A DNA stretch of 43,073 bases from a virus. The notes under the pieces were generated by a model. The model made no database searches. It had not been told where the DNA came from and saw only the letters and a list, made by a program, of their open reading frames with translations. A program made the translations under genes and the position numbers. Within the stretch, counting starts at the first letter, position 1, and each line of letters opens with the position of its first letter. Below, in pieces: positions 1-43,073 of the stretch. The stretch covers positions 1 through 43,073 of IMG/VR virus record IMGVR_UViG_3300017963_000124, one strand, 5' to 3'.

Positions 1-123
1 CCGCGTCTTGTTTTTCTTTCCCATTTAAATAATCACGTCCTTTTGTTTTAGATCTTTCACAAGCGATAAAAGATCCCCTTGAAGACACTTCTTTAATTCC
101 GTATTGCTGGTTTCCAAGAGATC
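1..123. repeat. Terminal direct repeat, left copy (circular closure)
   Basis: Bases 1-123 are identical to 42951-43073. Two genes, ending at 25 and starting at 42974, abut perfectly once the ends are joined. The simplest reading is an assembly overlap of a circular or circularly permuted genome with 42,950 bp of unique sequence. A short physical terminal repeat cannot be excluded from sequence alone. Confidence 0.9.
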
Positions 124-240
124 TACTCGCCTTTCTAAAAGAATGTGCGATTTATAGATCTTGTCGATAAAACCGATTATTTCAGTAAGATCATCGTTGG
201 GGTGCATTTGTTTTAGTTTGTTGATTTTTTCCGTGTTCAT
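25..240 (-). CDS. Small coiled-coil protein
   Basis: A 71-residue acidic/basic helical protein of unknown function. Leucine-rich heptads in its second half (around LLERRVDLLETSNTELKKCL) suggest a coiled coil. The reading frame extends to a TTG at 255, but an ATG at 240 preceded by GGAGG at good spacing is the better start. Its stop codon touches the ATG of the zinc protein that starts at 42974 (position 24) once the circle is closed, so the two are co-transcribed. It belongs to the leftward replication block. No family recognised. Confidence 0.75.
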   Translation of the reverse strand: MNTEKINKLKQMHPNDDLTEIIGFIDKIYKSHILLERRVDLLETSNTELKKCLQGDLLSLVKDLKQKDVII

Positions 241-282
241 TTGAGTTTCCTCCAATAGAAAAATAATGAAAAAAAATGTAGA

Positions 283-1095
283 TCACTCGTTCTCCTTGAC
301 ACGATCCCAGCCAAGACATTTCTCGCGGTAGTACGCGCAATAACGACAATTGGCGATTCCACATAATTTGGGCCTAATATCCTCGTTTCCCATTTGGAAT
401 TCATTAACGGCTAACATGATGTCCTTCAATTTGTCTATTACCTCATCAAACACGGTCCTTGAAGTGTCAAACACGTCAATGTTAAATCTTTGATCGTTTC
501 GATCCATCCACATTATGGAGAATTTGTCAACATTCATTGTAACCGCGTATGAGTTGGCCTGAATGATGGACATGATTAACTTGTGTTCCGCGTATGAACC
601 GGCCTTTGGAACACCCTCACATATCGATTTGAACACGTTGGAAGACAATGTCTTAATATCACAAATCATGAATTCGTTGTCCTTATCAAGATAAGTGATA
701 TCCACGTGTCCGCTAAGGAGAATATCTTCAATTTCATATTCCACTTCCTCCTCAACCGAAATGATACTGGCATCATCTATAATCAATACTTGTACTCCTT
801 GATGTGTCATCGTTCCAGAGTTGGCCGCGCCCATAGGCACCGTTATAGTGCCCGTGAATTGATTCCTTATGATTTGCACCTCTCCTACAGGCGGTTCACT
901 GATTTCGGGGAACACCTTCATGTAAAACAACTCGTGGGAGCAATAGGGCGTATTGGAGATTCGAAATTCATTGAGGGCGAGTTTTCTGAAGCCAGATATT
1001 CCCAATTCAGCCAATGCGTTGAAAACTATCTTCTCCAATTTCCTGGCCGCTTTTCGGCGACGGAAAACTTCAATAAACTCCCTTAACCCCTTCAT
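283..1095 (-). CDS. Cas4/RecB-like PD-(D/E)XK nuclease with Fe-S cysteines
   Basis: A 270-residue putative DNA exonuclease. The nuclease core is visible as GHVD (residues 129-132), CDIKT (145-149, the D-x-K pair) and a downstream Gln in QANSYA (about 179). Near the C-terminus are C245, C250, C253 and C260, and C52 lies upstream. This layout matches Cas4/AddB-type nucleases that hold a 4Fe-4S cluster. No cas1, cas2 or CRISPR array is present, so a role in viral recombination, end processing or host DNA attack is more likely than spacer acquisition. It lies four bases after the SSB gene in the replication block. Fold assignment is fairly secure; biological role is inferred. Confidence 0.8.
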   Translation of the reverse strand: MKGLREFIEVFRRRKAARKLEKIVFNALAELGISGFRKLALNEFRISNTPYCSHELFYMKVFPEISEPPVGEVQIIRNQFTGTITVPMGAANSGTMTHQGVQVLIIDDASIISVEEEVEYEIEDILLSGHVDITYLDKDNEFMICDIKTLSSNVFKSICEGVPKAGSYAEHKLIMSIIQANSYAVTMNVDKFSIMWMDRNDQRFNIDVFDTSRTVFDEVIDKLKDIMLAVNEFQMGNEDIRPKLCGIANCRYCAYYREKCLGWDRVKENE

Positions 1096-1098
1096 TTT

Positions 1099-1596
1099 CT
1101 ATTCCTCGTCGTCCGAATCATCGTCCTCTTGAACCTTTGACATCACTTTCAATTGACCCATGAGATTTGTGCCAAAATCCGTGATGGCCAGTCTCAATTT
1201 AATGATCTCGTCCACAAGAGGCGTGATATCCAATGCAACCGTCGTGGATGCCTGGCCGCCGTTCCCTCCATTGCTCGTATTGTTTCCGCTGTTATTACTT
1301 GTGGCATTGCCGGTGCTACCGGTGCCACCTTGGTTGACCGTGACTTGTCCAGTCCTTCGAACACTAAGAGTCTTTGTCCCGTTCCATTCTCGTACATAAC
1401 ACTGTGTACAAGTTAATTCCGCGCCAACGGGATAGTTTCCTTGGCCGAAAACGCCAATAACCATCTCCCCGGTTCCGTCGTCCAATGTAATATCATTGAT
1501 CGTGTAATCTCCGGCTTTTCTTGTGTTCACCGACTTGATGGTGCCCTTTACAAAGCCTCCGCTCTTGGAACCGTTGAGAAATTCAAGAATTGTCAT
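1099..1596 (-). CDS. OB-fold single-stranded DNA-binding protein
   Basis: A 165-residue protein with an N-terminal OB fold (about residues 1-85; strands around GFVKGTIKSVNTRKAGDY, NDITLDDGTGEMVIGVFG and KTLSVRR), a Gly/Asn/Ser/Thr linker (about 90-115), a helix, and an acidic tail ending EDDDSDDEE. This is the RPA/SSB plan in which the acidic tail docks partner proteins. The ATG at 1596 is preferred over an upstream TTG at 1605. It overlaps the preceding gene by 14 bp and sits next to the Cas4-like nuclease, consistent with a replication/recombination role. Confidence 0.82.
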   Translation of the reverse strand: MTILEFLNGSKSGGFVKGTIKSVNTRKAGDYTINDITLDDGTGEMVIGVFGQGNYPVGAELTCTQCYVREWNGTKTLSVRRTGQVTVNQGGTGSTGNATSNNSGNNTSNGGNGGQASTTVALDITPLVDEIIKLRLAITDFGTNLMGQLKVMSKVQEDDDSDDEE

Positions 1597-1966
1597 TGTC
1601 CTCAACCTTCAAGTAAAAACGTGGGTCCGGGGTATATCTCTTCTCCTCAATAGCAACCGATTTGATGTAATCCTGTTCGTCTTTGAGTTTCCGTTTTCGG
1701 TCTGCCGTATCCTCTTCGAAAGACTTCTTGGCACGACTTAACTTCAACTCAACTTCGGGATAAAACGTCTTGTAGATCCGACGAGATATAATCAAGATCT
1801 TCCCCGTCCCTTCAACCGGGATCTTCACCTTCGATTTGGTGTTACATAACTCGGCGGCTACCAATCCCATTATTTCCGACTTTCTGGTCTTCATCTCGGT
1901 GATGACCTTTTGGTGTTCCGTCAAGGCCGCATCGATTTGAACCAACTCTTCCAGCATTTTTTGCAT
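1583..1966 (-). CDS. Hypothetical helical protein
   Basis: 127 residues. The first 40 form an amphipathic helix (LEELVQIDAALTEHQKVITEMKTRKSEI), followed by a small beta-rich part and a second charged helix (KLSRAKKSFEEDTADRKRKLKDEQDY). It could bridge nucleoprotein complexes; the shape recalls phage Gam-like or SSB-adjacent helical proteins but no diagnostic motif is present. It overlaps the SSB gene, so both are probably translated together. Function not recognised. Confidence 0.75.
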   Translation of the reverse strand: MQKMLEELVQIDAALTEHQKVITEMKTRKSEIMGLVAAELCNTKSKVKIPVEGTGKILIISRRIYKTFYPEVELKLSRAKKSFEEDTADRKRKLKDEQDYIKSVAIEEKRYTPDPRFYLKVEDNDNS

Positions 1967-1976
1967 GTACGTGCAC

Positions 1977-2216
1977 CTACACGTTTCCTTTCATTCCCAA
2001 CTTGTGGAGATCTTCGTTGAGCCGTTTTCGAACCTTTTTGAAGCACCTATCCCAAGCCTCTTCAACGGTCTCATCGGGCTCCACGTCAATACTCAAGGAG
2101 ATGTGAGAATCAAGTGATCCATAATTCCCGTCGGATATCTTTCTCCCAAGTCCCACATTAACCCTCGGCAACTGACGTATCAATATCTCCTTTGGTTTTC
2201 GTTTGAATATTCCCAT
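1977..2216 (-). CDS. Hypothetical protein downstream of AbrB
   Basis: 79 residues, starting with a basic MGIFKRKPKE and then a predicted beta-alpha segment (SHISLSIDVEPDETVEEAWDRCFKKVRKRLNEDL). It overlaps the end of the AbrB-like gene by 59 bp in another frame, an unusually long overlap; a later start would reduce it but no better codon is obvious. Function unknown. Confidence 0.65.
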   Translation of the reverse strand: MGIFKRKPKEILIRQLPRVNVGLGRKISDGNYGSLDSHISLSIDVEPDETVEEAWDRCFKKVRKRLNEDLHKLGMKGNV

Positions 2217-2376
2217 TGTCCGTCACACCTCTAATGATTATTTCACCGTCCTTATGGAGGAATTCGATATAGTCTGGACTCCCAAGGGATTCATATAACT
2301 CGTTGGGAATGGCGACTTGTCGGCGTTCTCCCACTTTCCTCCGCCAAGAGGGTGCTTTGGTAGTCGTGTAAACCAT
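2158..2376 (-). CDS. AbrB/SpoVT-MazE family DNA-binding regulator
   Basis: 72 residues. The central part (VGERRQVAIPNELYESLG followed by DYIEFLHKDGEIIIRGV) is the swapped-hairpin AbrB fold: a strand, an 'IP' turn, a short helix, then two strands. Family members are dimeric DNA-binding regulators or antitoxins; no toxin partner is seen. Two palindromes lie just upstream of its start, at 2429-2442 and 2451-2466, which would fit autoregulation. It is inside the leftward early block, 132 bp after a small zinc protein gene. Confidence 0.8.
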   Translation of the reverse strand: MVYTTTKAPSWRRKVGERRQVAIPNELYESLGSPDYIEFLHKDGEIIIRGVTDNGNIQTKTKGDIDTSVAEG

Positions 2377-2507
2377 GTTAAAATCAACCCAAAATTGCTT
2401 AGGTGTGTGTTGGAAATATGTTCGGGAGCATACTTAAGTATGATCCACAAAAATCACAAGTGATTTATGAGAAAATAAGCGGAAACACTAAAAGGAGAGA
2501 AAGGGGA
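2377..2507. promoter_or_regulatory. Control region with two perfect palindromes upstream of AbrB
   Basis: This 131-bp gap in an otherwise gapless block contains CATACTTAAGTATG (2429-2442, a 14-bp perfect palindrome) and AAATCACAAGTGATTT (2451-2466, 7-bp arms, 2-bp centre). Both lie upstream of the AbrB gene start on the minus strand. Their symmetry suits a dimeric regulator. An internal promoter with a binding site for AbrB itself is the likeliest reading, not proven. Confidence 0.5.
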
Positions 2508-2675
2508 TTACTTGGAATAGAAGAGAACGATTTGGTTACACACCGGACATCGAAAGTGAACGGTGCTCTTCTTGTTGTCGTATACGATTTCGGAGGCGAC
2601 GCATCCCATTAAAGAAATGGGGCCGTCCCTCTTACACACCACATAGGTGGTTTCGGAGGGGATTTCTATCATCAT
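2508..2675 (-). CDS. 55-residue zinc-binding protein (ATGA-coupled)
   Basis: A small gene whose ATG overlaps the stop of the Topo VI A-like gene (ATGA). The product starts MMIEIPSETTYVVCKRDG and contains four cysteines, two as a CPVC knuckle near the C-terminus (FRCPVCNQ), so a zinc ribbon is likely. The rightward reading frame across the same bases has no supporting context and is treated as a shadow. Function unknown; the size and cysteine pattern resemble many other small zinc proteins of this virus. Confidence 0.7.
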   Translation of the reverse strand: MMIEIPSETTYVVCKRDGPISLMGCVASEIVYDNKKSTVHFRCPVCNQIVLFYSK

Positions 2676-4444
2676 TCCTCGTCGTCCTCGCTCACTTTGA
2701 TGATAGCGGCTTTGGTCTTCTCAAGTAAATCATCAACATCGATTTCCGTTAAGTCGAAATCTTCTGGGCACACGGAGATCTCATCGTGTAATTTGTTGAG
2801 CATTTCAACCAACTTGGCCGACAATACTCGCGAATTACAAACTTCCGCGCCCCAACGTTGACTCCACGTTTCCTTACCCGCTTTGAAATCTCGCCAATAA
2901 GAATTCACATATCTGGAAACGTCTCGGTCGTCGAAATCGGGATCTTCTGAATACTCCTTAGCGGAATCAACTAATTCCTCTTTCACGGCTTCGATCATGT
3001 CAGATCGGACATTGTTGTACTCGTCGATCAATTCGTCGATTGGATCAGTCATCCGGTTGCGGTATTCGCGCAACAAGTCAATGTCCTTCGCGATTTGCGT
3101 GTTATCAACGTACTCCGTCGCGGAATCTTCGGCACAGTCTTCCGGGTCTTCACGGTTGCGGTCCTTACAACTTTCAAGCATGTTCTCGGCAGTAAACCCG
3201 ATACTGGAAACAACTTCCGCGAAAGCATTCTTGAGTTGGTCGTCTTCCAATGCTTCCAATTCGAAGCCCATTAAGCCGCCGCCAAACACGTCCTTGTCCT
3301 TGTCGTATCCCATCGAATCTATCCAATTCTGGTCGAAAACCCCGTACTTACCGCTCTTCTTTTGCATTTTGGGGATATAACATTGTTGCTGGCGCTGATC
3401 GGTTGGGATGTTCAATTGCCACATGGAATGACTCCAAAAGAGCACTTCCACGCCACATTTTTCGAATTGTTGCTCGGCAGGGGCACGGGCGATTTTCAAG
3501 CCCGCTGGGTCGTGGTCCGTTATCGACATGAAGATTATCTTCGTTTTCCCGTTGGAATCCAAGTTATTGATGAGTTTCTCAAGTGAGGAGATGGAATTTT
3601 GTCCGTGTCCAGAAATAACGTTGATTCCGATGTATTCTCCCATAGGCCTCAAGAGATCAAACTCGGCATCTTTCTCCACCATTAGAACGAAGTGGATCTC
3701 ATCTTGTGAGTTAAAATCGTCTTCCAAGATTTTCTCAACATCGGTAATGATATCCTTCAACGGTTTGTACAAGTTTATGAGAACGGCGTTATTCTCCTCA
3801 ATTTGCTCCTTCATTGCCTGGCCGTTTTCGAATTCCTTGAGATAGTTGAGAAAGTGCTTGAAGAGAATCTTTCGACGAACGTTAAATCTCATTCGGGAAA
3901 TGTCTTGAATCCCGAGGTCTTCGTATTTGCACACGGCATCACGGACGGGCACGGCGGCAACACCCAACCACTCGGTCTCTTTAGAGATTTGGGCGGTGCA
4001 CCAGTATTGGGCGGCGACGGAGATGTTTCTGGGCATAACATCATAGAAATCCACGTCGGTATCTGGGTCCTTCTTGTACTCCCCGTTATTGAAGACGATC
4101 TTGTAAACGGACTGCAACATGGGCTTGAATTTGTACCAGATTTTTCGCATGGAACGGCTGGAGCCACTGTGGGCTCTTTGGAATGCTCGGATTTCGTCCC
4201 CGAGAATGGAGGCTAAGAAAGACTTGGTGGCTTTTTTCCACGAGCCACAAGACTTCACTACTTCATAGATCTCTTCTGGAGATAACTCCAAGAAGATGTT
4301 TTTGGCGGGGAGTTGCGGAATCAAGTCCTCCATCGTTTCGTAATCGATAAAGTTGATTTCCGCGTACTTCTCCCACGCCGCTTTGATTTGCTTCACGAAG
4401 GAATCGTTTCGAATCAAATCCAGCCAGAGTTTTTCGTTAAACAT
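2672..4444 (-). CDS. Topoisomerase VI subunit A / Spo11-like protein
   Basis: 590 residues from the ATG at 4444; the open frame continues upstream to a GTG at 4543, but that part contains the probable TATA box and is discounted. The order is a winged-helix (5Y-CAP-like) domain with RKIWY (candidate catalytic tyrosine near residue 104), then a Toprim domain with VEKDAEF (Glu near 257) and ITDHDPAG (DxD at 290-292), then an acidic helical C-terminal extension of about 200 residues ending SEDDEE. TopoVIA/Spo11 proteins make double-strand breaks through tyrosyl-DNA links with Mg2+ bound by Toprim. No B (ATPase) subunit is encoded, as in the 'Mini-A' relatives reported from mobile elements. First gene of the replication block. 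Confidence 0.75.
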   Translation of the reverse strand: MFNEKLWLDLIRNDSFVKQIKAAWEKYAEINFIDYETMEDLIPQLPAKNIFLELSPEEIYEVVKSCGSWKKATKSFLASILGDEIRAFQRAHSGSSRSMRKIWYKFKPMLQSVYKIVFNNGEYKKDPDTDVDFYDVMPRNISVAAQYWCTAQISKETEWLGVAAVPVRDAVCKYEDLGIQDISRMRFNVRRKILFKHFLNYLKEFENGQAMKEQIEENNAVLINLYKPLKDIITDVEKILEDDFNSQDEIHFVLMVEKDAEFDLLRPMGEYIGINVISGHGQNSISSLEKLINNLDSNGKTKIIFMSITDHDPAGLKIARAPAEQQFEKCGVEVLFWSHSMWQLNIPTDQRQQQCYIPKMQKKSGKYGVFDQNWIDSMGYDKDKDVFGGGLMGFELEALEDDQLKNAFAEVVSSIGFTAENMLESCKDRNREDPEDCAEDSATEYVDNTQIAKDIDLLREYRNRMTDPIDELIDEYNNVRSDMIEAVKEELVDSAKEYSEDPDFDDRDVSRYVNSYWRDFKAGKETWSQRWGAEVCNSRVLSAKLVEMLNKLHDEISVCPEDFDLTEIDVDDLLEKTKAAIIKVSEDDEE

Positions 4445-4637
4445 TGTGATTTTCACCGGTTTCGTCTCCCGCGGTTGTTGGCGGGTAGTTATTTCGGTGG
4501 ATACCCATCCGAACGAGTATTTATAAATGTACTTAGTGAACACAAGTGTTTTTCCGCTTATAGGAAAGCAAACCCTTAAATTAACTTAGTTTAATTACTT
4601 CCACACTAAGTAAACACTTAGTAAAAGCATTTCACGG
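4445..4637. promoter_or_regulatory. Divergent promoter region with 11-bp iterons
   Basis: Separates the leftward Topo VI A-like gene from the rightward encapsulin-like operon. On the minus strand a TATA box (TTTATAAATAC, about 4517-4527) faces the leftward block. On the plus strand CTTAAATTAA (about 4575-4584) is a TATA candidate for the gene at 4638. Two abutting copies of the 11-bp motif ACTWAGTGTKK lie at 4601-4611 and 4612-4622 on the minus strand, with related plus-strand copies at 4531-4541 and 4584-4594. AACACAAGTGTT (4539-4550) is an extra palindrome. Confidence 0.6.
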
Positions 4638-4826
4638 ATGTTAAACATGGTACAAGAAAAAGACTTCCTCATGGCTCATTGTGCCGAGGACGCGAAAACC
4701 ATCATTTCCTTGAAAGATGCCCTAAAGAAAAACAAGGAATTACTTCACAAGTTGGCAATGTCTATGGTCACGACTTTTGAAGAGGCGTGCGCGATCCACG
4801 GTATCCCGGTGATACAAAATGCCTAA
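4638..4826 (+). CDS. Small helical protein, first gene of encapsulin-like operon
   Basis: 62 residues, mostly helical (EDAKTIISLKDALKKNKELLHKLAMSMVTTFEEAC), followed by an IHGIPV tail. A second ATG lies nine bases downstream and could be the true start. The next gene overlaps its last codons by 8 bp. No family recognised. Its position ahead of the encapsulin-like shell candidate makes it a possible partner or cargo, but nothing in the sequence shows that directly. Confidence 0.7.
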   Translation: MLNMVQEKDFLMAHCAEDAKTIISLKDALKKNKELLHKLAMSMVTTFEEACAIHGIPVIQNA

Positions 4827-5022
4827 TGTGGAAGGTACAAGAAATATCTACTTTGGTAAGAACGAGGCTCCCATAGTTAAGGGGTGGACGGCCAAAGAGA
4901 TAGCAACCCTCATCTCCAAGGGTCGCCAGTTATTTGAAATGGCGATGTCCAACGCGGAGGACGAGGAAATCGAATATCTGGAAGCAAATCCAGAATTGAT
5001 GGAGGTAATCAAGAAATGGTAA
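4819..5022 (+). CDS. Small hypothetical protein preceding encapsulin-like gene
   Basis: 67 residues, acidic at the C-terminus (SNAEDEEIEYLEANPELMEVIKKW) with a predicted helix from about residue 25 (TAKEIATLISKGRQLFEMAM). It overlaps both neighbours (8 bp and 7 bp), so it is translationally coupled to the encapsulin-like gene. No known domain; candidate partner, cargo or regulator of the shell-like protein by context only. Confidence 0.7.
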   Translation: MPNVEGTRNIYFGKNEAPIVKGWTAKEIATLISKGRQLFEMAMSNAEDEEIEYLEANPELMEVIKKW

Positions 5023-6044
5023 ACTTGGGACCACCGGCAACGTGTAAAAACTGCTTGGGAGCAATGACTCCGCCATTTGAAAGATGTCCGTATTGCGGCA
5101 CGTACTACCCGAAAATGATGGGTTTGTTTCCGTCAACACCATCATCGGAATTGTCAGCCAATATCCCACCTATTACGGGATCTAAACCCAAATCTGAATT
5201 GTGGGAATTTAGACCCGGTTTAAGAGAAAAATTCGCACCAAGAGTCCCAAACTTCAACGAACCAATGCCAATAGTCCGGCCTCATTTCACGGGATTAGAC
5301 ACGGAAATATATCCCGGGCTTAATCTCCATCGTTTATTAGATGTTGCGCGGGCTTACCAATTGCAGAATGTATCCTTGATACGAACATTGGCTCCAACGA
5401 TATATCCCGTTCAAGCGGGTATTAATTATTGGTCCACGCCGAATGACAACACGCACAAAATAGCCACGATATCCAAAGTTGCCACCTTTGAACGAGTTGA
5501 TCAAAAACATCAATTGGAACAGGTTATTCGTGAAACCTCTAATAGATTTTGCATTGAAGAGGACCGCTTGGCGTTCCTTGGCGATAAACACATCGGCGTT
5601 AAGGGTTTGGTGAAACAAACAAGTGATTTTGCGGCACACGAGATAACGATACAAACCATTATCGACGGGATCAACGAATTCGTGAAGGAGACTGGTGAGA
5701 TAAGACCCAATGTTGTTATGACTTCCCCGGCGTTCAAATGGTGTGCAACCGTGCATATTTCACCCGGTAGAACACCTTTGGAAGTTATAAAGACTTGTGC
5801 AAACGTGTTTGTGAGCAATAACATTCAAGAAGAGACGCCCACATACGATAATAACACGGTGCTCATACTTCCGTCTCAAACACAACATTGGCACATGGCG
5901 GGTTCAACTCTTGAAGTAGAGGTTAGACCAGACTTATGGAAACTACACATTCGTTTCTGTATAAAGTCAGCCGTTATTGTCGAAAACCCACGCGCGTTAT
6001 TCGCAATAATCAACAAACCACTTGGTGAACCAGAATGGACATAA
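5016..6044 (+). CDS. Zinc ribbon fused to encapsulin-like HK97-fold protein
   Basis: 342 residues. The N-terminus has a zinc ribbon (C10-x2-C13, C24-x2-C27), then a Pro-rich linker to about 85. From about 95 to 335 the sequence follows the encapsulin pattern: a long helix (LEQVIRETSNRFC), the diagnostic acidic turn (EED, 181-183, then LAFLGD) and GVKGL (194-198). It continues with a strand before TPLEVIKTC, then LEVEVRPDLWKLHIRF and a final strand with NPRAL. These match family-1 encapsulins such as the Thermotoga maritima one (FEDEVIFRG, GVKGL, NPEAL). Encapsulins and viral capsid proteins share the HK97 fold. It is not in the structural operon, which has its own capsid gene. It may form a shell or be a minor capsid protein. 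Confidence 0.7.
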   Translation: MVNLGPPATCKNCLGAMTPPFERCPYCGTYYPKMMGLFPSTPSSELSANIPPITGSKPKSELWEFRPGLREKFAPRVPNFNEPMPIVRPHFTGLDTEIYPGLNLHRLLDVARAYQLQNVSLIRTLAPTIYPVQAGINYWSTPNDNTHKIATISKVATFERVDQKHQLEQVIRETSNRFCIEEDRLAFLGDKHIGVKGLVKQTSDFAAHEITIQTIIDGINEFVKETGEIRPNVVMTSPAFKWCATVHISPGRTPLEVIKTCANVFVSNNIQEETPTYDNNTVLILPSQTQHWHMAGSTLEVEVRPDLWKLHIRFCIKSAVIVENPRALFAIINKPLGEPEWT

Positions 6045-6400
6045 CGAGGAAAACAAAGAAGCCGAAGCCGGCACCAAAACCGGTGGAGACAAAGAAGCCA
6101 CCCAAGCCGAAAAATAGTCAACCTGACCGGTCTAAATCCAAATCCAAGTCGACCACGACGACCACGAGAACCACACGAAAGCCAAAAGCCCCGGTGAGCA
6201 TGATAAAATCGCTGGTGAAGACGGCTCGCATTAAATACTCCCATCATCCCCCGAAGTGCTCGAAATGCGGTAAAAAACCAAATCCTGTTAAAATCAAGGG
6301 TAAGTTGGTTTGCGAGTGTGGGAATGAGTTGAAGTGGGACCCGTCTCCCTCGTGGGTGGTAATATTCGAAACGGAAAACTGGCTCGCCAAGATCTCTTAA
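6035..6400 (+). CDS. Very basic Lys/Pro/Thr-rich protein with C-terminal zinc ribbon
   Basis: 121 residues. The first 60 are a disordered, strongly basic tract with repeated KPKP, KSKSKS and TTTTTRTTRK segments, the type of tail that neutralises nucleic acid. Residues from about 75 carry a zinc ribbon (CSKC, then CECG) and the end is WVVIFETENWLAKIS. It overlaps the end of the encapsulin-like gene by 10 bp and closes the operon, just before a T8 run. Inference: a nucleic-acid-binding partner or cargo of the encapsulin-like protein. It could equally be a general chromatin-like protein. Confidence 0.72.
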   Translation: MDITRKTKKPKPAPKPVETKKPPKPKNSQPDRSKSKSKSTTTTTRTTRKPKAPVSMIKSLVKTARIKYSHHPPKCSKCGKKPNPVKIKGKLVCECGNELKWDPSPSWVVIFETENWLAKIS

Positions 6401-6403
6401 TCC

Positions 6404-6411
6404 TTTTTTTT
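6404..6411 (+). terminator. Poly-T terminator of rightward operon
   Basis: A run of eight T residues starts three bases after the stop codon of the basic zinc-ribbon gene. Archaeal RNA polymerase stops at such runs without needing a hairpin. It lies between two converging operons. Confidence 0.6.
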
Positions 6412-7120
6412 AAAAATCCACGCTTAGCCCGTGTTTCTTGATTCGTTCCATATAGGTTTTAAAGAAAAAATCCCTATCTTCAAGTTTACAACTAATCCCG
6501 CATTGGTCCTTTATCTCCTTTGTCAATGCGCGAGTCCATTTGGTCGAATCAACCGAAACCTTGAATTTTCTTTCGAATCTTGGGATATATCTTCGCATTA
6601 ATGGCATGGATAACCCATAGAAGTGAATCCACTTGCCTTTTGGGAGAACGTGTGCCAGATAACCCATGGCGTGTTCCGTGTATCGGTTGGGGTAAATGAT
6701 TCGACAAAAATTACCGATGCCGACGATTTTATCATCCCGGGACCATATCTCTTTTATCTCCTTTGTCCTGGCCATAAGATCGAAATAATCCATAAAGTTT
6801 GACTGAATCACACAAATGTATTGTGGGTTATCGATGTACTTGTAATTATTCCTGATGGAACGTTCAACAAATACATCGGAAAACTCCACATTCATATCCG
6901 GCGGGTAGTCTATGGAGATATACTCGTTATCCATCAAATTATCGTTGGCAAGAAAATGAAGTCGTTTCACACAAGAGTATTCGTCATTCTTTGTCAATTC
7001 ATACACGCCGGGATCTACAAAGATGATTTCCTTGGCGTATTTTGCAGCAAAATCATATCGGTTGATGTTAAGCAAACAATATTTGCTGGCATCGGTGTTA
7101 ATATCAGTAAAGAACATCAT
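6410..7120 (-). CDS. DpdA/TGT-fold transglycosylase-like protein
   Basis: 236 residues whose motif order matches phage DpdA and tRNA-guanine transglycosylases (TIM barrel). These are IIFVDPGVYEL (Asp36, in the place of DSGGF), YISIDYPPDM, ICVIQSNFMDYFDL, KIVGIGNFCRI (glycine-rich turn), WIHFYGLSMPLMRRY and VSVDSTKW (Asp191, the usual second catalytic Asp). DpdA enzymes replace guanine in DNA with a 7-deazaguanine base. There is no PUA domain, which argues against archaeosine tRNA enzymes. No preQ0 synthesis genes are present, so the host would supply the base. It overlaps the cytosine methyltransferase gene by an ATGA, which suggests paired DNA modification. Confidence 0.7.
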   Translation of the reverse strand: MMFFTDINTDASKYCLLNINRYDFAAKYAKEIIFVDPGVYELTKNDEYSCVKRLHFLANDNLMDNEYISIDYPPDMNVEFSDVFVERSIRNNYKYIDNPQYICVIQSNFMDYFDLMARTKEIKEIWSRDDKIVGIGNFCRIIYPNRYTEHAMGYLAHVLPKGKWIHFYGLSMPLMRRYIPRFERKFKVSVDSTKWTRALTKEIKDQCGISCKLEDRDFFFKTYMERIKKHGLSVDF

Positions 7121-7977
7121 TTTCTCTTAAACTCGTCCATCCACATTCCAATTGTCTTCCCCTTCTTGATGGCCTTGTAAATGGCCCGTGCTATCGGGGG
7201 ACACACCGCGTTGCCAATTTGTTTATACTTCTCCCACTTCTTGCCAGCAAACTCATATTCAAGAGGGAAGCCCATCACGAACGCCAGGACTTGTGGGCTG
7301 AATCCCTCTATCTCGCCCTCTGGTAACAAGCCCAGTTTTATCGCGACCTCTTGAAAACTCTTGTAATCCTGTTTTACCGTTTGATAGCCTTTTGATTGAC
7401 CGATTCCCCTAAGACTGGCTAACGGTGTATCAAGAAACTTGTCCCACCTATCAAGAACATACTCTTTCCCATCGTGGGTTAATAAGGGGTCTCTACAAAC
7501 TGGTGTGGGTACTACATACCCCGTGTATGGTTTCTTGACTGGCTCGGGATAGTTTCCAGCAAATAGTCGTTTCCTACGATGAGGGAGACCAAAATCACAA
7601 GCCCTAAAGAATCTTCCCTTCACCAAGCCAGTTTTAACAACGCCAGGGACTTCCTCCATTACCCAAAACTCGGGATTCAACTCGTCGCGGATTTCAAGAT
7701 AACGGAGAACCATCTCCGGGTCTTCCGTCTTACCGCGAATGTTGGCTTTGCTGAAGGGTTGACACGGGGGAGAACCTATCAGGATATCCACTTTCCCAAT
7801 GGTGGACAAATCTAATTCTCGCACATCCTTCAAGATAAACTCCCCTTGAATGTTATGCTCCCAAGTTTCCCCGGCGATCTCCCAAGTGTCCACGCCTATA
7901 AGTTGGTTTCCCGTCTCCTTGAAGCCCAGTGAAAACCCGCCAGCACCGCAGAAGAGATCAAGTATCTTTCGACCCAC
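7117..7977 (-). CDS. DNA (cytosine-5-)-methyltransferase
   Basis: 286 residues with the ordered motifs of C5-methyltransferases: I LFCGAGGFSLGF (SAM binding), IV GSPPCQPFS with catalytic Cys72, VI MEEVPG (variant of ENV), VIII FGLPHRRKRLF, and X YKQIGNAVCPPIARAI. The target-recognition part between VIII and X is short. No restriction enzyme gene is nearby, so it is probably an orphan enzyme that protects viral DNA from host restriction. The start is a GTG at 7977 with a strong GGAGG leader. It forms one transcript with the DpdA-like gene. Confidence 0.93.
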   Translation of the reverse strand: MGRKILDLFCGAGGFSLGFKETGNQLIGVDTWEIAGETWEHNIQGEFILKDVRELDLSTIGKVDILIGSPPCQPFSKANIRGKTEDPEMVLRYLEIRDELNPEFWVMEEVPGVVKTGLVKGRFFRACDFGLPHRRKRLFAGNYPEPVKKPYTGYVVPTPVCRDPLLTHDGKEYVLDRWDKFLDTPLASLRGIGQSKGYQTVKQDYKSFQEVAIKLGLLPEGEIEGFSPQVLAFVMGFPLEYEFAGKKWEKYKQIGNAVCPPIARAIYKAIKKGKTIGMWMDEFKRK

Positions 7978-7988
7978 CTTCTCTCCTC

Positions 7989-9203
7989 CTATTGCTCTCC
8001 AGAAACATTATCACCGCAATGAGGACACGGGCCCGGCGTGTTGCTACCCGGCTTCCCACAATTGGAACAGACCATCTTTTTTACATGTCGTGGTCCCGTG
8101 TAGTCAAAATCAAGCCTAATGGCGGCATCGAGTTTCTCTCGGAGCCGGGCGTTCTCGATTTCAGGCGCTCCCTCGTCACTGGTGGGTTGCTCCAACACAT
8201 TCAATAACTTCTCGGCTTCCTCGCTAATATACTGCAGGTTCCTTGCCTTGCTTGATAGACTATACGAGACATCGTGGATCATGAAAAATCTAATGGCGGC
8301 ATCGATTTTATCTTGTAGTGCAGACACCCCCGCTTTCAAGGCGGCGTTCTCCTGCTTGAGATTCTCATTCTCAAAAAGCAATTTTTGATGGCACACACCA
8401 ACACACGCGACATCGTCCACCACGCAATTACCCGTGGGACCCAGTAAAGCGCATTTAGGCGCCCCCGCTTTCCCGTGGCCAGCCCGGTCCTGACTGGAGG
8501 CGTCGTCAACACGGGTGCTTGTATCAATGACGGGGGCCGTTTGTATCCCCGGGGTTTCACCGGTCCCGTCAAGGTTTAGGGCATTCGGGGCGGGGGAGTC
8601 CTGCTCGAGATGACAAATATCACAATTCTCGTGGTCTGATTCCAACACCCAACGGCCGTGAGCGAGTACGTGGTCCGCACAACAGAACGGGCAACTAAAA
8701 CTCGTCCACGGGACACCACCAACAAATGCCATGTCACACTCCAAGCATCTATCTGGAGGGGCGGGGGAGTCCTGCTTGGGTTCGAAATTCTCGCCGACCT
8801 CACACTTGTAACACGCTCCAATATCGTGGTGCATCGTTGAATTCACGCATTGCTGACATATCATCCCTTTCAAGCCGCCCCTCGTTTTCCTCGCCTCTTT
8901 TGCTATTTCAACGAGCAAATGCGCGCAATAAGCATCCTCACGGTGGGAGTTGCACCCACATCCAGCCTTCTCATTTTCTGCGGCCGCGCTGGTGTCCAAC
9001 TGGGAATCTCGCGAGGCACGTTCTATTTCGGCTATCCAGTTAACCCCTGAAGTCACGTTCTTGAGTACATTCAACACCAAGTTATATTGAATCTTCAACT
9101 CGTTTAATTCCTTATTGCATTGTTTCCAAGCAATGAAGGCCAAGAGTCCGATGTTTTCCGTCTTCTTTTCTTTATTCTCCTTGTTTTCCTTTTCGTTTGA
9201 CAT
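7989..9203 (-). CDS. Multi-zinc-ribbon coiled-coil protein
   Basis: 404 residues. A charged N-terminus (Lys/Glu/Asn repeats) leads to a helical segment. It is followed by at least three cysteine clusters (CGCNSH..CAH, CQQC..CYKC, CLEC..CPFC..CDIC), a low-complexity linker with two copies of QDSPAP, a coiled coil (LLFENENLKQENAALKAGVSALQDKIDAAI) and a C-terminal zinc ribbon (CSNC..CPHC). The segment LDAAIR/IDAAIR occurs twice, which suggests internal duplication. No enzyme motif is seen; it may be a scaffold or nucleic-acid-binding adaptor. GC-rich stretches differ from the neighbours. Confidence 0.75.
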   Translation of the reverse strand: MSNEKENKENKEKKTENIGLLAFIAWKQCNKELNELKIQYNLVLNVLKNVTSGVNWIAEIERASRDSQLDTSAAAENEKAGCGCNSHREDAYCAHLLVEIAKEARKTRGGLKGMICQQCVNSTMHHDIGACYKCEVGENFEPKQDSPAPPDRCLECDMAFVGGVPWTSFSCPFCCADHVLAHGRWVLESDHENCDICHLEQDSPAPNALNLDGTGETPGIQTAPVIDTSTRVDDASSQDRAGHGKAGAPKCALLGPTGNCVVDDVACVGVCHQKLLFENENLKQENAALKAGVSALQDKIDAAIRFFMIHDVSYSLSSKARNLQYISEEAEKLLNVLEQPTSDEGAPEIENARLREKLDAAIRLDFDYTGPRHVKKMVCSNCGKPGSNTPGPCPHCGDNVSGEQ

Positions 9204-9477
9204 GTTTATCCATCATCTCCAATATGTTCCCTTGTCGTTTCTTTCTCTTGTTTTCCAAGAGGACATCCAAGCGGTGTTCACAACCGTTCACCTTGTTACA
9301 GCCAGGATCTTGGAAATCACACGGTTGATGACAATCCATTTCTGGAATCAATTTTTTCTTGAACGGGTATCTATCGTGTACCATACCGCATGATTTACAA
9401 TAAAACTCTTCAAGAGTGTTGTCCTTCGCGCACAAACGATACCCAAACGTGTCTCCGTTACATTTAGGGCATATCAT
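9172..9477 (-). CDS. Zinc-ribbon protein
   Basis: 101 residues from an ATG that overlaps the stop of the preceding membrane gene (ATGA); an ATG 12 bases upstream is the alternative. It opens with MICPKCNGDTFGYRLC and continues to CKSC, a zinc ribbon of the transcription-factor type. A second cysteine-rich part follows (MDCHQPCDFQDPGCNKVNGC) and then a basic helical tail (ENKRKKRQGNILEMMDKHVKRKGK). Possibly DNA- or RNA-binding. The longer frame reaching 9777 overlaps the membrane protein and is not used. Confidence 0.75.
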   Translation of the reverse strand: MICPKCNGDTFGYRLCAKDNTLEEFYCKSCGMVHDRYPFKKKLIPEMDCHQPCDFQDPGCNKVNGCEHRLDVLLENKRKKRQGNILEMMDKHVKRKGKQGE

Positions 9478-9977
9478 CCGCACGGCCATATTAGATTTTG
9501 CGCCTGTGATAATCCAAACACCATCCCTAACACAAATATCATTATTGCGAACCCTATTAACAGGATCACGTCCATCGCCATCCCGTATTGGCGTTTTCTC
9601 CGTCGTTTCGGTATTAGTGTTTCCATAATGGCTTCCGTGACACGAGACTTCTTTGTGTAGAATGATTCCCGTAGGCTCTCCATCTTGGTTTGGAGGAGCA
9701 CCAGCCAGATTTGAGTATGAGACACTAAGATCTTGAATAGTAGATGGAGAATCCACCGGGCTTTGATGGTGAAACATTCGTCAAATATGGTTCTCGTTTC
9801 ATTGGAATACGTTTCCATATCATCAAGCATGTTATCGATGGCAGCAAAATCCACCACTCTACACCGCAGAATTTCGTTATCCATGAATACCTCAAGACAT
9901 TTATGTTTGTAAACGCAAATCCCGCAATTATGTCTTTCCAAAAACTCCTTGGCTTTAATTGTGCTCATGTTCGACAT
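9474..9977 (-). CDS. C-terminally membrane-anchored protein
   Basis: About 167 residues. The N-terminus has a cysteine pattern (HNCGICVYKHKCLEVF) and the middle is helical (DNMLDDMETYSNETRTIFDEC). A basic patch RRRKRQ precedes one strong transmembrane helix (VILLIGFAIMIFVLGMVFGL), so this is a tail-anchored topology with the bulk in the cytoplasm. The frame continues into the tRNA gene upstream, so the start is set at the first ATG after the tRNA (9977; a second ATG is at 9968). Function unknown. Confidence 0.72.
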   Translation of the reverse strand: MSNMSTIKAKEFLERHNCGICVYKHKCLEVFMDNEILRCRVVDFAAIDNMLDDMETYSNETRTIFDECFTIKARWILHLLFKILVSHTQIWLVLLQTKMESLRESFYTKKSRVTEAIMETLIPKRRRKRQYGMAMDVILLIGFAIMIFVLGMVFGLSQAQNLIWPCG

Positions 9978-9994
9978 GAAAAAACACCAAATAA

Positions 9995-10067
9995 TACGCC
10001 GGGGAGGATTTGAACCTCCATCTCGCGCTTGGGTAGCCCGTGTGCTTCCATATTGCACCACCGACGT
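9995..10067 (-). tRNA. tRNA-like gene, apparent anticodon CCC (Gly), atypical
   Basis: A 73-nt cloverleaf can be drawn: acceptor ACGTCGG/CCGGCGT (one G-T pair), D arm GTGC/GCAC, T arm GGAGG-TTCAAAT-CCTCC, discriminator A. The anticodon arm is CGGGC-TACCCAA-GCGCG, giving anticodon CCC, but with a G-G mismatch in the stem and A instead of the near-universal U at position 33. No CCA is encoded. It could be a diverged glycine tRNA, a decoy or tRNA-derived RNA, so the identity call is tentative although the tRNA fold is convincing. Confidence 0.7.
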
Positions 10068-10077
10068 TTGGGTTTGG

Positions 10078-10150
10078 TTGCAGTGGGTGGAATTGAACCA
10101 CCTATCTCCGGATTATGAGCCCGGCGAGTCTACCAATACTCCACACTGCA
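10078..10150 (-). tRNA. tRNA with anticodon CAU (Met or Ile2)
   Basis: A 73-nt cloverleaf: acceptor TGCAGTG/CACTGCA (7 pairs), D arm GAGT/ACTC with GG in the loop, anticodon stem CCGGG/TCCGG with loop CTCATAA (C32, U33, anticodon CAU), T arm GGTGG-TTCAATT-CCACC, discriminator A, no CCA. CAU can be elongator methionine or, if C34 is changed to agmatidine, isoleucine for AUA. The U1-A72 pair does not resemble archaeal initiators. A TATA box sits about 28 bp upstream. The tRNA-like gene follows 10 nt later. Confidence 0.9.
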
Positions 10151-10273
10151 ATTGCTATAGGAAATAATCCCCCACGTGTTTATATGTGTTTCCCAACCCA
10201 TTGGGACACTTGTATTTTTCCACCGATATGTTTAAGAACATATCCACGTCACCAAACACGTCCATAACAATAT
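10151..10273. promoter_or_regulatory. Divergent promoter with RHH-type operator
   Basis: Between the leftward tRNA operon and the rightward RHH gene. On the minus strand a TATA box (TATAAA, 10179-10184 on plus coordinates) is placed about 28 bp before the tRNA 5' end, ideal for archaeal TBP/TFB. GATATGTTTAAGAACATATC (10225-10244) is a perfect 8-bp inverted repeat with a 4-bp centre. It overlaps the -30 zone expected for the RHH gene, so the RHH protein probably represses its own promoter here. Confidence 0.65.
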
Positions 10274-10522
10274 ATGATGATGATCATGAAAGCGGTCACG
10301 ATATTATTCCCCGAGAAGTACATTGAAGCAATTGAGAATCTTGTGAAAAGGGGATATTTTCCAAATAAATCCGAAGGTTTCCGCATGGCGGTATCAAATT
10401 TCGTTCATAATCTCGTCCCAGCCTTTGAGGCAATGTTCCTCAAGGATGTAGATTCAAACGATAAGGAAATCAAGGATACCAAGAAAACTACCAAGGGTGG
10501 CGCCGCCGGTGTCTCGGCATAA
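10274..10522 (+). CDS. Ribbon-helix-helix transcriptional regulator
   Basis: Up to 82 residues; four ATG codons occur in the first 15 bases and the last (10286) gives MKAVTILFPEKY, the usual RHH start. The fold is a beta strand (KAVTILFPEKYIEAI), helix A (IENLVKRGYFPNKSEGFR) and helix B (MAVSNFVHNLV), typical of dimeric RHH repressors of archaea and their viruses. The C-terminus is a Lys/Asp/Thr-rich tail. A perfect 20-bp palindrome lies 30 to 50 bp upstream. It overlaps the next gene by 26 bp. Confidence 0.85.
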   Translation: MMMIMKAVTILFPEKYIEAIENLVKRGYFPNKSEGFRMAVSNFVHNLVPAFEAMFLKDVDSNDKEIKDTKKTTKGGAAGVSA

Positions 10523-10772
10523 ACGGAAAAACGGCCAGGATAAGGACGAGATAACCCTTATTTGGGTATGTTCTGGATGCAAATCCAAATTCCGCAGTTA
10601 TAAGCAATACGAGAACCACGGTAAGGAATGCGTTAAATTGCGAAAACATGATGGTAAAAGATGCCCGTATTGTCAAAGATTCTTTACCAGTGTTGCCACA
10701 TGTAACTATCACAAGACCATATGCAAACAAAGACCTGTGGTTACACAAATAAAAAAAAGGTCCCCCCGGTAA
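10497..10772 (+). CDS. Two C2HC zinc fingers, small DNA-binding protein
   Basis: 91 residues from a GTG at 10497. It has two similar finger units, WVCSGCKSKFRSYKQYENHGKEC and RCPYCQRFFTSVATCNYHKTIC (spaced as C-x2-C, then H and C). They resemble C2H2 fingers in which the last His is Cys. The ends are basic (RHKRKNGQDK; IKKRSPR). It is co-transcribed with the RHH regulator and is probably a second transcription factor. The coding end runs into the A8 run that terminates the opposite operon. Confidence 0.8.
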   Translation: MAPPVSRHKRKNGQDKDEITLIWVCSGCKSKFRSYKQYENHGKECVKLRKHDGKRCPYCQRFFTSVATCNYHKTICKQRPVVTQIKKRSPR

Positions 10773-10856
10773 ACGGGGGAACCGAAAGGACACACGGAGT
10801 TGTTTAGGCCCCTGCCGAAGGGCCCGTTATCATTCTATTTTTTCTTTTTTATAGCC
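10746..10856. terminator. Convergent terminator region
   Basis: A8 at 10751-10758 gives a T8 run on the minus strand after the late operon. A hairpin with CCCCC/GGGGG arms (about 10763-10779), a second GGCCC/GGGCC hairpin near 10808-10826 and T-rich runs (about 10838-10851) terminate the rightward RHH/zinc-finger transcript. Terminator signals overlap the coding ends of both operons. Confidence 0.55.
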
Positions 10857-11162
10857 GGGCGGTGCCCAACTTGATGGAGGCTCTGGAGTCACGTATCCCG
10901 TTATTTCCTTTAACTCCTTATTCATGTACTTATTCCATCTTTTCAGGATTTTGAAAAGAGTTAAGAACATCAAAGCGGAGTAAAGCGCCAGGCATCCAAC
11001 TATCAAGAGAATCATTCCAAGTTGTTTATCTGGCGGTTGCCTCGTGTAGATGTCAAGGAGCACTTGTACCTCACCAAATAGTACGAAAATGGCTAATAGG
11101 ACAAGCCCCAGATAGACACATATGAAGATTATCACGCCCAAGACGGTGAGAAACGAGGACAT
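10830..11162 (-). CDS. Two-helix membrane protein, last gene of late operon
   Basis: About 110 residues from the ATG at 11162 (GTG at 11183 is possible). Two hydrophobic helices (FLTVLGVIIFICVYLGLVLLAIFVLF and LGMILLIVGCLALYSALMFLTLF) flank a short loop, followed by a basic helix and a Pro-rich tail (TPEPPSSWAPPGYKKEKIE). Position at the end of the structural operon with two other membrane proteins makes a holin-like or egress role possible, but no lysin was recognised. Confidence 0.7.
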   Translation of the reverse strand: MSSFLTVLGVIIFICVYLGLVLLAIFVLFGEVQVLLDIYTRQPPDKQLGMILLIVGCLALYSALMFLTLFKILKRWNKYMNKELKEITGYVTPEPPSSWAPPGYKKEKIE

Positions 11163-11166
11163 CACC

Positions 11167-11394
11167 TTAAACTTTTCCACCACTTTTTATCCACCATTTA
11201 TACCATTCGTTCATGTGATACTTGATTTTTTTCTCGTTGTTCAGTAGATTCCGAGCAATTTGAACCTCGCTTTCATTCCTATGTTTCTGGGATTTGATCC
11301 ACGCATCGTTAAGTGAGTCCACTATCCCTCTATTGAAGGCCCTTTTCACGAAAGATACCATGATACCCGAAAATAACGTTAGTACGGTTATCAT
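11167..11394 (-). CDS. Small N-terminally anchored membrane protein
   Basis: 75 residues from an ATG that overlaps the preceding stop (ATGA). One N-terminal hydrophobic helix (ITVLTLFSGIMVSFV) is followed by a positively charged amphipathic segment rich in Lys, Asn and Trp (YKWWIKSGGKV). Second of three membrane proteins at the end of the late operon. Function unknown; participation in lysis or membrane remodelling is only a contextual guess. Confidence 0.68.
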   Translation of the reverse strand: MITVLTLFSGIMVSFVKRAFNRGIVDSLNDAWIKSQKHRNESEVQIARNLLNNEKKIKYHMNEWYKWWIKSGGKV

Positions 11395-11819
11395 TGAAAA
11401 CCGAGGACTTGTAAGAGCCATGTAAAGAAAAAAGTCACCAAGGCTCCCCCAGCCATCAAGGCAAGAATGATCAAGGACTGGGTAAACTTCTCCGCCAAGA
11501 TCTTCATGGTATCAGAGTGTGCTTTCACCGGCATGGTCGTGGAATACTCCTTGTTGATTTCCGCTAAGGCCACGATGTTCGTATTGTTGTCCGCTAAGGC
11601 CTTCTGAAACAAGGCTTGGGATTTCTGGAATTCCTCGCGGTTGACTTTAAGATCTTGTCCGATGCTTGTCATCCAATCCTTAAACTCTTCCTTTGAGACA
11701 AAATCATCCTCCAAGATACGGTCTAACATGGCTTTCTGTTCCTTTGTCAACTCGCCGGGAAAAATACCCTTCTCGTCGGCTTTCTCTTCTGGAATATCTT
11801 CATACGGTGGTTCACTCAT
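11391..11819 (-). CDS. C-terminally anchored membrane protein with coiled coil
   Basis: 142 residues. An acidic, proline-containing N-terminus leads to helical segments (LTKEQKAMLDRILEDDFVSKEEF; EEFQKSQALFQKALADNNTNIVALAEINKEY) and a single C-terminal transmembrane helix (SLIILALMAGGALVTFFFTWLLQVL). Tail-anchored topology with a cytoplasmic coiled coil resembles some holin accessory or spanin-like proteins, without a specific match. Follows the tail/baseplate genes. Confidence 0.72.
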   Translation of the reverse strand: MSEPPYEDIPEEKADEKGIFPGELTKEQKAMLDRILEDDFVSKEEFKDWMTSIGQDLKVNREEFQKSQALFQKALADNNTNIVALAEINKEYSTTMPVKAHSDTMKILAEKFTQSLIILALMAGGALVTFFFTWLLQVLGFQ

Positions 11820-11864
11820 ATAATCACCAAGTAATATCTCCGTCTTTCTCGTTGAAATATATTA

Positions 11865-12032
11865 CTATTGATTCTCAAGAGTCTCCAGTCTTTCCAAGAT
11901 GTTCTTGAGAATGTGGCGCATACCACATCCCGCCCTATCATCATTCTTGACACATGCCAAACAATCCTCAACCGTCGGTGCGGGAAAAGGCTCCCCGCAT
12001 TCCGGATTGCCACAAGTTTCTCTTTCGGTCAT
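11865..12032 (-). CDS. Small cysteine-rich protein after the baseplate gene
   Basis: 55 residues from an ATG that overlaps the stop of the large baseplate gene (ATGA). It contains CGNPECGEPFP, CLAC and CG, a likely zinc-binding pattern, and a C-terminal amphipathic helix (RHILKNILERLETLENQ). Unknown; possibly a chaperone or regulator of the baseplate protein by context. Confidence 0.7.
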   Translation of the reverse strand: MTERETCGNPECGEPFPAPTVEDCLACVKNDDRAGCGMRHILKNILERLETLENQ

Positions 12033-15000
12033 ATCCACCACCCTATTACTACTATGAAGTATTCCGTCCACGCGATTAGAGTTGTATTGGAGTACCATTC
12101 TATAAATCGATTATCATCTAACGGGACCGTTAACTCTTGGGAATTGAAATTATTGCTTGGATTTGAATAGATTATCGATGAGGAGACGAGATTATTATCC
12201 CCGTTTCTCCCGAATAACATAAAATTACCGGCTTGATTGTCTCTAATCAACACCTTCAAGTTTACCGCTCTGGCACCAACCGGAACGATTCCAGACAAAT
12301 CAATTGGGTTCCACGTGTTGGGTTCACCATTTGGAACAGGCAGGGCAACGGTGGCGCCTCCCGCTATCTTGTAATAGTCATACTGGGTTGGCACCGGCAA
12401 TCGCTGGACATATGTGCCGGCGCGGAGTCTTGAGACCGAATTTTGCTCTTTAGGTACAGAATTGGTCGAAGATTCTTGGTCGCCGTCATAATATGTTCCA
12501 GTCAAATCATCATCCGTGTTCAACGATCTGGCGAGTGTCGTGATCTCCTTCAAGGTAACTATGCCATCCGTGAGTACAACCATGTTAATATCATTTCTAA
12601 CATCCCACGGTTCGTAGGCCAGTACCATATAATCTTTTCTTGGGATTTCGACCGCATCATCTTTCCAAGCAAAATCAACGGTGGTGCCCACTTGAACATG
12701 TCCTTGATTCTGAACGCGAACCGTGATAATTCTGGGAGTCCTCAAATCTGAACCTTCATTGGTGTAAATGTTAAATCGATTTACAGCCATTTGAAGACAC
12801 TCCGCATCATTCATTAATTTTGGGTCATTCTTTTGTGTCACATACACGGTTCCTTCAGAGGCTTCAAGCCCGGGGTCTCCAATGTAAACCCTTCGCACTT
12901 GACCCGCTTGATTATGTCCTCCAGATACTTCCGATCGAGTAATCCTGAAATCGGGCACTCGCACATCAACCAGTTTCACTTGAGGGTTACCCTCGTGCCA
13001 TTTAACACCGGAATCTATCAAACGATCATATCTTCGAAGGTTCGCGAGTCCAACAGGATTGGTGTAAAATACGGCTCTTTCCAAGTCCCTGGCGTATTGT
13101 AAATATTTGTCCGTTCTATTCTGGACTTTTCTATTATGAGCCAATGTAAAATCACCGTCGGGGTCGATAGACGAATCCTGATAAAGGAAACTCAAGCCAT
13201 TGATGATCGTCTTGGCCATATCTGCGGTATTCAATGATTTGAAATCAAAATTGCTCTTCTGATAGACCGCATAGTTAAGATCGACCAATTGTAATTCATA
13301 ATCAGATCTTTCGGAAGTGCTTATGGGTTCAAAGATTTTGGTTTTACTTACAAGTTGGTTAAATCCATCGTATATTTCTATGAAATCACCCTCTGGAATG
13401 ATACCCAGATCATTTGGATTCAATTCCATCATCCCGGATGCTGGTCTCTCCGTTGCCCACTTCTCAAACTCAAATCTCTTGATGATCTCGTTTGGAACGA
13501 TGTCAAATTGAAAGATTTCCAAGTCGGTGAATATCACACCGTACAAACTGGCTCCCTGAAATGTATCCGCGGTGTCTGGGTCAGAGTACAACTTAAAACC
13601 GTGATTTAGAGGCTCATCATAATAATAAGTCTTTATGGAACCGCTAAGGAGAAGGTGCATCCAAGCCCTATTCTGTTTATCGCTGGTGGTGCTACTACCT
13701 TCGAATTGTGGTTGAGAAACCGATGGGTATCTTACCCGATTCTCGCTGGAACCCAACAAGAAGGCTTCCTCTTCGAACATTATATTCCACGAGACGCCAT
13801 CATCCAAGGATTCATATACTCTAAATTGTCCCGCGTTCTCAAGAACGAGACATATTCTATTGTTATTGACGTGGTCGTACAAGATGGGATATTGATGGCA
13901 GTTAACTGGGACCACCCAATTGGTCGGGAAGTCGAAGATCTTGGTGGCCGCACCGACGCCGAAGGGGATTCTCCAGTATTCCGCGTTGGTCCCGCCTACT
14001 TGATTAAGGACCACATCAAAGGAGGCTTGATTATGGTTGTAAACCGCGTTAAATTGAAATGGCTCGCCTGGGGTTTGAGCAACATAAAACGGGAGTACCC
14101 AACTATAGCCGGGGTTAACAAATCCTGCTCCGCTTAAGGTTCTATGAAAGATCGTGTGAGTGCTCCCGTTGTCGAATAGAAACAAGGCTTCTTGGGAACC
14201 GCCATTGGATGCTATTGGCCAATAGGTGACCATTGCCGCACAAATATAACCAACGGTGGGCCCCGTGAAGACTGTAAACGTTTGTCCATCGTTGGTGGAG
14301 TATGCGAATTGTGCCAAGTTGGTGGCGCCATCGTGTCTTAGATATGCGTGGACGAATTCGGTTAAGACTGGAAACGTGTACCCCGAGCCTATCATTGCGT
14401 CCTTTGGGTCACACAAGCCCGCCAGTGAAGCCACGTTTGTAAACGTTTGTAGGTCTGGTGTAACACGCACCACTTGAGTGGTGGGCGTTTCATTATTCAC
14501 AAGCAACAAGTGATCCGTGACCGTCGTATGAACGGGAACGAATCTACTTGGTACTCCGTTGGTTGGCACGTCTCTAACATACGGCCATGAATCCGTTTGA
14601 AGCCCTTCGTTCCTTTGATAGTAAAAAATATCATCCAGTTTCACATGGCAGTTAATCGCGCCTGTGGTTGGTCGAATCACGAAGCCGCCCCCCGGTTGTG
14701 TGCCCGTTGCTATTGGCCAGAAAATTTGATTATTCCAAGTAGCAAAAGGTACACCTCCGTTGGTAATTATCTCATCGTTCAATAGGACGATGTATTCGGT
14801 CTCATCTATGAAGTACCACGTCACGATTATTTCTTGATTCAAGGGGAATGCCCCGGCTTTCGCCAGTATTGAGGAGGTGTTATTATTCAAGTACATGTCT
14901 CCCAATGAATCAATTTGCATTCTTATAATGGGATTCCCGCCATTAAAGGGTGTTTGGTCCCAATATCCCCATATGAATTCAAGCCGGTTCCCTGGCGGGG

Positions 15001-15280
15001 GAAGGACAACCCAATCCAACTTGAATGTGAACGAGGAACCCACTGGATTTTGTCTAATTCTCAAACCATAATCGGAATTATATAATGCTACTTGTCGATA
15101 GTTTATGGTGCTTACTCCAGAATAGACCACACGACATTTCTTATCCCCGTCATAGTCTATAACACGCATTGTTGCCCCGCCTATTCTGGACCAGCCCGTA
15201 TCATCGCCGGGAGTCAAGAGATAGTTATCCGCATAATTTCTCCACGTGTTAATGGTGTGGTATCTGGGCGAGATGGGCAT
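12029..15280 (-). CDS. Baseplate hub fused to lectin and BNR-propeller spike
   Basis: 1,083 residues, the largest product. Residues about 40-230 are beta-rich with a concanavalin/LamG-like pattern (FTFKLDWVVLPPPG ... HVKLDDIFYY). Residues about 230-560 contain Asp-box (BNR) units of a sialidase-like propeller (STNDGQTF; SLDDGVSWN). From about 605 to 900 the sequence (RFEFEKWATERPASG ... GDFIEIYDGFNQLVSKTKIFEP ... ELQLVDLNYAV) resembles the hub/gp27-like domain at the tail tip. A C-terminal beta domain ends WTEYFIVVIGWWI. The product probably binds host surface glycans and forms the tip. ATG 15280 follows the previous stop by one base; GTG 15292 is an alternative. Confidence 0.78.
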   Translation of the reverse strand: MPISPRYHTINTWRNYADNYLLTPGDDTGWSRIGGATMRVIDYDGDKKCRVVYSGVSTINYRQVALYNSDYGLRIRQNPVGSSFTFKLDWVVLPPPGNRLEFIWGYWDQTPFNGGNPIIRMQIDSLGDMYLNNNTSSILAKAGAFPLNQEIIVTWYFIDETEYIVLLNDEIITNGGVPFATWNNQIFWPIATGTQPGGGFVIRPTTGAINCHVKLDDIFYYQRNEGLQTDSWPYVRDVPTNGVPSRFVPVHTTVTDHLLLVNNETPTTQVVRVTPDLQTFTNVASLAGLCDPKDAMIGSGYTFPVLTEFVHAYLRHDGATNLAQFAYSTNDGQTFTVFTGPTVGYICAAMVTYWPIASNGGSQEALFLFDNGSTHTIFHRTLSGAGFVNPGYSWVLPFYVAQTPGEPFQFNAVYNHNQASFDVVLNQVGGTNAEYWRIPFGVGAATKIFDFPTNWVVPVNCHQYPILYDHVNNNRICLVLENAGQFRVYESLDDGVSWNIMFEEEAFLLGSSENRVRYPSVSQPQFEGSSTTSDKQNRAWMHLLLSGSIKTYYYDEPLNHGFKLYSDPDTADTFQGASLYGVIFTDLEIFQFDIVPNEIIKRFEFEKWATERPASGMMELNPNDLGIIPEGDFIEIYDGFNQLVSKTKIFEPISTSERSDYELQLVDLNYAVYQKSNFDFKSLNTADMAKTIINGLSFLYQDSSIDPDGDFTLAHNRKVQNRTDKYLQYARDLERAVFYTNPVGLANLRRYDRLIDSGVKWHEGNPQVKLVDVRVPDFRITRSEVSGGHNQAGQVRRVYIGDPGLEASEGTVYVTQKNDPKLMNDAECLQMAVNRFNIYTNEGSDLRTPRIITVRVQNQGHVQVGTTVDFAWKDDAVEIPRKDYMVLAYEPWDVRNDINMVVLTDGIVTLKEITTLARSLNTDDDLTGTYYDGDQESSTNSVPKEQNSVSRLRAGTYVQRLPVPTQYDYYKIAGGATVALPVPNGEPNTWNPIDLSGIVPVGARAVNLKVLIRDNQAGNFMLFGRNGDNNLVSSSIIYSNPSNNFNSQELTVPLDDNRFIEWYSNTTLIAWTEYFIVVIGWWI

Positions 15281-15281
15281 G

Positions 15282-15761
15282 TTATAAGGCACCCCACACG
15301 ATTTGGAAGATACCTTTGATAGGTAACGATTTCGGGTTCCCCAATAACATCGGATTTAGATTTGCTATGTAACCCGGTGCAAAATCCTTCGTATCATCGT
15401 CCGGCGCTGCATATTGAACGTAGGTGCCATCATAATTCAAAATGACCATATACGCGGTTTCTTGTGAGATCTTTCGATGCTTAGCAAAGAATCGTGTGAA
15501 GGCGTTCTGGTCCTCTAAGGTGGCCAGGAACCCGTCTATCTGTACTTGTTCATTGAAAACACCAAGTGGGACCGCGAAACCCACGCCTCCAGTAAATTGC
15601 TCGTGGTTTAACTCGTTGGATTGGGGCCTACCCGCCATGTTTGCAAACCACTTCATGTAGGTAATCCCGAAATCGAAATTTGCAATGTTTATGTCGTCCG
15701 GGTGGGACCATAGTTGAGTATTGACGTTTCTTTCAAATAAGTATGCGCCAGGCTCTATCAT
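15282..15761 (-). CDS. Tail tip protein, Dit-like candidate
   Basis: 159 residues, beta-rich (IANFDFGITYMKWF; GGVGFAVPLGVFNEQVQIDGFLATLEDQNAF; GIFQIVWGAL). Its ATG abuts the stop of the tape-measure gene, and it precedes the hub/spike gene. That is the place of the distal tail (Dit) protein in siphoviruses, which joins tube and baseplate. Assignment rests on position and composition, not on a clear motif. Confidence 0.62.
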   Translation of the reverse strand: MIEPGAYLFERNVNTQLWSHPDDINIANFDFGITYMKWFANMAGRPQSNELNHEQFTGGVGFAVPLGVFNEQVQIDGFLATLEDQNAFTRFFAKHRKISQETAYMVILNYDGTYVQYAAPDDDTKDFAPGYIANLNPMLLGNPKSLPIKGIFQIVWGAL

Positions 15762-16874
15762 TTAACTTTCCACCAACCATTGTTGTTGTGCGGTTACCCG
15801 CGCCAATGTCTTTGCGGCCTGTTGGTCCAAGACCACGGCCTGAATATTATTGTTGATTACCCTTGAGGGTTGTTGAGGAATTCCCGTTTCCATATCACCG
15901 AGTAAATCCCTCATCATGGTAACGGTCTGGGCAGTCATTACCTGCTCGCCTCTATCGACTATGGCGACTCCGGTCTCTTTAATCATCCCTCCCGTTTGTA
16001 GTGTTTGGATATGCGGGATGGACTCAAAGGTGCCCAATGTAAAGAATTCCGCGAGTGCATTAATGATGTCTATAAAGAAATTGACTATGCCGATTATCAC
16101 ATTGACGAACCAAGTGAATCCCTCAACGATGCCGGCCCAAATCTCGTCCAGATTATCAAGTACCCACGCCAATGCTTCGAAAATAACGAAAATGACTTCC
16201 AAGATAGCATCTATCACACCGGAATCTACCAACCATGTGATAAACATTGAAATGGCGTCAACTATCATTATAAAGAATTGTATTAATTCGTCCAGCAAAC
16301 CGGATTCGATAAGAGCATTTAAGATACCCACAAATAAATCGGTTAACATAACGAAGATTTGAACGCCAAGATCTATCAATTTCTCAAGTATGCCGCTTTC
16401 CGCTATTCTCCTTATAATTTCCGCTATGGCTTCAAACGCGGGTTTTAATGCACCCATTATGGCCTCACTGGCTCTTTGGAAAACACCCGAATCTATCAGA
16501 TCCTGAATGGTTTCTCTAAGAACATCGATTATGGGTATTAGAAACTCGGCCAGATTCTCCGCCATTTGTTTCATTGCGCCTATGGCCTGCGGCGAGAAAA
16601 ATATCTCGGTAATCTTACTTAATGCTGGAGCCAAGGTGGCGGTCAAGATCTTGCCAAACATGCCCACCCTATCCAAAATCGGCTTGAGGAAAGAGACAAT
16701 GGGAGCAATTACACGGTTAAGACTATTCATTATGCCGTTTATGCCCGAGGATGCTACATCCTTGGCCATGTTGCCCACTCCTTTGGTAAACTCAAGCATT
16801 TTCTTTCCGGCTGCTCCTTTAACCGTGTTGAACACTTTCCCAAGTGCAGAGAATACCGCCAACGGTGCTACCAT
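15762..16874 (-). CDS. Tail tape measure protein
   Basis: 370 residues, almost wholly helical and hydrophobic, with repeated DSGVF/ESGIL/ESGLL/DSGVI turns between amphipathic helices (about 130-240). Then come several very hydrophobic helices (WFVNVIIGIVNFFIDIINALAEFF) and the QTGG-MIKETGVAIVDRGEQVM segment common near the end of tape-measure proteins. It follows the frameshifted chaperone gene, the usual order. The tape measure sets tail length (roughly 0.15 nm per residue), so the tail would be short, near 55 nm if unprocessed. Confidence 0.88.
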   Translation of the reverse strand: MVAPLAVFSALGKVFNTVKGAAGKKMLEFTKGVGNMAKDVASSGINGIMNSLNRVIAPIVSFLKPILDRVGMFGKILTATLAPALSKITEIFFSPQAIGAMKQMAENLAEFLIPIIDVLRETIQDLIDSGVFQRASEAIMGALKPAFEAIAEIIRRIAESGILEKLIDLGVQIFVMLTDLFVGILNALIESGLLDELIQFFIMIVDAISMFITWLVDSGVIDAILEVIFVIFEALAWVLDNLDEIWAGIVEGFTWFVNVIIGIVNFFIDIINALAEFFTLGTFESIPHIQTLQTGGMIKETGVAIVDRGEQVMTAQTVTMMRDLLGDMETGIPQQPSRVINNNIQAVVLDQQAAKTLARVTAQQQWLVES

Positions 16875-16877
16875 GTT

Positions 16878-17440
16878 TTATCGTCTTTTCTTTATTTTCT
16901 TTCGATTTCCGAATAATTTCTTTGCTCTTTTCTTGGCTTTTTTCTGTTCCGCTGCCATGATAGATAGATAGAAAACCTTCTTGAAGGGATTCAGATCTTC
17001 GATATCCTTCGTGGTCATACCCAAGCCTCTACGGAGGTTGAATTCCTCAAGCCATTCCGCTTCAACCGGGCTTTCCTCACACCAGTTTTCAAAGGCACTG
17101 GCCCCTTCTATTCGGACGACGAAGGAGGCGCTTTTTTTGTTTCAGCAAAGCGATTGTCTAACATTTTACCAAAGATCTCCATCACTCTATTTGCGGCCTC
17201 ATAATCATCCACATCCGCCTCATTGGCGAGATATTCCTCGGTGATTTTTGGGTCCACACACATTTTCATGAAGACCTTGTCCCTAACTGGGAAACTGGCT
17301 TCCAACCTATCGTCCTCGTCTTCTATCGCCGACAGTCTTTTGAATTCTTTAACGGCATAATCCATTAACTGGTACGGCGCCTTGTTTCTAATATTAAATA
17401 TCTTATCGCCTGCTACCAATGGCGTGGTTTGTATTGTCAT
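16878..17440 (-). CDS. Tail assembly chaperone, -1 frameshift fusion (gpGT-type)
   Basis: A 187-residue fusion expected from a -1 ribosomal slip. Frame 0 gives 103 residues up to the slip site A AAA AAA (17138-17132). The -1 frame is then open for 84 residues without a start of its own, from SASFVVRIEGASAFENWCEE to a very basic tail (KKAKKRAKKLFGNRKKIKKRR), ending at 16878, four bases before the tape-measure ATG. Lambda gpG/gpGT and relatives use this arrangement between major tail and tape-measure genes. The short form recruits tube subunits and the long form binds the tape measure. The basic tail is unusual. Confidence 0.8.
17108..17440 (-). CDS. Tail assembly chaperone, unshifted form (gpG-type)
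   Basis: 110 residues in frame 0 ending RFAETKKAPPSSSE. Helical, acidic (LSAIEDEDDRLEASFPVRDKVF; ANEADVDDYEAANRVMEIFGKMLD), as expected for a gpG-type chaperone. It lies 41 bp after the major tail gene. The slippery A7 run is eight codons before its stop. Normal termination here gives the more abundant short product. Confidence 0.85.
   Translation of the reverse strand: MTIQTTPLVAGDKIFNIRNKAPYQLMDYAVKEFKRLSAIEDEDDRLEASFPVRDKVFMKMCVDPKITEEYLANEADVDDYEAANRVMEIFGKMLDNRFAETKKAPPSSSE
17132..17138 (-). promoter_or_regulatory. Programmed -1 frameshift site (A_AAA_AAA)
   Basis: Seven A residues on the minus strand in the phase ACA AAA AAA GCG, so the heptamer A AAA AAA is in the classic -1 slip phase. 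The 0-frame stop is 24 nt downstream and the -1 frame is open to 16878. I could not identify a clear stimulatory hairpin by eye. Confidence 0.75.
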
Positions 17441-17481
17441 GTTGTTTCACTCCGTGTATTGTTTTTTATGAAATAAATGAA

Positions 17482-18795
17482 TTAAACAGGATCCGGCCCC
17501 GAATAAGAACCTTCGAAGTATCCAAGACCCAAATCATCTTTGGCTTCAATGGCCACGCTTCCCTCATCAAACCCTTGCGGGTTGTCTCGGGGCATCATCC
17601 ATAACTCGCATTCAACATTCATAACCTTGTCTTCTTTGGAGGGGATTTCCTCTGGGTGAGCACCAAGCCTAAGACTATTCATTGTGAGTTGGAAGTATCT
17701 ATCGGCGTTTTTCTCTATCCTCATCACTCCGGCTATCGGTGAAGCATATTGGGACAAGGGCTTGTTGATCAAGTTGAAAAATACAAGTGATTTCGGATAG
17801 TAATTCACGGTGATCGTGTAATCCAATGTTCCAACCTTGGGATAGTTTGGATAGAAATCACCTAAGGTGGGTTCATTCTCCACGTCATTTTCCAATAGGA
17901 TTCTAAATATATCCGCCATGCCCGCTTCGATAATGTTTTCCCCGTCGTAGGTAAGTACGAAAGTATCAACAATATCACCCCATCTAAAATTATCAAGTGC
18001 GAATTCCGGTATTGCCGGGTCATATTTACTCAAGCCCTCATCAATGGACTTGGCCCCGTTAACCCCTATTTCTTGGGTACCGGCGCCTCCTTTCTCCAAT
18101 GTGAGTTGCCAGGATTTGACGAGTATTCCGAGAAGATCAACTATAATGTCTTGGTCCTCGTCGCAAACATTCGGTTCTCGTATTCGGAGACACGAGGTGG
18201 GCATTTGACAAACGGAATCGATCTCCGTTATCTCCTTGATATACGGACCAGTGAAGATTTCAAAGGCATCCCCGTTAATATTCGTGGGCGTGTTTATGTC
18301 TAAGGTGACTGTGGAAGCATCATTATCTATGATTAAAAACTTCATAACGGTGGTTCCAGTGCCCACGTGGGTTACCTCTATATACTCGCCTATATGGGCG
18401 TCCACGACCATGGTAATGCCCAAATTAAGCACGGCGGTACCTTGTCCGCTTACAACGTTTCCGGTGATGGCTGGTGAGTGGGAAACTCCAGTGGTCTCAC
18501 ATTGGCCCCACGCCAGGAAAGCCCAGCGAGCGGTCTGAAATCGGAATGGCACGGTTTGATCTACCGCATCAAATCCCAACTCATCGTGATAATTGTATTT
18601 TCTCCCGCCTCCCACAGTATACTTCTTTTCGACTTTTAACTTATTTCGCATTATGGGGAAGGCTCCCTCTTCCGGCAGATCGATGGCGTACTGGATAGTC
18701 GGTGAGACATCCTTCGTATCTTCCGGGGTGCGGAATGCGCGCTCCTTCGTCAATAACACTTGGGAACCTTGTCGGGGATAGTTTTGTTTCGGCAT
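17482..18795 (-). CDS. Major tail (tube) protein
   Basis: 437 residues, beta-rich and acidic, directly before the tail chaperone and tape measure. Residues 90-230 hold an inserted beta domain (GNVVSGQGTAVLNLGITMVVDAH; TVTLDINTPTNINGD) within tube-like N- and C-terminal parts (TLDYTITVNYYPKSLVFF; RYFQLTMNSLRLGAHPEE), as in larger tail tube proteins with surface Ig-like decorations. A late-promoter-like motif (18816-18842) lies upstream, consistent with high expression. Assignment is from position, size and composition. Confidence 0.8.
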   Translation of the reverse strand: MPKQNYPRQGSQVLLTKERAFRTPEDTKDVSPTIQYAIDLPEEGAFPIMRNKLKVEKKYTVGGGRKYNYHDELGFDAVDQTVPFRFQTARWAFLAWGQCETTGVSHSPAITGNVVSGQGTAVLNLGITMVVDAHIGEYIEVTHVGTGTTVMKFLIIDNDASTVTLDINTPTNINGDAFEIFTGPYIKEITEIDSVCQMPTSCLRIREPNVCDEDQDIIVDLLGILVKSWQLTLEKGGAGTQEIGVNGAKSIDEGLSKYDPAIPEFALDNFRWGDIVDTFVLTYDGENIIEAGMADIFRILLENDVENEPTLGDFYPNYPKVGTLDYTITVNYYPKSLVFFNLINKPLSQYASPIAGVMRIEKNADRYFQLTMNSLRLGAHPEEIPSKEDKVMNVECELWMMPRDNPQGFDEGSVAIEAKDDLGLGYFEGSYSGPDPV

Positions 18796-18815
18796 GTTTA
18801 AATCACTTCCATATT

Positions 18816-18842
18816 AGTCTTAACTCGTTTAACTTTGTTTCT
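18816..18842 (-). promoter_or_regulatory. Late promoter-like motif before major tail gene
   Basis: 27 bp identical in 23 positions to the motif before the late operon (27444-27470): core GAAACAAAG-TTAAAC-GAGTTAAGACT on the minus strand. It is about 20 bp upstream of the major tail ATG in a non-coding gap. The TTAAA part can serve as a TATA element and GAAAC as the B-recognition element. Confidence 0.55.
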
Positions 18843-18847
18843 CTAAA

Positions 18848-19576
18848 TCACTTGTACTTTACCGTGAAGAGGCTCCGAGCAAAATTTGTCACGTTCTTGA
18901 TACCAAGAACACCTTTCAAAGGACGTATGAGGGGAACGATTCCGTTGTTTATGAAGTCTTTGTAAACTCTTTGAGCGAGGTTTCTCCCGTTGACAAGCAA
19001 AAGATTCCACCAGCCCTTTCGGGCGTTTGGATCGTTCCTGGCGACGCCAAACCGACCCACCGAACCACGGTGTTGAAGCCAAGAGGTTGGCATCTTGTTT
19101 ACCGGTGCAGCATATGGCACGCCCGGGGTACCAATTACCATTCTGTAGGGTTGAGTTTGTGTAAAAGGCTTCAACGTGGCAGTGGAAACTTTAAGTCTAC
19201 TTTCGATGGAGTCTCTAAGTTTACCCAACTCTGACGGCACCCAAATGTTTATCTTGTCGTTCATGTATTTCGACAAGGGACGGTGAATCATCGTGGTAAT
19301 CATCCCGATTACTTTATTCTTTGATATTTCTTTCACCGTATCGAAACGGGCCCTTGGGGTGACTTCAATGATAACATCATCCCCCAATTCTCCCATTGGA
19401 CCGAGTTTAGATCCCGCTCCACCGCTTCGCTTTTTGCGCCACATTTGAGGATGGGTGCCCTTTTTGAATTGTTTTACCCTTGCTTTGCGTTCCGCCTGGC
19501 GCTGTTTGTATTTCTTATTGTGAACCTTGATACCACGTTTCCTCTTTGCTTTTGCTCTTCTATCAGAAAGCGCCAT
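18848..19576 (-). CDS. HK97 gp10-like neck/tail completion protein candidate
   Basis: 242 residues. The first 55 are very basic (RRAKAKRKRGIKVHNKKYKQRQAERKARVKQFKKG). The remainder looks like gp10-family neck proteins: a helix (SKYMNDKINIWVPSELGKLRDSIESRL), strands (YRMVIGTPGVPYAAPVNKMPTSWLQHRG) and a C-terminal Tyr/Trp-containing region. The 'VP..LG.LR.SI' and 'GTPGVPYA..VN' arrangement is typical of that family, which joins head and tail. The basic N-terminal extension is not typical. Confidence 0.7.
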   Translation of the reverse strand: MALSDRRAKAKRKRGIKVHNKKYKQRQAERKARVKQFKKGTHPQMWRKKRSGGAGSKLGPMGELGDDVIIEVTPRARFDTVKEISKNKVIGMITTMIHRPLSKYMNDKINIWVPSELGKLRDSIESRLKVSTATLKPFTQTQPYRMVIGTPGVPYAAPVNKMPTSWLQHRGSVGRFGVARNDPNARKGWWNLLLVNGRNLAQRVYKDFINNGIVPLIRPLKGVLGIKNVTNFARSLFTVKYK

Positions 19577-19949
19577 CTTTCCTCACCTTTCCAGAACGAT
19601 AACATATGACTTCCAAGTTTGTAATCCATTTTCCTCGCTGGGTTGTATAAACGGGATTCGGTACTTCGATTCTATTATACTCCCCACATTTTTCGTTCAT
19701 TATACATATCTCCCTCATTTGGAGAAAGATATTTTCGGCATCCTTGATGTTTCCAGCCTTGATTATGATATTGTAAGTATCTCCTGCTTCCGTTCCCTCG
19801 TGGGTTCTACCAAATCCAAGATCATCAGAGTTGCGAGAAACCAATTCAACAAGAATCATTCGTTTGAAAACCGTATTGATTATTAATGCTTCCCTATCGT
19901 CTTCCTCGGGATTTACTGAAAAATACTCACGGAGAACGGGTTTTAACAC
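19563..19949 (-). CDS. Tail terminator/completion protein candidate
   Basis: 128 residues from a GTG at 19949. The same frame is open upstream to the stop of the connector gene (20016) and reads well (YQFELTKIFDAGDWGEVLKPV), but has no ATG, GTG or TTG there. Translation could start at an AUU/AUC or use the GTG. The product has alternating strands and helices (NTVFKRMILVELVSRN; TYNIIIKAGNIKDAENIFLQMREICIM; KWITNLEVICYR), as in tail-terminator proteins at this gene position. It overlaps the next gene by 14 bp. Confidence 0.6.
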   Translation of the reverse strand: MLKPVLREYFSVNPEEDDREALIINTVFKRMILVELVSRNSDDLGFGRTHEGTEAGDTYNIIIKAGNIKDAENIFLQMREICIMNEKCGEYNRIEVPNPVYTTQRGKWITNLEVICYRSGKVRKDGAF

Positions 19950-20015
19950 TTCTCCCCAATCTCCCGCATCAAAAATCTTCGTTAATTCAAATTGATAACG
20001 TCGGGGAATCCTGAT

Positions 20016-20339
20016 TCACCCCGTGTAAACACGTTGTCTAAAATCGTTGCCTTGGACGGGGACACCTGCGTATCCGTGGTCCACGAGAATGCGTTTCTGC
20101 TCCTTCGTTAATTCCATTGATTGACCGCGAAAACCAAGGTCGTATAACTCTATTGCTATTCCCGACAATTCCAGATACGGGTCATCTATTTCCGTTCTCC
20201 TACAGAACCCGTTTATCACGGCCGTGGCTCGGGCTTTCAATCTTGTATTCCGCTCTTTCGATACCGTGTTACCGCCGGGAACCTCTTCTCCGTCGAAAAT
20301 CTCGTCGGATATCTGATCATCCTCAATATAATACGACAT
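20016..20339 (-). CDS. Head-tail connector (adaptor) protein candidate
   Basis: 107 residues, acidic N-terminus (YYIEDDQISDEIFDGEEV), then helices (KERNTRLKARATAVINGFC; LELSGIAIELYDLGFRGQSMELTKEQKRILVDHGY). Small helical proteins directly after the major capsid gene usually form the head-tail adaptor ring (gp6/gp15-like). Position and helical content support this; no decisive motif. Confidence 0.6.
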   Translation of the reverse strand: MSYYIEDDQISDEIFDGEEVPGGNTVSKERNTRLKARATAVINGFCRRTEIDDPYLELSGIAIELYDLGFRGQSMELTKEQKRILVDHGYAGVPVQGNDFRQRVYTG

Positions 20340-20381
20340 GGCTAATTCTCCGTGTGTAAAAAAGGGTAAAAAATGGTAGGA

Positions 20382-21332
20382 CTAAGGCGGGGTAACGCCT
20401 GCATCAATTTCGTCCATCCAAGCAATGAATTTTGGCTGGAGAATCTTGGGAGCAAACTTTTCCCGCATACCGTAGGAGGTCTTCCAGTTATTGACCTTGT
20501 CCATGCTTTGCTCGATGCCGGATGAGAGGATCTCCCACGCGGCGTCGGCGGGGCCGGTTCTGGCGACCATGAGCATGGAATTGGCATCCTTGGCAACATT
20601 CTCTTGGAGGAAGTTTGTGGTGTAAACGTTTCCGCCATTCAACTTGGCTCGCATGATGTCAAGGTTGGTCGTCTTGGGGTCGTACGGAACCACGGTGGTG
20701 TTGGCCAACGTGTATATATACGAGGTAAGCACAACATCAACGGGGCGGTCTTGGAGACCTTCGGATGTGAAGTGATCGAGACCTTTCAATACGGCCGCTT
20801 GTAAATTCTCAAGAATACCGTCACCATCACTATCATCACCAAACGGACCGACGGGATTACCAAGGTCTTCGCTGCCAGTAGCACCAATTAGACCTTCGAT
20901 CTTAACACCGGGCCTACCACGGAATCCAATAATGTCCTCTTCGTTCTTGATTAACTTCACCATACGAGTCATTGCGAGGGGAAGTCTTTCTTTACCCGCG
21001 AAGAGCCGGGCCCAGTGGTCGTTTGCGAGACTAACGGAATGGTAGATCTGGGGAGTCGGAACGGTAATGGTCGTACCAGTAATGTTCTTATGATCATCCT
21101 CTGGTTCCATTGCATAGTTGGGACGCTCCATATCATCCAGTGCGCCAGTTTGATGGGATGTGGTACCGTCGAATTGTAGGCTATCTACTCTGGGAGCCAT
21201 GATGCGGAGAACGTTGGGCTGGTCGTGAAACAAGACCACGAGTTGGTTTGAAAACTTCCTAATATCCGTGATTAACGGGGAGAAGGACGAATCGCCACCA
21301 ATCTTGATAATCGGGTTGAGGTCGTATGACAT
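20382..21332 (-). CDS. Major capsid protein, HK97 fold
   Basis: 316 residues from an ATG preceded by GGTGA at good spacing (the frame extends to a GTG at 21344). The core matches encapsulin-like capsid proteins: a spine helix (ARLFAGKERLPLAMTRMVKLIK) running into EEDIIGF (131-137), then PGVKIEGLIG, a helix (NLQAAVLKGLDHF), a strand (DVVLTSYIYTLA) and a C-terminal strand (KFIAWMDEI). An N-arm with GGDSSFSPL precedes. It follows the protease/scaffold and decoration genes in the usual head order. The encapsulin-like protein at 5016-6044 shares the acidic-turn motif. Confidence 0.85.
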   Translation of the reverse strand: MSYDLNPIIKIGGDSSFSPLITDIRKFSNQLVVLFHDQPNVLRIMAPRVDSLQFDGTTSHQTGALDDMERPNYAMEPEDDHKNITGTTITVPTPQIYHSVSLANDHWARLFAGKERLPLAMTRMVKLIKNEEDIIGFRGRPGVKIEGLIGATGSEDLGNPVGPFGDDSDGDGILENLQAAVLKGLDHFTSEGLQDRPVDVVLTSYIYTLANTTVVPYDPKTTNLDIMRAKLNGGNVYTTNFLQENVAKDANSMLMVARTGPADAAWEILSSGIEQSMDKVNNWKTSYGMREKFAPKILQPKFIAWMDEIDAGVTPP

Positions 21333-21373
21333 TTTTCTTTTCACCTGTTATCGTTGAATACAATACCGTGATT

Positions 21374-21877
21374 TTAGGGCGCGGGAACCGGTATGTATGC
21401 CTTGTTGATCAGGAGCCAAGCATAGACCCAACCCGGTGCAGTGGTGGTAGTCGCACTGAATGCCGCACGTGCAACCGGAATACCACTGGCGAGTTTAGTG
21501 GAGATTCCCAAGGCACCGACCTCAAGATAGTCTCCTTTTACTATGGTTTGACTTTCCGCCAACCTTAATAGAACCAAATCCGCGACTTCCGCAACATCCA
21601 CGAATTCGTCGTTTTCCGCATGTTTACTACTCTGTACGCCGCTCACTATTGGCAAGTGAGTCTTTTGGACTTGAAAGAGACCAACGGGTACCTCATCGGC
21701 TGGGCACAACTTGACTTGATAATCACTTGAACCACGCGCCGCGAATCGACCCACGACTTCCTCAATTGCTGCCGAAGTTTGCTCATATCGGAGTTGCTCG
21801 GTAAACTTTCTCCACGTCCCGCGTGTAATCTGGGTTGGATATCCGTTTACCAAGGAACTAAGGACCGGATTAGACAT
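21374..21877 (-). CDS. Capsid decoration (cement) protein, DUF2190-like
   Basis: 167 residues. The second half has the short beta strands of the DUF2190 cement family (ADLVLLRLAESQTIVKGDYLEVGALGISTKLASGIPVARAAF ... VYAWLLI), describing a small beta barrel. It lies between the protease/scaffold and major capsid genes, the usual place, with a one-base TAATG overlap to the former. It would stabilise the expanded capsid from the outside. Confidence 0.72.
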   Translation of the reverse strand: MSNPVLSSLVNGYPTQITRGTWRKFTEQLRYEQTSAAIEEVVGRFAARGSSDYQVKLCPADEVPVGLFQVQKTHLPIVSGVQSSKHAENDEFVDVAEVADLVLLRLAESQTIVKGDYLEVGALGISTKLASGIPVARAAFSATTTTAPGWVYAWLLINKAYIPVPAP

Positions 21878-23127
21878 TAGACCTTACCTCCATCAACGTA
21901 TTTTTGCATATGGGCATACTCCGGTCTGAGGACCATTTTCTGGCTGTCGGAGTCGAATTGGAACATGTTGATGTCTAACAGGGGGATTTCCTCGTTGCTA
22001 TCCCGTTCGGTTTGATTCCCGGAATCCCGGTCGCCTTGGATCTTACCGCCAACAGATCGGGCACCGAATAGGCAACCCTCAATGAAGTCGGCTGATTTGG
22101 ACTTGAAGGATTTAGAATCGAAGCCGTGCTCCTTGACGAGAATATTCACGGTGTTTTCCGTGTTCTTGGTAATCTCGGCTTGGTACAAATCCTGATAGGT
22201 CTTTGCGGAATCTTGTGCAACCTTGAGTTGTTTCTCAAGAGCACTAATCCGCTTATCGACGGAATCACGATTGGTTGCTTCGGCTTTCAAACGAGCATTT
22301 TCTGCAATGAGTTGCTCCCGTGTCTTGCCAAGTGAATCGGACGAGTTTTTTTCCTCTTCCTCTTCCTCTTCCTCTTGGTCCATATCTTCTTTCTTGTTTG
22401 GTGACACTTTGGGTTCAACCTGTTTGATTTCCATTTCGTTTTTTGCCATGAGACTCGCACGGACGTTTAATTCTACCCGATCTATGCGGGGATTATCTTG
22501 GGCGAGTTTCCGCTTTATCTCTTCGATACGTTCTTGCGGAATATTTTCCAAGGCGTCCGTTGCTATGACATGTGAATCATAGCCTACCATGTTAATATCT
22601 ATGCCCTTTTGCTCGGAAACACTACTATCGTTATTCACCGTTATCCCGAGCGGTGAGAAAGTTATTCTCGCGTCACCTGCAATTTGGAGAGCCTGGCGGT
22701 CTCGTGGTTCGTCGGTTAGCGCCAAGTGATCGATCAAGAGATTGGACTGTATTTCGTCGTACGGTACGCCATCGTGGGTGCCCTTTTCTTTAACCATTTT
22801 GTAGGGATAACCAATGGAATATCCCCTCTTGATGACCGAGCCGTTGGTAAGATGGATATCGGCACATAAATTCTTATCCCCGTGCGGGCAGGCCTTGATG
22901 ACGGCTGTACCGAGTACCTTCTCCTTGCCGGAGAATAGCCCGTGATTCCCGTTTTCCATTGAGGGGTGCTCATCCAATACTGGGACACGACGGCCTATAT
23001 TGGACTTGAGGTCCTCCCATTTCTTGAGTTTGGCCACGCCGTATTCCGGATATTGCAGAACGCCCTCCCGTGCTACCGGTTGATTAAGGAGAACGGTGTC
23101 CAAGTCTACTTCGCTCATTTTTATCAT
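21877..23127 (-). CDS. Prohead protease (DUF2213-like) fused to scaffold
   Basis: 416 residues. Residues 1-165 match the DUF2213 type: PVAREGVLQYPEYG, VLDEHPS, NHGLFSGKEKVLGTAV, LTNGSVIKRGYSIGYPYK (probable Ser region) and LLIDHLALTDEPRDRQA. An acidic stretch (DQEEEEEEEEKNSSDS, about 250) is followed by a coiled coil (EQLIAENARLKAEATNRDSVDKRISALEKQLKVAQDSAKTYQ), the scaffold part. A cleaved internal scaffold fused to its protease is standard for HK97-like heads. Start overlaps the preceding stop (ATGA). Confidence 0.85.
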   Translation of the reverse strand: MIKMSEVDLDTVLLNQPVAREGVLQYPEYGVAKLKKWEDLKSNIGRRVPVLDEHPSMENGNHGLFSGKEKVLGTAVIKACPHGDKNLCADIHLTNGSVIKRGYSIGYPYKMVKEKGTHDGVPYDEIQSNLLIDHLALTDEPRDRQALQIAGDARITFSPLGITVNNDSSVSEQKGIDINMVGYDSHVIATDALENIPQERIEEIKRKLAQDNPRIDRVELNVRASLMAKNEMEIKQVEPKVSPNKKEDMDQEEEEEEEEKNSSDSLGKTREQLIAENARLKAEATNRDSVDKRISALEKQLKVAQDSAKTYQDLYQAEITKNTENTVNILVKEHGFDSKSFKSKSADFIEGCLFGARSVGGKIQGDRDSGNQTERDSNEEIPLLDINMFQFDSDSQKMVLRPEYAHMQKYVDGGKV

Positions 23128-23309
23128 CGTTTGAATATGGTCGCGTTTAACGTGTTATTAAGATGTTGCATTATTATGTCTAATTCCTCTACCATCCATT
23201 GAATTTTCTTGTCTACCTCATCAACGGAGGCAGCCTGTTTTATCCTGGCGGCGAAATCGGTTAAGCCATCAATATATCCGATCACTTCGGCGAGTGGATC
23301 ACTTGTCAT
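23124..23309 (-). CDS. Small helical protein between portal and protease genes
   Basis: 61 residues from the ATG at 23309 (TTG at 23318 possible). Two helices (PLAEVIGYIDGLTDFAARIKQAA; VDKKIQWMVEELDIIMQHLNNTLNA). It resembles in layout the coiled-coil protein at 25-240 (both contain an E-(V/I)-IG-(Y/F)-ID segment), but the similarity is too short to prove relationship. Function unknown; probably a virion or assembly factor. Confidence 0.7.
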   Translation of the reverse strand: MTSDPLAEVIGYIDGLTDFAARIKQAASVDEVDKKIQWMVEELDIIMQHLNNTLNATIFKR

Positions 23310-23314
23310 TTTGC

Positions 23315-23683
23315 TCAATATGTTATGTCATAGAGAATTTCCAAACGCCCGGGGACGCCCAGAGTGGTTTTAAGCGAGTTTTTTATCATTTCCGCGTCAA
23401 ACCAATACTTTAAATCGCCCTCTATCTCTTCCGTATCACTGGAGGCGATATATACAGTAAACTCACCATTTACCGCATCGGTGACTTCAATTTCTGCATC
23501 CGAGCCTCCCGCAGCCGTGTTTTTCTTTTGGAAAACAATGTCGCCTGTTTTTTTCTTTCTTACAGTGAATCTTAATTCCGCGTCGGTAAGATCCACTGGA
23601 TCTTCACTCGGAGAATACTTGGCTACAAACCCTTGAGACCAGTCATCACCGCGTATCATGGTAAACGTGGGTTCGACACTCAT
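23315..23683 (-). CDS. Ig-like/BppU-type beta-sandwich virion protein
   Basis: 122 residues with the opening TFTMIRGDDWSQGFVAKY, then DLTDAELRFTVRKKKTGDIVFQKKN, VNGEFTVYIASSDTEEIEGDLKYWFDAEM and GRLEILYDITY. This succession is the one seen in small phage proteins of the BppU N-domain/DUF2479-like group (a strand with 'RGD', a 'DLTDA' turn, and a 'YWFDAE' strand). Likely a virion surface or baseplate accessory protein. Confidence 0.65.
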   Translation of the reverse strand: MSVEPTFTMIRGDDWSQGFVAKYSPSEDPVDLTDAELRFTVRKKKTGDIVFQKKNTAAGGSDAEIEVTDAVNGEFTVYIASSDTEEIEGDLKYWFDAEMIKNSLKTTLGVPGRLEILYDITY

Positions 23684-23799
23684 CGTTCAACTACCTCCAA
23701 GATTATTTGCTCGTCTTCTTGTACGTCCAATTGCACGGTGCCCGCTTGAATCACCTTCACGGTATCGACTTGTACTTGTTGCCAGCCATCGGTTATCAA
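23680..23799 (-). CDS. 39-residue protein, TTG start, coupled to both neighbours
   Basis: A short gene that fills the gap between two annotated frames. The frame reads LITDGWQQVQVDTVKVIQ and ends EDEQIILEVVER, strong beta-rich coding sequence with a TGA overlapping the next ATG (ATGA). The start is probably the TTG at 23799, two bases after the previous stop. The frame is open upstream (GDAGITIT), so a -1 slip from the previous gene is an alternative, though I see no slip heptamer there. Confidence 0.5.
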   Translation of the reverse strand: MITDGWQQVQVDTVKVIQAGTVQLDVQEDEQIILEVVER

Positions 23800-23801
23800 A
23801 G

Positions 23802-24017
23802 TTATCGTGATACCAGCATCACCTCTTTGTTTGGTTCCTGTTCCTTGAGTTTCTTATATGCGTCCAAATATCTGTTGAATTCTTTCTTGAATTTCTTAGA
23901 CATGGTCTTCAAGTCTCGTTCAAGATTGGCCGCGGATGCAATGTGAGCCATTTGAAATGTTTTCCCGTCGGCCAAGTCCGTTTCGAACAGGATCTTAATA
24001 GGTCTACTACCCCTCAT
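23802..24017 (-). CDS. Small basic/helical virion-operon protein
   Basis: 71 residues: two strands (PIKILFETDLADGKTFQMAHIASA) and a charged helix (ERDLKTMSKKFKKEFNRYLDAYKKLKEQEPNKE). No recognised family. It lies between the large beta-rich protein and the 39-residue gene in the late operon. Confidence 0.65.
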   Translation of the reverse strand: MRGSRPIKILFETDLADGKTFQMAHIASAANLERDLKTMSKKFKKEFNRYLDAYKKLKEQEPNKEVMLVSR

Positions 24018-24021
24018 TGTT

Positions 24022-25206
24022 TTAGGTCTCCCTCGTTATCAAATGATTTGTTGGTTCGTTGCCGGTGTAGGTTACCGTCATTTCATATCGTGCCACGAGA
24101 CCGGTTATGCCGTCGTGTAGATCCGCTGCGGCCTTTGAGTTGTACACTTCCACAGTGCTGGATACGTGTTTTCCAACACCGTCATATATATGAGTCATCC
24201 AAACGTTCTCCTTGTTTAAACCAAGAAGTCGTTTTATGTCGCCTTCTATTGCACTCGTTCTTTCCTCATTGCTCCACGATTGGTTGGTGGCCAGGACTAC
24301 CACCGTATCGTCCGATGGAGTTGGGGTACTGGTGAACGCGGGATTCACAACAAATTCTCCTCGTGATTGGAGAACATTCCAAGAGTAGGAGGCAATATTT
24401 CTCGTTTCAATGATGGTCTGGTCTGACCCGTTTTTGTCTATCAAGCCCAGTTGCATGTTTCTAAACACGGAATTGGGCGCCTTTATGTCCGTATAAATAT
24501 TTGTGGATGTGGAGCCGGCAAGAACCAAGCCGGCTGCCGCATATCGTTTCTCAAGCAATGTGGTAATTTGCGTGATTCCGGGGATTTGATAATCTTTCCC
24601 GTATATTTTAATCGCTATGGGTGCAAAAATAACCGCGATTATATCACCCGTGACTACCTCCGCGGTGGCCAAGTTAAACGTGACTTTGAATTGAATTTTA
24701 TTCGTGTCCCGAACGATACTCAAAGCAAACGAGTCCAAATAGACTTGTATGCCACCCCGCAATATCTGAATAAACGCGACTGGAGAGCCGGAAACAGGAA
24801 TCCCGATATTATCAGTCCAACTGGTAACCCAACCGGCGGTATCCCAAACAGTTAACTCAAATGCGAGATCTGGGAGTACAGAAATATCAATAATGTCGGT
24901 CACCGTGGGAACATTGCTGAACCAATCAAGGACCGCCTGGTGTGCGCGAATTGGGATGGAACCAGACTCGTATCTATCCACGTTGCTTAAACCCGAGCCT
25001 CCGTCCGCAACCCACATGTAACCCGTGTTAACAACGGCGGTGGTGAATACATAAAAATACCATCCATTGCCCACTTCACTCATGGATTGGGAGGTTATCA
25101 CTTGTGTACCATCATCCTCGTACACATTAACCGTAGGCGTTAATCCGGTTGCTGGTACGCCGGAATTCTCAAAATATGCTCTTATTTGAACGGGGTTATC
25201 AACCAT
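24022..25206 (-). CDS. Beta-rich virion structural protein
   Basis: 394 residues. The N-terminal third is Ig-like (IRAYFENSGVPATGLTPTVNVYEDDG; GWYFYVFTTAVVNTGYMWVADGG, a tail-fibre/BppU-like pattern). The middle repeats the style (FELTVWDTAGWVTSW; PVAFIQILRGGIQVYLDSFAL). The C-terminal part has a helix and strands (TSAIEGDIKRLLGLNKENVWMTHIYDG; SSTVEVYNSKAAADLHDGITGLVARYEMTVTY). It follows the portal with an 8-bp overlap. Probably a head fibre or other surface protein; exact role unknown. Confidence 0.7.
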   Translation of the reverse strand: MVDNPVQIRAYFENSGVPATGLTPTVNVYEDDGTQVITSQSMSEVGNGWYFYVFTTAVVNTGYMWVADGGSGLSNVDRYESGSIPIRAHQAVLDWFSNVPTVTDIIDISVLPDLAFELTVWDTAGWVTSWTDNIGIPVSGSPVAFIQILRGGIQVYLDSFALSIVRDTNKIQFKVTFNLATAEVVTGDIIAVIFAPIAIKIYGKDYQIPGITQITTLLEKRYAAAGLVLAGSTSTNIYTDIKAPNSVFRNMQLGLIDKNGSDQTIIETRNIASYSWNVLQSRGEFVVNPAFTSTPTPSDDTVVVLATNQSWSNEERTSAIEGDIKRLLGLNKENVWMTHIYDGVGKHVSSTVEVYNSKAAADLHDGITGLVARYEMTVTYTGNEPTNHLITRET

Positions 25207-26935
25207 GTCTCATCAACTTTATCCAATTTGGTGATTTACCACTCCCGAAGGTGTCCTTTAGTATCATGTTTACTTCCGAGTAGGATAACGTCTCATCGAA
25301 TCCCCGGTCCATCGCCAGAATGGTACCAATACGATCTTTGTCATCCCGTGAAAGACCAAACTTCTTTAGACCCGCGGCAATACATTGTACGCGAGACATG
25401 TTAGGAGGCACGTCTCCTTTAACATGTTTGGTGATACAATGTGCTATCCATTCGTCCACAGTCTTCGAATCAAAATTATCTATGTTCAACATGGACAAAT
25501 CAATATTATCAATGTTTGACTCGCCATCTTTCTTGGGGTTGTCGCCAGGAATTTCCTCGTCTTCCAGATCAAATGTTTGGCTATCCATGTATTCCGCAAT
25601 TGTCATGTTGCCAATATCGTCCGGCCATAAGGGTAATCCCATTCTTTCACGGGCTTCGTTTACCGAGATAATATCTTGAACCGTCATAACGGCACCCGCT
25701 TCGGTTGCGAAAATGTTGGTTTGTTTACCCCTATCCAACTTGATATCCATCGGGAAAAACAATTCGAATATATCCGTTTCGGGATCAATTGCATCCTCAT
25801 CATCTTGATCGAGCATGTAATACGTCTCTACAATTGAATCCTCGTATCTTTCATGAAGAGTTGCGTACATTTCTGCTTGGTTGTCTTGGTCCGTTTCGGA
25901 TCCTGTTACAGTACCAGTTTGCACTCCCTCCATTCTCATGCTCGGGTAACCCGTTGCGGAGGATACATCTTTCGTGTATCTTCCCATAGTCTCGTCCAAA
26001 TTGAACGAGGCCTTCATTCCCTCTTCGACCTTAACTTGGAGGCGCTCATTGTGTACCATAACGGTGTAGGACGACGGGTTGCCATATTTTTCTGCCCAAG
26101 GTTTCAAATCCTCGTCGGTTTCGGCGCCCTCCACTGTAATATCAACGAGACCCAATCCACGTTTAACCACGATGGCGGCCCACGCTTGGGCAACATTCTC
26201 CGATCTTACAATGGTGTTGTATGATGTAAGAGTGCCGGGGATGCCCTCGTGTCCGTTTCCAATGGGATCTATCTCACCGATAAAAAGAACACAGTCCTTT
26301 GGGTCCAAGTTGAGTTGTTTGGTTCCCAATTCCCAACCGACCACCGGATTGAAGGAATCTATCTCATTCGTGCCCGTATCCCACGATATCCACTCGTCCG
26401 GTAACCTACACACGAATAACTTCCATTTTTTCACACGTTTGGATGAGCCGGTCTTTCGGCGATACAAAAGGGAACGGCCGAACGTCTCGGCGGTTTGAAC
26501 CGCAGAAATGACGGCTTTCTTGACTTTGTACTTCTTATGGATTCGTTTTAACTTGGCTTCCAACTTTGTATCAAGTCGAATCTTGTGTTCCCTATCCTTA
26601 AGAAACTTCCAGTCTATTTTGAACGCGGCCCTTGGCGCAACACGTGTTATGTACGAGCCTTTGGGAGTCCAAGAAACGGCGTACAATTCAGATTCGTGGA
26701 GGAGATGCTGGGCACGTGATAGACTCGCCACCTGATTATTAAAGTCTATAGGTTGACCTCCGTTGGCGCGGCGTATATCCTGATAAAATGGGTCGAAGGC
26801 ATAATCATGTCCGGTCTTTGGGTTGATGATCTTCTTACCGCCATCTTGACCGTATGTTTGTTTATCAGTTATTCCCACGGGCGGAGGGAGATTTGGGGTT
26901 ATTCCCGTCGCGGTATCCTGTTTTGCTTCAGCCAT
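25199..26935 (-). CDS. Portal protein
   Basis: 578 residues. The order is typical of portals: a wing helix (DIRRANGGQPIDFNNQVASLSRAQHLLHES), a clip/stem region (LEAKLKRIHKKYKVKKAVISAVQTAETFGRSLLY), WELGTKQLNLDPKDCVLFIGEIDP and the crown segment with TGYPSMRMEG followed by GSETDQDNQAEMYATLHERYEDSIVETYY, close to the DUF1073-type pattern. The last 100 residues (DEWIAHCITKHVKGDVPPNM ... LSRDDKDRIGTILAMDRGFDE) form a separate acidic/helical domain. It heads the head genes. Confidence 0.85.
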   Translation of the reverse strand: MAEAKQDTATGITPNLPPPVGITDKQTYGQDGGKKIINPKTGHDYAFDPFYQDIRRANGGQPIDFNNQVASLSRAQHLLHESELYAVSWTPKGSYITRVAPRAAFKIDWKFLKDREHKIRLDTKLEAKLKRIHKKYKVKKAVISAVQTAETFGRSLLYRRKTGSSKRVKKWKLFVCRLPDEWISWDTGTNEIDSFNPVVGWELGTKQLNLDPKDCVLFIGEIDPIGNGHEGIPGTLTSYNTIVRSENVAQAWAAIVVKRGLGLVDITVEGAETDEDLKPWAEKYGNPSSYTVMVHNERLQVKVEEGMKASFNLDETMGRYTKDVSSATGYPSMRMEGVQTGTVTGSETDQDNQAEMYATLHERYEDSIVETYYMLDQDDEDAIDPETDIFELFFPMDIKLDRGKQTNIFATEAGAVMTVQDIISVNEARERMGLPLWPDDIGNMTIAEYMDSQTFDLEDEEIPGDNPKKDGESNIDNIDLSMLNIDNFDSKTVDEWIAHCITKHVKGDVPPNMSRVQCIAAGLKKFGLSRDDKDRIGTILAMDRGFDETLSYSEVNMILKDTFGSGKSPNWIKLMRHG

Positions 26936-26936
26936 C

Positions 26937-27179
26937 TTAATCGGCCAGTATTTTGGCTATGTTCTTACTCATCTTGACCCATTCCTCATCTTGGCGAGGC
27001 GGGGCCGTGATGTACTCGGCGAGGCTGTCCGGGACATATTGGCCATCCCAGAACATGAAATATGCGTTTCCGTTGCAGAAATTCTCGTTGTACATTGCGT
27101 AGGGAATTACCGAGTATAATTCATCTCGGATTTCCTGGTAGCACTCGTACGAGATATCCTTGATGATTACCGTTCTCAT
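26937..27179 (-). CDS. Small protein ahead of portal
   Basis: 80 residues from the ATG at 27179 (TTG at 27188 possible): RTVIIKDISYECYQEIRDELYSVIPYAMY and a C-terminal helix (DEEWVKMSKNIAKILAD). Mixed alpha/beta, no known motif. One base separates its stop from the portal ATG. It could be a small terminase-like or portal accessory protein, but lacks an obvious HTH. Confidence 0.65.
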   Translation of the reverse strand: MRTVIIKDISYECYQEIRDELYSVIPYAMYNENFCNGNAYFMFWDGQYVPDSLAEYITAPPRQDEEWVKMSKNIAKILAD

Positions 27180-27194
27180 CGTTCTCAAGCCTCT

Positions 27195-27443
27195 TTACTC
27201 CTTTCTGAAAATACACAAGACTTGGTTGTAAATGGTCTGGGTTGCGGTTAAGAATTTGTATCCGAGACTTTCAACACACACGATTAATTCCGTTATGTCC
27301 ACATACATGCACCGCACGGCTCTTATGTCTTCGCATTCCCTATCGTCCTTGATGAGTTTCCTGAGTTTGGCATTTGTGTCCTTTTTTGAAGTCAATTCCG
27401 TGTCACCTTTCTGAAAATCACTTTGTGTTACATGCTCCACCAT
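27195..27443 (-). CDS. First gene of late structural operon, hypothetical
   Basis: 82 residues; charged helical first half (KKDTNAKLRKLIKDDRECEDIRAV) and a beta/alpha second half (DITELIVCVESLGYKFLTATQTIYNQVLCIF). It stands where many tailed viruses have the small terminase subunit, and its size is compatible, but I see no HTH. The late promoter-like motif is immediately upstream (27444-27470), so the transcript leader would be very short. Confidence 0.65.
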   Translation of the reverse strand: MVEHVTQSDFQKGDTELTSKKDTNAKLRKLIKDDRECEDIRAVRCMYVDITELIVCVESLGYKFLTATQTIYNQVLCIFRKE

Positions 27444-27470
27444 AGTCTAAACTCATTTAACTATGTTTCC
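27444..27470 (-). promoter_or_regulatory. Late promoter-like motif of structural operon
   Basis: 27 bp directly upstream of the first late gene: minus-strand core GAAACATAG-TTAAAT-GAGTTTAGACT. It shares 23 of 27 bases with 18816-18842 and 19 of 27 with 29009-29035. Placement before three late transcription units suggests recognition by a dedicated factor plus TBP/TFB (TTAAAT as TATA-like element). Confidence 0.6.
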
Positions 27471-27473
27471 CAC

Positions 27474-27649
27474 GAGCGGGTTGAAATGCGGTTTCGGGCT
27501 TCGTGGCGTCATTCCCGTCAACCGTGATCAGTAGGCGCAAACCGCCTCTTCGATCTGCCCGGGGTAGGCCGGCAGTCAACTCGAGCATGAAAAATGAACG
27601 TTATACGCGGTAACACTCTGACCATTACCGAATAAGGTTCCACCCGCTC
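27474..27649 (-). ncRNA. Candidate structured RNA or long leader upstream of late operon
   Basis: A 176-bp non-coding block, locally GC-rich. Its ends pair perfectly over 8 bp (GAGCGGGT 27474-27481 with ACCCGCTC 27642-27649). Inside are GCGGTTT/AAACCGC (27488-27494 with 27539-27545), CTGCC/GGCAG (27555-27559 with 27571-27575) and CGGTAA/TTACCG (27608-27613 with 27625-27630). Flanked by an upstream terminator and a downstream promoter. Strand is assumed from the direction of its neighbours. No known RNA family recognised. Confidence 0.4.
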
Positions 27650-27680
27650 TAATAAGGGGTGAAATTAGAGAAATAGAGGG

Positions 27681-27687
27681 AAAAAAA
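27681..27687 (-). terminator. Poly-T terminator of block 28855-27700
   Basis: A7 on the plus strand, T7 in the direction of transcription, 13 bp after the stop codon of the last small zinc gene. Separates the small leftward block from the late operon. Confidence 0.55.
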
Positions 27688-27699
27688 GAGGAAATAGTA

Positions 27700-27852
27700 T
27701 TAGGCTTTACCCGAGGCGCTCCGGTACATCATTCGTTGATTCGTGGTAATCAACATGCACCCGAGACATAAACCTAATTCTCTGGCACGCGGGCCCACTT
27801 TTATTTCTCGCCCGCACAATACACAAGTCGTTTTCTTGTCTTCTTGGGTCAT
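27700..27852 (-). CDS. 50-residue zinc-ribbon protein
   Basis: MTQEDKKTTCVLCGREIKVG followed by LGLCLGCMLITTNQR: two CxxC knuckles 17 residues apart, a compact zinc ribbon. The start is the ATG at 27852, one base after the preceding gene's stop; the longer frame to 27963 overlaps that gene and is not used. The end is basic. Last gene of its block; function unknown. Confidence 0.72.
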   Translation of the reverse strand: MTQEDKKTTCVLCGREIKVGPRARELGLCLGCMLITTNQRMMYRSASGKA

Positions 27853-27853
27853 T

Positions 27854-27979
27854 TTAGTTGCCCTCCTTGTCGTATACCGCAACCTCGCATTCCTCGTTAA
27901 AGGAACACTCGGAGCAGTACCAAGAGTTGAGGACGGCGCAGTCCTCATTGTCCGGTTCAACATCGAATACTGGTTTCAT
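27854..27979 (-). CDS. 41-residue cysteine-rich acidic protein
   Basis: A short gene between 27985 and 27700: MKPVFDVEPDNEDCAVLNSW, then YCSECSFNEECEVAVYDKEGN and stop. Four clustered cysteines (C, CxxC, C) suggest a zinc site. It fits exactly between neighbours (5-bp and 1-bp gaps) and has coding-like codon use. Unknown function. Confidence 0.65.
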   Translation of the reverse strand: MKPVFDVEPDNEDCAVLNSWYCSECSFNEECEVAVYDKEGN

Positions 27980-27984
27980 GATTA

Positions 27985-28332
27985 TCACACATCGGATAGT
28001 GCACGTTTGAATGATGTCCACACGTCTTCCTCCTCAACCAATTCCAACTCTTCTGGTGCGAAATACCAGTATTCCGGTCTTCTTGACTCGCTATATGGGT
28101 ACTCGCTAAGAACCACGCCCCACTTGTCGGCCGACGGGACATAATCGATAAAATAGAAGATCTTATCGACCTGTTGAAGGTAATTCTCGTATACGCGATT
28201 TTGCATGTACTTCTTACCGGTAATCTTGATCACGCGGATTCTCGTATCGCGGGTTATGGTTTCTGGGTTCTCTAACATGATTTTCACCGGGTTTGCGTTT
28301 AACGCCCGCAGGGCGTGGATAATCGTTCTCAC
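27985..28332 (-). CDS. Hypothetical protein
   Basis: 115 residues from a GTG. N-terminal helix (IIHALRALNANPVKIML), then strands with basic residues (RIRVIKITGKKYMQNRVYENYLQQVDKIFYFIDYVPSADKWGVVLSEYPY) and an acidic helix near the end (APEELELVEEEDVWTSFKRAL). A 56-bp gap separates it from the previous gene. No family recognised. Confidence 0.68.
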   Translation of the reverse strand: MRTIIHALRALNANPVKIMLENPETITRDTRIRVIKITGKKYMQNRVYENYLQQVDKIFYFIDYVPSADKWGVVLSEYPYSESRRPEYWYFAPEELELVEEEDVWTSFKRALSDV

Positions 28333-28388
28333 CCAAGGGAATCAAGGTGTAGAAGCCTTGTAAATCCGGGTGGGTCTAATCGACCTGA

Positions 28389-28589
28389 TTATTCTCGGCA
28401 CTTCTGGCATCGTTTCTGGCGATGATAGAACGGTGCATCTTTGTAGGCGTTGAAGCCGCACACACGGCATTCGTTGTATGAACGGCTGAAAAGCCCGTCT
28501 TGGCGGTACTCGTTGAAGACATCTTCCGAACCGCATTCCGGGCATTCCTTGAGCGGGAATTGTTCTCCGCATTGGATACATTTAACCAT
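28389..28589 (-). CDS. Double zinc-ribbon protein
   Basis: 66 residues starting MVKCIQCGEQFPLKECPECG, followed by NECRVCGFNAYKD and CQKCRE: four CxxC knuckles, enough for two zinc ribbons. A GTG 12 bases upstream overlaps the previous stop and is an alternative start. Similar in style to the C-terminal ribbons of RNA polymerase and TFB-type factors, but short. Probably nucleic-acid- or protein-binding. Confidence 0.75.
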   Translation of the reverse strand: MVKCIQCGEQFPLKECPECGSEDVFNEYRQDGLFSRSYNECRVCGFNAYKDAPFYHRQKRCQKCRE

Positions 28590-28597
28590 AGTTTTTC

Positions 28598-28855
28598 TCA
28601 CATCTCCATTCTTATTTTTGATTGGGCTTTGCAGTAATCACCGATCATCGTGATGGCTTCGCGGATATCGACGGCCTCACCCAAATCAATTGTGTTCTTG
28701 TAGAGAACGGTATATCCTTCAATATCACCGTCTTCGGTAATGTCGGGAATGAAGGTGTGCTTCCCGTATCTAACGGTGTCGTATCTACCATCGGATTTAC
28801 ACATTCTCATCTTTCGGAGCATCATTTTCTCGCGGATCTCGTTGTCGGTCATCAT
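28598..28855 (-). CDS. Hypothetical protein, first gene of small leftward block
   Basis: 85 residues: basic N-terminal helix (DNEIREKMMLRKMRMCKSDGRY), strands (YGKHTFIPDITEDGDIEGYTVLYKNTIDLGEA) and a C-terminal helix (REAITMIGDYCKAQ). No motif recognised. Transcribed from the divergent control region shared with the terminase gene. Confidence 0.7.
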   Translation of the reverse strand: MMTDNEIREKMMLRKMRMCKSDGRYDTVRYGKHTFIPDITEDGDIEGYTVLYKNTIDLGEAVDIREAITMIGDYCKAQSKIRMEM

Positions 28856-28966
28856 TTCGGGTTCACTTAGTTTTCGTTATTGCTCTGGAGTAGTATCCAC
28901 GACAAGTTATTTAAGTCTTATGTGTCTTCCGTGTTAGTCTCCAATTCGGAAGTCTCATTCCCGCTC

Positions 28967-28999
28967 ACTTAGTGTTTACTTAGTGTTTACTTAGTGTTC
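28967..28999 (+). repeat. Three tandem 11-bp direct repeats (ACTTAGTGTTT)
   Basis: Period 11 bp, about one helical turn, so a protein would bind on one face of DNA. Located about 10 bp upstream of the terminase late-promoter motif. Related copies lie in the other divergent region (4584-4622). Confidence 0.8.
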
Positions 29000-29008
29000 A
29001 GATCATAC

Positions 29009-29035
29009 CGAAACCTTATTAGATGAGTTAAGCCC
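29009..29035 (+). promoter_or_regulatory. Late promoter-like motif of terminase gene
   Basis: Third, more diverged copy of the late motif: GAAACC, then TTAGAT, then GAGTTAAG, 19 of 27 positions shared with 27444-27470. It ends 16 bp before the terminase ATG. Confidence 0.45.
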
Positions 29036-29051
29036 ATATTCCAGTAGGACA

Positions 29052-31160
29052 ATGCCACGGAGAAAATTCTGGCCCTCGGATAACATGCGGATAGCCGCGT
29101 GGAAAGCCATGAAAAAACGAGGGCTTGCCATGACACTTGAAATGAAAAAAGCAATGCGGTATCATTATCAAATGCTTGCCGATAAAGGGCTTTTCTCTTC
29201 ACCCACTTCCAAAGATTTGGCGAAGATGGGCGTGGATACCGCGAGTTGGAACGAGGGAAAAGGGTACCTCCCGATGGACCTCAAACTTGAGGAAGAGATA
29301 ACCAAACCGGTCTCCGACGAGATTAAAATTGATGTGACCGGAGCAAAAGGTCCAGAGCCTCCACGAATAGATAACAAGACTGCCATGGCGCAAACCATCA
29401 AAGGAGTCATTAACTCTGGTCGTGGCTTCAAGAAACAGGATCCAGACGAATCGGAGAAAGTCGCGTTTACTGGGAGAAAATGGCAAGGGGAACATTGGGA
29501 CCCAGAAAAGAAGGAGTGGGTAACCAAAGAAGGTTATTGGTGGAATCCTGTTATACAAGACTGGACTCCTGGTACGCCCCGTTTGGGTCCCTTCTATTGG
29601 TCCTTTGAATTCATGTGGGATCCCACGAAGTATCTTGACCCGGTGCCATATGGCTCGTTCCACGACGAAGTGCTCCATAAGATGGAGAAGACTCGTAGGG
29701 GCATTATCCTTATCCCGCGAGACCACTTGAAGACCACAATGTTTGCAGTAAACTACATAACGTACCACATTCTGGAGTTGCCCGAGAAAGCCAAAATGGG
29801 GATCATTAATATCTCGTGGGATTCCGACTTGGCGGGGACAACCTTCATGGACATCAAGGAGAACCTTGAAGAGAATGAGAAGATCGTCTCATTCTATGGG
29901 AATGTAATCGACGAGGACCGTCCAAAGACTGCGGAGAAGATTTTCTTTGTTTATCAACCGATCGGGCCCAAGTTTGGCTTGAAATGTACCTCTTTCAAGT
30001 CTGGTAGCATCACCGGGACACACCCTTATTTGGTAATCATGGACGACCCAGAGGACGAACCGCTTTCAGAGAAACTAATGAAAAAATTCAAGCGGGTAAT
30101 GAATAAGAAACTAATCCCAGCGGTGGGTAAGAAAGGGCGTATCTACTTGATTGGAACCATCAAGGGCTGGGACACGAAAAATGATGGCTATCTGTGGCTA
30201 ATGAAAAATCCAACGTGGACGGTGATGGAGTACCCCGCCGCCAATAAGATGCCGGAACCAGACACCTACACGCTGGAAAAGAAGGAGGTCCCAGTCCGGG
30301 ACGAAGAGACCGGAGAATACTTGTATGATAGTCAAGGTAGGTTGAAAACGGAGATACAATATATGGCCACCGTTCAAAACCGCGAGGAGTATGTTACCCT
30401 CTATCCCGAAAGATACACCATTGAGGACCTCGTGTGTAAGCGTCACGAAATGCTGGACGAGGGCGAGGCGGATACGGACTTCTGGTCCGAATATTTCCTC
30501 CGACCGTCCAACCCATCTGGTAACTTCTTTCTCAAGAAACGGGTGTTTGCGGCGCCTCCGCCAGGATTTAACACGGTCCGGGAGTTTATTGACGCCGTGC
30601 ATAAGAAACACAAGAACATAACCATGTTTATAGACCCTGGCGGCGCTGCCAGCCACGGGATAGCGGTAATCGTGGGAACCAGATTCAAGGGAAACTACGT
30701 GTTCTTGGATTTTCGCATATTTAGAGTGGGTCTAAAACAGGTCGCCAAGAAACTAATAGAAATGGTGGAATTATGGGATATAGATACGATCCTATGTGAG
30801 GGCAACTTCTCCCAAAAACAAACGTATGCCCAAGTGCTTACCGACTTCATGAAAGACCAGTGCGAGGCCGACGGCACGGAACATCTTTTCCGGCGAGTCC
30901 AGGCGGTCTTCAACACGGGCGAGAAGTATCAACGCATCCACACTCACTGGAGTAACATGATAGGCTTGAAAGACACGGAGATTCAATGTTATGTTAATAG
31001 AAAGTCTAAGGGCTATCTGGACTTTAATTTACAACTTGGAGCCTTCGGGGTGGGGGCGGCGGGCGTTAAGAGTCACGATTATGATCTCCTCGATGCCGGG
31101 GCTTCTCTAAATATATGGGCCTTTAAAAGAGCAACTCGGGCAGTCGGGATCGCGTGTTAG
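29052..31160 (+). CDS. Terminase large subunit
   Basis: 702 residues. About 200 residues of N-terminal extension precede the ATPase: adenine/Walker A region IILIPRDHLKTT (219-229, the RxxxKT viral variant), Walker B YLVIMDDPED (326-335), motif III RIYLIGTI (363-370). The RNase H-like nuclease has MFIDPGG (Asp528), ILCEGN (Glu583) and a final Asp in HDYDLLDA (about 680). The enzyme cuts concatemers and pumps DNA through the portal. It is the only structural gene on the plus strand and is controlled separately from the head genes. Confidence 0.93.
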   Translation: MPRRKFWPSDNMRIAAWKAMKKRGLAMTLEMKKAMRYHYQMLADKGLFSSPTSKDLAKMGVDTASWNEGKGYLPMDLKLEEEITKPVSDEIKIDVTGAKGPEPPRIDNKTAMAQTIKGVINSGRGFKKQDPDESEKVAFTGRKWQGEHWDPEKKEWVTKEGYWWNPVIQDWTPGTPRLGPFYWSFEFMWDPTKYLDPVPYGSFHDEVLHKMEKTRRGIILIPRDHLKTTMFAVNYITYHILELPEKAKMGIINISWDSDLAGTTFMDIKENLEENEKIVSFYGNVIDEDRPKTAEKIFFVYQPIGPKFGLKCTSFKSGSITGTHPYLVIMDDPEDEPLSEKLMKKFKRVMNKKLIPAVGKKGRIYLIGTIKGWDTKNDGYLWLMKNPTWTVMEYPAANKMPEPDTYTLEKKEVPVRDEETGEYLYDSQGRLKTEIQYMATVQNREEYVTLYPERYTIEDLVCKRHEMLDEGEADTDFWSEYFLRPSNPSGNFFLKKRVFAAPPPGFNTVREFIDAVHKKHKNITMFIDPGGAASHGIAVIVGTRFKGNYVFLDFRIFRVGLKQVAKKLIEMVELWDIDTILCEGNFSQKQTYAQVLTDFMKDQCEADGTEHLFRRVQAVFNTGEKYQRIHTHWSNMIGLKDTEIQCYVNRKSKGYLDFNLQLGAFGVGAAGVKSHDYDLLDAGASLNIWAFKRATRAVGIAC

Positions 31161-31224
31161 GCCAAGCGGCTGGCGCAACGAGAACCCACCTTCCGTGGAA
31201 AACACTGTGAAACACGCCCGACAA

Positions 31225-31337
31225 TTTTTTTTCTCGATCCCGCAACGCCAACCCACGGGAAAGTCAAATCTGCGGTTTTGCACGTCACCAGGAGTTTCCG
31301 AAGCAATTTCGTTAACGGATACCGCCCGGTTTTTTTT
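31225..31337 (+). terminator. Two poly-T runs after terminase
   Basis: T8 at 31225-31232 and T8 at 31330-31337, the first 64 bp after the terminase stop codon. Both fit archaeal poly-T termination and imply that the following repeat array is not part of the main terminase transcript. Confidence 0.5.
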
Positions 31338-31447
31338 AGACCTATGCCTTGCCGTTTAGAACGCCCATCTACCGTCTTGGGGGGTGCTCGTCTCCCAACG
31401 TCCCAGCCTCCCCGTGGACTGCCTGGCGCTCACGGAGGTTTTGTGTC

Positions 31448-31762
31448 CCGAGGGCGGTTTAAGGGGATCCCAGCGGGCCCACACGACACCGCCCGAGGTA
31501 GGCCCGAGGCACCTTGGTTGCGACACCACACACCGTCCCGAGGTACATCGGGATCACCTTGGTTGGCGCCACACGACCACGCCCGAGGTATATCAGGATC
31601 ACCTTGGTGGGATTTCCATAACCTTGTCCGAGGTAGTTTGGAGATACCTTGGATGCTCTGATTCGGTGCAGCCCGAGGTAGGTTTAACCCACCTTGGGTA
31701 ATCTCCCATAACCGCACTGGGATCTCCACGGCACACCTTGGATGATGCCCTATGGAATCAAC
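31448..31762. repeat. Tandem array of dyad sites with exact 45-bp period
   Basis: Units begin at 31448, 31493, 31538, 31583, 31628, 31673 and 31718, each 45 bp after the last. Five central units carry CCGAGGTA, a variable 9-bp centre and (C/T)ACCTTGG, an inverted repeat with one G-T mismatch; the 20-bp linkers diverge. The outer units are degenerate, and a reversed half-site (ACCTCGGG) follows at about 31771. All three reading phases are open because 45 is divisible by 3. The invariant bases include third codon positions, so selection appears to act on DNA. Candidate origin, partition or packaging site. Confidence 0.8.
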
Positions 31763-32001
31763 TCGGACATACCTCGGGATGGCATGGATGATAAAATACA
31801 AGTGTACCATACCGGGCACGAGGAGAACGCCCGTTCCTGGCGCCCACGCCGGTTGCTCGCACCGACGCCAGGCACTCAACCAATACACGCCGGAGACAGG
31901 GGCGCACCGAAACCGTCTCGGAATCGTTGCCCGTGGGTTGTGCATACCGTTGCTCCGTTGTCGCCCAGTGCTCGCCCTAAGTCTTTGGCATAGTATTTGG
32001 A

Positions 32002-32322
32002 ATGGTGGCCCGTATGGTTATGCGGGACAATATCTTAAAGGAGAATCACTGTGGCCAGGAAAGGGGAGAAAAGAAAGAAGACCTGAAAAAAGCCTCTGGG
32101 GTTCCCAAGCCCCTTCATTGGCCCGAGGGTTTGGAGATGGAGGAGAAGGAAAGGTGCCGTTGGGTGGGAGACCAATGGCCTATCAACGAGTTAATCAAGG
32201 AGGGGACGGATGGAGACTCATTAAAAACTCGTTGTTTGGATACACTTAGAACGTATCTCCTTGATAAGTGTTTTCCTATCTTCCACGTGGATCGGCGGGA
32301 CAATGCTTATTCTGGAGCATAG
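32002..32322 (+). CDS. Hypothetical charged protein downstream of repeat array
   Basis: 106 residues, charged and with plausible codon use: KENHCGQERGEKKEDLKKA, LEMEEKERCRWVGDQWPIN, then EGTDGDSLKTRCLDTLRTYLLDKCFPIFHVD. Four Cys and several Trp. Starts at 32014 or 32020 are also possible. It is the only convincing frame in the 31.2-32.4 kb region. Its stop lies one base before the long inverted repeat at 32324. No family recognised. Confidence 0.5.
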   Translation: MVARMVMRDNILKENHCGQERGEKKEDLKKASGVPKPLHWPEGLEMEEKERCRWVGDQWPINELIKEGTDGDSLKTRCLDTLRTYLLDKCFPIFHVDRRDNAYSGA

Positions 32323-32323
32323 G

Positions 32324-32441
32324 CTTGTCTAAAGGGTCCAAGCGGAGAGACCGGTCCCAACCTCGGAATTATTTATTCTTTTTTAGGGGCACCAAGCCCG
32401 AAAGCCGGGTATAATCATTTTACTTGGACCCTTGGGACAAG
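32324..32441. ncRNA. Long inverted repeat, candidate structured RNA
   Basis: Arms CTTGTCTAAAGGGTCCAAG (32324-32342) and CTTGGACCCTTGGGACAAG (32423-32441) are complementary in 17 of 19 positions, one more as G-U on the plus strand, enclosing 80 nt. The enclosed part includes a CCCG-AAAGC-CGGG hairpin and a T6 run. A T5 run follows the right arm. The stem is far longer than expected by chance. It could be a 118-nt RNA, a processing signal or a cruciform site; strand is unknown. Confidence 0.5.
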
Positions 32442-32480
32442 TTTTTCCCGAAATATCGCCGGAAAACTTCTCCTCGCCCT

Positions 32481-32759
32481 ATGGCGGATAACAATATAAT
32501 AAATTCGTTCGTCATTCGAATGTTTTGTATAGAAAAAAACGATCATGAAATGATCGAGAACGAAAAACAGGATCTGAAACTCGTTCGATGTCAAACACGT
32601 GATAGTTGCAAATCGATCAAATCTGCGCCAGCGGGTTGCCCATTTCGCATCCGCTTGGGGTTTGGTGGGTTTGCGCCGGACTCAAGCCCGCTTATCGCTA
32701 AGATGATGAGTTGTTATAAAAAAAAGGGGAATGTGTTGGAAATCGTCCGCACTTCGTGA
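32481..32759 (+). CDS. Possible small protein, weak support
   Basis: 92 residues from an ATG (the frame extends to a TTG at 32424, inside the inverted repeat). Contains MFCIEKNDHEMIENEKQD and scattered Cys, with a GFGGFAPDSS segment. Against it: the frame reads through the A8 run (32718-32725) that would terminate the opposite transcript, and there is no clear leader. May be a chance frame. Confidence 0.25.
   Translation: MADNNIINSFVIRMFCIEKNDHEMIENEKQDLKLVRCQTRDSCKSIKSAPAGCPFRIRLGFGGFAPDSSPLIAKMMSCYKKKGNVLEIVRTS
32718..32725 (-). terminator. Poly-T terminator of leftward replication block
   Basis: A8 on the plus strand (T8 in the direction of transcription), 42 bp after the last leftward gene. 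Probable end of the very long early/replication transcription unit. Confidence 0.5.
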
Positions 32760-32766
32760 ATCCTGT

Positions 32767-33057
32767 TTAGAAGAGCGGTAATCCAAGAGCCAGTTTCATA
32801 GCACGGGATGCGTCCACATCGTTTTCCTTTCTGAGGACGGTGTGTGCGGTGCACTGGGGACACACCAACACAACTTCGGCTTCCACCTCAAAGACCATCG
32901 GGACTACTGGGACCGGCTCTTCACCAACACCTATCATGTTAGCAATGGGACCCGGTATAGACTGCAACTCGTGTCCTCGTTTGGGATAGATGCTACACTT
33001 GGCGGCCTTGATGGTCATTATCTCCTCGCAAAAGGAGCACTTGTATTCCTTATCCAT
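32767..33057 (-). CDS. Zinc-binding protein, last gene of replication block
   Basis: 96 residues. KCSFCEEIM and AAKC near the N-terminus and LVCPQCTAH near residue 67, separated by a Pro/Val-rich part (GVGEEPVPVVPMVFEVEAEV). Two CxxC knuckles can build one split zinc ribbon. A strong TATA box lies at 33103-33115, so it has its own promoter. Function unknown. Confidence 0.75.
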   Translation of the reverse strand: MDKEYKCSFCEEIMTIKAAKCSIYPKRGHELQSIPGPIANMIGVGEEPVPVVPMVFEVEAEVVLVCPQCTAHTVLRKENDVDASRAMKLALGLPLF

Positions 33058-33102
33058 GTGTCTTCAACTTCGGGGATATTGCCCCAGATAGTATTCCACA
33101 CG

Positions 33103-33115
33103 AGTATATATAAAG
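33103..33115 (-). promoter_or_regulatory. TATA promoter before zinc protein gene
   Basis: CTTTATATATACT on the minus strand, about 45 bp before the ATG at 33057, the clearest TATA box in the window. The A7 run at 33134-33140 (T7 on the minus strand) just upstream terminates the preceding gene, so this is an independent unit. Confidence 0.65.
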
Positions 33116-33133
33116 GTGAGTGTCTTAATAATG

Positions 33134-33140
33134 AAAAAAA
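33134..33140 (-). terminator. Poly-T run after zinc-binding helical gene
   Basis: A7 on plus, T7 in the transcribed direction, 11 bp after the stop of 33151-33483. Together with the TATA box at 33103-33115 it marks a boundary between transcripts. Confidence 0.45.
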
Positions 33141-33150
33141 GGGGAAGGAC

Positions 33151-33483
33151 CTAAAGTTTTCCTAATATGGCATCAACGTACAAGTGCCCGTGTTCTGGAT
33201 CTTCAACACAACTCAAGCAATGACAACACAATATCTTCACTCTTTCGTCAAGCCAAATATCGGTGAGTTGTTTCACGGTGAACCCGTCCTCGCTCCACTC
33301 ATAAAACATGTTTGCTTCCACGTATGTTCTAAAGAACACCAAACAATCGCATGATGGGCATAGTCGTGTCCTCTTCTCCGGGTGCATTGAATACAATATC
33401 TTCTCTATTTCCGCATCTATTCTATCGAGATATAGATGCCGAATAATGGTACATACTTCCTCGAAATTAAAATGTGTGTCCAT
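33151..33483 (-). CDS. Zinc-binding helical protein
   Basis: 110 residues from the ATG at 33483, two bases after the preceding stop (the longer frame to 33774 overlaps a membrane protein and is discounted). A helical N-terminus (FEEVCTIIRHLYLDRIDAEIEKILYSM) is followed by RLCPSCDCLVFF and ILCCHCLSC, a zinc ribbon with the knuckles about 50 residues apart. Function unknown. Confidence 0.72.
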   Translation of the reverse strand: MDTHFNFEEVCTIIRHLYLDRIDAEIEKILYSMHPEKRTRLCPSCDCLVFFRTYVEANMFYEWSEDGFTVKQLTDIWLDERVKILCCHCLSCVEDPEHGHLYVDAILGKL

Positions 33484-33485
33484 CT

Positions 33486-33842
33486 TTACATCAACCTCGT
33501 TATTATCGCCAGTGAGTTGGTGAAGACAAAGAACATGAATTGAATCAATATCGCCTTCTCGGTTTTCCTGGCCGTGTATATCACGCCGGTTATTGCAGAT
33601 ATGAGATAAAGAACCCACCCGATTATCGAATTGACGTATATCGCCGCCAAGGGTGCCCCGGCGATCACCATCAACGTTGATAACGCACCGAGAAACTTTA
33701 GTCGATCCCGTGGTCTGGGCTTGAAAGATTTGTAATTCGGGTAACAATACGTGGCTTTGCATTGACCGCAACACTCACACCGCCACCCGCACCGTCTCAA
33801 GCAGTCCGATCCTATTATTTCTTTTCGGTGATTTTCCATCAT
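33486..33842 (-). CDS. Membrane protein with N-terminal cysteine cluster
   Basis: 118 residues. CLRRCGWRCECCGQCKATYC is a dense cysteine cluster near the N-terminus. Two or three hydrophobic helices follow (LGALSTLMVIAGAPLAAIYV; IIGWVLYLISAITGVIYT; AILIQFMFFVFTNSLAIITRLM). The Cys domain would face the cytoplasm if the basic loop (RPRDRLKF) is inside. The start overlaps the previous stop (ATGA). Unknown role. Confidence 0.72.
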   Translation of the reverse strand: MMENHRKEIIGSDCLRRCGWRCECCGQCKATYCYPNYKSFKPRPRDRLKFLGALSTLMVIAGAPLAAIYVNSIIGWVLYLISAITGVIYTARKTEKAILIQFMFFVFTNSLAIITRLM

Positions 33843-34189
33843 AGTCCGTATCTATCCTCCGGCAGTATTTGCTCTGGTCTCCAGTCAAGACCGAGTGGTA
33901 AACTATTTATCGCCTTTTCCGCTATTTTATCACAACTGGTATTGATTATTTCTATCATTTTATCTTTTATGCTCCCGGCAAGAGTAAGAGCACAATTGGG
34001 GCACAACTTGACTGCCAAGACTCGGAAATAATACTCCTTCTCTTTTATCCTTCTCCTACACATCTTACATACGTGTGGTATTCTGGCTTTTGGCCAATAT
34101 CCCATTTTCAAGAGGGTTTTTAGACCGGTTCGATATCCGTTAATGTTGACTTGTATGTTAGAAAAGGATATGTCCACCTTTGATTCCAT
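33839..34189 (-). CDS. Zinc-ribbon protein
   Basis: 116 residues from the ATG at 34189, one base after the upstream stop. VCKMCRRRIKEKEYYFRVLAVKLCPNCALT is a zinc ribbon of the 'CxxC ... CxxC' type with a basic loop. The C-terminus is helical and ends LDWRPEQILPEDRYGL. Probably a protein- or nucleic-acid-binding adaptor. Confidence 0.74.
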   Translation of the reverse strand: MESKVDISFSNIQVNINGYRTGLKTLLKMGYWPKARIPHVCKMCRRRIKEKEYYFRVLAVKLCPNCALTLAGSIKDKMIEIINTSCDKIAEKAINSLPLGLDWRPEQILPEDRYGL

Positions 34190-34190
34190 C

Positions 34191-34514
34191 TTATGCCTCC
34201 TCCTTGATCCAGATATACTCATACGGGAAAACCCCACGGTAGCCGTGCCGAGACATCTTACACTTTCTTTTCTCGCGTTTGACGAGTCCTTGTTTGAGAA
34301 ATATCTTTAACCATTTTTCCACGGTCTTGGCACTCACCGCGATTCTTTTCGAAATCTCCCGTACGGTACACGTCTCCCTCTTGATGAGATCAAGTATTCT
34401 ATCACGAGTGTTCTTGGTGGTTCTCTTGGTACCGTCACACCACCCGAGATGTTTTTTAAGAGTGTAGGCACGGGATAAGACTTTCCCGCAATTTGGACAC
34501 ACGTGTTTACTCAT
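34191..34514 (-). CDS. C2HC finger plus winged-helix transcription factor
   Basis: 107 residues. VCPNCGKVLSRAYTLKKHLGWC is a C2HC finger; residues 35-90 form a winged helix (TRDRILDLIKRETCTVREISKRIAVSAKTVEKWLKIFLKQGLVKREKRK) with the recognition helix at SAKTVEKWLKIF. This is the strongest sequence-specific regulator candidate of the replication block. ATG 34514 overlaps the previous stop (TGATG). Confidence 0.82.
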   Translation of the reverse strand: MSKHVCPNCGKVLSRAYTLKKHLGWCDGTKRTTKNTRDRILDLIKRETCTVREISKRIAVSAKTVEKWLKIFLKQGLVKREKRKCKMSRHGYRGVFPYEYIWIKEEA

Positions 34515-34939
34515 CAAATCACCCTCCTCGTGAGCATTACTTTATCCGCGAATCTGGTTCCTGGCGGTATCGATACCTCTTGATGGTGAGCCGTGCAAAT
34601 CAACAATTGTGCATCCTTGATGGTAACATGACGGAACCAATAATACAAGTCATTTTCCTCGCTTTCGATGTAAAGACACTCCCATATCTGGTGATAACGG
34701 CCGTGACCCAACTTACCCGGCCCGAGACTTACACACGTGTAAAACTCCATAAGGTCTTGCCAGTTGCCGAAAACCGCTAACGGGCCATTTCTGTGACCCT
34801 CAACATCACGAGGTTCTACCCACTTGCCGGGGATATATACCACCGACGCGGGCATACTTTCGTCATAGGCCGAAGCATACACTCCCTCCCTATCGTCCAC
34901 GCCCACGATCTTATACCCCGTCTTGATGGTTTTCGACAT
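34514..34939 (-). CDS. Hypothetical protein, paralogue A of a tandem pair
   Basis: 141 residues from the ATG at 34939. Aligns with the upstream neighbour: KTIKTGYKIV / EIIKTGYKVV, VVYIPGKW / VIYKSGKW, GPLAVFGNWQDLMEF / GPLGVFKDWESLIKF, WECLYIESEENDLYYWF / WECLYVEQSTDKYFHYF, GTRFADKVMLTRRVI / GTVFAKKVMVTRRVL. The pair clearly arose by duplication. No known function; the pattern of strands suggests an alpha/beta barrel-like small domain. Confidence 0.75.
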   Translation of the reverse strand: MSKTIKTGYKIVGVDDREGVYASAYDESMPASVVYIPGKWVEPRDVEGHRNGPLAVFGNWQDLMEFYTCVSLGPGKLGHGRYHQIWECLYIESEENDLYYWFRHVTIKDAQLLICTAHHQEVSIPPGTRFADKVMLTRRVI

Positions 34940-35376
34940 TAGAGAACCCTCCGTGTTACCATCACTTTTTTCGCGAAGACCGTGCCTTCTGGCTCTTGAC
35001 AACCCGCCGTCATCTTTCGTTTTCGTAGGAAACCCGCGGATTTGTAGAAATAATGGAAATATTTATCCGTGGACTGTTCCACGTACAAACATTCCCAGAC
35101 TTCCAATCTTCCGATGCACACGTCATACATCAATGTCATTCGACCATCACGGACCTCATAATACGTTGCCATGAATTTAATCAACGATTCCCAGTCTTTG
35201 AACACGCCCAAGGGGCCGTCCATCAAGACCTTGCCAGTAATCTCCTCGACGGTCTCATTTGGAACCGTCCATTTACCCGACTTGTAGATCACGCGGGCAT
35301 TACTGTTGAAGGCGGAAGATAACCACTTTTTGTAATTTCGAACGACCTTATAACCGGTCTTGATTATTTCACTCAT
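34939..35376 (-). CDS. Hypothetical protein, paralogue B of a tandem pair
   Basis: 145 residues, about as long as its downstream paralogue and colinear with it, with conserved GYK, GKW, GPL, VF-W, WECLY and V-MVTRRV positions. The two genes overlap by one base (TAATG). The central part (VRDGRMTLMYDVCIGRLEV) differs most. Function unknown. Confidence 0.75.
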   Translation of the reverse strand: MSEIIKTGYKVVRNYKKWLSSAFNSNARVIYKSGKWTVPNETVEEITGKVLMDGPLGVFKDWESLIKFMATYYEVRDGRMTLMYDVCIGRLEVWECLYVEQSTDKYFHYFYKSAGFLRKRKMTAGCQEPEGTVFAKKVMVTRRVL

Positions 35377-35621
35377 AGGGCATCCTCCTTCACCAGTATC
35401 ATGCCGTCATCACATTCCATCAAGTATTCCTTGAACCCGAGTAGGAGTCTCTTTCGAAGCCAATCCTTATCATCGTTGTAATTTGCATAGTCCGCGACAA
35501 GCCGGAATAACTCGTTTAGTTTAATCGCGAGTTTCCTCGTTGTGCATGATGTTTTCTCGTCACAAAGAGGTTCATTCTCGCATTCCGTGCACGGCCATTG
35601 AGGCATATCTTCTGGACTCAT
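35373..35621 (-). CDS. Small cysteine-containing protein
   Basis: 82 residues: WPCTECENEPLCDEKTSC at the N-terminus (four Cys, likely zinc) followed by helices (RKLAIKLNELFRLVADYANYNDDKDWLRKRLLLGFKEYLMEC). The start overlaps the previous stop by four bases (ATGA). Unknown. Confidence 0.7.
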   Translation of the reverse strand: MSPEDMPQWPCTECENEPLCDEKTSCTTRKLAIKLNELFRLVADYANYNDDKDWLRKRLLLGFKEYLMECDDGMILVKEDAL

Positions 35622-35977
35622 CTATTTTCAGCCTCCACCTTGAAGTGAGCACGGATTATCTCCTTTACTTCACTTCGTGCACTCTCCTTCATGGCCTCAT
35701 ATTCCTTTTGGTCACCCTTGAATGTCCAATCAACCCCATTACCCCATTGGTTGATCGTATACACGCATTGATCCATGAACCAATTTTCAAGTTCCACGAA
35801 TACATCCGTGATGGGTTCCCAAATATCCTCAAGGTACTCGTTCATGTATTCCAGACCGCCGTTAAAGTAGTGTCCACCCTCATCGGTTTCCACTTCCCCG
35901 TCAACCACGGTGATTTCCGTTATGAAGTCCAATAGGACCTCAACCAGTTTCTCATTGATGTTTTTCTCATCGGTCAT
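35618..35977 (-). CDS. Acidic helical hypothetical protein
   Basis: 119 residues from the ATG at 35977, which overlaps the stop of a 34-residue membrane gene (ATGA). Very acidic (VVDGEVETDEGGHYFNGGLEYMNEYLEDIWEPITDVFVELENWF), helical at both ends. The longer frame to 36055 would overlap the small gene and is not used. Function unknown. Confidence 0.7.
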   Translation of the reverse strand: MTDEKNINEKLVEVLLDFITEITVVDGEVETDEGGHYFNGGLEYMNEYLEDIWEPITDVFVELENWFMDQCVYTINQWGNGVDWTFKGDQKEYEAMKESARSEVKEIIRAHFKVEAENR

Positions 35978-36078
35978 CTTAGCAAGCCTCCAACGTTTAG
36001 ACCTATCAAGATGCCCGCCCAAGTGGATAAGACACCTATGAGAAAACCCAACCAAAAGTATTTTTCCTCGTCATTCAT
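35974..36078 (-). CDS. 34-residue single-helix membrane protein
   Basis: Short gene fitted between two ATGA overlaps: MNDEEKYFWLGFLIGVLSTW, then AGILIGLNVGGLLR. One transmembrane helix with an acidic N-terminus outside/inside unknown and a basic end. The double stop-start coupling is good evidence of translation. Confidence 0.62.
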   Translation of the reverse strand: MNDEEKYFWLGFLIGVLSTWAGILIGLNVGGLLR

Positions 36079-36308
36079 TGTTTTTGCACCTTCCGATCAT
36101 ACCAACCAGTCACCACACGACCGACCTCTTTGTGAAAGTATCCCTCGGCGATACCAATGTAGCCATAGGTCACATCATATAGGACAATGTTGCCGATCCT
36201 CGTTAAAACACGGTATTTTATGCGGTCATGTGCCTTGTCATACACGGCACTCATTGAGACTCGGACCAGCATTCCAAACCGCGTTTCGTCGTATACTCGT
36301 TCCTCCAT
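36075..36308 (-). CDS. Hypothetical beta-rich protein
   Basis: 77 residues: MLVRVSMSAVYDKAHDRIKYRVLTRIGNIVLYDVTYGYIGIAEGYF, mostly strands, with a basic end (GWYDRKVQKQ). Preceded by a short gap with ACATAAAACACAAGTG, likely promoter. First gene of a sub-block. Unknown. Confidence 0.68.
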   Translation of the reverse strand: MEERVYDETRFGMLVRVSMSAVYDKAHDRIKYRVLTRIGNIVLYDVTYGYIGIAEGYFHKEVGRVVTGWYDRKVQKQ

Positions 36309-36332
36309 ACAAACTCACTTGTGTTTTATGTC
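36309..36332 (-). promoter_or_regulatory. Short internal promoter candidate with CACTTGTGTTTT motif
   Basis: A 24-bp gap holding CTCACTTGTGTTTTATG (plus strand). The minus-strand reading TCTATAAGACATAAAACAC is AT-rich and could be a TATA element, though part of it is in the end of the upstream gene. Similar CACTTGTRTTTT sequences occur at 39201 and 10207. Confidence 0.4.
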
Positions 36333-36818
36333 TTATAGACTGGGTTCCTCCACGAGTTGACCGTCCTCAACTCGGAATATCTTGAATCCTTTCGATCTGC
36401 CCATCTTGAGCATTTCAGGGCTATCCTCATAAAATTCCACGATGTCATCAGGATTCTCTTCAAGGATTTGCGAGAATATCTTATCCTTCTCGCGGAGATA
36501 TTGTTTCATGTTCTCAAATCCCACACAATGAAGTTTAACGAACGGGATGTTATGTCTCTTCAACCAGTCTTCGGTAATGTCACGATGATACTCGTGGCGA
36601 CCGGTAACAATGAAGTTTTTCCCCGTGCGAAACGCGAGCAACCTTCCCGCCAGCCAGGGAGCCGGTGGGCACTCCATCATTAATTTAATGAATTCTTTCG
36701 TTTGCGCCACACGATGTTGCTCTTCAATGTCCCCGTATATCTTCAATGTGCGAAAGGGTGATGGATAACATAGTGTATCATCGAAATCCAAGATGCGGGT
36801 TGTCTTCTTAACCATCAT
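36333..36818 (-). CDS. HAD-superfamily phosphatase
   Basis: 161 residues with the four HAD motifs: I LDFDDTL (Asp11, Asp13), II FIVTGRHE (Thr), III a Lys in FVKLHC or KQYLREK, and IV VEFYEDSPE (acidic pair). The short cap and the TGR..Y segment resemble the 'swiss army knife' RNA-repair and polynucleotide 3'-phosphatase HADs. Possible roles are end healing of DNA/RNA or nucleotide dephosphorylation. Located between small replication-block genes. Confidence 0.8.
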   Translation of the reverse strand: MMVKKTTRILDFDDTLCYPSPFRTLKIYGDIEEQHRVAQTKEFIKLMMECPPAPWLAGRLLAFRTGKNFIVTGRHEYHRDITEDWLKRHNIPFVKLHCVGFENMKQYLREKDKIFSQILEENPDDIVEFYEDSPEMLKMGRSKGFKIFRVEDGQLVEEPSL

Positions 36819-37074
36819 ACTCCACCCCTAAAGATTTGCACAACATCCTAACAACGGTTTCAAGTTTTTCGACCTTCTGCTCCACGTTCTCTGGGTCCCT
36901 ACACACGGCGGCGACGATCTTATCTTGTACAAGATCGCCAACCTCCTCTTTGCTGAATTCCCACACGGCTGCCTCCGACATCCTTAACGTCTTCAAGAGA
37001 AACTCCGCGACAAGAGGCGGTAATGGGGAACACTTAATCTCGTTTGCGAGATCCTTGATGCCACTATTGCTCAT
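36808..37074 (-). CDS. Hypothetical helical protein
   Basis: 88 residues from the ATG at 37074 (11-bp overlap with the gene upstream). IKDLANEIKCSPLPPLVAEFLLKTLRMSEAAVWEFSKEEVGDLVQDKI and a C-terminal coiled coil (PENVEQKVEKLETVVRMLCKSLG). Longer frame to 37191 is discounted because it overlaps the neighbour. Function unknown. Confidence 0.66.
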   Translation of the reverse strand: MSNSGIKDLANEIKCSPLPPLVAEFLLKTLRMSEAAVWEFSKEEVGDLVQDKIVAAVCRDPENVEQKVEKLETVVRMLCKSLGVEYDG

Positions 37075-37309
37075 TCGACTTCTCCTTGTCCTTTCGTTTG
37101 GAAATGGCGAGATATTCATAATAATAGTCCGGGAACGCCGTTTTAATCCTGGCGACGTTCTTAATATCGGCATGTAACAAAGCATCGCCAAGAGCCTTAA
37201 CGAAACTCCCGCCGTATTGCTTCATTGCATAAGCCACGGCTTGTCTCTCCTTTTCCACCTTCTCGTATAACTCCATGTTGTTTTCACTCATTTTTTGTTG
37301 TTTAGTCAT
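37064..37309 (-). CDS. Hypothetical helical protein after helicase
   Basis: 81 residues from the ATG at 37309, or 75 from the ATG at 37291. ELYEKVEKERQAVAYAMKQYGGSFVKALGDALLHADIKNVARIKTAFPDYYYEYLAISKRKDKEK: helical, basic C-terminus. It overlaps the helicase stop by 8 bp. Unknown, perhaps helicase-associated by context. Confidence 0.66.
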   Translation of the reverse strand: MTKQQKMSENNMELYEKVEKERQAVAYAMKQYGGSFVKALGDALLHADIKNVARIKTAFPDYYYEYLAISKRKDKEKSNEQ

Positions 37310-38891
37310 CCAGCGGGTCAAACATATCTTCCCGTTGGTCATACTCTTCATATTCTGGTGTATCATAGTCCAATTCTATTTTGGCGACATCAACGTTTGT
37401 CACCTTACTCTTTTTTCTCCCACGTTGAAGCATATCGATGGTAATTTGTGATGGCGTGATGCTCTTGGGATCTACCCAGATCGTCTCCTTCAATTTTAGA
37501 CCGGTGTACGTGTATGGGCGTTTTCCGTCTTCGTTCTTGTTTTTTATACGGCCCTTACCAAATCCCTTTGAGTACAAATCTTGTGTGAATTGTGGCTTCT
37601 TGAGTACCTTCATGGCACCATCCGCGGCAGCAAAATCAACATATGCTTCATAAATACTTTCTTGAATATCTTCAAATCTCGCGTCCTCGTCACACATTTG
37701 TTTAATGAAACGGTAGACCGTGTCCGTCTCCTGCATGATGATTTCCATCACTTCCTCGGCACTTTGAGCAACAAACATCCCACGAGCCGACAACTCTTTA
37801 AATGCGTCCACCGCAAGAGATATAATCGCCTCTAATTCCTTCTCGTCGGCAATGATGGTTCTTTCGAAATCGGGTATCAATTCGTCGGTTGGGATAACCC
37901 TATCGAAGACAATGATTACCCAGCGCCTGCAATACGCCAGATCAAGGCCTATCACGGGAGGCATGTTATTCGTGGAAAACCAATGCTTGACCGTGTTATC
38001 CACGACATGAAAGCCCGCTCCCTTGATTTCATAGTCTATCTTATCATCTATCAGGATCTTGATGCGGGAAGAGTCCGTGATAGCCTTGTTAACGGAAATA
38101 TCTGCATAGAAGTTAAGCAGTTTAAAGACGATCCCGCTGGTCCCGAATCTTTTTGATAATCGTTGGACCGAAATGCTGGAACAATTATCTTCACCTACAA
38201 TAGCGGCCAGGATATTTAGAAACGTGGATTTACCCGTCTTACCCGGTCCCTTCACCATAAACAATTTTTGAAACTTCACTCCCATATACAACGTACAACC
38301 AACGGCCTTCATGATTAAATCGAATTTTTCCCAATCATATTTGATGGTCTTCAAGAGCCAAGGGATAAACTTTAACGGAGTCTTGTTTTCAAAATAATCG
38401 TGTGGGATTTGAATGGTGTAGTCTCTATCATAGTCCATGTGTTTATCTCTATGACCGTGAAATGTAAAATCGGTGGTATCAACCCAGCCGTTCTTGAAAT
38501 TCATTACCTCGCGATTTCGATTAAATTGCTCTATTTTCATTTGTCGGGCTTCTTTAATTCTCGCCCTAATGTCATCCCGTGTATAAGGAGAATATTTTAA
38601 CCCGCTATATTTCACATAATGTCGTATAAGTCTATTTAACGAAACGTCCACGTCAAAATACCATCTTCCGCTATACCACTTCGCGAATTTACCCTTGGCG
38701 TCTCCCACCCAAGCATAATTATGGTATCGAATGATAAACCAAATGATCTTATCGTGTATTTCTGCGGTTTCGTTCTTAACCTTTCTTAACTCAAGGTTTT
38801 TTAGGAATTCGTCGAAATCATAACGTGTTCCAATACTGCCTGGCGGTTCGAAGATTTCCGAATCGATGGTTTGAATAAATTCAGGATCCAT
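37302..38891 (-). CDS. SF3 (D5/P4-type) replicative helicase
   Basis: 529 residues from the ATG at 38891. A D5_N-like helical region (about 80-190; NRLIRHYVKYSGLKYSPYTRDDIRARI; REVMNFKNGWVD) precedes the AAA+ SF3 core. That core has Walker A GPGKTGKST (215-223), Walker B at LLNFYADIS, sensor 1 at WFSTNNMPP and the arginine finger at CRRWVII. The rest is a winged-helix-like C-terminus and an acidic tail (DQREDMFDPLDD). No primase (AEP) domain is attached. Such proteins form hexamers that open origins of viruses and plasmids. Confidence 0.9.
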   Translation of the reverse strand: MDPEFIQTIDSEIFEPPGSIGTRYDFDEFLKNLELRKVKNETAEIHDKIIWFIIRYHNYAWVGDAKGKFAKWYSGRWYFDVDVSLNRLIRHYVKYSGLKYSPYTRDDIRARIKEARQMKIEQFNRNREVMNFKNGWVDTTDFTFHGHRDKHMDYDRDYTIQIPHDYFENKTPLKFIPWLLKTIKYDWEKFDLIMKAVGCTLYMGVKFQKLFMVKGPGKTGKSTFLNILAAIVGEDNCSSISVQRLSKRFGTSGIVFKLLNFYADISVNKAITDSSRIKILIDDKIDYEIKGAGFHVVDNTVKHWFSTNNMPPVIGLDLAYCRRWVIIVFDRVIPTDELIPDFERTIIADEKELEAIISLAVDAFKELSARGMFVAQSAEEVMEIIMQETDTVYRFIKQMCDEDARFEDIQESIYEAYVDFAAADGAMKVLKKPQFTQDLYSKGFGKGRIKNKNEDGKRPYTYTGLKLKETIWVDPKSITPSQITIDMLQRGRKKSKVTNVDVAKIELDYDTPEYEEYDQREDMFDPLDD

Positions 38892-39192
38892 TATTTTCTC
38901 CCTCAAGGAATGATTTTAATATGTTTTCCACGAGAATGCTTTGAGAAACTCCCTTCTTTTTGGCCCTTGTTTCCAGTTTCTCTATCAAGGAGACTGGTAA
39001 ACCAAAACTCTTCGTTTTTAGAGGCGGGCAACGATTACAAGTCGCCACTTTTGACTTTCTGGCAACGGAAACCAACATTGGCTTCCCGCAATTTCTACAC
39101 TTCACTTCTATAGCATTACCTCTTAAACCCTTCAATAGTCTCTTCGATATGTCTTCCGGGCGATAACCGATCCATTTTCTCTTCTCACTCAT
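38881..39192 (-). CDS. Zinc ribbon plus RHH DNA-binding protein
   Basis: 103 residues. Basic N-terminus (RPEDISKRLLKGLRG), zinc ribbon (VKCRNCGKPMLVSVARKSKVATCNRCPP) and C-terminal ribbon-helix-helix (SFGLPVSLIEKLETRAKKKGVSQSILVENILKSFL). It overlaps the helicase gene by 11 bp and has its own promoter upstream. Probably a replication initiator accessory or repressor of this sub-block. Confidence 0.8.
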   Translation of the reverse strand: MSEKRKWIGYRPEDISKRLLKGLRGNAIEVKCRNCGKPMLVSVARKSKVATCNRCPPLKTKSFGLPVSLIEKLETRAKKKGVSQSILVENILKSFLEGENNGS

Positions 39193-39243
39193 GACAAATT
39201 CACTTGTATTTTTTCCGATGGAGTAAATAAAAATATAGAGGGT
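39193..39243 (-). promoter_or_regulatory. Promoter/terminator gap between PCNA and RHH-helicase genes
   Basis: 51 bp, AT-rich. On the minus strand TATATTTTTATTTAC can be a TATA element and T run, followed by GGAAAAAATACAAGTGAATT. The CACTTGTATTTTTTCC motif (39201-39216 on plus) matches the one before the tRNA operon (10207-10222: CACTTGTATTTTTCC), suggesting common regulation. Confidence 0.5.
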
Positions 39244-40371
39244 TTACCCCTCGCTAAATTCTATATCGTCCGGGTCTATAGTGTCTTCCTCCTCTTCGAC
39301 CGGCTTTGCATTCCTGTTTTCCTCTACGGCATCATTAATTTCGATATCCTTCAAGTTGCCTTCCTCGTCATATAGGTCATCCTCGTCTTCCTCAAACCGA
39401 GGCGCCACCAGATAGATGATAGAGCCACCATCAACGGTTTCAAGTCTACCTTTCTCTTTCTTGAAATCACCACGGAGAATGAGTGGAAGATCTTCCCCGA
39501 TGGTCATCCACGGCACTTCGACCGTGCCAGCCATGTTAAGAAAGGTATCGATGTACTCAAGCCCATAACAACCGTGGGCATATTGCGGGGTGCCGTCAGC
39601 AAAAGACGAGCCTTTAACGTCTTCCTCGTCCGAGATATTTAATGTTGTTTCAACGGAACCACTCACCGGGTCAACACTATAAACCTTAACGAGACTTGGC
39701 TCGTCCGGCTCATACTCAAAGTGGACGGTCTCACCTATTAATCTCGCGTCCTCGGCAATTCGTTTTAGAACATCAAGGTCCATCTTTAACTTCACCTTGA
39801 ATTCCTCCTCAACGTTATTCGCGAATTTAACAATTTCGTCTTCCGCCGGGTCGTTTACATCGATCTTAACACTCTTGTTTCGAATCTTGAACGTTCTCCT
39901 TTTCTTACCCTTGATAATGTGAATGGACAAAATACTCGGCTCATCCCCATTATAGGCGATTTCGATGGCTTCGTTTCCCTTAGCCCTGCCCATTATTTTC
40001 TTAAGATCGGCGATATCCACTCCCCAAGAAAAGTTTGTGTTGCTCCTAAACTTGGAGAAAAACCCCGAGGGCATATCAATGAAGACCATAGAGACTCGTT
40101 GCGGGTCCACCGCCGAAATTGTCATTCCGTTCTCGTTCACCTTGATAACCACGTCACTCAAGAACGAGGCTGACACGTCCAACACGGACGTTAATTTCTT
40201 TGGTGAGACCAATATGGCATTAAACAACTCTTTCTTGTGTTTAACCGTGGCCTTTTCCTTCTTGTTTTCCTTTGTTTTTTTCTTACCCAATAACACCACC
40301 TTCGTTCCATCACACACCCGTTGGGTCGGGTCCCATTGGTACAACGGGTTTGGATGTCTTGACCCGATCAA
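39244..40371 (-). CDS. PCNA-like DNA sliding clamp with terminal extensions
   Basis: 375 residues from a TTG at 40371. From about residue 48 the sequence is a PCNA: LFNAILVSPKKLTSVLDVSASFLSDVVIKVNENGMTISAVDPQRVSMVFIDMP, then FSWGVDIADLKKIMGRAKGNEAIEI, and a second half ending PLILRGDFKKEKGRLETVDGGSIIYLVAPR. Usual archaeal PCNAs are about 245-250 residues. Here a Lys-rich extension (KKKTKENKKEKATVKHKK) precedes it and an acidic tail of about 50 follows (EEDEDDLYDEE ... EEEEDTIDPDDIEFSEG). No viral DNA polymerase is present, so the clamp probably captures a host polymerase. Confidence 0.92.
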   Translation of the reverse strand: MIGSRHPNPLYQWDPTQRVCDGTKVVLLGKKKTKENKKEKATVKHKKELFNAILVSPKKLTSVLDVSASFLSDVVIKVNENGMTISAVDPQRVSMVFIDMPSGFFSKFRSNTNFSWGVDIADLKKIMGRAKGNEAIEIAYNGDEPSILSIHIIKGKKRRTFKIRNKSVKIDVNDPAEDEIVKFANNVEEEFKVKLKMDLDVLKRIAEDARLIGETVHFEYEPDEPSLVKVYSVDPVSGSVETTLNISDEEDVKGSSFADGTPQYAHGCYGLEYIDTFLNMAGTVEVPWMTIGEDLPLILRGDFKKEKGRLETVDGGSIIYLVAPRFEEDEDDLYDEEGNLKDIEINDAVEENRNAKPVEEEEDTIDPDDIEFSEG

Positions 40372-40376
40372 AAGAT

Positions 40377-40838
40377 TTAGGGGAAAAGGAAATCACTCCG
40401 CTTGATGTGGTAGTGAGCCTCATATTGCTTAGGCGCGGGATATTGAAACCGCATTTCCTTCGGTCTCCCAGTAATTAAAAAATTTTCCACTTTCTTAACC
40501 ACTTCACCCATTTGCTCCGGGTTTATGTATTTTCGAAACTCTTTATAGAATTTTGTCCTATAGAGTACGGTTGGGTCTCTATTACTAAACTTGATATACG
40601 AGGGGATTCTAAGAAGTCTTTTCAAACTTCTCGGGTCGTATATAAGGAATTTGATGAGTTTTTCACTACCATCTTCCATAACCCAACTCACATCAATTTC
40701 AAATGTAGAGCCGCGTTTTATTCGTCTCCATCGAAAGATCGTACCAATTCTTTTTGAAGGGACAACTAAAACAGGATCATTGTCGTTCTCCTTCAAGATA
40801 CTCTTGATATGGTCGACCATGTCATATTCCGCACTCAT
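40377..40838 (-). CDS. Hypothetical protein between PCNA and unknown replication gene
   Basis: 153 residues from an ATG overlapping the previous stop (ATGA). Basic, alpha/beta: DMVDHIKSILKENDNDPVLVVPSKR, FRWRRIKRGSTFEIDVSWVMEDGSEKLIKFLIYDPRSLKRLLRIPSYIKF and YRTKFYKEFRKYINPEQMGEVVKKVENFL. Likely DNA- or protein-binding in replication by context; no family recognised. Confidence 0.7.
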   Translation of the reverse strand: MSAEYDMVDHIKSILKENDNDPVLVVPSKRIGTIFRWRRIKRGSTFEIDVSWVMEDGSEKLIKFLIYDPRSLKRLLRIPSYIKFSNRDPTVLYRTKFYKEFRKYINPEQMGEVVKKVENFLITGRPKEMRFQYPAPKQYEAHYHIKRSDFLFP

Positions 40839-41794
40839 AATCGTTTCACCAACCATCTCCGGCGCCAGTATTCAACGGCCTCATCAATGTCCGCTGGGGG
40901 TAAACGTTTCTCTTCGAATTTATTGATTTTCTCATTGATTATTGAAAGGTAATAACCCCGTTTCATTGAAACGTTAGTGATCTTGTAGCCCTTATCTTCC
41001 AATCCTGTAACACGTGTTAGGGCGAGTAATAGGGCTTTCTTTTTGGAAAAATACTCGTCATTTACCAGATAACCACCATAAAACGTTTGGAGATGCTTTT
41101 GAAGTTGCTGGAAAAATACGTGTGGGAATAGATACGTTGCTCCCGTTGAGCCAGTGGTAAACCCGTGTTGCCGCAGAAAGGGCAGTCTATCATATTGAAT
41201 GGACTTGCCAAAAAGGCTGGTGGTCTCAACGAAATCAAGCCCGTCTTGGCGACCAATAGCACATGCAACCGTGGCACATAGTTTCCCGACGAGGAAGTGC
41301 GAGGCCCAAGGGTAGGCAACACACGTTTGGATGTTTCGACCATTAAAATCATTCACCGTCTTCCCTTTAGGCAACAAAGCATCCCTCTCCGAGTTTCTCA
41401 TCATTGAGTTTGAGAAATTGATTAGACCTATCTTTATTTTGTCCAGATAGAGAATGTATGGCCATTGAATGAATCCATTCACTTCCGCGAGACTTGTCCT
41501 TCTATGTTCTTTGAGAAACGAAGCCGCCTCCACCTTCCTGGCGGTAATTTTACCAGTGTTAAGCATTTCTGCGGTAACATGTTGATCTTCTTTCTCATAC
41601 ATGGAATAACCTTTATGCTTCATGTCCTCGTTTTTCATTTCCAACATGATGTCCCGTATTTGTTTTCGGTCTAATTCCTTCACGGGTCCCTTCATAAACT
41701 CAATTTGGGGATAGTCCGCCAGGAAATCCATGAGTAGGCCTTTGGGTGATTGGCCAAACAAGGTTTGCTGTCCCTTTTTGTGTACTCCTTTCAT
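40835..41794 (-). CDS. Unknown replication-block protein with N-terminal PIP-like motif
   Basis: 319 residues, basic. Residues 8-15 (GQQTLFGQ) resemble the N-terminal clamp-binding peptides (Q-x-T-L-F) seen in archaea, although the second aromatic is missing. The body has no catalytic motif I can name: helices at KQIRDIMLEMKNEDMKHKGYSMYEKE, strands around YILYLDKIKIGLINF, a Gly/Thr-rich turn (HGFTTGSTGATYLFPHVFF) and a basic C-terminus (RRRWLVKRL). Between the XPF-like nuclease and PCNA genes. Possible primase, nuclease or initiator, undecided. Confidence 0.72.
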   Translation of the reverse strand: MKGVHKKGQQTLFGQSPKGLLMDFLADYPQIEFMKGPVKELDRKQIRDIMLEMKNEDMKHKGYSMYEKEDQHVTAEMLNTGKITARKVEAASFLKEHRRTSLAEVNGFIQWPYILYLDKIKIGLINFSNSMMRNSERDALLPKGKTVNDFNGRNIQTCVAYPWASHFLVGKLCATVACAIGRQDGLDFVETTSLFGKSIQYDRLPFLRQHGFTTGSTGATYLFPHVFFQQLQKHLQTFYGGYLVNDEYFSKKKALLLALTRVTGLEDKGYKITNVSMKRGYYLSIINEKINKFEEKRLPPADIDEAVEYWRRRWLVKRL

Positions 41795-42571
41795 TTAGAC
41801 CGTCAACCTCTTCACAATTTGGCCGTCCATCACGTCATATTCTCGTGTATACGCCATGATAACCCTTTCCATATTTACTGGGCCCACACCGGGGGTTTTC
41901 TTAGCCATGATTTGGGAAACTTCGAAATGACCCTTTCTCTTGAGTAGTTTACTGATCTCTTCGAAAAATAATCGGAGACTCCCCCATTTTTCAACTATGC
42001 TCGTTCCGTTCTTGGGACCAATCTTCTTGATACCGCACAACATTGCCACGGGTTCCTCTTCTTTGGATTTCAAGAGATTATAAACGGGCATTTTCCGAGG
42101 CAACTCCCTACACTTCCTAAGAAACGTTTTGGAGACCTCTATTGCTTCATGTTCGTCCTTGACGAAAATAACAGTGGTGTTATAATTACTGGCGATTTGA
42201 ACGAGTTTTTGTAAACCGGACAAGATTAAAGCATCTCCAGTACCGGATTGTTTCTGGTAAACCCATCTATTGCCATAAACACAAACCATAGTTGGTAATC
42301 CTGTTACAAACGCCTTGACACATTGCTCGTGTAGATGATACACGCCAACCCCGGTGGTGCTATTAATAAGGTCACCAAAGGTTTTGAATTCGACTCCTCC
42401 ATCTCCGTTATCATTGGTGAAGTCAAAAACATCGAAATCATCTATATGTTCCGGGAGAATGACGAACCTACTACCTCTTATAGCCTCGTACTCCCAACCC
42501 TCTTGGTCCTTTCTCTCCAAGAAGATAGGGTTGGATTCCCGGGAGTCAAGAATGTAATTTTCCTCAGACAT
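41795..42571 (-). CDS. XPF/ERCC4-like nuclease with helix-hairpin-helix motifs
   Basis: 258 residues from the ATG at 42571. ILDSRESN (Asp9, Arg11, Glu12) is the first motif; VEFKTFGDLINS (60-71) occupies the place of the usual V-ERK-x3-D-L-x-S catalytic motif, with F in place of Arg. Then VCVYGNRW matches the following strand. Two HhH units close the protein (LCGIKKIGPKNGTSIVEKWGSL, 178-199; KTPGVGPVNMERV, 225-237). Archaeal XPF/Hef enzymes cut branched or flap DNA and bind PCNA. This copy lacks a helicase domain. One missing motif residue leaves activity uncertain. Confidence 0.82.
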   Translation of the reverse strand: MSEENYILDSRESNPIFLERKDQEGWEYEAIRGSRFVILPEHIDDFDVFDFTNDNGDGGVEFKTFGDLINSTTGVGVYHLHEQCVKAFVTGLPTMVCVYGNRWVYQKQSGTGDALILSGLQKLVQIASNYNTTVIFVKDEHEAIEVSKTFLRKCRELPRKMPVYNLLKSKEEEPVAMLCGIKKIGPKNGTSIVEKWGSLRLFFEEISKLLKRKGHFEVSQIMAKKTPGVGPVNMERVIMAYTREYDVMDGQIVKRLTV

Positions 42572-42974
42572 GTATTGATTCCTCGCTTTCCTTTTCAAGT
42601 ATATTATGAATTGTTGCTTCCTCGCACTTTACACAACAAAATATATCCCATTTTCTATCTTGGGCAGGATCCCGATTAAGAATTAAAGGGAAGCCTTCCC
42701 AAACGTGCCCACAAGTACGACATTGCCACAACTTGTGGTACATGCACCGAATACCATTGGGAGCAATATATTTTTTTGGCGGACTTGCGATCAATTGCGG
42801 CGCCGGGGTAGGCCGGCCAATACGAAGAGGCGGATCCCGGGGTTTTTTGCACTTCGGGGCACCGGTTATCGCCTCGGGCTTCGAAACTACTTTAGGAGCC
42901 GATCCATCCAGACACATATCCGACATGAAACTCATGATGTCCTTCTTGGGCCGCGTCTTGTTTTTCTTTCCCAT
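42564..42974 (-). CDS. Zinc-finger protein with proline-rich linker
   Basis: 136 residues crossing the junction of the linearised genome. Basic start (MGKKNKTRPKKDIMSFMSDM), a Pro-rich linker (KCKKPRDPPLRIGRPTPAPQLIASPPKKY) and a C-terminal zinc ribbon (LWQCRTCGHVWEGFP ... IFCCVKCEE). Its ATG abuts the stop of the coiled-coil gene at 25-240. The stop overlaps the XPF-like start by 8 bp. Unknown function. Confidence 0.75.
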   Translation of the reverse strand: MGKKNKTRPKKDIMSFMSDMCLDGSAPKVVSKPEAITGAPKCKKPRDPPLRIGRPTPAPQLIASPPKKYIAPNGIRCMYHKLWQCRTCGHVWEGFPLILNRDPAQDRKWDIFCCVKCEEATIHNILEKESEESIHV

Positions 42975-43073
42975 TTAAATAATCACGTCCTTTTGTTTTA
43001 GATCTTTCACAAGCGATAAAAGATCCCCTTGAAGACACTTCTTTAATTCCGTATTGCTGGTTTCCAAGAGATC
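42951..43073. repeat. Terminal direct repeat, right copy
   Basis: Second copy of the 123-bp terminal identity. It carries the first codons of the gene ending at 42564 and the last codons of the coiled-coil gene also seen at 25-240. It should be counted once when the molecule is closed. Confidence 0.9.

Follow-up and report, generated by a model that had tools for sequence, protein, structure and literature searches.

The window analysed here, a linear virus record of 43,073 bp, encodes in addition to its major capsid protein (MCP) a second protein, P0001, whose sequence resemblance to HK97/encapsulin proteins exceeds chance. The reading that we favor, at a probability of roughly 0.45, is that P0001 belongs with the MCP among HK97-type capsid proteins and forms a minor component of the same shell, located for example at the five-fold vertices. 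The record contains terminase, portal, protease, MCP, and tape measure genes and probably represents a head-tailed virus of an archaeon; an archaeal host is suggested by the genes for PCNA, an ERCC4-type nuclease, and a topoisomerase VI (Topo VI)–like protein, together with TATA-like boxes.

The P0001 operon

P0001 is encoded by the third gene of a four-gene overlapping operon, which contains no other recognisable head gene and adjoins the Topo VI–like gene. The operon and the parts of P0001 are arranged as follows:

4638–4826, plus strand: operon gene 1, an open reading frame of 62 residues without a significant family
4819–5022, plus strand: operon gene 2, 67 residues, acidic (pI 4.7), its stop overlapping the P0001 start
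5016–6044, plus strand: P0001, second HK97-like protein, 342 residues (Linocin_M18 match just over the cut-off; BLASTP matches to the virus's own MCP and to EncA)
5043–5096, plus strand: Cys4 ribbon of P0001, residues 10–27, CKNC-x10-CPYC (from sequence)
5172–5255, plus strand: P0001 residues 53–80, a copy of the motif in the C-terminal tail of the MCP, W...G[LM]REKFAP[RK][VI] (second BLASTP segment, E=6e-4)
5475–5831, plus strand: HK97/encapsulin-like core of P0001 (E-loop turn, spine, and A-domain), residues 154–272 (Pfam Linocin_M18)
6035–6400, plus strand: operon gene 4, 121 residues, pI 10.3, Cys4 ribbon (from sequence properties)

The reading frame of P0001 was confirmed from the sequence and its translation, and a Shine-Dalgarno sequence, GGAGGT, lies ahead of its start at 5001–5006. 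All of the motifs listed in the first-pass annotation were found in the protein: C10-x2-C13...C24-x2-C27, EED at 181–183, GVKGL at 194–198, TPLEVIKTC at 253–261, and NPRAL at 324–328. The N-terminal Cys4 ribbon is present and is predicted to bind zinc; its match to Pfam Zn_ribbon_15 has an E value of 0.14, under the cut-off of that model. The description of the neighbors, two small frames upstream and a basic Cys4-ribbon protein downstream, was borne out as well. The downstream protein has a charge of about +23 and combines its ribbon with a front rich in Lys, Pro, Ser, and Thr; profile searches returned no family match for it, and family searches with the 62-residue protein gave no significant match.

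The adjoining Topo VI–like protein (623 residues; 2672–4543, minus strand) scores 21.1 bits against the Topo VI A/Spo11-type Toprim family, below the Pfam cut-off of 24.1 bits, and also matches PHROG 6247, DNA topoisomerase. Elsewhere in the window, a sliding clamp, PCNA, whose C-terminus is long and acidic (39244–40371, minus strand) and a D5/DUF5906-type helicase (37302–38906, minus strand) suggest a virus-encoded replication module, for a host of the archaeal type. A pair of neighboring tRNA genes, for Gly(CCC) and Met(CAT), occupies 9995–10150 on the minus strand.

Similarity of P0001 to capsid proteins and encapsulins

The Pfam model Linocin_M18 (PF04454) matched P0001 residues 154–272 with 24.8 bits (E=1.5e-5), only 0.5 bits over its cut-off of 24.3 bits. 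In pairwise BLASTP comparisons, P0001 aligned with M. xanthus EncA at E=4e-6 (25% over 104 residues, from the EED turn through the A-domain), with its own MCP at E=5e-6 (25% over 145 residues), and with the T. maritima encapsulin at E=0.009; the T. maritima and M. xanthus sequences used are identical to PDB chains 3dkt and 4pt2. Shuffle comparisons with three matrices yielded Z scores of 7.5–8.9 for the MCP, 6.0–9.1 for EncA, and about 4.4 for the T. maritima protein, compared with about 2 or less for unrelated proteins of the window. The MCPs of the archaeal viruses psiM2, BJ1, and HFTV1 showed no detectable similarity to P0001 (Z about 1 or less) and reached a Z of at most 2.4 with the MCP of the window. 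The landmarks had been described as occurring in the same order as in the T. maritima encapsulin, which applies mainly to the stretch from the E-loop turn to the A-domain, whereas the C-terminal NPxAL match alone is not significant.

The head genes to which P0001 was compared are the following:

20382–21344, minus strand: MCP, 320 residues (place after the protease; encapsulin profile, E=0.0017)
20427–20516, minus strand: C-terminal tail of the MCP, residues 277–306, source of the shared motif (BLASTP, shuffles, and codon comparison)
21877–23127, minus strand: head maturation protease (DUF2213 / PHROG 2229; family match)

The capsid gene noted at 20382–21332 in the initial reading is present, with its coordinates and strand corrected as listed. 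When an encapsulin-type profile built from five family 1 encapsulins and the MCP of phage MaInes was run over all six-frame open reading frames of the window, the MCP ranked first (E=2.8e-4), P0001 second (E=4.6e-3), and the third frame at 0.26. At the sequence level the record therefore holds exactly two HK97/encapsulin-like proteins, in agreement with the original proposal. Using hhalign, the MCP and P0001 matched the encapsulin profile at E=0.0017 and E=0.0049, respectively, and the two aligned as a pair matched it at E=1.3e-4. Within the window, the pattern EED..[AG]F.G.......GL occurs in P0001 and the MCP only. Its matches elsewhere, 10 viral and 119 in genomes, were rejected as chance or unrelated hits, apart from one distant phage capsid protein without usable similarity.

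Structure prediction, proposed earlier as a check, was carried out with AlphaFold without a deep alignment and gave a pLDDT of 36.6 for P0001 alone and 30.9 for its core together with the MCP, a low confidence that is attributable to the lack of relatives. Foldseek searches with these low-confidence models found nothing significant, the top row of the second run being EncA at E=1.3, and a PDB sequence search with P0001 produced no real match. No relatives of P0001 were found in viral contigs, genome contigs, phages, or plasmids, collections from which records very near the window are possibly absent. Queries with TerL and the MCP in viral contigs, and with the portal and the MCP in phages, found no close relatives, and the T. 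maritima and M. xanthus encapsulins had no matches in viral contigs. Based on the sequence comparisons, P0001 is predicted to adopt the HK97 fold.

Operator-like boxes and the shared tail motif

P0001 is located outside the structural gene block, as annotated, but the accompanying claim of separate regulation is not supported, since operator-like boxes are common to the promoters of its operon and of the TerL and head-tail genes:

4531–4622, no strand: operator-like cluster of four ACTTAGT boxes, including ACTAAGTAAACACTTAGT at 4605–4622, in the divergent promoter of the P0001 operon
28865–28999, no strand: the only other ACTTAGT cluster, four boxes, with ACTTAGTGTTT repeated 2.9 times in tandem, in the promoter region from which TerL (plus strand) and the head-tail operon (minus strand) diverge
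29052–31160, plus strand: terminase large subunit (TerL; PHROG 38, E=8e-38)

All eight copies of ACTTAGT in the 43-kb window are confined to these two intergenic regions, the second set of four boxes spanning 28865–28995. By chance 2.8 copies are expected, and none of 100 shuffles reached eight, a post hoc figure for a feature that was noticed in the data first and then tested. Of the 3311 7-mers with at least six occurrences, ACTTAGT is the most tightly clustered. Allowing up to three mismatches, the 18-mer ACTAAGTAAACACTTAGT is found only in the two clusters, with 0.04 matches expected, and the ACTTAGTGTTT boxes have a spacing of 11 bp. The head-tail operon runs leftward, with small genes first at 28855, followed by the portal, protease, MCP, and tail genes. 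The common boxes therefore suggest that the P0001 operon is probably under the same regulator as the packaging and structural genes, and a putative viral regulon likely joins the P0001 operon and the Topo VI–like gene to TerL and the head-tail operon. Since the Topo VI–like gene also faces the first cluster, this regulon may not be purely late. Just downstream of TerL, at 31493–31673, lies a GC-rich array of a 45-nt repeat with no clear gene, which may serve as a site for packaging or replication.

A second feature in common with the virion genes is found in the protein itself. Between the ribbon and the HK97 core, P0001 contains a 30-residue segment in which residues 53–80 resemble residues 277–306 of the MCP (ITGSKPKSELWEFRPGLREKFAPRV / IEQSMDKVNNWKTSYGMREKFAPKI), with Z scores of 6.9–8.2 and none of 2000 shuffles equaling the score, figures that are likewise post hoc. 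The motif is absent from EncA and the T. maritima protein, the encapsulins compared, and the pattern G.REKFAP[RK][VI] has two matches in the window and none in the viral contigs. At the nucleotide level, only 22 of 45 positions are identical and nearly every synonymous position has changed, indicating that the similarity is old or selected and not the result of a recent DNA copy. An interpretation of the segment as an internal repeat of P0001's own C-terminus was rejected. P0001 and the MCP share both the core and the REKFAP motif. In the MCP, which has no ribbon, the motif is C-terminal; in P0001 its place is the N-terminal arm. An origin of P0001 by duplication of the MCP gene is plausible but unproven, because the core is equally near the MCP (5e-6) and EncA (4e-6); P0001 could also stem from a different capsid or encapsulin gene that the virus acquired.

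Possible roles of P0001

The ACTTAGT boxes and the tail motif in the arm, both common to virion genes, tie P0001 to the virion. In the minor-shell reading, P0001 would be co-expressed with the packaging and structural genes of a head-tailed virus and contribute a minor component to the shell of the MCP. It might sit at the vertices, where second HK97 proteins classically function. The MCP-tail-like segment would dock P0001 on MCP neighbors, the scaffold, or the protease, where the MCP tail binds, and the arm would place the Cys4 ribbon inside the head, as the N-terminus of encapsulins faces the lumen. There, the ribbon and the basic 121-residue ribbon protein might hold DNA or internal proteins. 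Co-assembly with the MCP, the position in the shell, and the contact with DNA are predictions of this model, and the vertex location is one guess among the possible shell positions. Of the three hypotheses put forward originally (a nanocompartment, a minor vertex protein, or an early nucleoprotein shell), the minor vertex protein is now the most favored, given the boxes and the outcome of the encapsulin comparisons described below. The site beside the Topo VI–like gene and away from the structural block, a core no nearer to the MCP than to EncA, the single recognised protease, the low-confidence structure predictions, and the lack of relatives showing conservation argue against it. A parallel from a different virus group is T4 gp24, in which no ribbon is known. 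Pentamers of gp24 occupy the vertices of the T4 capsid (PMC3012670). T4 has been shown to possess an additional protein of capsid type next to its MCP, the situation proposed here for P0001.

An unlikely but serious alternative is that P0001 serves as an alternative MCP, with two shell lattices or a switch in capsid size or stage, as proposed for the ekchuahviruses of ANME-1 archaea. Dual-MCP archaeal head-tailed viruses have been published, the ekchuahviruses encoding two divergent HK97 MCPs, each with a protease (PMC9894754), and the present record likewise encodes a pair of HK97-like proteins whose cores are of similar length. The likeness to Ekchuahviridae MCP-2 (GBV301/GBV302) follows the published description and not sequence; the sequences of GBV301 and the related PBV299 were not found in the collections searched. 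In contrast to the ekchuahviruses, where each MCP copy has its own protease, the protease at 21877–23127 is the only one recognised among the open reading frames scanned in this possibly incomplete record. The ribbon and long Pro-rich arm of P0001 are also unlike the MCP, and its operon lacks a further recognisable head gene.

The initial identification of P0001 as encapsulin-like raised the prospect of a nanocompartment or nucleoprotein shell apart from the virion, in which the ribbon would hold cargo or nucleic acid. The core does resemble those of the family 1 encapsulins EncA and T. maritima from the EED turn to the A-domain, the operon supplies a very basic ribbon protein as a partner, and M. 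xanthus EncA has been reported to condense DNA (PMC9321382). Nevertheless, P0001 scored 17 bits against the NCBIfam equivalog NF041155 (encap_f1), whose cut-off is 100, a scan of the operon for cargo-loading peptides gave spurious frames only, and the operon neighbors match no known cargo family. P0001 further departs from family 1 encapsulins in being viral, in its N-terminal ribbon and arm of about 90 residues, and in having operators common to packaging genes. The Linocin_M18 match is itself non-specific: this model gives 68 bits to the MCP of Brevundimonas phage MaInes, whose gene is surrounded by those for a terminase and a tape measure protein. The MaInes/StAshley MCP (DUF6260 / Linocin_M18) is a working phage capsid on the Linocin_M18 branch, the single MCP in the region read, and shows no detectably closer relation to P0001 (Z about 2); the MaInes protein (ON529866.1, 5914–6909) matches EncA at E=2e-10, so that the encapsulin branch includes a capsid protein of a phage. 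According to the paper that defined the encapsulin families, sequence searches yield numerous phage capsids as false positives, and hits in phage neighborhoods were discarded (PMC8346489); this curation rule, which admits no phage or virus gene neighborhood, would exclude P0001, with head and tail genes in the same record. With the virus's own MCP equally similar, the term encapsulin is too strong for P0001, and its marginal Linocin_M18 match should not be taken as such. Together with the boxes and tail motif common to P0001 and virion genes, these results make a particle apart from the virion improbable. A more specific version, a zinc-ribbon-armed second shell that is distinct from the virion, co-expressed with the packaging genes, and loaded with the basic ribbon protein and nucleic acid, would be improbable as well.

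We regard as quite improbable that P0001 is a capsid-interfering look-alike of the MCP, poisoning or redirecting the assembly of a competing virus or satellite, or chaperoning assembly of the virus's own head: MCP-tail mimicry in the arm, a site apart from the head genes, and the gain of a ribbon domain would fit such a function, but the co-regulation boxes are shared with the virus's own TerL and head operon, a defence-family search gave no match, and we know of no capsid-interfering system of this form. Finally, the narrow Pfam margin, the lack of a fold from AlphaFold run without a deep alignment, and the lack of a significant Foldseek hit could mean that P0001 is a ribbon protein resembling encapsulins by chance, which is very improbable considering the independent matches of the same region to EncA, the T. 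maritima protein, and the MCP, Z scores of 4–9 where controls reached about 2 or less, and a profile that ranks only P0001 and the MCP among all open reading frames.

If P0001 is a minor shell protein, the few known instances of tailed viruses that encode two HK97 proteins would be joined by one of archaeal type; we found no report of a zinc-ribbon arm with MCP-tail mimicry. The operator-like boxes provide a simple handle on the timing of its production. Viral capsid proteins are regarded as the ancestors of encapsulins, and in this virus the MCP and P0001 are both about as near to encapsulins as they are to one another, P0001 having in addition an N-terminal ribbon and an operon of its own; if P0001 forms a separate particle, it would represent a living link from capsids to encapsulins.
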